64,000 nt of DNA, taken from the NCBI GenBank assembly GCA_001692895.1, contig KV748194.1, positions 2,104,746-2,168,745 of the forward strand, in the 5' to 3' direction. Positions 1 through 64,000 of this stretch are shown here, in pieces. Source of the stretch: Cenococcum geophilum 1.58. Its lineage: Eukaryota; Ascomycota; Dothideomycetes; Gloniales; Gloniaceae. The notes under the pieces were generated by a model. That model ran no database searches and was not told the origin of the DNA. It saw only the letters and a list, made by a program, of their open reading frames with translations. Within the stretch, counting starts at the first letter, position 1. Every line of letters begins with the position of its first letter. Both the position numbers and the translations under genes were made by a program.

Positions 1-1304
1 CCGCTCCCTACTATACCCTAAGACCTTTAAGCCTAGCAAAGCTTACCTTACCCTTATTAACTATACTAATAAGTTCCTTAATAATATTAAAATAGGACTA
101 TAGTATATATATAATACAAACACCGCCAATAAGAAAGCTAACAAAAACCTTAGTGCCCTTATCGCTTTCTAGATAGGAACTATTAACTCCTAAGTAGAGA
201 CTATTACTATTCTAAAATAATTAACCCCTATAATAATAGTAGTAACCTAGCAGAAAAAACGGAGATCTAAAGACCCGCCAATATTTAGCGGAAAAGGTAC
301 CCCGCTAGAATAATAAGCTAATTTTAAAACCTAGTATATTAAGATTAAGGGAGTCTTTAACTAGGACTAGGACTACTTTAATATAGTTTAGTTTTAGATT
401 CTTTATATCTCGGATATACTAAAGGATAAGGCCTATAAGTTTATTAAATAGGGCCTAGAGCTTATATATAAAAACCCAAATAATATATCTGCGTGGAAAT
501 GGCCTACTAAGGAAGATATACTTAAAGACCTTATTACCTACTATAAGGTCCTTAATATAACCTAAGTCGCAAAGAATAAGCTTAACTATTTCCCCTAGGG
601 CGAGCGTAATTACTAGTTTTAGAAGGGAGAGCTTAATAAGCTAATAGTCTGCGCTAAGAAGATAAATAAATAAAAGGTAGACCTACTCTAAAAGTTTATC
701 TCTCTAAAGATAGAAGAGCTGGTACTTAGACTTGCCTATAAAATTAATAACAGCGACTATACAGATTAAAGTAAGTAGATAAATATATTTGCTAAAAACC
801 TTATAAACTATATATACAAAGCTAACCTTAAAAAAAACGCTAACTACCGCCTACCTACCTAAGCCCCTGCCCCTATGTTAACCCTAACCCTAGTAGTAAC
901 TAGAGAACCTATAAACCTTAATAAAATCTTAAACACGGAGCGTAAGCGCCGTGTTAATAATAGATTATACCTTACCTGTAGCCTACCTAGCCACTAAAAG
1001 GATGCCTATAACCCTACTAAAATAGCAAACCTAGTCCTAATACTACCCTATTAAATAATATAAACTAATAACTATAAACGCGGTAACTATAAAGTCTATT
1101 ATAAACGCGGCGACTGTGGAGCCTATTATAGCCGTAGCGGACAACCCCCCCCCCTTTAACCCTATAGCTTAGTTACTTTAAACTATACCCTATATAGGAG
1201 CCTAACCCGTTAATAACGCCTAGTATTAATAACTTCGCGCTAGCGAATACAAACACGGCTATATTATTAGCAAGATATTATTTTTCTATACCTTAACTAA
1301 AACT
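1..1304 (+). mobile_element. Ty3/gypsy retrotransposon, gag part (RIP-damaged)
   Basis: This is the gag half of the gypsy element whose pol resumes at 2,589; the 5' LTR lies outside the window. All frames are broken by TAG/TAA stops at places expected for TGG and CAG codons. At about 963-1,010 the conceptual translation contains a degraded CCHC zinc knuckle (LTCSLPSH followed by KDA), with cysteines replaced by residues that G-to-A or C-to-T changes would give. The composition is very AT-rich and almost devoid of CG context, as RIP leaves it. The same element is recognised with more certainty from its pol domains downstream. Confidence 0.7.
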
Positions 1305-1318
1305 AAAACTAATACTGC
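1305..1318. repeat. Target-site duplication, left copy (LINE fragment)
   Basis: AAAACTAATACTGC occurs here and again at 2,575-2,588, flanking the inserted LINE fragment. The 14-bp length is typical of target-primed reverse transcription. Confidence 0.85.
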
Positions 1319-2574
1319 AGGCTAGTAGAAAATCTACAAGATTCCCTAGAGTGGGATTTAGTAGATATATACTATACAGATGGCTCTAAAGATAGCAAAT
1401 TAAGTGCGGCAGCCGTATGCAAAATAGGAGAGAGAAATAGGATTAAATATGCAACAAATTGGAACCTAGGACCCTATATGGAAATTATAAACGCAGAGCT
1501 CTACGCAGTCTATAGGGCCCTAGAACACCTAAAGCAACAAAGACTAGAAGAGAAAAAGGTTTATATTTTTATAGATAGCCAGGCGGCTATTAAAAGATTA
1601 TAACTAAATTCTCTTACAGGAGGGCAAGAACTAGTCTTTAAAATTACGCAAAGCTGCTCCTATTTAGCTAGTAANGGTATCTCTATTAACTTCTATTGGG
1701 TNCCTAGCCACTTAGGAATCTATGGAAACGAAATAGCAGATAAACTAGCTAAAAAGGGTCTCTCTAGAAGAAAAATAAAGTCTTCTTATACTTCTTTATC
1801 CTATATAGGGAGAGTAGNAAGAGAAAAGATANTAGAANAGTGGNAAAACAATTNGCAACAGAACAANAATAAAGGAAAACACTATACTAGGATCTGTAAA
1901 GGAAGCTATTCCTTTTCTCTTAAAGCACCTAAGGATAGATATCCTAAAAAGCTACAATCAGCTTTCTTCCAGCTAAAACTAGGAAAGGGTTTCTTTAAAT
2001 CCTCCTTTAGAACAATAGGAAAGGACAAAGAAGGTAGATGCTTTAGAGAATGTACTGCTGTACAAACCCCTAAGCACCTACTACTAGACTGCAGCCTATA
2101 TAAAGAAGAGAGAAAGAATATACAAAGGCAACTAGGCTCTTCTCTCTCTCTAAAGAAGTTATTTTGTACAAAGAAAGGAAGAGAAGCTCTTTTTCTATTC
2201 CTAGACAGGACAGGAATAGCTACTAGAAAGTGGCTAATGGCAGCAGGATCTTTAGAAGGAGGTAACTCCTACTAGGCTCCTAGTAGATAGATAATAGGGA
2301 GTAAAAGGACAGAAATAATTTACAAAAGGACAGGGACAGGCGTTAGGATTTCTTATTTTTTAGAATCTTTTCTATTGTTTTCTTATTACCTAATAGTTAT
2401 TAGTAACCTAGTATTTTTACTAAGTAGCTATAAACTACTAGGACATAGTTACTAGTACATGTTAAGCTGCTTAAGAAGGATTTATGTATATAGAGCTATA
2501 GCGCCATAGCCTAGAGGCTGCATGCGTAGTATTGTACGTAGTATAATACAATGGACCTAAAAAAAAACTAAAAA
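1319..2574 (+). mobile_element. 5'-truncated LINE with RNase H and C-terminal region
   Basis: One reading frame (frame 2) runs from about 1,340 to the stop at 2,273-2,275 with a single in-frame stop. It encodes a type I RNase H domain: YTDGSK at 1,373, INAELYAV near 1,480, FIDSQAA near 1,570, and WVPSHLGIYGNEIADKLA near 1,697. A C-terminal region with a CxxxxxxKHLLLDC-like motif (about 2,050-2,095) follows, as in Tad/I-like LINEs. The 3' end is A-rich (from 2,558), next to the duplicated target site. No endonuclease or RT is present, so the copy is 5'-truncated and dead. Eight undetermined bases lie at 1,675-1,867. RIP damage is much weaker than in the surrounding gypsy element. Confidence 0.85.
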
Positions 2575-2588
2575 AAAACTAATACTGC
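2575..2588. repeat. Target-site duplication, right copy (LINE fragment)
   Basis: Second copy of AAAACTAATACTGC, directly after the A-rich LINE tail. The gypsy sequence resumes after it. Confidence 0.85.
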
Positions 2589-5500
2589 TAGCTAGACAGA
2601 CACTAGATCGCCCCGCTAAAACAGCTTTATACCCTAATTATTAAAAGGTAAACCTTTAGACTAAGTCGCGTTTAAGGGTTTAAACTATATAAGGAGGAAG
2701 ACAAGAAGATTAGGTCCCTATTACTAGATTAATTAGTCCTTTCTATTAGTAAACTACTACTTAATTTTAGATTAGTAAATAATAACAAGAAATTAATCCT
2801 TATTTAAACCTAACTCTCCTTATTATATAACCTATACCCCTAAGTTTATATTAATATAATAAGCCTAGTAAACTTTAGTAGTACTATAATAGTATTTACT
2901 AACGTAAAGTCTATTATAAGAAAGTATAACATTATAACTAAGAAGCTGCTAGCACCTAGGCCACTACGCCTTATAGGTAGTATCCTAACTTTACTTATTA
3001 CGGACTACTTTACTACCTAAATATTAATTAGCCTCTATACTAAAGCTATACTCTTTTTTATTACTAAACTCTCGCCCACTACCCTAATTATCCTAGGTAT
3101 ACCCTAGCTTTAAAAGCATAAGCCCTATCCCAGCTTTAGGAAACTTAAGATCCGCTTTAACTTAAACTACTACTTTAGGCACTATCTCTTATAGGGGATA
3201 ACCGACGTTAGTAGGGACGCCCTATATAAATACTTAGCACTATTAAGCCTAGTGCCTAGGACTATATATAAAGCCCTAATAGTAGAAGACGTTCCTAATA
3301 AAGGGGAGCCNNTATAGCTNNAAAGAAATAAGATANTAAAAGACTNGACTANCNTAGNACTTAAGACNAAAATAACGGGCTAGCCAGCCCTACTAAGACC
3401 AAGGAAGAAGGTCTACTTCGCGCCGCTATTACTAAGAATCCAACCCTAATCTAGGCACTATTTAAACCCTAGCCGCCTAGCCTAATACCTAGAACTAAGC
3501 CATATGCTATATACGCACACTATAGCTCGCGTTATAGTAAGGACTAGCTATAGAACTACTAAAACCCAGATAATAGAAACCGCGCTACTATAACGCCTAA
3601 CCTTATACCTATCTCCCGCGCGTACTATATAGGGCCGCCGCCTTATTTTCGCCCCCCTAGGCTAACTAAGCTATACTAGCCTAATTATAGCACTAGAGAA
3701 CCAGATACGCCCTAACCTAGATAATATTAAATATACTTATACTGTTAATTTTACCTAGTTCTATAAACAAAAAGATGTAAAGGTAATAAGGATCTATATA
3801 GCGGAGCTAGTAGAACTAATTAAATAAGATAAATACTAATAGCTGCTTAAAGAGCTGCCTATAGGCCTAATAAAAGTACTAAACCTATTAGAAAGGTCTT
3901 TCCGCTAGCTAGTAGAAGGCGACTATATAATAAAGGAAGCCTATAAAGTGCTCTCCCCCTATTTTTATAACTTCCTTAGGACAAATCTAAAAACTAAACC
4001 CAGGCTTTTGCATTAGAAGATAGTCAACACTAATATTAAAAAATTCCTAAAAGGCAAACTAGGATTAACCCGCGAAGATATTCTATAACGCCTATTAAAG
4101 GAGTTTAGTAAATATATTAAGCACTTCCTCCCTAAAAATATAGATAAGCTGCCCCTTTACCAACTATAGGACTATAAAATTAAGATTACCCCTAGAAACT
4201 AGGCCCTATACTATAAAAATAGACTACTCTTACCTACTAAACTTAGGTATATAAAGAAGTAAATTAATAAGATGCTGGATAAGGGTTTTATCCGCGAATC
4301 AACCTTACTAGCTACTATACTACTCCTCCTTACTACTAAGCCTAGCGGCAGTATATAAATTTATTATAACTATTAAGGCCTAAATACAGTTACTATTAAG
4401 AATTAATACCCACTGCTACTAATCCATAAGACACTTAACGTACTTTATAGTGCTAAGTACTTTACTAAACTTAATATAATTGCTGCGTTTAACCGGATTT
4501 AGATTATAAAGGGCTATAAATAGCTTATAGCATTTATTACCCGGTTCGGACTCTATAAGATACTAGTTATACTATTTAGCCTCTATAACACACCCGCTAT
4601 ATTCTAAAACTATATTAACTATATCCTATATAACGCCCTTAATAACTCCTATATTGCTTACCTTAACGACGTCCTTATCTTTTCTAAAATATGCGCTAAG
4701 TATACTAAATATATAAATAAAGTTATCTAAAGACTCAGCAATGCTAGACTTTAAATTAATATTAATAAGTCTAAGTTCTACTTTACTAAAATAAAATACC
4801 TCGGCTTAATTATCTTAACTAATAGCATAACTATAGACTTTAAAAAGGTATAAGCCTTATAGGAATAGAAGGACTTAACATTAATTAAAAAACTATAATA
4901 ATTTCTTAGCTTCGCGAACTTTTACTAATAATTTATCTAAGGCTACTCTACTATCGCTATACCTATAATAAAACTCCTAAAGAAGGATATTGGATGGCTA
5001 TAGGGACTAAAATAAGCTAAATCGTTTAAGACCCTTAAGGGAGCCTTTACTTTAGCACTAGTACTAGCATATTATAACTATATAAAGAAAACAGTGGTAG
5101 AGATAGATATATTAAATTAGGCTTCCGGCGGAGTCCTTTCCTAGTATAATAATAACGGAAAATTAAAACTGGTCGCATTCTTTTCCGCAAAGCACTCTAT
5201 GCTAGAGTATAACTATAAGATCTATAATAAAGAACTCTTAGCTATTATTAAGGCTTTAAAGGAATAGCGTCCTAAGCTATAAGGGACTAAAAAGCTGTTT
5301 AAAATTATCACCGACTAAAAGAACCTATAAACGTTTATAACTACTAAGCAGCTAAACTAGCGCTAAGTCTAGTAGGCAAAGTTCCTTTTATAGTTTAACT
5401 TTATAATTATATACAGACCTAGCAGCAAAGCCACGCTCTTTAACGCCCTAAGCTAGCTACTAGGAATAAGGCCTAAGGACGCTAATAATAAACACCTTCG

Positions 5501-7545
5501 CTACTAAGCCTAAGTCATAATACCGCCCTAGAAAATTAACCCTATAATTTTAAAAGAATTACTATATAAGTCCCGTAACTCTAATAACGCAGAGTTTATA
5601 GCCGCTCTAGACCCTAAAATAGCTAAAAAGTTACTAGACGAGTTAATTTAGCTAGGATACTAGGAGAACGAACTCGCAAGAGATATAGTAATAGCCCTAT
5701 ATAATTAAAAAGCTCGCTATTAACTAAAGAAGATTAGGAAATTATTTTATTATAATAAGTTAAAATATAGTATTGTTAACGGACAGACCTACTTCCACTA
5801 ATGTCTCTTTATCCCTAACGCCTTAGACCTCCGCCTAAAAGTTACCTATTACTCTTATAGCAGCGGCCCTACTAGTTACCCTAGCTGGGTTAAAACTCTT
5901 AACCTCTTAAACTAAATATACTGGTGGCTAGGAATCTCCTAGTTTACAGCTACCTTTATTAAAGATTATACCCTATACTTTCGCACTAAGACCCCCTATT
6001 CTGCCCTACCCGGTTTCTTAAAGCTACTAAAATTACCCGCCTGCCTATAAACCAATATCTTAATTAACTATATTATAACGCTGCTAGTATACTAACGCTA
6101 TAGTAAGGTATATAAATATATCTTTATTATTATAGACCGCCTAATTAAAATATAACACCTTATTTTAGTAATAGGACTCTTAATAAAGGAGCTAGTTAAT
6201 GGCTTTATTAATAACGTATATAAGCTTTATAGTGCACTAAGCATAATTATCTCTAATTACGGTATATAATTTATTAGCGACTTTTAGCAACAACTAAGTA
6301 AACGCCTTAAGACAATCTTGTAACTAAGCTTAGCCTAGCACCTAGAAATAGACGGCTAAACTAAAATTATTAACGCTACTATAAATAAATACCTTTATGC
6401 TTTTATTAGCTTTATATAGGATAACTAGGTTAACTACCTACCGCTTACTAAATTTGCTATAAATAACTAAGTTAATAAAAGTATAGGTATCTCCCCATTT
6501 TTTATAAACTATAGCTTTAACCCTCGCCTTAGAATCGAGCCTACTAGCCCCTACTTACTAATACTATTAGTATAAGTAAAGAAGGAGTTCTTCCACACAA
6601 ACTCTATGGCTAACCGCTTTAAGCGGATATTAATATAGCTTAAGGCCCTAGCCCGGATTTTATAATAACGCTATAAAGATAATGCTAATACCCGTAGGGA
6701 TAAGAGCGCGTTATTTTATAAAGGCGATATAGTTATAGTTAGCTTAGAAAATATAAAGATAAATAGACCTAAAAAGAAATGGGATAATAAATAGGACGGC
6801 CTATACCCCGTACTTATAATATACTAAAGGGCAGTTATAGTAGACCTCCTAGACTATATCTAAATAAATTAATCTTTTTATATATTTAAGGTCCGCCTCT
6901 AGGCTATTAAAGAGATCTTTAGCTAAGCAAATATTAATACTATAGAGCGCCGTAATATATAAGGATAAGTAGTAGAGAGAGATAATAACGGCAATATAGA
7001 AGATAAATAGGAGTTTTAAAAAAATCCTTAATATATATAACGAAGACCCCTAGGGCCTAACTTATAAAATTAAATAGAAATATTATAAAGATATAACCTA
7101 GTAGCTAGAGGAAAACCTAAAGGGTTATAAATAAGCTATATAGCGCTTTTATAAGCAACACTCTAAGAAGCTAAAACCCCTAGACTAGGTATAAAATAAA
7201 ATAAAAGTTACGCTAAGGTTATAACCGACTACCGTATTAAAATTTATAGTAGTTAAGATGTTATAAAACTTTAACTAGCGGTTAAAGTTATTTAATTAGC
7301 TAAATTCTTGCTAAGAAACGCCATACGGATTAATTTAGGTGGCGGTATAGAGTTCTGCCGACCTTACTTACTAAACTAACTAATTAGGATTTTCTATGCC
7401 CGGTATAGAAAATCGCTATTAGCTTAGTTAAGGGCGGTAAACGGAACTAATATCTTTGCAGTAAAAAATAGGCAACCCTATATACTGCCTATTTTTAAGT
7501 TATCTATTTAGTTTAGGGACTAAACTATTTAGGGGAGAGGAGTAC
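2589..7545 (+). mobile_element. Ty3/gypsy chromovirus pol (RIP-damaged)
   Basis: This degraded pol has its domains in gypsy order. A protease-like stretch lies at about 2,955-3,170. The reverse transcriptase lies at about 4,140-4,700 (DKGFIRES near 4,277, TKPSGSI, and the catalytic motif as YLNDV at 4,659-4,673, where RIP would turn YLDD into YLND). RNase H lies at about 5,097-5,290 ([34 protein letters not shown]). The integrase catalytic core lies at about 6,100-6,430 (FIIIDRL, SNYGI with FISDF, EIDG). A chromodomain-like stretch lies at 7,045-7,190 (YYKDIT, EENLKG). Stops replace tryptophan and glutamine codons throughout. A purine-rich tract at 7,531-7,540 precedes the LTR. Ten undetermined bases lie at 3,311-3,368. 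Confidence 0.9.
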
Positions 7546-7696
7546 TGTTACGGCACTAACCTAACGTATACTGTTTTATACTGTCTTATACTATTTCCTA
7601 CTATTAGCTAGCCTACTACTAGCGACTTAGCGGCCGGCCCTACTATTTATATATAATACCCCCTTTCTACCTTCTTTCCCTCTTTATACTATAATA
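7546..7696 (+). repeat. Gypsy 3' LTR, truncated
   Basis: TGTTACGG directly follows the polypurine tract at 7,531-7,540, as expected for the start of a gypsy LTR. The LTR 3' end is not visible; LINE copy A begins at about 7,697, so it probably inserted within the LTR. With the 5' LTR outside the window, the boundary cannot be confirmed. Confidence 0.55.
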
Positions 7697-10600
7697 TAAT
7701 TATTTAATAATAATAATTTATTACTTAACGTCCAATTCGGATCCCTATTAGGCCTACGCGGACTACTTCTTATGTATATATAGGGAGAAAACTCTATTTA
7801 AGAAAACCCTATAATTTATCTCCCTGCCTTTTAGGACTCGCCTATAAGGCGCCTATAGGGCGCCTATAAGTTACCTATAATGCTCTTACTACTTTACTTT
7901 TTAACCTCTTTAGGAACTACTGCTGCCGTAATAAGCCTATAGACGCGCTAGTATTATATACTTTACTTTACTACTATAGAGTTATTAGGGGGCGCCCGTT
8001 ACTCACCCCCCTCCTACCCTTTATTACTATTTCCCTTATAACCTAAAACTAGTTTAGTATATTTTAGCTAATAAGCTACTAGGTAACTACCTTAAGGCCT
8101 TTTTATATTAAGAGCAGTATATTATAGTTCTCTATGCTAGCTATTAAGAGTATTACTTCTTAGTTAGTGCGTAAGGGATATAATAGTATTATATATTTTA
8201 GTGTCTGTCTTAGCCAGCTATATTTATATCTTAGGCTACCTACTAGGACACCTACCTAGTAGAGCCAATCTTTTAGTCCTATTATTCCTATTCTTAAGAG
8301 TATTACTATTATATTTTCTACCTTTATTAGGCCTTCTTAGAGCCCTAAAGTATTTACCCCCTATAGTGTTAACTATACTATAGCTTAGGTTCCTCTTGCC
8401 TTAGTTAGCCTCTATACCTTTAACTCCTATATACCTCTCCAGCGTTAGTCTAACTAGTATTATATTATAGTAGATAGTTTCCTAGTATTCTTTTATACTC
8501 TACTTTAGCTCCTTTTTTTCTCTTACTATTATTTTTACTAGCCTCTTACGCGTCTCCCTTTCTCCTTTATATAGGCCTGGGCCCTAAAGCAGCACTATTC
8601 TTCTTCTACTTTTTTTACTTATTTCTCTAATATATCTTCCCTACTTTAGGGTTATTAGTTTATTCTCCTATAGGGCGCCCTAAGGTCCCTCTATAGTTTA
8701 TTTAGGCGTATTTTAATATACTTTATAACGTTAAAGTTACGTTTATTTTATGCCCTTTATATTACAGTGGCTTTAATATATAGTTATAGGGGGGGAATAT
8801 TGGCTTCCTTCTTAAGCAGTGCTGTGGCCGTTTGCTTATATGCGCCTATTATACTTTAAAGGCAGGCTATTTAAACCTTTTAGAGTAGTTTAAGGAGTAA
8901 CTTAGGGGGGCTTTTTTTAGATTCTTTAATAGCCTAAATACTAGACCTATATATTATAGTTAGCCGGATAACTGCTATATATAGTAGGTGTAACTTCTAA
9001 AAGTATAGACCCTATATAGAATTAACGATCCTAGATAATACGATGTACTATACTTAGCCCTTATAGGCCGCTTATGCCGTATATACGCTCTACTAAAGCT
9101 TACTATCTACCTATACTCCTAATACCCTTAGGCCCTAAACTAGTTAACCCCTAAAGCCTTAAATGCAAATTATATACTAAAGATCTATAGATTAGTTACA
9201 TTTTCTTATAAAATAGATTAGCTGGTATTTCTCTAGTAAGAATTAGACTTTATATTGTTTTATTTATTCTATATAGATATTATAAGCTTTTTCTAGTATT
9301 CTGTAATTCTTTACGGCTATTAGCCCATATATAATTAGGTTTGTGTTATTAATAAAGCCTATTCCCTAGGTCGCCCCTTTCTTAAAGAAGTTAAGTAGGT
9401 TGCTTATAAAGAAAAGGAAGAGTATAGGTAAGAGGGGTAATCCTTATAGTATTCCTGTTGCAACTATAATAAGGGGGCTTTAATATCCGCTAAAGATTAG
9501 TAATATTTCTTTCTAACCTATAAACCCTTAAATAAATTATATAATCTATTCTAGAAAGCCTTTTACCCTAAGGATATATAGGAGACGCTTATAGGGTACG
9601 TTATTATAGGCGCCACTAATATTTAGGCTAAGCATTAATACTATAAAGTCCCTTTATATCGCCTATGCGGATTTAATAGTAGTAGTAAGTAGCATAAGTG
9701 CTAATAGTGTTAAGCGGTTCTTTCTTACCCCTATTTAGCTCTATAGTAGTAAGGCGTATTCTTTAACTATATTTACTATATGGTCCGCTATTACCTTTTC
9801 TAAGATCTTACTAAGGGTGTTTTTTAAGGCAATAGGGCGGTAGCTTCCTAGGATTAAGTAATCTACTTTACCTTCTTTTTATAGAATAACCGTTGTTATA
9901 GATCTTCTAAGTTATAGGTAGTAGCCTATAGTAAAGTATACTCTAGCTATATCTATAAGCTAGGGTGCTATAAGTGGTTTATAGGTCTTTAGGGCCTTAT
10001 TTAGAATCCTATTTAGTCCTAGTATTATATTATTTAAAAGGCGGCTAATAGTTCTAGCCATTTCCTCTATTATTATATCGCTGTTAACCCATAGGCGAGT
10101 TACCGGTATTTTACTTATAATATTACTAAGGTCTACTAGAGCTAGTTAGGGGAAGAACCTTTCTATAAGGATCTTTACCTTCTTATTATTATTATTAGTG
10201 GCCTATAATTCCCCTACTCTTTATAGGGGTAGTAGGTATAAATCTTTTACTAGTTACCCTACCTTTTTCTTTACCTATTTTGCTATAGCCTATAGGCCCT
10301 TATTATAGGGGAGGCTTAAGTTAAAAGTATACTTATTTATAAATTGTCTCTAGTTATTCCTTACTTTTTTTAGGGTATTCTTTAACTGGTTTCTTATATC
10401 TTTATATTATCTCTTATCTTTAGGGTTATAGCTACTTAAGTATTTCTTTCTTACTTATTATTAGCTAGCTATAAGAACCGCGTATTATATAGACTATATA
10501 TATCGCGTATAGGGGCCCAGTCTTAAAACTAGGCAGTATTCTTTTAACCTATTTTTAATTGCTACCTAGATCCTTTTTAGTCTTTAGTTAATTTCCTTAG

Positions 10601-10783
10601 GGGTAGCTAATAAGCCTTATTTATTTAGTATTAGGTAGATTTCTTCTAGGTCTTAAAGTTATTATTTAACTATATTAAGGAAACTATTTGCCTTAAGCAT
10701 CCTTATTACATATCTTTTACTATTTAGTTATACCTTAATATCTAAATCTAGCTATATCTGGATGGGGATATAGTGTTATAGTG
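7697..10783 (-). mobile_element. Tad-like LINE copy A, 5'-truncated, RIP-damaged
   Basis: This copy is on the minus strand, with its 3' end at about 7,697. It is colinear with copy B (12,389 to about 15,420) and, reverse complemented, with copy C (about 22,010-25,055). It covers the RT domain and 3' region and breaks off at about 10,766, so it lacks the endonuclease and ORF1. CTATAATA occurs at both ends (7,689-7,696 and 10,784-10,791) and may be a TSD, but 17 unexplained bases precede the right copy. Stops from RIP are frequent. Confidence 0.8.
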
Positions 10784-10790
10784 CTATAAT

Positions 10791-12388
10791 AAAGTAGACT
10801 AAATAACTATATTACGCGTCTTAAAAAAAGAAGCTCTTACTATACCTAGCCTAAAAAGACTAAAACCAACTAAAAGAACCCTATAAAATACCTAGAGAAC
10901 CCCCCTAAGATATATATATCGTAGGGGAGGCATACATTAAACGACGGTAGTTTGTACTTACGCGTAACTGCCAGAACCACGCCTAGCAATAGCCCTCCAT
11001 AATAAAGATAGGCGAATACTATACTATAAAGCGGAAATACCTTTATTAAGAAGGCATCTAATAAAATATAAAGCCTACTAGACGCGTTTAGTACCTAGAA
11101 TTGCAGGGAAGTAACTATTAGCTATAATAACCTAATATAGCTAGTAAAATAGCTTCGCTAGTCTAGCGAACCTTAAGTGCCCCTCTAGTAAACCCTTAAT
11201 TAAATCCTCTAACGGCTAAGCAAAATTAAAAATAAATAAAACCCCCCTTTATTAGTAAACCGCACCTAAGCCGCCGTAGCTGCGCTTTTATAGTATAGGG
11301 AACTTACTCCCCTTAAGATAATAACCGGGTATATAATTATAATATAACTAAATATAGAAAAAGTAGAAGGGTTTAGGGGATAATTAGAAATAGAAATCCT
11401 TATAGAAATCTATAAAGAGGTCTATAACGCTATTATAGTCTAATACCTTAAAAGCGGAGATATTAGAGTTACCCTAAAGGACTAATAGGTAAAGGAATAA
11501 GCTATAAAGGTAGGAAATAGGCTAGGAGAACGTATTAGCATAAAAGTACTTTATAAGGATTACCTAGTTAAAGTCCTAGCGGTCCCTATAAGCCTTAGGG
11601 TAGAAAAGGGACACTAGGCGGATAATATAGTAATTATATAGAAGATAGTAAGATAAACAAAACGCCTTATACTAAAACTTAAAATTACCTAAATCTAATA
11701 GCTTTAATAGGAAAATACAAACTAAGCAAATAATAAGAATAATAAGAGGATATAAGGGTCGCTAAAAACTTGCTAGGGAGACGCTAGATAAACGTATAGC
11801 TCCCTTATTATTAGTATATATACACTAAAAATATAAAAACTCCTTATCTAAAAAGGAATAATTATAAACGGCCTTATATATAATATAAGGCTCTATAACT
11901 ACAAACTACGCCTAGAATAATACTATTGCTATATATAATAGGGACATACTTAATCTATATGCGCAGTATAGGTGTGCTATAGCTACTATATAGGCCCCTA
12001 TAATATAAAACACTACTTAAATTAAGACTAAACAAAATATATAAACTACTATTAAAGCATATATAAGGCGTAGGAGAGAGAAAACTACATTAAATATAGG
12101 AGATAGAAGGTAAGGGCTTAATAGCTATAGAAATAACTATACGTAAGGTTATATAAATAGAAACAACAGGCGATAAGCTAGGGGGGCGTAGGTACCTTTT
12201 TAGCGTTTTCTACCTTTAATACTAGGGGGCTAGGCTAGCTATCCTAAGCCTTAATAGGCTAAAAGTAATACTACGCGATATTACTAGACTATATAGAAAT
12301 ATAAGGGTTATAGGGAATATAAGGGAGAGGACGCCCTATAGGAAAACCCTTATAGATAGCTACAGTAAGCTTAAAACTAGGATAATTA
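10791..12388 (+). mobile_element. Tad-like LINE copy C, 5' part (ORF1)
   Basis: This is the 5' part of a plus-strand LINE that continues at 21,098. It holds the 5' leader and a broken ORF1. At about 11,910-12,020 two degraded CCHC knuckles can be read (a CYxC...GHTQSIC pattern followed by a second cysteine cluster), as expected of the nucleic-acid-binding ORF1 protein of Tad/I-type LINEs. It aligns with the reverse complement of copy B's 5' part (16,372-17,120 plus 20,273-21,083). It stops exactly where copy B is inserted. Confidence 0.8.
12375..12388. repeat. Target-site duplication, left copy (LINE copy B)
   Basis: AACTAGGATAATTA is found here and at 21,084-21,097. Joining copy C across this duplication gives one continuous LINE, which proves that B inserted into C. 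Confidence 0.85.
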
Positions 12389-15300
12389 TAATTATTATTC
12401 ATTGCTTAACGTCCGATTCGGATCCCTATTAGGCCTACGCGGACTACTCCTTATATACATATAGAGAGAAAACTCTATTTAAGAAAACCCCGTAATTTAT
12501 CTTCCCGCCTTTTAGGACTCGTCTATAAGGCGCCTGCAAGGCGCCTATAAGTCACCTATAGTGCTTTACTACCTTACTTTTTAACCTTTTTAGGAACTAC
12601 TGCTGCTATAATAAGCCTACGGACGCGCTAGTATTGTAAACTTTACTCTACCACTATAAAGTTATTAGGGGGCGCCTATTGCTCACCCCCTTACCTTTTA
12701 TTACTATTTCCTTTATAACCTAGAACTAGTTTAGTACATTATAGCTAATAAGCTACTAGGTAACCGCCTTAAGGCCTTTTTATATTAAGAGCAGTATATT
12801 ATAGTTCTCTATACTAGCTACTAAGAGTATTACTTCTTAGTTAGTATATAAGGGGCATAACAGTATTATATATTTTAGTATCTGTCTTAGCTAACTATAT
12901 TTACATCTTAGGCTACCTACTAGGATACCCACCTAGTAGAGCCGGTTTTTTAGTCCTATTATTCCTATTCTTAAAAGTGTTATTATTATATTTTCTGCCT
13001 TTATTAGGCCTTCTTAGAGCCCTAGAGTGTTTACCCCCTATAGCGTTAACCATACTATAGCTTAGGTTCCTCTTGCCTTAGTTAGCCTCTATACCTTTAA
13101 CTCCTATATACCTCTCTAGCATTAGTTTAGCCAGTATTATATTACGGTAGATAGTTTCCTAGCATTCTTTTATGCTCTACTTTAGCTTCTTTCTTTCTCT
13201 TACTATTATCTTTACTGGCCTCTTACGCGTCTCCCTTCCTCCTCTATATGGGCCTAGGCCCTAAAGCAGCACTATTTTTCTTCTACTTTTTTTTACCTAT
13301 TTCTCTAATATATCTTCCCTACTTTAGGGTTATTAGTTTATTCTCCTATATTTAGGCGTATCTTAATATACTTTATAACATTAGAGTTACGTTTATTTTG
13401 CGCCCTTTATATTACAGCGGCTTTAATATATAGTTATAGGGGGGGAATATTGGCTTCCTTTTCGAGCAGTGCTGTAGCCATTCACTTATATCCGCCTGTT
13501 ATACTCTAGAGGTAGGCTATTTAGACCTTTTAGAGTAGTTTAAGGAGTAATTTAGGGGGGCCTTTCTTAAATTCTCCAATGGCCTAAATACTAAACCTAT
13601 ACGTTATAGTTAGCCAGATAACTGCTGTATATAGTAGGCGTAACCTCTAGAAGCATAGACCCCATATAGAATTAACAATCCTAAATAATACGATGTACTA
13701 TACTTAGCCCTTATAGGCCGCTTGCGTCGTATATACGCTCTACTAAAGCTTACTATCTACCTATACTCCTAATACCCTTAGGCCCTAAACTAGTTAACCC
13801 CTAAAGCCTTAGATGCGAATTATATGCTAGAGATCTATAGATTGGTTACGTTTTCTTATAAAGTAAATTAGCTAGTATTTCTCTAGTAAGAATTGGACTT
13901 TATATCGTCTTACCTATTTTATATAGGTGTTATAAGCTTTCTCTAGTATTCTATAATTCTCTACGGCTATTGGCCCGTATATAATTAGGTTTATATTATT
14001 AACAAAGCCTATCCCCTAGGTCGCCCCTTCCTTAAAGAAGTTAAGTAGGTTACTTATAAAGAAAAGAAAGAGTATAGGTAAGAGGGGTAATCCTTATAGT
14101 ATTCCTGTTGTAACTGTAATAGGGGGGCTCTAGTATCCGCTAAAGACTAGTAATATTTCTTTCTAACCTATAAACCCTTAAACAAATTATATAATCCATT
14201 TTAGGAAGCCTTTTGCCCTAAGGATATATAGGAGACGCTTATAAGGTACGTTATTATAGGCGCCGCTAATATCTAGGCTAAGTATTAATACTACAAAGTC
14301 CCTTCGCATCGCCTATACGGATTTAATAGTGGTAGTAAATAGCATAAGTGCTAATAGTATTAAGCGGTTCTTTCTTGCCCCTATTTAGCTTTATAGTAAT
14401 AGGTTGTATTCCTTAGCTATATCTGCTATATGGTCCGCTATTACCTTTTCTAAGATCTTACTAAGGGTATTTTCTAAGGCAATAGGGCGGTAGCTTCCTA
14501 GGATTAAGTAATCTGCTTTACCTTCTTTCTATAAAATAACCGTCGTTATAGATCTTCCAAGTCGCGGGTAGTAGCCTATAGCAAAGTATACCCTAGCTAT
14601 ATCTATAAGCTAGGGTGCTATAAGTAGTCTATAGGTTTTTAAGGCCTTATTTAAAATCCCATTTAGTCCTAGTACTATATTATTTAAAAGGCGGCTAATA
14701 GTTCTGGCCATTTCCTCTATTATTATATCGCTGTTGACCCTTAGGCGAGTTACCAGTGTTTTACCTATAATATTACTAAGGTCTGCTAAAGCTAGTTAGG
14801 GGAAGAACCTTTCTATAAGGATCTTTACCTTCTTATTATTATTATTAGTAGCCTATAATTCCCCTGCTCTTTATAAGGGTAGTAGGTATAAATCTTTTAT
14901 TAGGCGCCTTACCTTTTTCTTTACCTATTTTACTATAGCCTAAAGGCCCTTATTATAGGGGAGGCTTAGGTTAGAAGTATACTTGTTTATAAACCATCTC
15001 TAGTTATTCCTTACTTCTTTCTTTAGGGTATTCTTTAACTAGTTTCTTATATCTTTATATTGTCTCTTATCTTTAGGGTTATAGCTACTTATATATTTCC
15101 TTCTTACTTATTATTAGCTGGTAATAAGAACCGCGTATTATATAGACTATGCGTATCGCGTATAGGGGCCTAGTTTTAAGACCGGGCAGTACTCTTCTAG
15201 CCCGTTTTTAATTACTACCTAAATCCTTTCTAGTCTTTAGTTAATTTCCTTAGGGGTAGCTAATAAGCCCTACTTATTTAGAATTGGGTAGATTTCTTCT

Positions 15301-17120
15301 AGGTCTTAGAGTTATTATTTAACTATATTAAGGAAACTATTTATCTTAAGCTTCCTTATTATATATCTTTTACTACTTAGTTACGCCTTAATATCTAAAT
15401 CTAGCTATATCTAGATAGGGATATAATCTAAGGCGAGTGCCTATTTTTCTTTAGGGTTGTACCTTTCGAGTCTCTAGTATAGGCCTTTATCTATAAATAT
15501 GAGGTCAATTATACTTCTAGAGGTTCCTTATTACTATATAGTTGCTCCTAGGAGGGTGGCTAACTTAAGGCCCTAGGTATCTATAGCTCTTAATAGGCAC
15601 TTTACCTATCAATTAACAGCGATATAGATACCCCCCTACTATAAGTAGTAGAGGTTTATATCTCCTAGTAGGATAAACTCTATACCTTTAGTTTCTAGTA
15701 AGCTTATTACTAATATAATATTCTCTATTTATAGAACCCCTTTAACCCTAGGGTTATATATATTAATAATTTATACCAGTCCCCTATATATCTAGATTAT
15801 TATAACTATAATATCTAGGTTAACTACCTACTATAACTATAAGAATAGGCTGATAGCCTTGCTAATTATAAAGCATATATATATAGCTGCTTTTGGTTCG
15901 TATAAGAGCTAAAATCCTCAGGGGCAGTATATCGATTATATATAGGTATTGTAGTATAGCTCTTATATAGTAAGGATATAGTGTTTCTCTAGGTCTAGAC
16001 TATCTAGTAAAGGCCTTACAAGATGGTAGTTTGTGTTGCCGCAGTTATACTATATAATAGATAGGTGGCGGACCCCTAGTAAGGGTCCTTTGCCTCTTCT
16101 TTATTCTTTACTTCTTCTATTTCTACTTTCTCTAAAATATTTAGAACTTCTATCTCTTATATCTATACCCTAGTTACTACTTATTTTATATAGAGCTTTT
16201 TATTTCTATATCTTATGTTCCTACTAGCGCTTTTATATCTAAATCTGTTATTATCTCTAGTTCCTCCCCTATTCTTACTAGCTAGCTATATACCCTTTAT
16301 AGGTTAGCTATAAATGTTATATTTGCCGCGTTAAATCTAATTCTTAATTGTCCTAGTCTTAAGCTTACTATAGCTGTCTATAGGGGTCTTTCTATAAGGC
16401 GTCCTCTTCCTTATATCCCTATATAGTTTAGTAATATTATATAGCGCCACTTCTGGCCCGTTAAGGCTTAGGATGGCTAGCCTAGCCCCCTAGTACTAAA
16501 GGTAGGAAATGCTAGGAAGGCACCTACGTCCCCCTAGCTTATCGCCTGTTATTTCTATTTATATAACCTAGCGTGCAGTTATTCCCGCAGCTATTAAGCC
16601 CTTACCTTCTACCTCCTATATTTAATGCAGTCTTCTCTCTCCTACGCCTTATATATGCTTCGGTAGCAGTTTACACATTTTATTTAGTCTTAATTTAAGC
16701 AGTATCTTATATTATAGGGGCCTACACAGTAGCCGTAGCACACCTGTGCTGCGTATATGGATTAGGTATATCCCTATTATATATAGCGGTAGCATTGTTC
16801 TAGGCGTAGTCTATAGTTATAAAGCCTTACGTTATATATAAGGCTATTTATAATTATTCCTTTTTAGATAAGAAGTTTTTATATTCCTAGTATATATATG
16901 CTAACGATAAGGGAGCTATACGTTTAACTAGCGTCTCCCTAGCAAGTCTCTGGCGACCCTTATATCCTCTTATTATTCTTATTATTTACTTAATTTACAT
17001 TTTCCTATTAAAGCCATTAGATTTGGGTAATCTTAAGGCCTAGTATAAGGCGTTCTATATATTTTACTATCTTCTATATAGTTGCTATATTGTCCGCCTA
17101 GCGTCCCTTTTCTACCCTAA
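12389..17120 (-). mobile_element. Tad-like LINE copy B, 3' part
   Basis: This minus-strand copy has its 3' end at 12,389 with a short ATTATT-rich tail. It carries the 3' region, the reverse transcriptase, the APE-type endonuclease and part of ORF1, all RIP-broken. At 17,120 it is interrupted by an LTR element and resumes at 20,273. Excluding that insertion and one TSD copy, copy B is about 5,543 bp, matching copy C (about 5,556 bp); both are therefore near full length. Confidence 0.85.
17116..17120. repeat. 5-bp target-site duplication, left copy
   Basis: CCTAA precedes the LTR element and recurs at 20,268-20,272 directly after it, the size expected of LTR retrotransposon integration. Confidence 0.85.
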
Positions 17121-17306
17121 TGTTACGGCTTGTATAAATGCCTCTGAACCAAAGCTTGTAGAATGCTGTATTACGAAGATACTAAGCTAAGGAGTAGAAG
17201 AAGGTTGAGGAAGGGCTAGGTCTATATACACGAGCCAAGTCTCTAAGCGAGCCCCTAACTGGGCTGCATGTAGATATCGCAGGGGCGGTGCCCCAGCGCT
17301 GTCACA
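17121..17306 (-). repeat. LTR (left copy, 186 bp; 3' LTR in element sense)
   Basis: This 186-bp repeat is TGTTACGG...GTCACA on the plus strand and aligns without gaps to 20,082-20,267. I count 16 differences, all transitions, which fits RIP. It is read on the minus strand because a polypurine tract (minus strand, GGAAGGGGGGGG from 17,321 to 17,310) abuts it. On that strand the LTR starts TGTGACAG and ends CCGTAACA, the usual gypsy-like TG...CA termini. Confidence 0.92.
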
Positions 17307-17457
17307 TTACCCCCCCCTTCCAAAAAAGCCTGCCCTTAGGCTTTATCCCCTTGTAGAAAAGAAAGAGAAAGAAAAGAAAAAAATCTAGTATCTGGCGCTT
17401 AATCGCGATGCTGGTTGATATAGAACTTGCAGTAGTCCTGCAGCTCCTGCTGCTGCG

Positions 17458-17596
17458 AGGTATATCGCTATACCTAGTTAACGTGGGGCAGTCAGCCGTC
17501 ATACAGCTCCTGTAAGGGGTATATCGCTATACCTAGTTGACGTAGGGTAGGCAGCCGTCCTGCAGCTCCTGCTGCTGCGAGAGGTATATCGCTAGG
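17458..17596. repeat. Palindromic AGGTATA hairpins near the polypurine end
   Basis: At 17,458-17,475 AGGTATA and TATACCT flank the tetraloop TCGC, a perfect 7-bp stem. About 57 bp later (around 17,517-17,532) the same hairpin recurs with a GGTATA stem, and a third, half-broken copy starts at about 17,583. Each is set in a similar context with CAGCTCCTG and GGCAGCCGTC or a variant of them. Confidence 0.7.
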
Positions 17597-17761
17597 AGCC
17601 CTCCGTTGGTCGTTGTTCCTCCTCTAGAACTCCGGTACCTCCTAGCTCTACTATCCCCCCTTTTATTATAGCGCGCCCCAAGCCATAAAAAAAGCCCCCC
17701 TAATCCCCCTCTTATAAAAAGGTAGGTGAAAAAGTTTTAATAAGGGTGGGAGGGTTAGGGA

Positions 17762-19400
17762 GTTGTAGCTCGCATGCATATCGGCATAAGCTCTTATCCG
17801 TTCGGTAGTAGTATAGTGCCAGCGACAGGTCGTTTAGGTGGCAGTACAATGCCAGCAATGGGGTCGTATTTTAGGGAGCAAAGCTCTCCCTTATATACAG
17901 TTGATACTGTAGGCGAAGTAGTAAAAGTCGTTTGTAGTGCTGCAGGCAGAGTAGCAGAAGTCGATTATAGTGCTACAGGCGAGGCAGTAAGGTATTAGTT
18001 TAGCTGTAGGCGAGGCAGTAGAGGTCTAGTGGCAGTACGGTGCTAGCGTCAGATAGTAGATAGTAGGCGTATCGGCGCTATCGTTGGTTAATTGATCGCA
18101 GGCGTATTGGCACGATCATTTGGTCAATTAGACTGTAGGCGTATCGGCACAGCCGTTGTCTATTTGGGGGTAGCAGTACGGTGTAAGCGGCAGGGTCGTA
18201 TAAGGGGCAAAGGTCCTCCTTGTATACGATTGTTACTGCAAGCAGGGCAGTAGAAGTCGGTTAGCTGCAGGTAGAGCAGCGATGGTCGAATCGGGATTAG
18301 CTGCAGGCAGAGCAGCAAGGGTCTGTTCGTTCAGCTGCAGGTAGAGCAGCAAGGGTCGGTCAGCCGCTGATTAAGCAGCTAGGGTTGGTCAGCTGCAGGC
18401 AGGGCAGCAGGGGTCTATTGTAATAGCAGGCGTATCGGCGCTATTTATTGTCTGGTTCGTCCTAATCGACTTCGCTCATCGCAGCACTAGTCTCAGTCTC
18501 AGCTGCGGTCGTTCCTCGCAGTGTGCGTAGCTTAGTCTTAGTCGAAGGGGGTTGTCCTTCCGTAGGCGTATCGGCACGGTATCTTATCTTGTGGGTCGTA
18601 GGTGTATCGGCACGACGGTAATCAAGATCGTAGGCATATCAGCACGATCGTTGTCTCGTTCGTAGATCGCGGGCGTATCGGCGCGATTATTTGATTGGTA
18701 GATCGCAGGCAGATTAGCGCGATCGTTCGGTCGACTATAGGCGCAGCGGCATAGTCGTTGTCTGTTCGGGTCGCAGGCGTATCGGCACGACAGTAATCGG
18801 GTTCGGGGTTTAGGGTAGCAGTACGGTGCAAGCGTTAGGTGATAGTAGGCATATCGGCGCTATTATTTGTCAATTGATCGCAGGCGTATTGGTACGATTA
18901 TTTGGTTAATTAGACTGTAGGCGTATCGGCACAGCCGTTGTCTATTTGGAGGTAGCAGTACGGTGTAAGCGGCAGGGTCGTATAAGGGGCAAAGGTCCTC
19001 CTTATATATAGTTGTTACTACAAGCAGGGCAGTAAAAGTTGGTTGGCTGCAGGTAGAGTAGCAAAGGTCTATTGTAATAGCAGTACGGTGCTAGCGATAG
19101 GTTTATTTTCCGTAGGCAAATCGGCACGGAATCTTGTCGGCTTGTATGTGTATCGGCACGAGTTTCTTGTCTGGTCGCAGGTGTATAGGCGTAACGGTTG
19201 TCTGGTTCAATTGCAGGCATATTAGCGCGAGGTCTTTTTAGTAGGTTGTAGTTCCATAGGCGTATTGGCACGGAGCTTATTAATTTAGGTAGCAGTACGG
19301 TGCAAGCGTCGGGTGACGATAGTGGTCGAACGTAGAGCTTGTCTATTGGTCGGTTGATGGGTCGCAGGCATATTGGCGCGATGGTAATTAGGTTTGGGGG
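17762..19400. repeat. Array of variable-stem, constant-loop hairpins
   Basis: At least 16 clear units have the same 12-nt core AGGCGTATCGGC (minor variants), always in one orientation, flanked by inverted arms of 4-7 bp that differ from unit to unit. Examples: GATAG/CTATC at 18,059-18,082; GATCG/CGATC at 18,094-18,117; CTGT/ACAG at 18,133-18,152; AATAGC/GCTATT at 18,422-18,445; GTCGT/ACGAC at 18,595-18,616; GATCGC/GCGATC at 18,701-18,724; CGACTAT/ATAGTCG at 18,732-18,757; TTCCGT/ACGGAA at 19,108-19,131. Neighbouring units are 32-39 bp apart. Interspersed are a class with stem GCTGC/GCAGC and loop AGGYAGA (18,264; 18,300; 18,334; 18,392), a related unit TACTGC/GCAGTA at 18,234, and a class with core GCA-GTACGG-TGC (17,839; 18,030; 19,078). 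Confidence 0.9.
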
Positions 19401-19530
19401 TTTGGGGTAGCAGTACGGTGCCAGTGTTAGGTCCTTCCTAATTGATTTCGTCTCTCCTTGTATAGCTTAGTATTAATTAGGGTGGTTATCGCAGCGTAGT
19501 AGCTAGAGGATAATGGGTAGGATTTGTTTT

Positions 19531-19705
19531 AGAGGACTCCGCGGATAATATGCACCTACCACCCAATGGCACGGCGCGGGTCATAAGTTAGCTCGTCTTG
19601 GCCGTTGGCCCAAACTTAATGCATATTAGAGGACTTCGCGGACAATATGCACCTACCGCCTAATAGCACGGCGCGGGTTATAAGTTAGCTTATCTTAGCT
19701 GTCAC
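19531..19705. repeat. Direct repeat, 97-bp period
   Basis: A segment beginning AGAGGACT at 19,531 recurs at 19,628 with mainly transition differences. It contains ATGCACCTACC, GGCACGGCGCGGG (second copy AGCACGGCGCGGG) and ATAAGTTAGCT. It lies inside the LTR element between the hairpin array and the right LTR. Confidence 0.8.
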
Positions 19706-20081
19706 TATAGGATTAGTGCTGGGCTTAGTAATAGGATTACTATATCGTTCTCTGTAGTACTAGACTAAGTCTTAACCAGGGTTGTCTCTATAGCTCGTAT
19801 AACTCCGTATTAGTCGAAAAGATTAGAGGGGTAAGATATTATTGCCTTCCTAGGTAGTTATCCTTATCCATAGGAGACCTTCTAGCTGCTTAAATACCGG
19901 CTCCTAGTATTAATGATAGCGACTTAACGCGTTAATAACGCGCAGCTAGGGGTGTTCAACGTGTGTTCTCCGTAAGAACACGTAGGATAGGGGTGGGAGA
20001 TTATCTAGGCCTTCCCAGGCGAGGTAAAGAGGGAGCTTTAAAACGAATAAAGTCCCCCCTAGGTGGGTAAGCTTAGTATAA

Positions 20082-20267
20082 TATTACGGCTTGTATAAAT
20101 GCCTCTGAACCGAAGCTTATAGAATGCTATATTACGAAGATACTAAGCTAAGGAGCAGAAGAAGGTTAAGGAAGGGCTAGGTCTATATACACGAGCCAAG
20201 TCTCTAAGCGAGCCCCTAATTAGGCTGTATGTAGACGTCGTAGGGGCGGTGCCCTAGCGCCGTTATA
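20082..20267 (-). repeat. LTR (right copy, 186 bp; 5' LTR in element sense)
   Basis: Gap-free counterpart of 17,121-17,306, with RIP-type transitions that also hit the termini (TATTACGG...GTTATA instead of TGTTACGG...GTCACA). It is followed directly by the second CCTAA. Confidence 0.92.
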
Positions 20268-20272
20268 CCTAA
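20268..20272. repeat. 5-bp target-site duplication, right copy
   Basis: CCTAA, matching 17,116-17,120. LINE copy B resumes immediately after it. Confidence 0.85.
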
Positions 20273-21083
20273 GGCTTATAGAAACCGCTAAGACTTTAAC
20301 TAAGTAGTCTTTATAAAGCACTTTTATGCCAATACGTTCTTCTAGCCTGTCCTCTACCTTTATAGCTCGTTCCTTTACCTATTAGTCCTTTAGGGTAACT
20401 CTAATATCTCCGCTCCTAAGGTGTTGGACTACAACTATATTATAGACCTCTTTGCGAATCTTTATAAGGACTTCTGTTTCTAATTATCCCCTAAGCCCCT
20501 CTGCTTTTTCTATATTTAGTTATATTATAATTATATACCCGGTTATTATCTTAAGGGGGGTAGGTTCCCTATACTATAAAAGCGCGGCTACGGCGGCCTA
20601 GGTGCGGTTCGCCAATAAGGGGGGTTTTTATTTATTTTTAATTTTGCTTAGCCGTTAGAGGATTTAATTAAGGGTTTGCTAAAGGGGCGCCTAAGGTTCA
20701 CTAGACTAGCGGAGCCATTCTACTAGCTATATTAGTTCGTTATAGCTAATAGTTACTCCCCTACAATTCTAGATACTAGACGCATCTAATAGGATTTATA
20801 TTTTATTAGATGCCTTCTTAATAGAGGTGTTTCCGCTTTATAGTGTAGTATTCGCCCGTCTTTATTATAGAGGGCCGTTATTAGGCGTAGATCTGGCGGT
20901 TGCGCGCGAGTATAAGCTACCGTCAATCGATATATACCTCCCCTACGATGTATGCATCTTAGGGGGATTCTCTAGGTGTTTTTTAGGGTTCTTTTTAGTT
21001 AGTTTCAGTCTTTTTAGGCTATGTGCAGCAAGAGCTCCTCGCATATTGGGGTAGGGTAAGGATATATTTTTAAAGGCGGCTTT
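20273..21083 (-). mobile_element. Tad-like LINE copy B, 5' part
   Basis: Continuation of LINE copy B after the LTR element: the beginning of ORF1 and the 5' leader on the minus strand. The first 300 bp aligns with the reverse complement of 11,200-11,600 in copy C. The 5' end abuts the second AACTAGGATAATTA. The leader (about 20,880-21,060) keeps a visibly higher GC content than the rest. Confidence 0.8.
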
Positions 21084-21097
21084 AACTAGGATAATTA
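21084..21097. repeat. Target-site duplication, right copy (LINE copy B)
   Basis: AACTAGGATAATTA, identical to 12,375-12,388. Confidence 0.85.
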
Positions 21098-24000
21098 AGA
21101 ATTAGACTTAACGTGGTAAATAAAATATTTATAGCTAACTCTTAAAGAATATATAGCTAACTAGTAAGAATAGGGGAAGAACCAGAGATAATAATAGATT
21201 TAGATATAAAAGCGCTAGTAGGAATATAAGATATAGAAATAGAAAGCTCTATATAAAATAAGTAGTAACTAGGGTATAGATATAAGAGATAGAAGTTCTA
21301 AATATCCTAGAGAAAGTAGAAATAGAAAAAGCAAGAAATAATAAAGAGGTAAAGGACCCTTACCGGGGGTCCGCCACCTATCTATTATATAGTATAACTA
21401 TAGTAACACAAACCACCGTCTTATAAGGCCCTTACTAAATAGTCTAGACCTAAAGAAATACTATATCCTTACTATATAAGAGCCGTACTATAATACCTAT
21501 ATATAATTAATATACTGCCCCTAAGGATTCTAGCTCCTATATAAACTAAAAGCAGCCATACGCGTGTGCTTTATAATTAGTAAGACTATTAGCCTATCCT
21601 TATAGTTATAGTAGGCAGTTAATCTAGATATTATAGTTATAACAATTTAGATATATAAAGGACTAGTATAAATTATTAATATATATAACCTTAGGGTTAA
21701 AGGGGTCCTATAAATAGAGAACATTATATTAGTAATAAGGTTACTTAAAACTAAAGGCATAAAGTTTATTTTATTAGAAAATATAAACCTCTACTACCTA
21801 TAGTAGGGGGGTATCTACGTCACTGCTAAACAATAGGTAGAGTGCCTACTAAAAGCTATAGACACCTAGGGCCTTAAGCTAGCTACCCCCCCTAGAGCAA
21901 TTATATAGTAATAAGGATCCGCTAAAAGTATAATTAACCTTATATTTATAGATAAAGGCCTATATTAGAGACTTAAAAGGTATAACCCTAAAGAAGAATA
22001 GGCACTTACTTTAGACTATATCCCCATCTAGATACAGCTAGATTTAGATATTAAGGCGTAACTAAATAGCAAAAAATATATAATAAGGATGCTTAAGGTA
22101 AATAGCTTCCTTAATATAGTTAAATAACAACTTTAAGACCTAGAACAAATCCACCTAATACTAAATAAATAAGGCTTATTAGCTACCCCTAAGGAAATTA
22201 ACTAAAGACTAAAAAGGATCTAGGTAGCAATTAAAAATAGGTTAAAAGAATACTGCCTAGTTTTAAGACTGGGCCCCTATACGCGATATATATAGTCTAT
22301 ATAATACGCGGTTCTTATAGCTAGCTAATAATAAGTAAGAAAGAAATACTTAAGTAGCTATAACCCTAAAGATAAGAGATAATATAAAGATATAAGAAAC
22401 CAGTTAAAGAATACCCTAAAAAAAGTAAGGAATAACTAGAGACAATTTATAAATAAGTATACTTTTAACTTAAGCCTCCCCTATAATAAGGGCCTATAGG
22501 CTATAGCAAAATAGGTAAAGAAAAAGGTAGGGTAACTAGTAAAAGATTTATACCTACTACCCCTATAAAGAGTAGGGGAATTATAGGCCACTAATAATAA
22601 TAATAAGAAGGTAAAGATCCTTATAGAAAGGTTCTTCCCCTAACTAGCTCTAGTAGACCTTAGTAATATTATAAGTAAAATACCAGTAACTCGCCTATGG
22701 GTTAACAGCGATATAATAATAGAGGAAATGGCTAGAACTATTAGCCGCCTTTTAAATAATATAATACTAGGACTAAATAGGATTCTAAATAAGGCCCTAA
22801 AGACCTATAAACCACTTATAGCACCCTAGCTTATAGATATAGCTAGAGTATACTTTACTATAGGCTACTACCTATAACTTAGAAGATCTATAACAACGGT
22901 TATTCTATAAAAAGAAGGTAAAGTAGATTACTTAATCCTAGGAAGCTACCGCCCTATTGCCTTAAAAAACACCCTTAGTAAGATCTTAGAAAAGGTAATA
23001 GCGGACCATATAGTAAATATAGTTAAAGAATACGCCTTACTACTATAGAGCTAAATAGGGGTAAGAAAGAACCGCTTAACACTATTAGCACTTATGCTAC
23101 TTACTACTACTATTAAATCCGCATAGGCGATATAAAGGGACTTTATAGTATTAATGCTTAGCCTAAATATTAGTGGCGCCTATAATAACGTACCCTATAA
23201 GCGTCTCCTATATATCCTTAGGGTAAAAGGCTTTCTAGAATAGATTATATAATTTATTTAAGGGTTTATAGGTTAGAAAGAAATATTATTAGTCTTTAAT
23301 AAATACTAGAGCCCCCCTATTATAGTTATAACAGGAATACTATAAGGATTACCCCTCTCGCCTATACTCTTCCTTTTCTTTATAAGCAACCTATTTAACT
23401 TTTTTAAAAAGGGGGCGGCCTAGAGAATAGGCTTTATTAATAATATAAACCTAATTATATGCGGGCTAACAGCTGTAAAGAATTATAGAATACTAGAGAA
23501 AGCTTATAATACCTATATAGAATAGGCAAGATAATATAAAGTCTAATTCTTACCGGAGAAATACTAGCTAATCTATTTTATAAAAAAAATATAACTAATC
23601 TATAAATCTTTAGTATATAATTTATATCTAAGGCTTTAGGGGTTAACTAGTTTAGGGCTTAAGGGTATTAGGAGTATAGGTAGATAGTAAGCTTTAGTAG
23701 AGCGTATATATAGTATAAGCGGCCTATAAGGGCTAAGTATAGTATATTACATTATCTAGGATTATTAATTTTATATAGGGTCTATGCTTTTAGAGGTTAC
23801 GCCTACTATATATAGTAGTTGTCCGGCTAACTATAACGTATAGGTCTAGTATTTAGGCTATTAGAGAATCTAAAAAAGGCCCCCCTAAGTTACTCCTTAA
23901 ACTACTTTAAAAGGTCTAAATAGCCTACCTTTAAAGTATAATAGGCGGATATAAGTAAACGGCTATAGCATTGCTTAAGAAGGAAGCTAATATTCCCCCC

Positions 24001-25055
24001 CAATAACTATATATTAAAGCCGCTGTAATATAAAAGGCGTAAAATAAATATAACTTTAATATTATAAAGTATATTAAGATACGCCTAAATAAACTATAGA
24101 GGGACCCTAGGGCGCCCTATAGGAGAATAAACTAATAACCCTAAAGTAGGGAAGATATATTAGAGAAATAGGTAAAGAAAGTAGAAGACGAATAGTACTA
24201 CTTTAGGGCCTAGGCCTATATAAAAAAGGAAGGGAAACGTATAAGAGGCTAGTAAAAATAATAGTAAGAAAGAAAAAGGAGCTAAAGTAGAGCATAAAAG
24301 AATGCTAAAAAACTATCTACTATAATATAATACTGCTTAAACTAATACTAAAAAGGTGTATAGGAGTTAAAGGTATAGAGGCTAACTAAGGTAAAAGGAA
24401 CCTAAGCCGTAGCATAGTTAACGCTATAGGGGGTAAATATTTTAGGGCTCTAAGAAGGCCTAATAAAGGTAGAAAATATAATAGTAATAATAGGACTAAA
24501 AGACTAGCTCTACTAGGTAGGTATTCTAGTAGGTAGCCTAAGATGCAAATATAGCTAGCTAAAATAGACACTAAAACATATAATACTATTATACCCCTTA
24601 TATACTAACTAAGAAGTAATACTCTTAGTAGCTAGCATAAAGAACTATAATATACTGCTCTTAATATAAAAAGGCCTTAAGGTAGTTACCTAGTAGCTTA
24701 TTAGCTAAAATATACTAAACTAGTTTTAGGTTATAAAGGAAATAGTAATAAAGGCTGGGGGGGGGAGCAATGGGCGCCCCCTAATGACTCTACAGTAGTA
24801 GAGTAAAGTTTGCAATACTAGCGCGTCCGTAGGCTTGTTACGGCAGCAGTGGTTCCTAAGGAGGTTAAAAAGTAAGGTAGTAGGAGCACCACAGGTGACT
24901 CGCAGGCGCCTGAGTCCCAAAGGCGGGGAGATGGATCACGGGGTTTTCTCAAATAGAGTTTTCTCCCACATGTACATAAGGAGTAGTCCGCGTGGGCCCA
25001 ATAGGGATCCGAATCGGACGTTAAGCAATGAATTATTATTAAATAAACCGGGCCT
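21098..25055 (+). mobile_element. Tad-like LINE copy C, 3' part (endonuclease, RT, 3' UTR)
   Basis: Continuation of copy C. An APE-type endonuclease is recognisable at about 21,380-21,960 (FILLENIN near 21,770, where RIP would turn GDIN into ENIN). The reverse transcriptase spans about 22,910-23,480: SYRPIALKNTLSKILEKVIA, SLNISGAYNNV, GLPLSPILFLFFISNL, and the active site as FINNIN instead of FIDDIN. No RNase H domain was seen. The last 310 bp (24,745-25,055) is GC-richer and nearly free of RIP, ending in AATTATTATTAAATAA. With its 5' part the copy totals about 5.56 kb. Confidence 0.88.
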
Positions 25056-25177
25056 CGGGGGACAATTTCCCGGGGCTTCACCGCTTCATCAACCGACAAC
25101 CTTTTTGCCGTCCGCTTCAACCTTTTCCCTCCACAAGTTAATTTCAACGCCTTAATAGAATCCGATTCTAGGACACC

Positions 25178-27586
25178 ATGGGGAAGCGCAAAGTGGGCGC
25201 ACTCGAAAAAGTTGATGCAGACCTGTAAGGTTTCAGCTCCCCCATCCCAAAATATTCCTATTAACACGTAATCAGGCCCAGTCTACAATACAAAATCCGC
25301 CGCGATCCAGCGTAAGTTCCCTACTCACAAATCTGCTACCTGGGCTGACCAGACCGAAGTTCGTACAAAGACGATTTCCAGAACCAGTATAATCAATATG
25401 AGACTCTACGAGAGCTTTTCATGCAAGCGCCAGGTGCGACTGATGACAATGGCATTGTGTCGCTTCGAGACTTGATCGACTTTGTTTCGCACGTTGCTGA
25501 GTGCTACCCTGCAATTACAGCGAGCTTTCCAAATGACCTCATTCAAATACTGGCCCTGCATCATGAAGAGCTGGAAATGGAACTCCGCGACAAGATTGTT
25601 GGGAGCTTAGTGTTATTGCGAAACAAGGAGGTTATAGACTCATCAACGTAAGATTTCCTACGAGCTGTCGTAATAATTAACGTGTGAACGCTTATATTGA
25701 AACTATATAGTCTCCTAAACACACTCTTTCCTATTCTGGTCTCCACCCTCAGCAAGTCTCTCCGCGCTCTTCTGTTCCAGAAAATACTCTCCGATCTCCG
25801 TTCTTCAAATGCAAAAACGATGAACCACCGTCTGAACCGTACAATTCAAACTGTCCTCTACAATCTTCTCACTTCAGACCGTACGTCGCCAAAAGGCATC
25901 TGGGCGGTGAAAATCACTCGCGAGCTATGGAAACGGCAGATATGGACGGATTCTAAGGCGGTAGAGATCATGAAGGAAGCCAGCTTGGCAGAGAATGAGA
26001 AGGTGATTACAGGAGGCGTGAGATTTTTCCTTGGCGGCGATAAGGAGCGGGAAGAGGCAGCGGGAGAAAGCAGCGATGAGGACGAGGCTATTGATATGAG
26101 TAAACTACGACATCAAGCGGGCATAAACAAGAAAACTCGAAAGAAGGAGAAAGAGTTCAAGAAAGCTGCTGCTACTGTTAAGAAGAAAGAGCGCAAGAAA
26201 AATCAGCCGCATCCACTCAATTTCTCCGCTTTGCACCTTCTGCACGATCCACAAGGATTTGCTGAAACTCTATTTTCGAAGCATCTACAGAATAGCAAGT
26301 CGAAGCTCAACCTCGAGCAAAAACTACTTGTTCTACAACTTGTCTCTCGTCTCGTTGGCTTGCACAAGCTCACCGTCATCTCCCTCTACTCTTACTTCCT
26401 AAAGTACCTGACCCCTCGCCAACCGTCCGTAACTTCATTTCTGGCATCATTAGCGCAATCAACACACTCTCTCGTTCCTCCCGACGTCTTAGAACCTCTA
26501 ATCCAAAAAATTGCAAACGAGTTCGTCTCAGAAGCAGCGGCTTCAGAAGTCGCGTCTGCAGGCCTGAATGCAATTCGCGAAATTTGCGCGCGTCAGCCGC
26601 TAGCAATGAATGATACCTTATTACAGGACTTGGTTATGTATAGGAAGAGCAAAGACAAGGGTGTCATGATGGCCGCAAAGGGGTTGCTGAGTCTCTATCG
26701 TGAGGTTGGCGCTGAACTACTTAAGAAGCGAGACAGGGGTAAAGATGCCACGATTGGGCTAAGGACTAGCGAGATTACTGAAAGGAGATATGGTGAGGAA
26801 GCCATAGGTGAGATTGAAGGCATCGAACTGCTTGAAAAGTGGAAAGAGGAGGAAAGGAGGAAGAAACGGGAGGAAATGGGTTTGCCAGCTGATGTAGCTA
26901 GCGACGAAGGAGTGGAAGAAGGGGGCGAAGCGGAAGACTGGAGAAATTGGGAAGTCGAGGAAGACGACAGCGACGATTCTGGGGGCTGGATCGATGTCCA
27001 AAGCGACGGACAGGATATTGAGATTAGTGATGATGAAGATGACAAACCACCCTCAAAGAAGGCAAGGGTTGAGCACGAAGCTGCATTAGAACGCCCGCCA
27101 ATAGAGAAAGAGACAGCCACAGCGGGCGAAGCGAAGGGGACATCAAAACTAGCCACCACCCGCATCCTCACTCCCGCTGACCTCGCCAAGCTCCAAGAGC
27201 TCCGCCTTGCCGCATCGATCACAAAATCCATGCCATCCGCCAAACGCCGCCAGGCTCTAGAAGCCCGTCATGCAGATGATCCTCTAACCGCCGCTGAGAT
27301 TGAGGCGCCCGCCTCTCTCTCTGCGAAGAAGACTAAAGAAGAGAAGATCACAATGGCCAAAGGGGACCGGGAAACACATCACCAAAGCACGACCGCTAAG
27401 CGGAAAGAGAAGAAGATGGCGCAAGGCAAGAGCACGACTAACAAGGAAAAATCACGGCAGAAGAACTTCCTCATGACTTTAGGGAAGGCCAAGGGGAAGC
27501 AGAAGAGAAGTTTGGTAGACACGAGAAAAGCGCTTCGAGGCCATATTGATCGCCAAAAGAGAGGAGGCCGGAGGGGGAATAGATAG
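25178..27586 (+). CDS. SDA1: SDA1 ribosome biogenesis protein
   Basis: Sda1 is an essential nucleolar protein needed for maturation and nuclear export of pre-60S ribosomal particles. The gene has four exons: 25,178-25,224, 25,276-25,311, 25,360-25,647 and 25,711-27,586 (748 residues), with consensus donors and frame-preserving joins. The N-terminus reads MGKRKVGALEKVDADLPSLQ. The conserved helical SDA1 region follows (SFPNDLIQILALHHEELE, KIVGSLVLLRNKEVIDSST, GVRFFLGGDKEREE, LNFSALHLLHDPQGFAETLF). The C-terminal half has acidic clusters and lysine-rich tracts typical of nucleolar proteins. A LINE 3' end lies 122 bp before the start codon, so the promoter is either very short or lies partly inside the LINE 3' UTR. 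The coding sequence is intact. Confidence 0.93.
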
Positions 27587-27899
27587 GTTAGGTGGTGTGG
27601 CTATTACGAAGCCGGATACCAGCAGTAGCTCGAGATAGGTTTGCGAATCGTACTGGATCGAAAATCGCCAGCAGCCACAGATGTCAGTCAGCTTACTACC
27701 ATTTATTAGGTTACCAATATGCCTGCCGCTAATCCTAGTAATTTAAGTAATTACTTTTAGGGGGTACCTAAAGCCTTTATTACCACGGCCTGCGCCCTCG
27801 CTACAAGGCCATAGTAAGGTATTTTAGGCTTAAAAAAGGGTAGAAGGTGTACAAAGGACATTACAAGCGATTAAGTGAATAGATTCTATCAAAAATTTA
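27587..27899. other. Intergenic, no gene seen
   Basis: The SDA1 3' flank becomes AT-rich after about 27,700. No coding potential or repeat with a partner in this window was noticed. Confidence 0.6.
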
Positions 27900-28446
27900 A
27901 CGTCCGTCTCTGCGTTGCAGAAAACCCACCGTACCGGAAAATATGAGGGGTACTTTAACTTCAAACGACTATAACTCTGCGTACACGTTATGCTTCACTA
28001 TAATTATATATATATTATATACTATAGCTACTTTATAACATTTAAGACCCTTCCTACTTTATAAATTACGTTTGTATTATCGCCTCCTTACCTAATTCGC
28101 AGAGAGCCTTCTTTTATAGCGTACTAACATCCCTTTACTATAGCACTACTATTAAGCTCTTACTACTTATGATATATATATAAGGGTTATATCTAAGCCT
28201 TAGAGCCTTATTACGATAGTAGAAAGTCATTATTAGCCTTATATCTACTATAGCGCGCAAAGTTATATAGGGTCGCTACCCCGGTTAGTACCTCTAGCCA
28301 AAGCGATTTTTAATCCTGGTTAGTGCAAATAGTTACCTAATCATTACAGCGTAATTTACTTAGAGTAGCTGCCACACCTGTGGCTGTGTAAAGTCTTGGC
28401 AAGAGCGCCACCCTCAGCCTTATAGCCTTGTGATTTAACCGGGGTA

Positions 28447-29544
28447 CAGCTGAGCGTGGTCCGGAGAAAGTTGAACGTGGTCGCCGATGGGGGTCGGCGA
28501 AAGTTGAGCGTGGTCGCCGATGGAGCGCCGGCAAAAGGTCGGCGGTACTCAACTTTTACCTATACAGAACGCGCATTAGTAGCCACAATTTACCTTAGCG
28601 ACCGTATGCACTGGATATACAATGCATATGCTAAGCATATATATACCTATAAGAACATATTGCAATGGCTTATTAGTAAGTATTTGCTAAGCATATACGT
28701 AGCATATACTTTGTATATTCTTAGCATATGCTTAGCACATGCTATATATACTTAGTATAGTATAGCCTACTTATATAGAACACAAAGGCAATACTTTAGA
28801 GGGTAGTATATAGGGAGTAAGATTTCTTTAATATAAAGATATAATAGGTAAAGTATATAGAGTAAGCATATGCTCTGTATATGCTAAGGCTATACATTAT
28901 ATATAGGATATTTTAATAATATAGTTTACTAATTTTATTATTGCATATACCCCGCATATGCTCTATATATGCTAAGGCTATACATTATATATAGGATGTT
29001 TTAATAACATAGTTTACTAATTTTATTATTGTATATACCCCGCATATGCCTAGCATATAACCTTTTATTTATTAAATACTTTAAATTCTATTAAAATAAA
29101 TATTAAAGTAGTTAAATAGCTTTTAGTAAGTATATATAATATATTAGTAGTGTATATGCTAAGCATATACTAAACATATGCGTAGTATATACTTAGGTAG
29201 ATACTATAGCGTAGCTTACCTTATATAAAATATAAAGGGAATACCTTAGAGGGCAGTATAAGTTAATAGATTGTATATGCTAGGCATATGCCTAACATAT
29301 ACTAGGCATATATAGCTATAATCTTTTTTAAAATTTTTAAATATTATATTAAAAGTGTCTGCATATGCCCTGCATATGCCAGGCATATAGGGCATATACG
29401 CTAGGATATTTGCAATTTAAGATTAACAACTGTGCATTTTCTATTTTATTTAAATTGCATATGCATTGCATATGCGTAGGCTGAGCGTGGTCCAAAGCTA
29501 AGCGTGGTCCAGGGTTAAATTTGAAGTTCGGACCACGCCGAGCT
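28447..29544. mobile_element. TIR element (MITE-like), 1,098 bp
   Basis: The ends are inverted: CAGCTGAGCGTGGTCCG at 28,447 and the reverse complement of CAGCTCGGCGTGGTCCG ending at 29,544. TA precedes the left end and TG follows the right end, compatible with a TA target duplication altered by mutation. Behind each terminus the GCGTGGTC motif is repeated in tandem (28,474 and 28,510 on the left; 29,488 and 29,505 on the right). The interior (about 28,590-29,480) is AT-rich, carries many GCATATGC-type palindromes, and encodes no transposase. It is therefore non-autonomous. Confidence 0.7.
28866..29062. repeat. 88-bp tandem duplication within the TIR element
   Basis: Units start with GCATATGCTCT at 28,866 and 28,954, and a third, partial unit starts at 29,042. 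The first two differ by a few transitions. Confidence 0.8.
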
Positions 29545-29789
29545 GTGAGCCCTGATTTAACTTCTAACTGCTAACTTAAACTCTATAAAGACACCTACGG
29601 AATTCGCCACCTTACAAGGGTATGGTCGGAGCGGGTCGGCCACCCTCCCTGCTAGTGTACCCGCCTCTTATGTTATTTGCCACAATACATCACCACTTTA
29701 GATTTATAGCGTGCCACCCTAGGAGTATATAAGAAGAGGATAATAGTAGATAGTGGGTGGGGGGGAGGAGGTTAAGTCAAGACATAGTT

Positions 29790-32700
29790 TATTAAGAGAG
29801 GTTAACGTGTGACCGCAGTAGCTTGATGACCGCCTCGTGCCCTTTATCTGCCGCCTACCCTAGCGGCGTCCGTCCGTACTAATTATCCTTTAAGTTGACG
29901 TCAACCTTGCTAGTCTTGAGCAGCAGCTTAATAACCGCCTTGTGCCCTTTCTCTGCCGCCCACGATAGCGGTGTCTGTCCAAAATGCCCTTTCTCTGCTG
30001 ACTACGATACCGGCGCCCGTCTAGGCCTAGCTATCCCATTATTATCTTTTAAGTTAACGTCAACCTTGCCAGTCTTAAGTAGCAGCTTAATAACCGCCTC
30101 ATGCCCTTTCTCTACTGCCTACGATAGCGGCGTCCGTCTAGGTCTAGCTAACCCTTTATTATCTTTTAAGTTAACGTTAACCTTGCCAGTCTCAAGTAGC
30201 AGCTTTATAACCACCTTATGCCCCTTTTCTGCTGCTAACGATAGCGGCGTTCGTCCTAACCCATTTGACCCATTATTATCTTTTAAGTTAACGTCGACCT
30301 TACTAGTTTTGAGCAGCAGCTTAATAACTGCCTTATGTCCTTTTTCTGCCGCAAACGATAGCGGCGTCCGTCTGTACCTAGAATGATCCTTTAAATTGAT
30401 GTCGACTTTACTAGTTTTAAGAAGCAGCTTAACGACCGCCTCGTGCCCTTCCTCTGCTGTAAATGATAGCGGCGTCTGTCTGTACCTAGAACGATCCCTA
30501 GAGTTAATATCGACTTTGCTAGTCTTAAGCAGCAGTTTAACAACTGCTTTGTGCCCTTTCTCTGCTGCAAACGATAGTGGCGTCCGTCCGGTCCTATGGA
30601 GCTTATTATCCTTTGAATTAACGTCGACCTTACTAGTTTTAAGCAGCAGTTTAACGACCGCCTTGTGCCCTCCCTCTGCTGCCCATGATAGTGGCGTCCG
30701 TCCAGGCCTAGAGAATTTATTATTATCTTTGAAGTTGACGTCAACTTTGCTAGTTTTGAGCAGCAGCTTAACAATTGTTTTGTATCCTTTTTCTGCTACT
30801 AATGATAGCGGTGTTCGTCCGGATCCATCCTTTAAGTTGATATTGACTTTGCCAGTTTCGAGCAGTAGCTTGATGACCCTACCTATACCCCGCCTTGTGG
30901 CTTCACAAAGCACATCACTGTCCCAAATTGTTTTAATATTGGTTATGGCGATCTTAACTTTTGCTGCTTTGCCAAGTAGCATTATTAGAATGTCTTCAGA
31001 ATACCTTGTTGCGGCTTCTTTTAATACCAGTTTACCCCATCTATCTTGCAAATTAAGTGGAGGTCCTTTCTTTAGCAGTGCACATATTACCGCCGAGTTC
31101 CAGGACTTTGTTGCGATGTGCAATGTATCCGCCTTCGCATTATTACAAAGTCTAAGCTCCAGGAGAAGTCGCACCGCAGAATCATTTCCAGCGCTCGCCG
31201 ACTCAAGAAGGGGTTTGCCATCCATTGGATCAATACAATTGTGATTTAGTAGAAAATTGATTATATCTGAGTAACCATGAAGTGCTGCATGGGTTGTAAT
31301 GGAGTAGCCCTCATCCGAAAGTTGACGGCAATATGCATGAAGATTAAGAGTTGGTAATTGCAATAAGACCTTCAAGAGGCCGACGTGCCCCGCATTAATG
31401 GCCCAGCGGAAGAGTCCAATGTGTGGTAGGCGGTTTGATGCACTCGGATTGCCCTAGGGTCGGATATCAAATGAAGTTTGTTTATCCATAGCTAGGAATC
31501 TAAACTTCTTCCACGGAATATCATCCTTAGTTATCGTTGACGTATGCTTTAACCAATTTTTAACCGCGTAGGTTAAAAATTGGTATTTTCTGCTCATATC
31601 TGGGGGTGGTGGCCTCTTTAACTCGGCGAACCGTGCAAGGTTAAGAGCTAGCGACTTTTGTTCTATACCCCGACGATGTAGAGATTCCCAAAGTTTGAGT
31701 ATGCTAGATACAGCATTCTAGACGCTTAATCTAGATGTGACACTGGCTATAATCCCAGTTGGGGTAGGAAGTTGGCTTGCTTGTTGGGGAATTTTAGGCC
31801 CTGGTATAGTGATTTGGGTTTTAAAGTCTGAGAATAGCAGGTACGTGATGCAGATCTCTCTAGCTCCAATATCGGCTTTTTGGGGGCGGAAGTGTAACCC
31901 AGGGGTTGAGCCTCCCGGTGGCAGCCTAATTAAAAACTGCTGAACAGTATGATGGGCAAAGCGGGCGGTTCCATCATTATTAAGAACCACGAGGTTTCCG
32001 CAATTTTGAATTAAGCGCGAAGTATCTGGGATTTTCGTTGAGTCCTAGGTTTTATTAGATCGGTTAAAGGCGATGGCTTCCGCTAATTCTGTTATGAGCA
32101 GAGGACGTTTAGCAGAAGTAATCCATTTAAAAATCTGTTGAGCTCGGTTTACCCTCGCAGGATTTTGTTTAATCTTTTTTACTACCCTTGCGTATGTTTC
32201 TGTTATTCCTTTGGGAAGGTTTTGAAGTGTTTGTCTGATACTAGAATCGGAGTCCGTCTTGTAAAGGTTGGCAAGTTGGAAATAAACCTAAAGGAACCTA
32301 ATAAAATAAGTTAGTTATGTAAGGTTAACTAAAGAGTGATATGCAAGGGGCAACGGACATCCCGTGAGCTTGGCTTGTAAGTGTAGTTATTACCTTATAT
32401 TGAAGAGAGGGATCTTGAATCTTTAATGCTCCAGAACTTATGTTAAAGTTCATCGTCTCCTCTATGAAATGAGCGATATTGTCTGAAATTTTTTCCGCTG
32501 AAACTTGGAGGTGAGAGAATTTCTTTAATGAAGCCGAGATGATGTGATTATCGCGACTTGATATAAATATCTTTACGGTTGGTTGCCTGGACTGAGATAG
32601 TTGATATACAATGGATAAGATTATGGTCTGCACCTCGCTTCTATATTTGTCGAGGCCGTTAATGAAGAGATATACTTTAGAGAAGTGCTTGATTACGCGG

Positions 32701-34330
32701 AAAATAATAGCCGATAATATATTATCTGTTACGGCTCTGACACCTGGCCCGTATAATGGATCCACGTGTTGCTCCAAGTCGCCTGATATGTTTATCCCCT
32801 CAAGTAGCTGCCTGACGATTGCGCAAAGGATATTTCGTGCCTCCAAGGATCTGGGATCAGAGAAGTCACAGTAATGGTACACGATTCCAGTATCCTGAGT
32901 AGTAATGTCCTTTTCTATCACGTCCTGGCTGGTGAATTCCTGGATAGTGACGTCTTCCCTGCTAGAATCCTTGGAGAGTGTGTCTATAAGAGAGGATCTA
33001 TGTTAACACTCTTTAGTTTCTAGTATGATTTGCAAAGTTTAGGGGATATTTATGCTAGAATGGTCTTTCCCGACCCGGCTAGAAAATTGTTAGACTAAGT
33101 CTTGTACTAAGTAATCGCATAGAAGAGCGGATGCGGGCATTCTTACGGATCCCGTAACACTAAAGACAGTCCGAGCCTCCACTTATCCATTTTTGGAATT
33201 TGTTGGTTCTAGTGAGCCACGTGCCTGTTCCAGGATGGCGTCTTTTGCGCTCTTTCATATGTTTATCTACATAGGCGAGAGACGATAGATTTGATAGGAG
33301 TAGATTTCTCCGTTTAACTGCTGGAGGGATCAGAAATAAACAGTTATTATTGGGCTATTAAAAACTTACTTTTTCTCCGCTTCTCCCTTTTCTCTTTATT
33401 AGTGTGCATGAGGACCCGATTACGTGAACTCTTAATTATATGTGATATCATGACTTCCTTCTCCATGTTTGTTAAGTTATCGCGAAACTTGGTGAGGATC
33501 TTCTCGCGAAACTCGTCATTAAAATTTTTCCACGTGAACTTTAATAAGGCGCCTATTAAAATATTTAGTTAATTTGGGAATCTAAAATTAAGCGTGGAGG
33601 CCTTACGGGGCATCGAGTGTTTGAGTTTTCGAAAAATCGTCTTTGCATCTACACAAAAGTGTATAATATCTAGATATACTATTGATATTGCTTGCAGCAG
33701 TCGGCCATGACTAGGGAACAGTGCTTGGTAGATTCGGCACCTTGGAAGGTTGTTGCCAATTCGGGTGAACATATTGATGAGATTTTTGAAACATTTCTGG
33801 TATTCTTTGGCAATCTAATGTTGGCGTAAATTAGTACAATGGTTATGTAAAAGCGACTGGGGTTACTTCACATGTATTAATACTCTGATACTACCCCATA
33901 TCGGAGCCATCGTAATTGTATATGTATTGGAGTATATGTCAAGTGCCTCGCCGAACTGACTTATGGCGTTGATAAGTGGCTCTAGCTTTCTTGATATCGC
34001 CCGACTTTTACTCTGTTCCTTATGATCTTTCTGTGCTGCACTAGCACTGTAGAGGAGATTCTCTAGAGAAGCGGTTTCGAATATTTCCTGCTCCTCTTTG
34101 TCCAAGTCTTCTATATAGCGATTGCGTGCTAGCAGCCATGGGTCCTCGGGTGTAGATGCATTAGCTATGACAAGCAAGGGGTAGAACGGCCTGAGTAATC
34201 CAGTCTCTACAAAATTTGTAGTAGTACGTGTAGCGACACCGCTAGAGTTATTAGCTTTTTTGAAAATAGTGAGAGTGTTGATCTTTAAGAGGAGGCAATA
34301 AAGATAAGTAAGGCTAGAGAGCGGAATGTT
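29790..34330 (-). pseudogene. NACHT-ankyrin STAND (NLR-like) gene, decayed
   Basis: STAND proteins of this type are candidate fungal non-self sensors. Read on the minus strand, the parts are in family order. An N-terminal helical domain resembling DUF7708 lies at 34,230-33,870 (DPWLLARNRYIEDL, APIWGSIRVLIHV), with more of it at 33,770-33,570. The Walker A motif GSGKT lies at 33,076-33,062, in LAGSGKTILA followed by a stop. The rest of the NACHT region is 32,990-32,325, with Walker B as VYLFINGLDKYR where LDEC is usual. A winged-helix-like stretch covers 32,280-31,700. Ankyrin repeats cover 31,400-29,800. Several stops fit TGG or CAG mutated by RIP, so the product is probably dead. The whole gene sits between the long inverted repeats. 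Confidence 0.8.
29830..30890 (-). repeat. Near-identical ankyrin repeat array
   Basis: Nine to ten units of about 102-117 bp encode almost the same ankyrin repeat: (R)TPLSxAAEKGHKAVVKLLLK with TSKVDVNxKDN. Starts on the plus strand fall near 29,895, 30,056, 30,172, 30,288, 30,396, 30,504, 30,618, 30,735 and 30,837. Ankyrin repeats further upstream in the gene (30,890-31,400) are much more diverged, so the 3' block has been homogenised recently. Confidence 0.85.
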
Positions 34331-34541
34331 TAGTTTAAATTGAATGGTTGTTGCTTTCAACTTACTCGCTTGGCTGAGGCGGTGCGACTGGCAGCCGCAC
34401 CACGTCACCCCGACATGCTACTTGGCAGCTCAGCCACTACGACCTCTGCACACCTCCGGCATCAGGCACTCTGTTAAGTCATGGGCAGGTCTCCTCAAGG
34501 CATCATTTAGGCTTGTTCTCATTCAATATGCGCCTTGCCCC

Positions 34542-35196
34542 CACTAGCAGGGAGGGTGGCCGACCCGCTCCGACCACACCCTTGTGAGGTGGCGAATTCT
34601 GTAGCCGTTTTCAGAGAGTTGAGTTGGTTGACCAGACGCATGGCTAAGGTTAAGTTAGATCGCAAGGCTGCCAACTTACTAAGACCCCGCACAGCCACAG
34701 GCTTAGACTTGCTTGATTGACGTAAGTAAATTACTTCCTGGATGTCACGTGGAATGTATGGGGTCGTTTTGCACTAGCCGGAATTGGTGATCGCTTTAAT
34801 TAGAGGTACTAACCCGCGTAGCAACCTTATATGAATTTGCGTACCATAGTAGACACAAGGCTAATAATAACTTCCTAATATCGTAACGAAGTTCTTAGGC
34901 TCGGATAAGACCCTATTATAAGTTTTATAAGTGGTAAGAGCTTAATAGTGGTACCGTAGTAAAGGGACATTATTACGCCCTAAAAGGAGGCTCTCTGCGA
35001 ATAAGGCGCGAAGGCGATAATGCGAGCGTAATTTATAGATATAAAGGGTCTCGAATATTGCAAAGTAGCTATAGCATACGACTTATATATAATTATAGTG
35101 AAGTATAACGTGTGCGCAGAGTTATAGTTGCTTAAGGTCAAAGTACCCCTTATATTTTCCGGTACGGTGGGTTTTCCGCGACACAGGGACGGACAT
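34542..35196 (-). repeat. Right arm of long inverted repeat (655 bp)
   Basis: Uninterrupted counterpart of the left arm. Its inner end CACTAGCAGGGAG starts at 34,542, and its outer end GGACAT at 35,196 is followed by TA (35,197-35,198), mirroring the TA at 27,898-27,899. No open reading frame of note. Confidence 0.85.
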
Positions 35197-35364
35197 TACC
35201 AGGTAGTATATTTGGGTAAGGTCTTGGCACCAAAACCACGCTTTTCCAAAATAGGAAGGGGAAATTTATTCTTGCTCCGTAATCTTGGAACCTCGGCATC
35301 TCAACCAGGTGCCTTTCTCATCCTTTCTCCGCTTCACAAGGCTTGAGTTCAAGAATCAGTCACC

Positions 35365-36810
35365 ATGAACTCGGAACCTGATCTCCGTCATGCCATTTCA
35401 ATGCGCCCTAACCCATTCCACCCCCATCCCTACCGATCAGAAAGCCCGCGCCCCGAATCCGTCCACCACCCGACTTCGTCCGATCCTGTCCGTACGAAGA
35501 ACGCCACGAGCACTGCAATTGAACCCACCACCCCGGCCAAGGAGGATCACGATCCTATATCCCGCCATGTCGCACATAGAGAGAGCGACATTGAGGGTCA
35601 GACACTGCCACATTATACCGAGGACAACGACCCTTACCAGCTAGCCAGCTGCATAAAGTCCGCGAAAGAGATTGATCTAATTAGGGCTAATACGTCACGA
35701 AAGCGTGATGGATGCGGCCCGCTTACCACCAACAAGAACGCATCCAAGGCGAGGAAGATACAAGGGTTCTATGAGGCCCAGAATGAGAACATCGAGAGAT
35801 TGCTGAAGCCTGTAGACGATCACCGGAGACAAGCAAAGGAGGAGCAGGGCGCCAGCCATTTGAAGTTTCAAATCGCGGTACAGGGCAGTTTCATCGCCAA
35901 TGTCTTGCTTGCCGGACTGCAGCTCTATGGCGCTGCATCCTCAGGCTCGCTGTCTCTGTTCACGACCATGGCCGACGCCCTGTTTGACCCGCTGTCGAAC
36001 GTTACCCTCATACTGTGCAACCGCGCCGTCAAGCGCGTGGATGCGCGTAAATTCCCTTCTGGCAAAGCACGTATCGAGACAGCTGGAAATATTTTCTTCT
36101 GTTTCCTAATGTGCGCCGTCTCCGCGATAATTATAGTGGAATCGATTCGCGAACTAGTGATCGGTTCCGTAGAGGAAACGAAGAAATTCCACCTGCCCTC
36201 CGTCATTGCGGTCGCAGTGGCTTTCTGCACGAAATTAGGACTGTTCCTCTACTGCTGGGCGCTGCGGAACATGTACTCGCAGATCCGGATTTTATGGGAG
36301 GACCACAGGAATGACCTGCTCATTAATGGCTTCGGTGTCCTCACATCCATAGGAGGCAGTAAGCTTAGGTGGTGGATTGATCCTATGGGCGCCATCATAC
36401 TCTCATTCTTAATCATTTTCCTGTGGCTACGGACTGCGTACTCCGAGTTCCAGCTGTTGATTGGCGTCACTGCTGATACACATATGCTGCAACTCATCAC
36501 TTATATTTGTAAGTTGTCTTATTATGGACCCTACATTGCTCCCGTATCTGTCGCTAATGCAATAACAGCTATGACCCATTCCCCATTCGTCCGCCAAATC
36601 GATACCGTTCGTGCGTACCACAGCGGGCCACGTCTCATAGTTGAAGTCGATATTGTCATGAGCCCAGATGAGTCCCTGCGCGCTACCCACGACGTAGCAG
36701 AGGAACTACAGACAAAACTCGAGAGCTTGCCAAATGTGGAGAGGGCCTATGTGCACGTTGATTATGAGACTAGTCATGCGCCAGAGCACTTCTTGAAGAA
36801 GGAATTGTAG
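35365..36810 (+). CDS. Cation diffusion facilitator, manganese type
   Basis: CDF proteins export divalent cations from the cytosol by proton exchange. After a long polar N-terminus (about 165 residues), hydrophobic segments start near residues 168, 195, 242, 278 and 318. The metal-site signature is DxxxD in both key helices: D204-D208 (MADALFDPL) and D313-D317 (EDHRNDLL), which is characteristic of the Mn branch rather than the HxxxD of Zn transporters. An intron is likely at 36,509-36,568 (GTAAGT...AACAG, with a TGCTAATGC branch-like site). It is 60 bp without a stop, so retention would add 20 residues; splicing gives 461 residues with YISMTHSPFV at the junction. The cytosolic C-terminal domain (RAYHSGPRLIVEVDIVM) is present. 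Confidence 0.87.
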   Translation: MNSEPDLRHAISMRPNPFHPHPYRSESPRPESVHHPTSSDPVRTKNATSTAIEPTTPAKEDHDPISRHVAHRESDIEGQTLPHYTEDNDPYQLASCIKSAKEIDLIRANTSRKRDGCGPLTTNKNASKARKIQGFYEAQNENIERLLKPVDDHRRQAKEEQGASHLKFQIAVQGSFIANVLLAGLQLYGAASSGSLSLFTTMADALFDPLSNVTLILCNRAVKRVDARKFPSGKARIETAGNIFFCFLMCAVSAIIIVESIRELVIGSVEETKKFHLPSVIAVAVAFCTKLGLFLYCWALRNMYSQIRILWEDHRNDLLINGFGVLTSIGGSKLRWWIDPMGAIILSFLIIFLWLRTAYSEFQLLIGVTADTHMLQLITYICKLSYYGPYIAPVSVANAITAMTHSPFVRQIDTVRAYHSGPRLIVEVDIVMSPDESLRATHDVAEELQTKLESLPNVERAYVHVDYETSHAPEHFLKKEL

Positions 36811-37316
36811 CAATATAGTTAGTGTTTGAGACGGGCTGTACGGTTCCCTAGAATGGATAGGAATGGTACGGCAGTTGTGTATATATGTAGACTGTGTTGA
36901 TTGGCGTCGTTGGAGACTTGGCCGCAGCATTCATGGCTAAAGGATCGAAGCTTACAGACGCACTCCTTTGTCCTCTATCGGCTCTATTAATATTCATCAC
37001 TTTCCTGTTGCTGCCACTTCTTCTTGTTCATGACAGCACGTGCTCATCCGTTCTATCCCATTGATTCCATTGGCCAACTCTTGTCGATAACGGTAAGACC
37101 CATTTTACTTTTGGAAGGGATACACGCTAGCCCTAAGCGCAAGTGGCACACTCAGCGTGGTATCGAGTCCGACGAACCACATCTCATCCCCTCCCTCCAT
37201 CACTCGCTGCGTGTGGACCATGGCACAAAAGGACTGTTACAAAATGCCGCTACCTTCATTTCTCCACCTTAGTTTGTTCAGGATCACGATCTATTTCCCT
37301 ACAGACTAGGTGAGCA
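36811..37316. other. Intergenic, no gene seen
   Basis: Contains the 3' flank of the CDF gene and the promoter of the next. No conserved feature was recognised. Confidence 0.6.
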
Positions 37317-38366
37317 ATGTCCCAACATTCGATTTTATCGTTCTTTAAGCGGCATGGATATTGTGAGAGCGATTGGCTAGCTTGCAGTGAGGCTGCGAGA
37401 TGTGCGTATCCTAGTTATTTCATTCGCCCAGTAGAGCCACAAGGATACTGTAGTTATACAGCTCATGCCAGCGCCAAAGACGGCGTAGATAGAGAGGATC
37501 GTATTATACAGTTCCGCCCTCAGCAGTATGCGTTGGACTTGGACGTGACGGATGCCGTAAAAGACGTGTATCGGTCTTATGCTCCGAGAGTTTTGGAACT
37601 CCAGATTCCGCGGCTGCCAGCCGGCCTGAGGGTTTACGAGCTCGACATCATCCCAGGCGTTCAGTACAAGTGTTGGTTTCATCACAGAAAAGACTTGGAT
37701 GGAGTGGAGTGGGAGAAACAGGTCAGGTTGACAAAAGACTTCGCGGCGTTCGTCGCCCGTGCGTGGCCTAGCGACGTCAAGAACAGTAAGAGACGGGAAT
37801 GCAATGGCAAAGTTGGCGCAAACCTCAACTCAAAACTCCGACAGCTTACCAAGAAGTTGCCGTCTGCATTCCTTCGCTCACGAGCTCAACAAGCCGTCAC
37901 GGCGCTGCCGCTCCTGGACCAGCTCCCTGTGGTACTGAATCATGGGGATGCCATCCCCTCAAACATTATTGTGGACCCGCACACTGGACAACTGAATGGC
38001 CTTGTAGATTGGGCAGAAGCTGAGTGGTTGCCTTTCGGGACATGCCTATACGGCCTCGAGTTCATTCTTGGCTGGCTGGAACACTCTGGGAGGCAATGGA
38101 AATTCACTTATTATGATGGTGCTGAGGTATTGAGAAAACTTTTCTGGGAGGAGCTACAAATGTGTATCCCGGACCTGGCAGGCACCAACTCCATTGGAAT
38201 GATGAACTCGGTGATTCTGGCAAGAGATGTGGGTATCTTGCTATGGTATGGATTTGCATGGGACGAAGGAAGGATTGATAGAGTTGTCAATCCGGAAGAT
38301 GACGCGGAAGAGGTGGTATGCCTTGAGGTGTTTCTGAGTTCTGGTGACGCAACAAACTTTCGTTAA
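37317..38366 (+). CDS. APH-family phosphotransferase-like protein
   Basis: A single-exon gene of 349 residues. The C-terminal half has the aminoglycoside-phosphotransferase/choline-kinase fold signatures: the catalytic loop LNHGDAIPSNIIVD (HGDxxxxN) at about residues 217-230, and the metal-binding VDWAEAEWLPFG just after. Fungi have many members of this family and their substrates are mostly unknown; antibiotic resistance should not be inferred. The N-terminal lobe (IPRLPAGLRVYELDIIPGVQY) is short. The first ATG at 37,317 is followed by an open frame to TAA and is taken as the start. Confidence 0.75.
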   Translation: MSQHSILSFFKRHGYCESDWLACSEAARCAYPSYFIRPVEPQGYCSYTAHASAKDGVDREDRIIQFRPQQYALDLDVTDAVKDVYRSYAPRVLELQIPRLPAGLRVYELDIIPGVQYKCWFHHRKDLDGVEWEKQVRLTKDFAAFVARAWPSDVKNSKRRECNGKVGANLNSKLRQLTKKLPSAFLRSRAQQAVTALPLLDQLPVVLNHGDAIPSNIIVDPHTGQLNGLVDWAEAEWLPFGTCLYGLEFILGWLEHSGRQWKFTYYDGAEVLRKLFWEELQMCIPDLAGTNSIGMMNSVILARDVGILLWYGFAWDEGRIDRVVNPEDDAEEVVCLEVFLSSGDATNFR

Positions 38367-38672
38367 TGATGGGCCTTGGGCAGCGGGAAAGTATGCGAAT
38401 CGTTGAGGAAACACGAGAAAAAACCAACCGAGACTTGAAGTGAAGCGTAAGTGGATCATTCGGGCGTACTCTGGTCTCTCCTGACACTCTCAGATTGGTA
38501 TATATATATATATATATGTATTTTGCACCACTTTGCGGGGTCCAGCCCTCGATTTCCTTCCTCAAGGCCTACACCCCGCGATACCCACACAACAGATACC
38601 GCACATATGCCGCCGACCCAGCAAGGGTGATGCCTGGCTTCGTCGAATCGTCTTACCCCTGCCATAACACCG
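38367..38672. other. Intergenic with TA microsatellite
   Basis: An alternating TA tract lies at about 38,499-38,517. Otherwise nothing is recognised, though the next gene could start earlier, at about 38,629. Confidence 0.5.
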
Positions 38673-40553
38673 GTGACGTGGACGAACCTGAATACAGCGA
38701 ACACATTCACGAAACTACTGAAGGGATGGAAGACTCAGGACTTATCGGACCACGACCAACCGTTCATGCAAGAAATGAAACTCGAAGACGACGAACCTTT
38801 TCTCTCGTCCCGAACTCTAGCCCCAAATTTACAGCATGCGGCGCATATCCGCAGCTCCCGAAAACCTGAGCGTGCGCGTGGCTCCTCCTATGAGTGTGTA
38901 CCGCGCCCTCTATCCTTCGGCGAATTCGTTTTGCCTGGGGGTGCTTTGGAGTCCCCGGTGCATTACCCGGCCGAGCCCCCTAAGATGACCGTAGAGTCAA
39001 CCCGTGACCCTGTGCCTGCTACTGCTGCGTCACGACCTTACGATCCGTATTTCCAAGACCCCGCTCGCTCTTGGGATGCACCACCTTCCAGAGACGGTTT
39101 TTCTCATAGGGTACCTCCAATATTTGAAGACATCTTCCGAAGGCACCCGTTACCGCAACCTCATGTTAAAGAAGGTTTGGACGCTTACGTTTCCACGCTT
39201 GAGAGAGAGAATCGCGACCTAGTTGAAGTACGCTATTTATCTAATATAAATAATGTCTTGAGTCGCTAGGGATATTATGAGAGTTAGAGTGGTTTCAACG
39301 ACATCATCACACAGACGCTAGGGCATGCCTCACTACACAAAAGTTGAGGACAACGACTCTAAGTGCCGGAAGAACTGACGCCACTTTCACGAGTGAGGGG
39401 GCCAATTTTCTCCGTGTACTGCGACGTCCCCCCAAACGGACCCCCATTCACAAAACAACTCTGGGCCTACTGGCGAAGTTAGTCATACCCTTTCATCACA
39501 GATGGAAAATGCAATTATGCCAGCAGCCAGGTGCGCTGAACTCATACAATCCTACGAACGCTGGCGCCTGGAATTCTTGTCTGAGGTGCGCAGACAATAC
39601 TCTGAGACCCCTCCAAAGGCCTCTTCTCCAACTTATGCAAAAATAGTCAATCGCGCATCCCGGACGGACTTACCTATCGGACGGGACTGCAAGTCTAGTC
39701 CGCGAATCAAGGCTACTCCAACCTTCTCATCGAATAACACTCCACAGCCTACAGCTAGTAACGCCAACGCAGCTGGCAGTAACCTCAAAACCAAGTCTTC
39801 AGTACAGCGTCAAAAGGATCCTTTGTCAGTGGAGGAGCTTGGTGGAAGCATAACGCCAGAAGCAGATCTGCCACTCCCAAGCATAGAGCAACTGACGCCT
39901 CCCGGGAGCCTTCTACGCCTATCGATGCATTATGCCCTGAGGCGCATGAAAGATCCCAGACCGAAATCTTGAGCGAAGTATTTTTCAGACTTGCCGAAGC
40001 ATATCCCCTGGATGTCGACGCCATTATAGCGAGGAAGCTAATGTCGGAGGAAATCTCAAAAGTTATAGCCCATTGCGCCAAAACCAGCGCTGTTGATACC
40101 TCCACCACCATGCGACGCACATCTCCCGCTTCTCCCTCAACGGGCACGCCCACAACTCTGCCTACTCTAACGCACCCGCCCTTGCCATATCCTGGCTTCG
40201 GAGACCCACTCACTACCGCCACCAAACACAACGACGCAGCGTCCGCCGCGCTGGTCCAACTCCGCTACCACTACCTCAGTCTTCCCCTCCGCGGGGCCTC
40301 TACAGGCCTTGTAGTTCACGCCTCCGACGAGGAATCGTGCGAGGTGCTGAACGCGCTGCTGGACGTAGTGCAGGAAGCTGAGGGCGTTGCGATCGAATCG
40401 ATAGAAAGGGTTAGAGCGATGATCGAGGACAGCACCAAGCTTTCGATTATGGAAAGAAAAGGAAGAAGCCGCAGGAGCGGTGGGAAGGAGGCAAGAAGAG
40501 CAGGAGCAGCTAGGCTGGTGCTAGCTCGAATAGATGACTTGGGGTTGGCTTAA
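38673..40553 (+). CDS. Hypothetical protein, exon structure uncertain
   Basis: Three long open segments in the same strand probably belong to one gene: 38,673-39,225 (LSFGEFVLPGGALESP, PPIFEDIFRRHPLPQPHVKEGLDAYVSTLERENRDLVE), about 39,390-39,970 (MENAIMPAARCAELIQSYERW), and about 39,880-40,553 (ERSQTEILSEVFFRLAEAYPLDVDAIIARKLMSEEISKVIAHCA). A plausible donor is GTACGC at 39,226. The second and third segments are in different frames with an overlap, so either a small intron or an indel lies near 39,850-39,970. The product would be Ser/Pro-rich with a helical C-terminus. I do not recognise the family. Confidence 0.5.
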
Positions 40554-41236
40554 GTGGTCATGAGTATAACTTGACTTGTTCGTTCTGCTGACGTGGCGAG
40601 CGCTCGTGGCTTGGAGTCAACCTAAGGTTATATAACCTACTTGGTTCACTTGGCTAGGACTGTGAAAACAGTCAGATAGTTCGAGTTCATTTTTCTAGGT
40701 TTACGGTGGAGTGTTGAGCGGCTTCGGTTTGCGTGCTTTGAGTTCCTGAAGCTGTTCCAGGTTGAGTCTGGGCACTTTCGTCGGATGCGACGTGTTGCGT
40801 GGTTGTTGGTTTATAGGATGGTTTGAGAAACCTTTTCTTGAAAAAGATGTGAATTCAGTTTCATACCTAGATAGCATTCGTTTTATTTGCTGTCCTATTT
40901 GCTACAGTACACTCCTTTAGTTCTGGCTCGGGAATTAGGGTTATGGATTAGGAATCGTTTAGTTCATGCCTTTGCTTATTGTCTAATTTCCGTCATTTGT
41001 CTTTTCCAAGTAATTATGTACAAGGTTGCTTATGGGCTTGCGAAGGGTTTCAACATCTAAACTTCGAATGTGAAAACACAAACAAAACTTGTGTAGCAAA
41101 CCGTCAAAAGCCCGTAAGCGACGTTGTTTCTAATGTGTTTTGTTCTTGCTTTAATATCCTATTCAGCTCTATGAATATACGAGCCGTTCTATGTCTACCG
41201 CTTAAATCTTATTTGCTCTTGATTTAGTAAATCGCT
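40554..41236. other. Intergenic (convergent 3' ends), no gene seen
   Basis: An AT-leaning spacer between the 3' ends of the hypothetical gene and the minus-strand flavoprotein gene. No RNA gene or repeat was recognised. Confidence 0.55.
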
Positions 41237-42320
41237 CTATTGCCCGTCAACCTTCGGCTTAGCCAACTTCTGCGCCTCTTCAGATGTCATCATCTGCTCA
41301 TAGTCCGGCCGTGGGAGCTCGAAGCCGTCAAGGACGCGTCCGAAGGTGATGCCTCCGAGACGAGCCATTGGCCGGAGAACCTTTTTAGTCGAATGTCAGC
41401 TATTCCTTCATATTACAGCATGNACTCGGGGATCCTGGGATGGATATATTTACCCCTGGATCTATCAGGTTTCCCTCCTCATTAATCGCATCCTCCCTTG
41501 CCCAAAACCTCACGCCCTCGATAATCGCCAGCACACCCGTCTTCTTACCCGGCGTTGCACGGCTCTCAAACTCCTTCGTTTCCACCAGCTTCCCTTCAAT
41601 GCTAAATATCGACTCTTTGACGCGAGACGCCTTGACAGTGGTGCAGGGCGCTGAATGCAGTCCTGTGAGGGCCCATTCGGAGATACCGTAGGGCGCGTTG
41701 ACAGAGGTTGCGTTTGCGGCTTCGATGAAGTGCTCCGAGATGATGTTTATGCAACCTTCAACCAGCGGTGTTAGAGCGTGAGGATGAGTGCAGTTCGAAG
41801 GAGACAGTGAGGGGGAGCAGTACATTCGCCTGTCTCGGACAGATTCCGTAGACTGTCTTTCGCGCGGTCGAAGCCGCCTGCGAAGCCCATTATGAAGAGC
41901 GGTGGGTCGTGGTTTATAACTTGGAAGTAGCTGAAGGGCGAGAGATTCGTGCTTGAGCCTATTCAGCTTGTCAGTGGTCTTGAGCAATCTCCAATGCCGC
42001 TCGATAAGACCAATCGACCCCCGTTACTCACCATCCTTCGACCGCGTGCTTATAAAACCCACTGGCCTTGGTATAATTGCCGAAATCAGGAGCTTATAAT
42101 TATTTACTGCGGGCCGCCCCTCAGCGTATGGGTCAATCTCTCTGTGCTCCTTCGTAAGGCACTCCCCGCCGTCATTAGGCCCGTCACCAGGCTTCCAGCT
42201 AGGTTGCTTCGTCTTGGTAAACTTCCATGCATTTTGTGTGTCAAAATCTGGACGTGAGGCCTCGACTTTGCCGAAATCGGGGTGGGGGTTCCGCTGGATG
42301 GTTTTCTCGGCGTCGGCCAT
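41237..42320 (-). CDS. Flavin-reductase-like FMN-binding protein
   Basis: Four exons on the minus strand: 42,320-42,032, 41,958-41,824, 41,755-41,454 and 41,380-41,237 (289 residues). All joins keep frame and use GT...AG. The split-barrel flavin reductase-like domain is evident: ISAIIPRPVGFISTRSKDG, then STNLSPFSYFQVINHDPPLFIMGF, then GISEWALTGLHSAPCTTVKASRVKESIFSIEGKL. Relatives (DIM6/NTAB type flavoproteins) bind FMN and act with oxidoreductases; the substrate here is unknown. The start at 42,320 gives MADAEKTIQRNPHPDF. An in-frame ATG at 42,512 would add an Arg-rich leader that could be a mitochondrial presequence. One undetermined base (41,423) lies inside the last intron. A divergent promoter is shared with the next gene. 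Confidence 0.85.
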
Positions 42321-42843
42321 TTCTGACTGTGCCTGAGTGGGTTTTGAGGACACTTTGGGCGAATTGGTGACGAAGGGTCGGCGGCGAAGCGGGCGGAGGG
42401 ATCGTGGAGGCCTGTGCTGCAGTGGTTGGTTGAGGTGCTTCAGGATTTGTAACTTTAATCTCATGTGGAGGAGAGCTGTAGTTGGCCGCGATAGCGCATA
42501 GACTACGCGCAATTGGATTAATTAGTAAGCTTAGGGTGGAGCCGTAAATGGCAGCAGTGGTGAGCGGAGCAGTGGTGTATGCTGGCCAAGCGCAATTGCT
42601 ATCATAAGCTTGCGCGTGGGTTGGCGCGTTACAAGTAATTGTAGTGAGAAATGGGTTTTGAGATATCGAATTCCCAACCCCGCAATCCGGGGAAAGGCCG
42701 AAAACACCTGAAACGAGGGGTATGATTTTACGATACAGCAACAATACTATGTATGAGCGGAGATATTTGTTGTGGTTACAAATCCAAATCTTAATGCTGT
42801 ACAACTAATATCTGATACTTCCCCACTCGTGAGATACGGCAAG
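42321..42843. other. Divergent promoter region
   Basis: About 520 bp between the start codons of the flavoprotein gene (minus) and the MET2-like hydrolase gene (plus). It may contain regulatory sites for both; none was recognised with confidence. Confidence 0.5.
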
Positions 42844-44270
42844 ATGGAGGAAATTAAAGATAAAATTCAAAAGCTCACCATATCTGATCAATACAGCACC
42901 TACAAACTAGGTAACTTCAAATTGAAGTCTGGAGGGGAGATTCCAGATGCATTAATTGCGTACAAGACATTCGGAGATCCAAGTCTACCAGCTATAATTT
43001 ATCCCTCCTGGTACTCAGGGTGTAGGTTGGGAGCTCATTCCGGGATCGTCGATGTACAGTGTTGCTGACAGCGTTTCTAGCAATATCTGACAATTTTTGG
43101 CTGATTGGAGAGGATAAAACGTTAAACCCCAAGAAGTATTTCATTATAGTCACAGCCCTCTTTGGAAATGGCCAGTCATCTTCACCGTCGAATATGCCAA
43201 ACCTCAAGCCATTTCCAGATGTCCTTTTCTATGACAATGTTAAGGCCCAGCATATTCTTGTGACAAAGCACCTGGGTGTCACTCACGCCCGAGCCGTGCT
43301 TGGTTGGTCCATGGGAGCTGGTCAGACATACCAATGGGCTACTCAGTATCCTGACTTCATGGACATTGTTGTGCCGTTCTGTGGTTCCGCGAAGACTTCC
43401 TTGCACAATCAAGTCTTCCTTGAGGGCGCGAAGTCCGCTTTGTTTGCCGCGAAAAGCACATCGTCAGCTGGAATATCTCAGGGAGAAGTACGAGCCAGTG
43501 ATACGGAGTACCGGCCATTTACTAAAGAGGAGAGCAGCGTAGGTCTGAAAGCCTTGAGTCGAGTATACGCTGGCTGGGGTTTCAGCCAGGCCTTTTATCG
43601 TGAGAAGCTATACGAGAAAGCCCTTGGCTTTAAAGACCTAGATGACTTTATGGTCAATTTTTGGGAAGCATGGGCCTGCTCTAAGGGTAAGTCTTTCGTG
43701 TTATTTAAATACCTGCATAGCAGTTGGATCAATTACTCAACCGAATAACTCTCTGCTTCAAATGGTCGTCAGAGGAAAATCATACTTCTCTTGGTGGAAA
43801 TTGTGCTGTCCACAGCCAGACTAAGCTAACACCTCAATAACAGACCCAGAGAATATGTTGGTCATGGCCTACACGTGGCAATCTGGAGACTGTTCGGACC
43901 AGGAACCGTACAATGGAGATTTTGCTAAGGCCATGCAAGGCATCAAAGCGAAAGCATTGGTTCTGCCGGGGCAAACAGACCTCTACTTTCCGTGAGTCGT
44001 AAATTCTCGAATAAGAATTCTTTCGTTGATAAATGAGAAGCCCAGAAGACTCGGCAATAGAAGTGGCAAACATGAAACCAGGAATTGGTGAGATGCATAT
44101 ATTTCCCAGTATCTGGGGTCACTGGGCAGGAGGTAAGAGGCTATGACCTAAAATATTGCTGAACGTCGTACTTTAGAAGTAAATGCTAATAAAACAAAGG
44201 CCCTGGACAGAGCACAGAAGACGTAAAGTGGCTTGATGAGAAACTGAAGGATTTCTTCGCGAAGAGCTAG
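42844..44270 (+). CDS. Alpha/beta hydrolase, homoserine O-acetyltransferase-like
   Basis: Five exons: 42,844-43,021, 43,081-43,686, 43,844-43,991, 44,041-44,132 and 44,200-44,270 (364 residues), all frame-consistent. The MET2-superfamily fold is clear: ISDNFWLIGEDKTLNPKKYFIIVTALFGNGQSSSPSN, then the nucleophile elbow GWSMG with Ser136, the acidic residue in LVLPGQTDLYF, and the histidine in GHWAGG. True Met2 proteins are longer, so this may be one of the many fungal paralogues acting in secondary metabolism or on other acyl acceptors. Annotating it as methionine biosynthesis would be unsafe. The chosen ATG (42,844) matches the usual short N-terminus before the beta-sandwich start; an earlier in-frame ATG at 42,772 exists. 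Confidence 0.85.
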
Positions 44271-44366
44271 AGTTATAAGACTGGTTGGCCAAGAATCGGC
44301 TGTTCGTGATTGGCCAATTTGGAAACATCCTTTTTTTATAAAGTTCTACACAGGAAATCTGAGCTT

Positions 44367-45192
44367 TCAAGTTTCTCCTAACTTAATGGATCCGATAATT
44401 TTGAAACGATCATTGAAGTCCTTGCGCTCAATTACAAAGACTGTGTCAATGTGCCACGTCAAACCACCTTGATTATCATTTCTTGGCAGTTGCTGGTGCC
44501 CTTCAACATCTCCTTCGTAAGCCAAATCTTCATCTCCTCGGTCAAGTAAGAACCCTTCTACCACACTCTTGACCTCTTTGCTCAACTCTTCGACGCCACG
44601 CGCTCCGGCAACTTGACCAACCGAAAGGTGGGGAGTAAAAGGCCGATTATCTATATCACACTCGGAGAATTCTGATTGTAAAAGCGCTTGGAGATGGCGC
44701 AGTGTGCCAATTAGATTTTGGCTCCCAGATACAGGATGAACACCCAGCATATTATTGTTTTCTCTGATGGGTTGATCAGACGGATTCAGCCATACAGTCG
44801 CACTTCGTTTACCACGTGCGAATTTACCAGGCGGGTCGGCGTGAGGAGAAATGGAGAAAGGATGAACATTCTTGACCACGCTGTAGATTCTTGAGCGTAT
44901 ATCGTCTCTAAGCTGGAGTGTATTACTACTAGAGCTTTTGGGAGGCCCAGAGTCGGCCTGTTCCTTTATTTTTATAGACTCAATATCTTGGGAAAGCGAG
45001 GGAGCCTCGGAATCTGCGGTATTGGACGGAGAAGAAAGGAAAGGGTAGATGGGGTTTATGTGTGGTAGCCAGCGGTGGAACTGCTTATCATGTTTGCAGC
45101 GGAGTGTCTATTGGTTTGGCGATTGATGAGGGAGGAATAAGTACAAGGGAAGATTTGTGTGAAAGATGAGACGGAAGACTTGATGGAAGCAT
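44367..45192 (-). pseudogene. 2H phosphoesterase (2'-5' RNA ligase-like), frameshifted
   Basis: Minus-strand reading gives an N-terminal segment, MLPSSLPSHLSHKSSLVLIP continuing PSSIAKPIDT, in one frame. The rest, LRCKHDKQFHRWLPHINPIY and onward, is in another. The shift must lie within 45,091-45,107, because each frame meets a stop just beyond (45,088-45,090 and 45,108-45,110). Family members read through here as one protein, and the overlap is too small for an intron. The two 2H motifs are present: HIN in the first half, and HLS in FTPHLSVGQVAG in the second. They would form the cyclic-phosphodiesterase active site. Either the gene is broken by one base or the assembly has an error. It runs convergently with the hydrolase gene (98 bp apart). 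Confidence 0.75.
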
Positions 45193-45602
45193 TCGTAGTT
45201 TAAGAGCTGTATATGGTACTGGATTAATCCTTTACACCCAATAACCAGCACTCTAGAAGATCACTTTTTTGCATTAACCCTTCGAAGATATTTCTCGTTC
45301 CCTGTCGTGGCGCGGGACGGGAATTCACCTGTGGCTGATGCGCTTGCGCTTGATGCTTGGCACGACGCCACAGCTTCAGGACCGGACAAAGAAACACTAG
45401 CAGCATGTCTTCACCTGTTTCTTCCACCATGTCGCCTTGAATTGTGAATCCTAGTCTAGCCCTAGACCTGCTTCGTGATGCAGGCGACAACAAAACTTGC
45501 AATATCTCATCTCGGTCGATCCTCTTGTTGCCTGCGCTCGTTTACCAAATCCATCTTCCTTCGCATCCGCCATTTCAATTCTGATCCCCAAAGCCATCAC
45601 AA
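45193..45602. other. Divergent promoter region
   Basis: 410 bp between the 2H phosphoesterase start (minus) and PAP1 (plus). No gene or motif was recognised. Confidence 0.5.
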
Positions 45603-47859
45603 ATGGACGGCCAGCCGACACGCCAGTGGGGTCTTACGACTGCCATATCAACGGCACTTCCGACAGAGAAGGAGTTGGAACTGAACGGGCAGCTCATCGA
45701 TGAGCTGAAGCGACAGAACAACTTTGAGTCGCAGGAGGCAACCGATCGCAGGTATGATCGCTCACCATCTCTGCGACTCAGCTTCACTGACTTCCTGTAG
45801 GGTAGAGGTTTTGAATCGCTTCCAGAAAGTTGCCGAGGAGTTCGTTCGAGTTGTTGGGAAAGCGAAAGGTCTTTCTCAGTCCGTCATCGATAATGCGGGG
45901 GGCAAGATCTTTACATTTGGGAGTTATCGTCTTGGAGTTTATGGACCCGGTATGTTTGGGATATGATAGATCGAGATTTTTTGGTATTGACGCGTGTCCG
46001 AATGGTCTGCTAACATATGCGTGGATGTTTAGGATCCGATATTGACACACTTATCGTTGCGCCAAAACACGTCGTAATGGCCGATTTCTTCACTCACTTC
46101 CCTCTAATCCTCGAACGGATGTCTTCTCCCGGAGATATCGAAGAGCTGACATCTGTGCCTGACGCACACGTTCCCATAATCAAGATTGAGTACTCAGGAA
46201 TCAGTATCGATCTGATCTTTGTTTCCCTTGCTTTATCGGCCATACCGTTGAATCTTGATCTCACAGACAAGTCACTGCTACGAGGGTTAGATGATAAGGG
46301 CATGCGAAGTGTCAATGGTACCAGAGTCACCGACGAGGTACTTTCTCTAGTCCCTCAAATTAAGACATTCAGACATGCAACCCGGACAATAAAGTTGTGG
46401 GCACAGCGTAAGATATTTTCTACAGCTCGAAAATTATTTCAGACTGATTTTGATATAGGTCGAGGTGTCTATGGCAACGTGTTTGGGTTTCCTGGAGGAA
46501 TTGCGTGGGCAATGCTTGTGGCGCGGATATGCCAACTTTATCCTATGGCTTCAGGGGCCACCGTCGTCTCCAAATTCTTCCCTCTGATGGCATCATGGCC
46601 ATGGCCAAGGCCAGTCATGCTCAGGAATATCGAGGAAGGACCTTTTGGCTTAAAAGTCTGGAATCCGCAGGTACGTGAGACTCATCAGCCCTTTGAAAAT
46701 TGCTCTAACGCGTCATATAGCTGTACGGCAGCGATAGGCAACATTTAATGCCAATCATAACGCCAGCCTTCCCTTCGATGTGCGCTACACATAACATCAC
46801 TCATTCCACAAAAAGCATTATCATCCGGGAACTAGAACGGGGCAAGGACATCATCAACGGGATATTTGCTGGGAAGAAGGCTTGGAAAGACCTATTCGAG
46901 CGTCACAGCTTCTTCACTACGAGCTACAAATATTACCTCAGTGTCGTTTCCGCAAGTCGAACAAAAGAGGCGCAGAATCGATGGTCTGGATGGGTCCAAT
47001 CCAAAGTTAGAATTCTGGTTAAAGGGATTGATGAGTCCGAGGCTGGTGTACAATGCGCACATCCTTTTGTCAAGGCATTTGAAAGAATACACCGTTGCAA
47101 GGATGAATCCGAAGTCGAAAGAGTCGTTCAAGGAAGCCAGGAATTTAAAATCACAGAAAGTCCCTCCGAGAATGGAATCGAAGCTAGCAACGGTAACCAA
47201 ACCACTGCCACAGAGGGTGAAGAAGCTAAAGCAGATTCGTCAGCTACCAACGGCGAGGAGGCGAATGGAGACGGTACCCAGATCATTTACACCACGACTC
47301 ATTACGTCGGTATAGAATTACAAGAAGGTGAGTCTTACAGTTCACTGATCTTGTTAATCCACGTACAAAACTGCTGAGTCTCACAGGTGCCAAACAACTC
47401 GATATTTCCTTCCCTGTAGCAGAATTCAAGCGAGTAGTTACAGAATGGAAGGACTACGACCCCGATATGAATTCCATTCGTGTGGTGCATACGCGAAAGT
47501 AAGTACATATCGCGGCGCGTCTACAAATTAGGCGTTTTTGGCTAATATACACAAGTTACGACTTACCGGCGGATTTGTTTGAACCCGGCGAAACACGACC
47601 TACTCGAACGAAGAAGGCGAGGACTCATAAGACTGCGAAGCGCAGCTTTACTGAAACCGGCATGGAGGTGCGTGAGCCCCAGGCCATGAGAACGACTCTT
47701 CCCTTCGCTGTGTGATACTAACAATGATGCGCTCGGAGCGTTGAGCGCCATGAGTTTATGCTGACATGTTGTACTTACGCGCTTTAGGAATCACAGAGCG
47801 GCTCTGCGAAACGTCAGCAATCTTCGAATGGCGTTGCGCCTCCAACTGTCGCGTCTTGA
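45603..47859 (+). CDS. PAP1: Poly(A) polymerase
   Basis: Nuclear poly(A) polymerase adds the poly(A) tail after mRNA 3' cleavage. Eight exons: 45,603-45,751, 45,801-45,949, 46,033-46,407, 46,459-46,670, 46,721-47,327, 47,387-47,498, 47,556-47,667 and 47,788-47,859 (595 residues). The nucleotidyltransferase site is intact: FGSYRLGVYGPGSDID with G90-S91, D102 and D104, and the third aspartate D159 in GISIDLIF. The central domain reads RRGVYGNVFGFPGGIAWAML and LYGSDRQHLMPIITPAFPS, and the RNA-binding domain follows (THYVGIEL, VRVVHTRNYDLP-like). The C-terminus is basic. Intron 3 is 51 bp without a stop. The start MDGQPTRQWG is the usual one. Confidence 0.94.
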
Positions 47860-49107
47860 CTTCTCTAGATAAGGTCTTGCTTGTTCGGTACATTCTCACG
47901 AAATTGAAAGCGAGTGCTCCCTGACTGTCCCGAACTTCTGACATACAGCTTTGGTTCAGGCCCATCTATACAAGCCCTAGAATTCCCCAGACGTCACACG
48001 GTCGCTGATAAAGCTTCCACTTAGCTGGGCCAAGTCGATGGTCTTTGCCGCACAGTTCGAACGCATTTCGGATACTAGACTGAATTGCCCGATTTGCAAG
48101 GTTCGTATCACTATTTGACCCACGATCTAATACAAGAAACCAGAAAAAAAGGAGACGACGACGCTCCAACCACTATCCGTGATGCCCTTCACGAGGGGAT
48201 TGCTTCGGTTTGTTTGAAAACACTTTCATTGAGGTCAGTTGGAGTTCTCGGTTGCTGATTCTCGAGTGTATGCCTAGGTTTGGGCTTCCTGAACCGAAAG
48301 TGTCGTGGCTGGCGTAGCAGGCGTTGTTTGTGCTTCCTGCCTGTTTTCAATTGCATCGGCTGCCTGGCCTTTGTTGATTGTTCCTGGGATGGGAATAGTA
48401 CTCTTTTTTGTAGATACCTAATCACTGCCACAATTGACTTAATTTAAATAGACCTAAGGGTCTCCAAACGACTGAAATTGAGCCTGTGTCCTTGATTTTC
48501 CTGGTGGAAATACAGCCAAACATAAAGGCATATTATAGGACCGAGCAGCCCTTCTGGCACTTCACGCACGCTCGCACGCTTTGCATTCTTGACAGCTTCA
48601 GATCTCTAGGCTTTCAAGATTTGAGATTTCCTCGCAGTTTTTGTGCTCTCAAAGCCGGTCATGCCCACGATCACCCTGCTTCCGCTAATGCTTAGCACTC
48701 GTCAATAGATGAGCTCAGGCCCGACGGACCGACATATCTATTTAAAACAATATCCATCATCACCCAACCTTTGACTTCCACCAACATATCTAACGAAGCA
48801 ATGACGTTATGCTGATCCAGCCCTCTTGGTCTCGGAGCACGCGCGATAGAGCTCCTTGGCAATGCATGAGAATCCGAAGGGAGCCGACAGTACGTTCTCC
48901 GCTGGTCCGCTGACAACAAGGCGTCCATAGGAAACTGCTGACAAGAGTCTTTCCGCTGGCTCACTCTAGCATGGCCAAAATGGCATGGAAGTGGTGAGTT
49001 ATTTTGGGCCATTGTCTTGGTTAAATTCGAAAGCGTTTCATGAGAATTCCTGATTTTACTTCCAATGGGCAGCAAAATATGCTCAGATCACTCCATGAAA
49101 GGGATGT
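47860..49107. other. Intergenic, no gene seen
   Basis: About 1.25 kb with only short, unconserved open frames on both strands. No tRNA or repeat recognised. Confidence 0.55.
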
Positions 49108-49180
49108 GGAGACCCCGGGAAATACGTGTGCAATTAATTTATTGTCGGTAGTGAGCCGTTGCTAGGGCTCCGGGGTCTCC
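49108..49180. promoter_or_regulatory. Perfect inverted repeat with CreA-like sites
   Basis: GGAGACCCCGG (49,108-49,118) and CCGGGGTCTCC (49,170-49,180) are exact reverse complements 51 bp apart, 137-209 bp before the AA9 start codon. CCGGGG on either strand fits the SYGGRG consensus of the carbon-catabolite repressor CreA/Cre1, which often binds paired sites before cellulase genes. Function is inferred. Confidence 0.5.
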
Positions 49181-49316
49181 AGCTTGATCTTGGTACAAAG
49201 TTTGTCATTTCTCCAGACCGTGTTGGAGGTATTGTGATACTACGTCCTTTCAGATCCCAACTTAACCGTTCCCTGTGTTCACTTCACGCATTCAACGGAC
49301 GTGACTGGGGTCCAAG

Positions 49317-49665
49317 ATGGCACCCCGATTAGCCTTCCTGGCTGCCTTCCTATCTGTAGTGCCCCTCGTCGCAGGCCACGGCCATGTACTGGCATCGTCG
49401 CCAACGGCGTCTGGTACACAGGCTGGAACGTCGAAACGAAATACCTCAGCTCGGTCCTGCGACCGCAGGTTGGCCATGNGACAACCTCGACAACGGCTTC
49501 ATCGCCCCAGACGCCTTTGCTAGCGCCGACATCATCTGCCACAAATCCACCACAAACGGGCAAGCCTACGCGACAGCCACGGCCGGTAGAGTGACCGGTT
49601 GGGGAGAATTGTATTTGGAGGTGAACGAGTGTGGAATCTGTATAGTCCGCGATCTCGGGCGGTAA
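49317..49665 (+). pseudogene. AA9 lytic polysaccharide monooxygenase, broken
   Basis: AA9 enzymes are secreted copper monooxygenases that cleave cellulose. The start is clear: a signal peptide (MAPRLAFLAAFLSVVPLVAG) followed by HGHV, whose first His would form the copper brace. Matching sequence then continues in two other frames: TGIVANGVWYTGWNVETKYL from about 49,388, and DNLDNGFIAPDAFASADIIC plus HKSTTNGQAYATATAG from about 49,480. At least two indels therefore break it. Homology stops after about 90 residues, against about 230 for the family, so the second histidine and the tyrosine are missing. One undetermined base lies at 49,479. Confidence 0.85.
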
Positions 49666-51156
49666 TGTAGCTGGATCTGTAGTTTAAGCCACAATGAGCA
49701 TTCTGCAATTAGAGACAGATGAGAAAGGAAGCGTGATGAGGAATTGGCCGGGTTTGTGTGCATCAATGGATTTCTAATTACTTTTCTATGTGAAGTTGAA
49801 TTGTTGTCTAATACGAGGCGCTATTCGTGCAACCCTTCCCAGTCCATGCGGTTTTTGAACGAGCGTCCGGGGGACTTTAGAATAGAGCATACTAAGGAAC
49901 CTAAATAATTTTCCCTAAATACATGAAGCTATTTGTAAGATTGTAACTAAAGCATCAGAATATGTGTTGACCTTAACGATATAGAATACCTCGGACGATT
50001 CTGTACTTTCGTGCTGTGACGCCATTTTGGAATTGCAGCCAGTCCAAATAAATGTGAAACTGTGGTTGCAAAGTTTCAGGATGAGCCGCCATATTTACTC
50101 AAGTACTTTCCACAATGCATTGCGCGCAAAAGAGGCGCTTTGGAATCAAACTGTCCCGAGTCAGCATGTATGCAGTATTTCCAAGATAGGCAATAGGAAC
50201 GAAGAGAAACGTAAAGATTGGATTGGAGCTGATAATATTCCGACGTAGCGATAGTCATACGAGCTCTTGTATGCCCCTAAGGGATTTGTCTCACCGCTTT
50301 CGGGCCAGAAGTAGCCACCGGCGTAAATAGTGTGTCAAAAAGCAATAGGTAGCTGTAGCGACTGCTCGCGCCTTGTCGCTCAGAATGCAATCCCGCGAAG
50401 AGATCGTCGTGAGCGTTTGGAGGACTCGTCGGAGCAGTTATAATAGTGCAATTGCCATCTGACTGAAGATGCAGAGCGAAACCAAATGCTGACCTCAGGC
50501 AGTGGCTGCAAAGACAATCCCACTCGCTTTCTTAGGGCTTGAGAGGCTGGTGGGGCTGCCAGGAAGCGCACAAACCACGCCAAAAACCGCCTTTTGCTTG
50601 GGCCAGTCAGCATGCAGCAATTGGAGGCTTGAATGGACTCAATAATGGGCTTAACGAGCGGCGAGGCATCCCAGGCAGAAAAGTCCTCCGTTGCGAGGGG
50701 CCCAGAGGGACTGCACACGCCCACTGCGTCCCGCTGCATCTTTTGTTGCTCGCCCGGAGTTTTGCTGCCCCATGATTACCCGCCGTGCTTGCATGGCATC
50801 ATGCTTGCTAACTCACTGCGAGCCAACCACCCACTCGTCTTGTAGTCCCCCCTTCCCACCCAGGCACATACGCCTTTCGTATTATTATATTGCATCGTCC
50901 TTCTTCACTAGCCTCAACTGCTGCCGCGACGGGATCGTCCTCCTGCGCCTCCACACTGCGGCTTGGGCGTCCAGACGGGTCTCGCATCACCCTCTTGGCC
51001 CTGGCCTAGGCGGCGAACAGACCTTGTGCGTTGGGTCTACCATCGCTGCTCAGCCTTGCTTGTCAGCCGCACCCTCTCTGCTGGAAAAGCCCGACTCCAC
51101 AGCTCACTCCCAAATCACCCCCTCCCGCCTGACCTTGTCCTCTCTTCCTTCTATTC
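49666..51156. other. Intergenic, no gene seen
   Basis: About 1.5 kb. The last 350 bp is pyrimidine-rich and is probably the promoter and 5' UTR of the Hsp70-like gene. Open frames elsewhere are short and show no recognisable domain. Confidence 0.5.
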
Positions 51157-53592
51157 ATGTCGTCCATGAATGCTCGCTTTAAAAATCTTGTGGGCTCGAG
51201 ACGCAGATCTTCAAACAACGTTTCGCCGCAGAACATCACCACCCCTCAGCAGCAAAGGCCCTCTAGCCTCTCCCCGCAGGGCTCTAATAACAGTTCCTCT
51301 ACTACTTCTCTCCCCGCTATGAATCCCCCAAACCCTCTCGGTCGCCCGCCCTCGTACACCTACGCTCCGCCCGGCGGTCTCGCACCACAACAACAACAGC
51401 AACACGGCAGGCCTACCAGCCCAATGCCCCCACCTATAAACACTGGTGCTGCACCAGCACACGGTTATCCGCCACAGGGTCAAATGTACCAGCAAGCTCC
51501 CCAAGGCCCGCCTGGCTATCCTCCACAACAACAACAACAACAGGCTGGCTATGCGACTAACTATGGTGCCCCACCTCAGGCTACCCCTCCAGCTCCTGCC
51601 GGACCACAGTCCTACAGCCGCCCAGGTGCAGTTGAGGTTGAGGGTGCAGGCAGGAGCAAGGCGCAGTTGATTGTTGGCATAGATTTTGTAAGCATTGCTG
51701 TTATCGCTGGGGAAATTATTTCACACTTGCTAATGCACGGTTTGGTAGGGAACAACTTTCTCCGGTGTCGCGTTTGCGTTCGCAACAAACACCGAAGCGA
51801 AAGAAGACATCATTACGGAATGGCCGGGCGCCGGAAATCAGACGAAACAAAAGGTATGAGCATCGCAATTCGCTTATCGGATTAGTCCTGACGCACCGCT
51901 GAGTAGATTCCCACCGTGCTATACTACGACCAATATCAAAAAGTTGTTGGCTGGGGTCCGGATATCGCAGATGCCTTGGCTCCTACGGGCTACCCCAAGC
52001 CGGGTGTCCAGAAGGTTGAGTGGTTCAAACTACAGCTTATGCTGTCTGGAAACACCTACATTGATCCTATCAACCTGCCCCCTCTCCCTCCAGGGAAGTC
52101 AGAGATCGACGTCGCAGCAGATTATCTCTTCCACTTACGGCAAGCGATGAGGAACCAGCTGCAAAAGACGCTTGGTGAAGTGTTTAACCGAGAAGAGCGC
52201 AACATCAGATACTACCTGACCGTGCCCGCTATTTGGAACGATGCTGGCAAGGCTGCAACCCGTGCTGCAGCTATCCAAGCGGGCTTCTTGCGCGACGAGA
52301 ATGATAATAGATTAACGCTTATTACGGAGCCGGAAGCTGCAGCCATGTTCTGCTCCAAGACCGGTCTTCTCAACCTCAAGATACACGACGCCGTTCTTAT
52401 TGTGGATTGTGGTGGTGGTACTGTCGATCTGATCGCTTACGAGGTGGAAGAAGAGCAACCATTCTCAGTGGCCGAATGCACAGCTGGATCAGGTGACTCC
52501 TGCGGTTCAACTGCGCTCAACCGTAATTTCAGTAATATCCTTCGGGCAAAGATTAGGAAGATGAAGTTGCCAGACGGTTCGAAGACGGCCGGCAAAGTTT
52601 ACGCGAAGTGCATCATGGATTTCGAGAACAGGATAAAGGCCGATTTCCGAAATAACGGCCAGAAGTGGGCTGTAGACGTTGGTATCGAGGCTGAGTTCCC
52701 TGAGGCTGGCATTGAAGAGGGCTACATGACGTTCACGAATGAGGAAATTCTGCAGTGCTTCGAACCTGTGGTGAACAGGATCTTGGAGTTGGTTAGGAAT
52801 CAGATCATTGCTATCCAAGCACAGAACAGGTCATTACAGGTTAGTTTCAACCAGAAACACATATTTACATATTCCGTACTAACACTTCACAGAACGTCCT
52901 TGTGGTTGGTGGTTTTGGCGCCTCCGAATATCTATTCCAACAGATTAAACTCCACGTCCCGCCTCAATTCCAGTCTAAAGTCGTCCGTCCTATGGACTCG
53001 GTGGCTGCTATCGTCAAAGGCGCCGTCACGGCTGGCATCACCGAGCGTATTGTCACACACCGTGTCGCCCGTCGGCATTACCTCATGGCCACTCTCCAGC
53101 CATTCAAGGAGGGCCACCACCCCGAGCAATACCGTGTCCCATCACTCGATGGCAAAGACAGGTGCAAGTATACACGCCAAATCTTCGTGCAGAAGGGCCA
53201 GCGTGTCAAGATTGGAGAGCCTGTTAAGGTGTCCTTCTTCAGGCAGGTGGCGCCTGGTGCGACTCTGATGTACGAGGATATCCTGTATGCATGTGACGAC
53301 GATGTTTGCCCAGAATACACCAAGGATCCTCGTAAGTCCCCGAGTTTTTTTATGTGGCTGGGTAGTGCATTACTAATACTTTATAATTGCAGGCATCAAG
53401 GAAGTCGTCACACTCACCTCAGACCTATCACGCAAGAACCTCGAAAAGGATTTCGAGCGCATGGACACGCCTCAGGGTACCTTCTACCGCGTCTACTTCG
53501 ACATCTACCTCACTCTCGACGGCTCAGAGTTCAACGCTGAGCTCGTATGCCAAGGTGAGGTCATGGGTCGTTGCACTGCGAGGTTTAGGTAG
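51157..53592 (+). CDS. Hsp70-like ATPase (HSPA12-type)
   Basis: Five exons: 51,157-51,687, 51,749-51,853, 51,907-52,839, 52,893-53,331 and 53,393-53,592 (735 residues). The N-terminal 170 residues are low complexity, rich in Pro, Gln and Ser with two polyQ runs. An actin/Hsp70-type ATPase follows: phosphate-1 loop VGIDFGTTFSGVAFA (formed across intron 1), phosphate-2 loop VDCGGGTVDLIAYEV, and adenosine motif VVGGFGASEYLF. Residues after the ATPase do not look like a canonical Hsp70 peptide-binding domain and there is no EEVD tail, which is typical of the divergent HSPA12-like group abundant in filamentous fungi. The client or role is unknown. Confidence 0.87.
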
Positions 53593-56056
53593 AGAGTATT
53601 TTGTGAAGAAAAAAAAGTCAGCCTGGCTGTTTATGATGATAATTTGCGGATGATTAGAGGCATCAGTGCTGTATAAGCAAGGTTTTGATGGGAATAAGAG
53701 CCATGAGATTGATGAGGTTAACATTCTTCAAGCATACCCCAACTCGCCGAAGTGATTTTGACGTTGTCAAGTGCGGCAGGACCATTTTCCGTACAGTGGA
53801 AGGCTCATGGCGATCACTTTTGGAGTTTGTTTATAATTTTATCATGGTTGCGTTAGTTTGTCAGGTAGATCAGTTTGTTAGGTAGATCTTACGAGTGGAT
53901 AGTTCCGAAAATTCGATCCTGAAAGAGGCTGGATCGAATTGGTTTGGTTGATATGTGATTCATAACCTTAGGGTCATCTTCGTTACTGTTTGCACTACGA
54001 CAATCGGCGTCTGGAATGACTTTTCTCCAGGTGTCCAATGTCTGGTGAGTTCAAGCTTCTTTAGCCTACTTGCACCCGCATACATGACTTTAGGTATTGA
54101 ATCTAGATTCCTTTGTACTCTGGACCCTTGCCCCAATTGTACATAACGTGGGGAGAACTAACCAAATGGCTCCTCACATGACATCTTTATTAACGGCGCA
54201 TGGTATAGCATCTTAGGTTACTGGTGTCGGTAACCAAGATAGTATTTGGAAAGAAAGAAGCTTGTGATGCTGGTGATCTTTGAAGCATGCGGAGTCACAA
54301 CCTCTCTCATTATCTGTCACTGCGTCACTCAAGTGTTTTTGAACTTTGTCTTACCTATTCATCGATGATTATCCGCTTCTGAAGACAAGTCTGCCATCAT
54401 CCTCCTCCGCTCATGTTTCTGTCTCTGCATGCTCTTCATTAATTCATGTGCCCGTGCCAGTGGTTTAGAAAGTTTAACATGCCACCATTATTTTTTAGGC
54501 CTTGAAAAAAGCTTCTGCATCACAACAAGCGTTAACAAAATTTTTCACCCTGACATTTAAAGATTGGATACTCCACTGCTACATGGTTACTAGTTGACGA
54601 CATTGTCTTGAGGTAATTATCTTGATTTAACGTTGTATGGCCGTCATGCTCTCCAATACATGTGCTCGACACTTCGTTTGAGCCCAGGAACATTTTGCTT
54701 CATAAACGTCAATTATTCCGGTTAGTCCTTTCGCCACAAACTCTTTTGTAAGAATTATACATCCTTAAACCAATATGCGGTCTAATGTCTGGGCTATGCC
54801 AGCCCTTCTTGGCCTTGAGTTTGCCCAAAATATTGATCTGAGTAAGGTTGAGGGAGTATCTGCTCCTCGTACAGGACCAGCAAGAAATGCTCTTCTTGAG
54901 GACCCCAAAACAGTGTATGTCTACCGCCCTCTTGCTCCACATATTGACCACTTACAAGACTCAGCTACAATCGTCCAGCTATCCTAGCCTCGGTAGCGGA
55001 TATGGCAAGAAATTCCCGCCTCTTTGCTCGGCAGCGGTGAAAAGACAAGGCCCAGGAAATGGCGACTATTTCGATTATCCTGCCGGGGCAGCACAAGAAC
55101 CAGACCACAGATACAGCCTTTGAATCCTACCAAGCTTACAGCGACAAGCAGCAACCCCAGATGGGTTCACTCAGAGCTTCCAAAATCTCAATGCCTCTGT
55201 AGGAATGAACACCTACGTGGGCTTTATAGCTTTTCGTGGATATTAAAAAAACTATATATATATTTTCTAGAGTTGCTGAAGTTACCCTAAGACCTTAATT
55301 CGAAGCTGCTGCCTGGAGTGCGTTGCTGAATACTGGTTGACGTTATGTAGAGGTTGAGGATATTAGTTCGTACCCACGCATGTAGAAAGCTTCCCTACCG
55401 ACTGGCTTTCTGTCGTAGAGAAGGTGTTTCTGGTGTATTTAATCAGGGTCCCCCTTTTTAATTAATTATAGGGCATGGTAATATACCTCGCGAGGGCGGC
55501 CTATAAGATGGCGATGATGAGCAGTGCCTGATTCGGCCTAGCAGCGCGGATTCGGACGGACCAAATATATTTTCTCAACACCATCAGCCTACCTGCTACA
55601 AAAGCCCTAGCAACTCCTCTTCCTTTTTACTGCTTCCTCAACTATAATTCGCTCCTTAATTCACTTGAACCATACCTCCAAGAAACTGAAGAGAGGTCAC
55701 CGATTACACACTACCCCACACCTTCTAGGCCCCCTGCTGCCTTCTTACTTAGGCCCTGAGCTCTCGTTATCGCCTTATCAACAAATTCTTTCGTACTTTG
55801 CTGGACTCAGTGCTGTCGCATAAGACTAGAGGTGAACAACATCATCTTCCACCCCTGTATCATCGTGGACCCTCGGAGGCGCTTTAATCTCCGCCATCAC
55901 CCCCGTCTGATCAACATCGCCGAACACATAGACAACCCCACCAACACGAGTTTGCCTGGGAGCTTAAGTCCGCCGCCTGCCACAAGCCCCCGACGATAGA
56001 TATTGGACCAGCAAGCTACATTCACAACCCCACGTTCTGGCCGATTCTTTATTACC
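53593..56056. other. Intergenic, 2.5 kb, no gene supported
   Basis: Short open frames at 54,775-54,987 and 54,848-55,123, plus a read at about 55,140-55,245 (NLNASVGMNTYVGFIAF), hint at remnants of a gene. They are in different frames and not recognised. AT-rich stretches surround 55,240-55,270 and 55,450-55,490. No RNA gene or repeat partner was found. Confidence 0.45.
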
Positions 56057-57231
56057 ATGCCCGGGGCAATGGCAAACGGTAACGGGAGGGCTGTTCGTCC
56101 CAAGGCTGCAAAGGAGCCCGAAGAGAACATTTTCATATTCTATCCAAATTTAATAGGTATCTGCCCGGCGTCTACCCTCCGTGACTCTGCGACTCCTCCG
56201 CTAACCAATCGCGCTCTCCACAGGTTACGCACGCGTCGTCCTAGCCGTCGCATCCCTCTACTACATGCCCCTCCACCCGCGCACTTGCTCCATCCTCTAT
56301 AGCATATCTTGCCTCCTAGACGCATTAGATGGTTTCGCAGCGCGCAAATTCGAGCAATCCACAAAGTTCGGTGCTGTGCTGGACATGGTGACTGACAGAT
56401 GCACTACCGCTTGTCTGCTGGTATTTCTTGCGTCTGCATTCCCGAGGTGGAGCATCGTGTTCCAAGGCCTGATTAGCTTGGACTTGGCGAGCCATTATAT
56501 GCACATGTATGCGACGCTGTCCATGGGAGGGAGTGGCCAGAGCCACAAGAAGATCGATGAGAGTAGGAGTTGGATTCTGAAGATGTATTATTCGAATAAC
56601 GTATGTGCCCACACTTCATACTTGCATTAATTCCTCCAAGTTTCTCCGCAGAAAGGCTATCAAAGATTTCTGCATCTCGAATCTGCGAGGGATTCGGGGC
56701 TTGGAAATAATGTAAACAATGGCTAATCATCTTATGCTATACAGAAAGTCCTTTTCACCTTCTGCGCTCTAAATGAGCTCTTCTTCATCGCCCTCTACCT
56801 CCTTTCGTTTTCTTCACCAATTCTCTCCCCCTCTCTCTTACAGCCCGCTCCCTCAATTCTCCAGCCGGGGAGTCCGGCGGCTCCGAAACCTTCTGTGCTT
56901 TTCACAAGTCCATGGTCAGCAGGCGCAATGGAGATGGCACGGTACGTCCTCAGAAATACCCATCACTCCGAAACACCATCCTGTATATACTACGTTCCCA
57001 CTCCTCACCAATCTTATCTGATGCGCCGAAACTAACTGAGCATTTTGATAATACAGAGCAAACAAAATGGACTCTACCGTCCCATGGATTCTCGCTTCCA
57101 TTTCCTTCCCCGTCATGGCCGGAAAACAATTCATCAACGTCGTCCAGCTCGTGAAGGCGAGCAAGTGGCTCGCCGAGGGCGACCGAGAGGAACGACGAAA
57201 ACTGGGCTTGCCCAGGAGGAGGAAGTTGTAA
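56057..57231 (+). CDS. PIS1: CDP-diacylglycerol-inositol 3-phosphatidyltransferase
   Basis: Phosphatidylinositol synthase joins CDP-diacylglycerol and myo-inositol in the ER membrane. Four exons: 56,057-56,156, 56,224-56,600, 56,745-56,941 and 57,057-57,231 (282 residues). The CDP-alcohol phosphotransferase signature is complete: D66, D69-G70, A73-R74, G83, D87 and D91 (LLDALDGFAARKF...GAVLDMVTDR). The PI-synthase context YPNLIGYARV and HYMHMYATLSMGGSGQSHKK is also present. Several membrane segments follow, and the C-terminus is basic (RREERRKLGL-like). The first ATG is at 56,057; the ATG at 56,069 is a possible alternative. Confidence 0.92.
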
Positions 57232-57820
57232 ATCTGGCCAGAATATTTTGCATACACGTAGCCAGACCATGTTCATTTTATGTCGGCTGTCGATTGCATT
57301 GGAGCTCCAAGGGTATGAGTGTGATGGGCGGTTGTGTTGATATGTTTACACCAATTCAGTCCTGGCGCTCTGTTGCAATAGCAGTGGCGTCCTGTGAGGA
57401 TTGAGGGATTTCTCCTTTTTTTCTTTGTTTTTTGCCATCAGGCCTGCTTTTTTAAATCACACGACTTCTCATCCTGAAATTCGCTGGGTCTCTTCGAAAC
57501 GGCCTCTAGGGCAAGAATGAGGAGGGCTGGGCTAGGCGAAGAGGACTGGCGTTTGCGTTTGCGGAATTTTGTATGCATCTTGCGAAGGCCGTCCTGCAAG
57601 TTCCATTTCTTCTTTCAGCCTGTCTTTTGCAACTTTCACCACTTTACGAGCATTCATCCGTTCGGCTTCACCCTGCCCTGTTTCAGGGCTGTTAGGTTAG
57701 GGACCTGGCTCTATAGTCAACCTTTTAATCAAAGCGCTGATAATGAAATCCGCCTGCGAGCTGGTCATGTGTCTGGAAGAACTTCGATTGAGCATTCGGC
57801 TTCACGAGAGCTATTTAAGA
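57232..57820. other. Intergenic between convergent genes
   Basis: The 3' flanks of PIS1 (plus) and DRS1 (minus). A T-rich stretch lies at about 57,410-57,435. No gene seen. Confidence 0.55.
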
Positions 57821-60351
57821 CTATCTCTTCGCTTTACCAACTCTCGCCTTCGGCTTACTTTTCACAGCTGCACCTTTGCCCTTCCCTTTTTTTGCCCTCC
57901 TTCCAGCCTTCTCCAGCGTCCCCTTCCCCGCCCTCTCCGCGCTTCCCTTCTTCCACACCTTCCCTTCCATCCTATCATCTCTGATCTCCAGCTTCTTCCT
58001 GTCCTTCCCGCTAAGCCGCTTCTTTTCCTTCTTCCTCGACTCGCCATTTAGCTCCCTCGCGCCCTTCTCCCTCCCGACCTTCTTCTCCTTCTCGCTCTCA
58101 AACCACGTCCGCTTCGGCCGTGCCCTGATCTCGTCCTCGTGCACGACGAGGTTCTCGCCGCGCCGCAAGTCGCGCTCCGTGGCGCTGAGCACGCGCTCCT
58201 CCTTCTCCTCCTTCAAAATCTCCTCGACCTCGCCCTGCAGGCCTTCCAGGCGCGCCGCCCACGCCTCGGCAGCATCCCCCGGCACCTGCCGGCTGACCGC
58301 CTTGGCGCCCTGAGCTCGCGCGGATTTGACGGCCGCCTTGACGACTTTGCGGTCCGGCTCGGCCGCGATGGTGCAGGCGCGGCCGGTGCGGCCCGCGCGC
58401 GCGGTACGCCCGACGCGGTGCAGGTAGATTTCGTGGGATTGCGGGGCTTCGTAGTTGAGGACTGTGGCGACGTTTTTGATGTCGAGACCGCGCGAGGCGA
58501 GGTCGGTGGCGAGGAGGTAGGACGCTTTGCCTGAGCGGAAGGACTCGACGCTTTGGATGCGCTGCGGGGGGTGTGGTTAGCGGATAATTCGCTGGGGTGT
58601 GTATAGAAAAAGAGAGAGGGAGGTGAAGGGAATTGGATATGTTGTACCTGCTCCTGACTCATGCTTCCGTGCAGCTCTGCGGCTTTGAGTCCACAGATGC
58701 CGAACACGACCCTGACTCTGTGCGCCTCCTTTTTCTGGCGGAAGAAGACGATCACGCGGTCTGTGTAGACCTTCTCGCACAGATACATCAGGTAAGCTAG
58801 CCGCTTGTCTTCCCTCCCTGGCCTGAGCCTCACGAATTCTTGGACGAGGCCCTGGACTGTCTTTTTCTTCGCGTCCACCATCAGCCTCACTGGCCTGTTC
58901 AGCCCGACTCGGATGAGCTTGTCTACTGTGTCTGTCATGGTGGCCGAGAACAGCATCGTTTGCCTGGACTTCGGGATCGTGTTCAGGATCTCATTCAGCT
59001 CGTCCGCAAAGCCGTCTTCGAGCATGCGGTCCGCCTCGTCCAGGACCAGGATCTCGAGCGTGTCGACGGCGAAGCTGGCCGAGTTCCGCATGTGGTCGAT
59101 GAAACGACCGGGAGTCGCTATCACCACGTCCGGTCGCGTCTTCAACACGGCTTCTTGCTCGCGCAGGGAGAAACCGCCGACGAGCTGCGCGAAAGTGATG
59201 TCGGTGAAGCTGGCGAGCTTCTTGGCGACGTTGAAGCATTGGACTGCCAGTTCGCGGGTTGGCATTAGGATCGCGACGCGGGTTGTTGGAACTTTCTTTG
59301 GCCTATATAGGAGTCGTTCGAGGATGGGGATGACGAATGCTGCCGTCTTTCCGGAGCCGGTCACAGCGCCTCCAACAACGTCCTTGCCCAGTAAAGCGAC
59401 GGGTATAGTTTTGCGCTGGATGGGTGTTGGTTCGGTGAAGCCGACTGAAGCGAGACCCTTCAGGATAGGACGTGAGAGAGACATGCCCTGAAATGAGCCG
59501 GTAGTCTTTGTAGAAGGGTCCTTTGAGCCGTCTAGATTTTCCTCTGGGGCGAAGAACTCTGCACGGCGTTTGGCCTCTTCAGGATCTTCTCCGTCGTCGG
59601 ATGAAGCATCGGACGCTTCATCGAGAGGATGCGGGACGGGTGCCGCGACAGACTCATCGTCCGAGTCTTTCTCACCGTCGCTGTCGCTATCGCCGTCGCT
59701 TTCTGATGCTTTGTCCTTGCTATCCTCGACCCCATCCTCTTCCTCGTCTTCGCTGTCCGCAACACCCATCCCAAACCCATCTTCTGCCAGCAATTCGTCG
59801 TCTTCCTCATCACTAAACCCCGTAAAGTCTCCCTCCTCATCTTCCTCATCCTCTCCATTCTTCACATCCTCTCTCCCCTTCCCCTCCCGTGCCTTCCTCC
59901 TCCTCTCGATAATCTCATCCACATCCACCGCCTTGCTCCCGCCCTTCCCCCGCTGCTCCTCCTGCTCTTTCTGCCCCAACCCCCACCCATCAAAATCTTC
60001 TAAAACACCCGTGTCAACATCTCCAACCTGAAACTCAAAATCCGACGCCATAGCCCCGTCGTCTTCCCCCACCTCCTCTGCACTCTCCTCCCCATCCTCC
60101 TTCAGAGGCTCCTTGGCACGCTTCCCATTCTTCTGCTCCCGCCTCGCCTTCTTGCTCTTCTTCTTCTCCGCCTTCGCGTCTGCTACGCCTTCGTCCCGCT
60201 TGCGCTTCTTGCCCTTCCCCGCGAGCACCGCGGACGGGGGGCTCGCCGCATCGTCGGCGTCGGCGTCGGCGTCGGCGTCGTCGTCGCGGTCGGGGATGTC
60301 GTCGTTGTCGGAGATGGTGAAGACGAAGTCGTCGTCCAGGAACGGCGCCAT
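57821..60351 (-). CDS. DRS1: DEAD-box ATP-dependent RNA helicase Drs1
   Basis: Drs1/DDX27 is a nucleolar helicase needed for 27S pre-rRNA processing and 60S assembly. Two exons on the minus strand: 60,351-58,648 and 58,561-57,821 (814 residues). A long acidic and lysine-rich N-terminus (about 280 residues, including a [10 protein letters not shown] run from a GTCGGC repeat) precedes the helicase core. The core motifs are all intact: [56 protein letters not shown] and [10 protein letters not shown]. The intron separates the HGSMSQEQ and RIQSVESF blocks. The C-terminus is a basic tail. The start [17 protein letters not shown] matches the family. Confidence 0.94.
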
Positions 60352-60988
60352 TGCGTTCAAGGCGAGAGGAATTGGGGGGTTCGCGGGAAGAACAGCTGCG
60401 GATGTTTTGGTCGAAGGGTGGAGATGCGAGAAAGTGCTGGGTAGAAAAAGTTCGGAGGATCTGAGGGCGCTAGTAGGGATGTTGGGGGCGGTGAAGAGGC
60501 GGGTCTTGGCGTGGATTGAACTGTTTTGGTATGTTTTATGGAGTTGGACTACTGCTGCCATGTAATAATGGGTATCTACAGAGCGTACATAATTCCTGAA
60601 GACAAAAATGAGAACAGTGATCGCCATTCGCTATAAGATGCATTACAGGTTCTTTAATATGCCCGGATCTCCCCAAAGGTACGCCGTCGCAAAGCCGCCC
60701 TAGCGCTTTTGGCCTCTCCAAGCGCGAATGGGAAGAGAAGAAGCAGGCGTATATACAAAGCCCGAAAATAAAACATGGTAGCCGCCCAAAAGAGACGTAC
60801 AAGAAGCAAAAGAAAAAAGACAAAGAGGAAGAAAATTGACTAGCAACACCAGCAGAAATTATCCTTCATGCAACGTTATGCGGCCGTCTCTGAAAACACC
60901 ACCCATCCATTTCCCGAGTACAAGAGTAGCCCATAGCCACCCCTCCCTATTCAGCTCCATCTGCTTTCATTGCTGTGCGTCATAACAC
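60352..60988. other. Intergenic; DRS1 promoter
   Basis: The upstream region of DRS1 (minus) and the 3' flank of the gelsolin gene. No further gene seen. Confidence 0.55.
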
Positions 60989-63900
60989 CTACCGTCTCGT
61001 CGCCTCCAATGCCTTTTCGAGTCCTACGATCCGCAGACTCTTGCCTCGTCCTAACTTCCCCCTCATCAAGGCTGCTGCAGGCACCACGGAGTCGTCCCAG
61101 TGCCTAAACACTGCTTTCATGTCGCGGGGAACGCCCTCCAGAACGACAGTCGTGACGGGGACAAACGGACGGTCTTCAGCCGACGCGGCCAGAATGCCGT
61201 ACTCCTGCGCAAACAGCAGCGCCGTGCCAAAAGCCGCCGACTGGGATCCCGAAAGCGCTCCCACAATACTAACAAAGATTTGGTTAGCATCATCCTCCCC
61301 CTCCACAGTGCCGACTTACATATAAATCTCAAAGAAGGCGTCCAGCACATGGATGAACTCCGGCTCTAGATCCTTCTGACAAAACGGCGCAATCTCCGTC
61401 ACCTTGGTCACGGTGGGCGGGAGCGGCGATTTCGGCGTCTGCGGCGTCTGCGGTCTTGAGGTTGGCGTCGTCGCTCCAAAGTAAATGTTCTGCCACGATG
61501 GGCGGCGAAGCAAAGGCGCCAGAAATGAGCTCACCTGCAAGCTGGCTCCTGCCCCCCATCCTCCTCCTGTCCCTTGCTGTTGTTCGATCTTGAAAAGCCG
61601 CGCCCGGTACTTGTCGCTGCCGGCCTTGTACCGCCAGTGGTCGGCCGATCGCGGGATTGCCACGTTTTGTTTGCCTTTGCTTTTGTTAGAGCTGGTGCTG
61701 TCGTCGACCGGAGGAAAGATTTCGAAAAATTTGGGCGTCTCCGACCCTTCGTCGAGTTCGCAGAGTTCGCCTGAGGAACCGAGATCCATGCCGATGAGGC
61801 GTGCGCCGGAAAGCTCTTCGGCGGAGCAGCCGATGCCTTTCCATAGAAAGACGGTGCCACTGTTTGACGAGATTACATAAGGGAAGCCTGAGCAGAGGCT
61901 CTTGAGTGAGAGATCGACTTCGTCGAAGGCGATGTGGCCCATGTGGCGACGGCCGCAGAGCATGTACTGTTGCGACGCCGGCCGTGTTCCGCGACGAGTG
62001 ATGACAATGCCTCCAAGCGCCTCAAAGAAGTTGGGTGTCTCCTTTCCCTGTCGAAGGATGATGAGCTTGCCGTGGTTGTCTTTCGCTGCCTTGCGACCAA
62101 AGAGCTGGGCGTCCTCTAAGGCACCTTCTGGAACACCGGCGCCAGCCCAGAGATAGACTTCTGTTATTTTTGCGCCTTTAGAATTTCCAAAGTCATGGGT
62201 ACATAGATACATAGATTCTTCGAAAAGCACATGCTCCTCCTGCATCGGCACGGGTATTAGTTTGCCATCGCCTGATAATTCTTGTATCTGTTTACGGAGC
62301 GTCCTAATCTTTCCCGCAGGCCCCATGTCATAAGGACCGGATGTAAGTATCTGCTGAGCATCGATATAGCTGGGAAGTTCGCCAGTTGTGACTGGCAGTT
62401 CATCGAAGAAGTCTCCGAATAATTCGTTTGATTCGGCATTACCTGGAGTTGGAATTGCCTTGAACGGCTCTGAATGTCGTCCAGCACTTAGTGGTGGTGA
62501 TACTGGATATTTGGAATAGACTGGTTTTGGCGGGCTGGACTCCCGCTTGAATTGGGGCACGCCAGCTCCGCCTAGGCTTGCAAGGCCCAGGCCAACCCGC
62601 TTTGGTTTTGGTGCGAGAGGCGCTGGTTGCAGAGGCTGGGATGACTCAATTGGCTCTGATGTACGTGCTAAACCCGCACTCTCCATCGCAGCTTGCTCAT
62701 CAGCCCTGGTCGGTAGTTTTATTGGAGATTTCGACCGGGTAAGAGGTGGAGAGGCTGACGCGGACTGCCTGCCCCATAATGCAGTAGCACTCCTCACGGA
62801 GAAGCTAGAAGCTTCCGATGCTGGGGTCGAATCATTCTCCCGGGCAACTTCGGGCTTGGTTAAGGGCTTCTCCTCAGCAGGCGGGTCGGGAATGACAGAT
62901 CTCTCTACTGGTTTTGGCGTTATGGAAGGCAATGGTCGCGCACCTGCTGGCTTCCATTTCTCAGCTGGTAATGTGGAAGCGTCTCGCGTTGACGGAGTTT
63001 CTGACGGAAGGTCTGCAGGCTTTTCTAATTTTCGTTCTAGTGATGAGGACTTCCTCTCGAGCTCTGGCGATGGTGTTTTCCTGGGTGGTTCTTGAACTGG
63101 TGGCTTCTCTATCTTTCTCTCTAGCTGCGGCGATTTGACGGGTGTTAAGGGCCTGGCCTTGATTGACTCCCGTGACGGCGTTCGCGCAATACTAGACATT
63201 GGCGCAAGCCCTTCCGCCGCATTTGAAGTGTCTGGAGACGATACATTGCTCGGCAGAATGCTTTCGGATTTCACGAGAGGCACAGCGACCACCGGCGCAA
63301 CTTTAGCGGGCTCAGATTTCTCTTCTTTGGTAACTGGTGCCCTCCTTTTTGGACCACGAGCTCTACCCTTCGTCATGTGTGTCAGCTGAGGTCCAGGACC
63401 ATCATTTTCACCAGAGGTTGACTTTGCCGTGCTTCCAATTTCAGGTAGACTCCCTGTTTTTGAGGCTGCGGTACCACTCGACATGGGCGAAGGCCCTCGA
63501 GCGAGCATTCCAGCAAGAGCAGGATTGAAGCGATCAGCAAGCTTGCTTGATCTTACTGCCTCCTTGGGGGGGAACGCCGGAGTTGGCTCTGGCTGTTTCT
63601 CCGGCATGGTAGGCTTGGACTTTTCCCTGAGGCTCTTCTGTCGCGCTATGGCTTCTGGGGTTCGAGCATCCTTCTCCTTGACTGGCGATGGATGACTCGA
63701 AACGCTCTCTAATTTACCAAGGGTTTTTCTTTTCGCTATCGCTTCGGGAGTTGTAGGCGTAGGCATGGGGTCATTGCTTTTCTTCGAGTCTACAGCCCCG
63801 GTCTCCAAAGCTTTGGCCTTTATTGCTTCTTTTTGTTTAATTAGGCTCTCTTTCAGCTCGTCTTTACGGCCTCCGAGCTTAGGTCCTGCGGTGACTTGCA

Positions 63901-64000
63901 GCCCGGCTTTGCCACGGAGTATGTTACTCTTTAGTTCATCTGGAGGAACATATTTCTCCGTTTGCGTACGCTTGAGTTTACCGAATACATTTTGAAATTC
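60989..64000 (-). CDS. DUF4045-gelsolin-repeat protein (5' end outside window)
   Basis: The minus-strand frame is open to the window edge, so the 5' end is missing. The visible N-terminal part (from 64,000) reads EFQNVFGKLKRTQTEKYVPP, as in fungal DUF4045 proteins. A long Ser/Pro/Lys-rich disordered stretch follows, with repeated TPEAIAKRK-like segments. Gelsolin-type repeats lie at about 62,250-61,560 (EEHVLFEESMYLCTHDF, VYLWAGAGVPEGALEDAQLF, PYVISSNSGTVFLWKGIGC) and continue at the C-terminus (VTEIAPFCQKDLEPEFIHVL, IVGALSGSQSAAFGTALLFA). An intron lies at 61,269-61,319, and a 45-bp intron at 61,490-61,534 is possible (GTGAGC...GGCAG, no stop). Gelsolin repeats suggest actin binding, perhaps at the cell cortex; this is inferred. 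Confidence 0.82.

Follow-up and report, generated by a model that had tools for sequence, protein, structure and literature searches.

Described relatives and the element that carries the array

LARD and TRIM elements of plants have two LTRs and no gag or pol, are presumed to depend on autonomous elements, and are said to specify well-conserved RNA secondary structures (PMC7215508). The element described here, which lies in a 64,000-nucleotide stretch of the Cenococcum geophilum 1.58 genome (the window), likewise has two LTRs and no recognised gag or pol, but unlike LARD and TRIM elements as that source describes them, it carries numerous short hairpins whose loop is held and which are common to different LTR families. 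Since LARD and TRIM elements are already known for conserved RNA structures (PMC7215508), the array is a variant on a known theme, and what would be new relative to them is a many-hairpin, held-loop cassette present in three LTR families. The LTR is short, as in a TRIM, whereas the internal region (2.0-4.3 kb across 11 elements) does not fit the description 'almost no internal domain'; in comparison with a LARD, this region has a conserved leader and tail and a mosaic array, for which one 2-kb query returned 144 matches, mostly fragments.

The RNA of Tf1 is complementary to its primer site over its first 11 bases (PMC7175516). As in Tf1 and sushi-type Ty3 elements, the LTR here is complementary, over 10 nt, to a primer site adjoining the 5' LTR; unlike Tf1, the array element has no recognised coding region. 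HINEs, which are non-autonomous Helentrons with embedded tandem repeats, resemble the array element in being non-autonomous and in having an internal repeat array, but they belong to another element class, and held-loop covarying hairpins are not part of the description in that source (PMC7492417). The earlier note on this DNA had known of no LTR element with such an array, and none of the papers found in literature searches describes one in its title or abstract. Mitochondrial double-hairpin elements are defined by inserting at sites for which empty counterparts also exist. The hairpins here are dispersed, as are those and other repetitive hairpin-forming elements, but they lie in LTR elements on large contigs and the retrieved loci contained no convincing empty sites; the earlier note had called the mitochondrial elements only a loose parallel.

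The array sits inside a 3,147-bp insertion (17121-20267) without a recognised gene, flanked by CCTAA target site duplications at 17116-17120 and 20268-20272. The insertion splits an older repeat at 17120/20268, and a copy of that repeat in inverse orientation in the window is uninterrupted. Paired LTRs, a target duplication, a polypurine tract and a primer site were all found, as in LTR retrotransposons, and because the polypurine tract is on the minus strand, the element RNA would be read from that strand, with the sense loop GCCGATACGCCT. In this direction the order is 5' LTR (20082-20267), primer binding site (20070-20079; sense ATACTAAGCT), conserved leader (19386-20069), array, conserved tail (17322-17761), polypurine tract (17310-17321; sense GGAAGGGGGGGG) and 3' LTR (17121-17306; TGTGACAG...GCCGTAACA). 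The two LTRs are 186 bp each and 92-93% identical. The same order of LTR, leader, array, tail and LTR was found in eight copies retrieved by place, which have internal regions of 2.4-4.3 kb; the tail was matched in all eight, and the leader match was split or partial in loci L070 and L073. A purine tract precedes the 3' LTR in 11/11 elements examined, seven of which have a perfect 5-bp target site duplication. The leader also contains a 77-nt direct repeat at 97-nt spacing (19529-19702), with cross-matches in 7/8 retrieved copies and none in L070.

The primer binding site lies 2 nt from the 5' LTR and is complementary to AGCTTAGTAT, which occurs in the 5' LTR at 20140-20149, with TATATA 40 nt upstream, and in the 3' LTR at 17179-17188. 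This 10-nt complementarity is present in 13/13 elements, two coding relatives included, and is reached by at most 0.3% of shuffled primer sites; TATATA lies 37-47 nt upstream of the self-primer in 12 of the 13. The element is thus a putative Tf1-type self-primer, self-priming being proposed from complementarity and the RNA 5' end being placed at AGCTTAGTAT by prediction. A single stop-to-stop frame in the element reaches 150 aa, a sense frame of 154 aa running through the end of the array (19002-19466), and Pfam gave no match for the three frames searched, namely this one, a 306-aa frame in L074 and a 148-aa frame in L080. The array element is accordingly classed as a non-autonomous LTR retrotransposon, probably borrowing its machinery from Ty3-type relatives.

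The C. geophilum genome comprises 178 Mb with 81% repeats, and has been compared with that of Lepidopterella palustris (PMC5023957). The element neighbours an SDA1 gene that is 97% identical to a JGI-source protein and 85% to that of L. palustris, and is flanked by inverted copies of other repeats (8007-16357 and 21085-24882; up to 97% complementary). Tandem repeats of 108-117 bp at 29825-30838 overlap long frames and possibly belong to a repeat-protein gene.

The hairpins and their pairing

A covariance model, as the earlier note had proposed, was built from 42 representative units and run on the window, where it placed 21 class A hairpins with variable 5-6 bp stems at 17766-19385, all 21 on the minus strand (the weakest two at E 0.0044 and 0.036), and none at E≤1 in the rest of the 64 kb. 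The plus-strand loop AGGCGTATCGGC, at up to two mismatches, has 20 matches at 17774-19377, of which those at 19179 and 19187 overlap each other, and 25 matches in the full window against a mean of 4.3 and a maximum of 12 in shuffles. Across the 162 contigs of the genome (177.2 Mb), there are 485 occurrences of the exact loop, compared with 25 of the backwards pattern. The count of at least 16 units given previously was therefore conservative, the arms quoted with it are present in the sequence and the loops do all point the same way, but the reported spacing of 32-39 bp between neighbours applies only within clusters, the remaining gaps being 68-291 nt. An array segment at 18054-18287 on the minus strand is duplicated at 18836-19069 (91%). 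A curated RNA family was considered as an identity for the array and dismissed, as Rfam returned no match at E≤1 over 16500-20500.

Hairpins of a second class, with the sense loop CCGTAC and a TAGCA/TGCTA-like stem, are interspersed between the class A units (for example at 18030-18045, minus strand); the retrieved loci contain 97 distinct CCGTACTG sites, 97/97 on the same strand as the class A loops. A third class, reading GCTGC-AGGYAGA-GCAGC on the plus strand, recurs about every 29-34 nt (18264-18280 and similar). An exact partial tandem duplication of the loop (11 nt) inside one stem was seen in 23 retrieved loci, including L044, L074 and L076, with overlapping loci counted separately.

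Pairing was assessed on units selected by their loop only from the retrieved loci, with those carrying more than two loop mismatches left out, so that loop conservation is partly ascertained by this choice. Across 436 units, the Watson-Crick fraction between a unit's own arms was 0.69-0.88 at stem positions 1, 3, 4 and 5, compared with 0.39-0.64 when shuffled, and position 2, which is mostly G-C, showed no real excess (0.74 versus 0.71). No transversion-type mismatch was present in pairs 1-5 of 389/446 units, against 189 with arms shuffled. When all 1,653 pairs of columns separated by 15 or more positions were ranked, the top three places went to stem pairs 5, 3 and 4, in that order, with pair 6 seventh and pair 2 at rank 181; with the distance lowered to at least 10 (1,953 column pairs), a linker pair ranked third, stem pair 4 fourth, pair 1 tenth and pair 2 275th.

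Clustering of the linkers with transitions ignored produced 87 clusters, of which 43 with fewer than three units were dropped and 44 kept as subfamilies. Watson-Crick pairing was found in 214/264 stem cells of these subfamilies, compared with 141 when permuted (sd 6.5, maximum 165, 5,000 permutations), and stem pairs 3-5 were fully paired in 32 of the 44. The core stems fall into seven types (ATC, ATA, GTC, ACT, CTC, TCC and ATT, the last possibly a decayed ATC); the claim that stems vary independently while remaining complementary is thus borne out for the pairing, which is above chance, and not for the variation, which is not free. In the 42 subfamily representatives that remain once two double-loop clusters are set aside, the covariation measure was 0.661 versus 0.287 shuffled (sd 0.026), with slid controls at or below 0.159, but two of the five measures showed no excess, namely pairs with two-sided change (5 versus 4.9 shuffled) and pair types (15 versus 13.6). 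The corresponding value for A2 was 0.575 versus 0.298, and this counts for less as A2 was fitted to the covariance model. RNAalifold added two inner G-C pairs, kept in 41/42 representatives and without covariation, resulting in a stem, a 2-nt bulge and a hexaloop.

A tree-aware null (233 units, 40 simulations) left only stem pair 3 clear, which scored 210 where the highest simulated value was 206, and pairs 4 and 5 fell within the null (E about 2.1 and 0.6, respectively). Clade signal inflates the covariation, and a single pair clearly exceeds what phylogeny would give. When units with matching linkers were compared (827 pairs), there were 920 one-sided stem changes, 185 cells with two-sided change (104 in the shifted control) and 109 double changes from one Watson-Crick pair to another, all of these transitions. 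As transversional compensation is absent between copies with common linkers (0 in 827), the covariation is old; recent compensatory evolution was not found, and changes between copies look like RIP-like decay after insertion rather than continuing compensation. Folding energy was mostly ordinary (minus strand, 150-nt windows, z from +1.1 to -3.3), the exceptions being those from 18150 and 18300 (z of -3.0 and -3.3), and a general excess of folding energy was likewise not seen.

LTR families with and without the array

The minus-strand sense of the array, its presence in other LTR families and its absence from coding relatives extend what had been noted for the window. Similar arrays in sense orientation were found in two LTR families, F2 and F3, beside that of the array element (F1), and modules common between families are 83% identical over 66 bp. 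The F2 element in L080 has LTRs at about 2450-2698 and 4350-4596 (95% identical), an ACACC target duplication, the array inside, and frames of up to 148 aa. Forty F2 places were scored genome-wide from 362 candidates. F2 also looks self-priming (L080:2699-2723), with a 10-nt primer of its own that differs from that of F1 and of which only the copy within the 3' LTR is intact. The F3 element in L081 has LTRs at 1580-1755 and 4574-4749, reading TATTGGGAAT...CCAACA/CTAACA, ends which we take to be copia-like, and a CCTAT duplication. No self-primer was found in F3, where the longest complements were 6 and 7 nt, the same as in shuffles; its sense was assigned from the direction of its LTRs together with a short run of purines ahead of the second one.

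All 133 covariance model matches in eight F1 copies are on the sense strand, as are 14/14 in L080 and L081, with strand set by the LTRs. By coordinates, the loops were in sense in 7/7 F2 and 4/4 F3 copies overlapping the 100 exact loops listed of 485, counts that include the query copies. L083 has 11 model matches on a single strand, and LTRs were not found there. Two 427-bp array blocks, 81% identical and 1.75 kb apart (L001:1453-1870 and L002:1453-1870), each start soon after an LTR-like TGTTGGAATGTATAGAC start, possibly placing an array within an LTR, with no clean element resolved.

With up to three mismatches allowed, the junction of LTR and primer site matches the genome 740 times (control 0), and two coding relatives, L078 and L079, were taken from the 100 listed. 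These two elements, 6.2 and 6.6 kb long, have LTRs of their own and are decayed, without a 120-aa frame; L078 spans an RVT_1 match (C2:2094253-2094735) and is called Ty3-type from our own reading of the RVT_1 residues. Both have in common with the array element the primer site and 83 nt of R-U5 (90-92%), together with short stretches of the leader (29-48 nt) and the tail (36-38 nt), and differ from it in U3. The covariance model found no class A hairpins in either, so the array is not a general packaging signal of that lineage.

Explanations for the array

The best account of these observations, to which we give somewhat less than an even chance, is a hairpin array in the sense RNA that was selected while the elements were active, probably as a multivalent site at which a protein acting in trans would dock. 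It is preferred on the basis of the old covariation, the held loop, the single sense and the occurrence in three LTR families without recognised genes. The array would belong to the RNA of a non-autonomous LTR retrotransposon. Each unit there would fold as a fixed loop on a stem of 5-6 bp, perhaps with the two inner G-C pairs and 2-nt bulge, and both pairing and loop would be maintained by selection during element replication. The repeated loops would dock a helper Gag/nucleocapsid or a host export or stability factor, and docking would bring the untranslated RNA into the particle. Arrays would expand and be reshuffled via segmental duplication and template switching, and inserted copies would later decay through C-to-T and G-to-A changes. 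The helper would probably be found among Ty3-type relatives, and R-U5 and the primer site are common to the element and the two coding relatives. The LTRs and pairing in the earlier picture of an LTR element with arms covarying around a held loop were observed, and selection itself is inferred from the old divergence between subfamilies. Counted against an RNA hairpin are the single pair in the tree test, the lack of compensation between copies, the ordinary folding energy, the fading lean towards G.U described below and the long frames in some arrays.

A further possibility, which we regard as less likely than not, is that the array is a transferable RNA module, i.e. a multivalent sense hairpin cassette acquired by exchange between non-autonomous LTR families. 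By binding one and the same factor, either the helper Gag or a host protein for export or stability, it would give untranslated RNA access to particles. If so, the array would serve the parasites as a common tag for packaging or export, one that is missing from the coding relatives examined. To our knowledge, how untranslated parasitic retrotransposon RNAs enter the particles of another element is an open question, for which a held-loop cassette in one sense across three LTR families offers a concrete candidate tag. The array also suggests that structured RNA may hide in sequence annotated as repeat debris.

Paired stems could also arise without selection, if quasi-palindrome correction or within-hairpin template switching during reverse transcription copied one arm into the other. 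Hairpins are known to promote template switching, and the mosaic arrays and tandem loop duplications are in keeping with such events, but this process would account for the stems and not for the held asymmetric loop or the one sense across three families. Switching between units at the loop would moreover mismatch the arms, contrary to the deficit of transversion-type mismatches, and the 920 one-sided against 109 double Watson-Crick changes indicate that arm correction is not frequent now; we consider this route unlikely, though to be taken seriously. Somewhat less probable still is descent and exchange only, in which a satellite-like repeat that started from some seven stems spread by recombination among non-coding LTR elements and its pairing is functionless. 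The modules common between families, the restriction of double changes between copies to transitions, and the inflation of covariation by clade signal all fit such a history, whereas the stem types differ via two-sided transversions and pairing among the 44 subfamilies lies beyond every permutation. The insertion of a mobile loop into pre-existing palindromes, after the manner of mitochondrial double-hairpin elements, would explain a held loop between varied palindromic arms, but a search of the retrieved loci with 367/446 queries, double-loop units being excluded, returned eight candidate loop-less places, none convincing and the best two retaining a diverged loop, and the earlier suggestion of such placement has next to no probability.

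A role at the DNA level, in which a single-stranded or cruciform hairpin of the cDNA or genome is recognised by a protein, for example in integration or chromatin, was given a low probability, close to that of descent and exchange. Pairing by itself cannot separate RNA from DNA, and the single orientation equally fits a single-stranded cDNA, but the fixed centre and variable symmetric arms are the reverse of a dimeric DNA-binding site, which was dismissed on this form, and the mismatches fixed within subfamilies lean weakly to G.U on the sense strand. At the tightest clustering, fixed G.U and A.C numbered 20:5 (p 0.004), compared with 15:6 (p 0.08) and 8:5 (p 0.58) at looser clusterings, and in the 42 representatives 22:7 (p 0.008); minority variants, from tightest to looser, numbered 63:87, 109:109 and 121:105, and the lean was absent in 25 units of L080, L081 and L083 (11:15). 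The lean thus weakly favours sense RNA over DNA. That the array is or was translated as a sense-direction repeat protein is very improbable. The longest sense frame exceeded shuffles in 6/10 arrays (300 shuffles each), with none as long as the 306 aa of L074 or the 116 aa of L073, and 6-11 as long as those of the window, L075, L076 and L080; however, frame length was ordinary in L069, L070, L071 and L072, the three frames searched lacked Pfam matches, and repetition of a stop-free unit could itself lengthen frames. The argument that differing loop frames speak against protein-level constraint is upheld by the L074 frame, which reads the loop in three phases, and qualified by those copies whose sense frames exceed shuffles. 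The L074 frame crosses its array at 1238-2158 on the minus strand of that locus.
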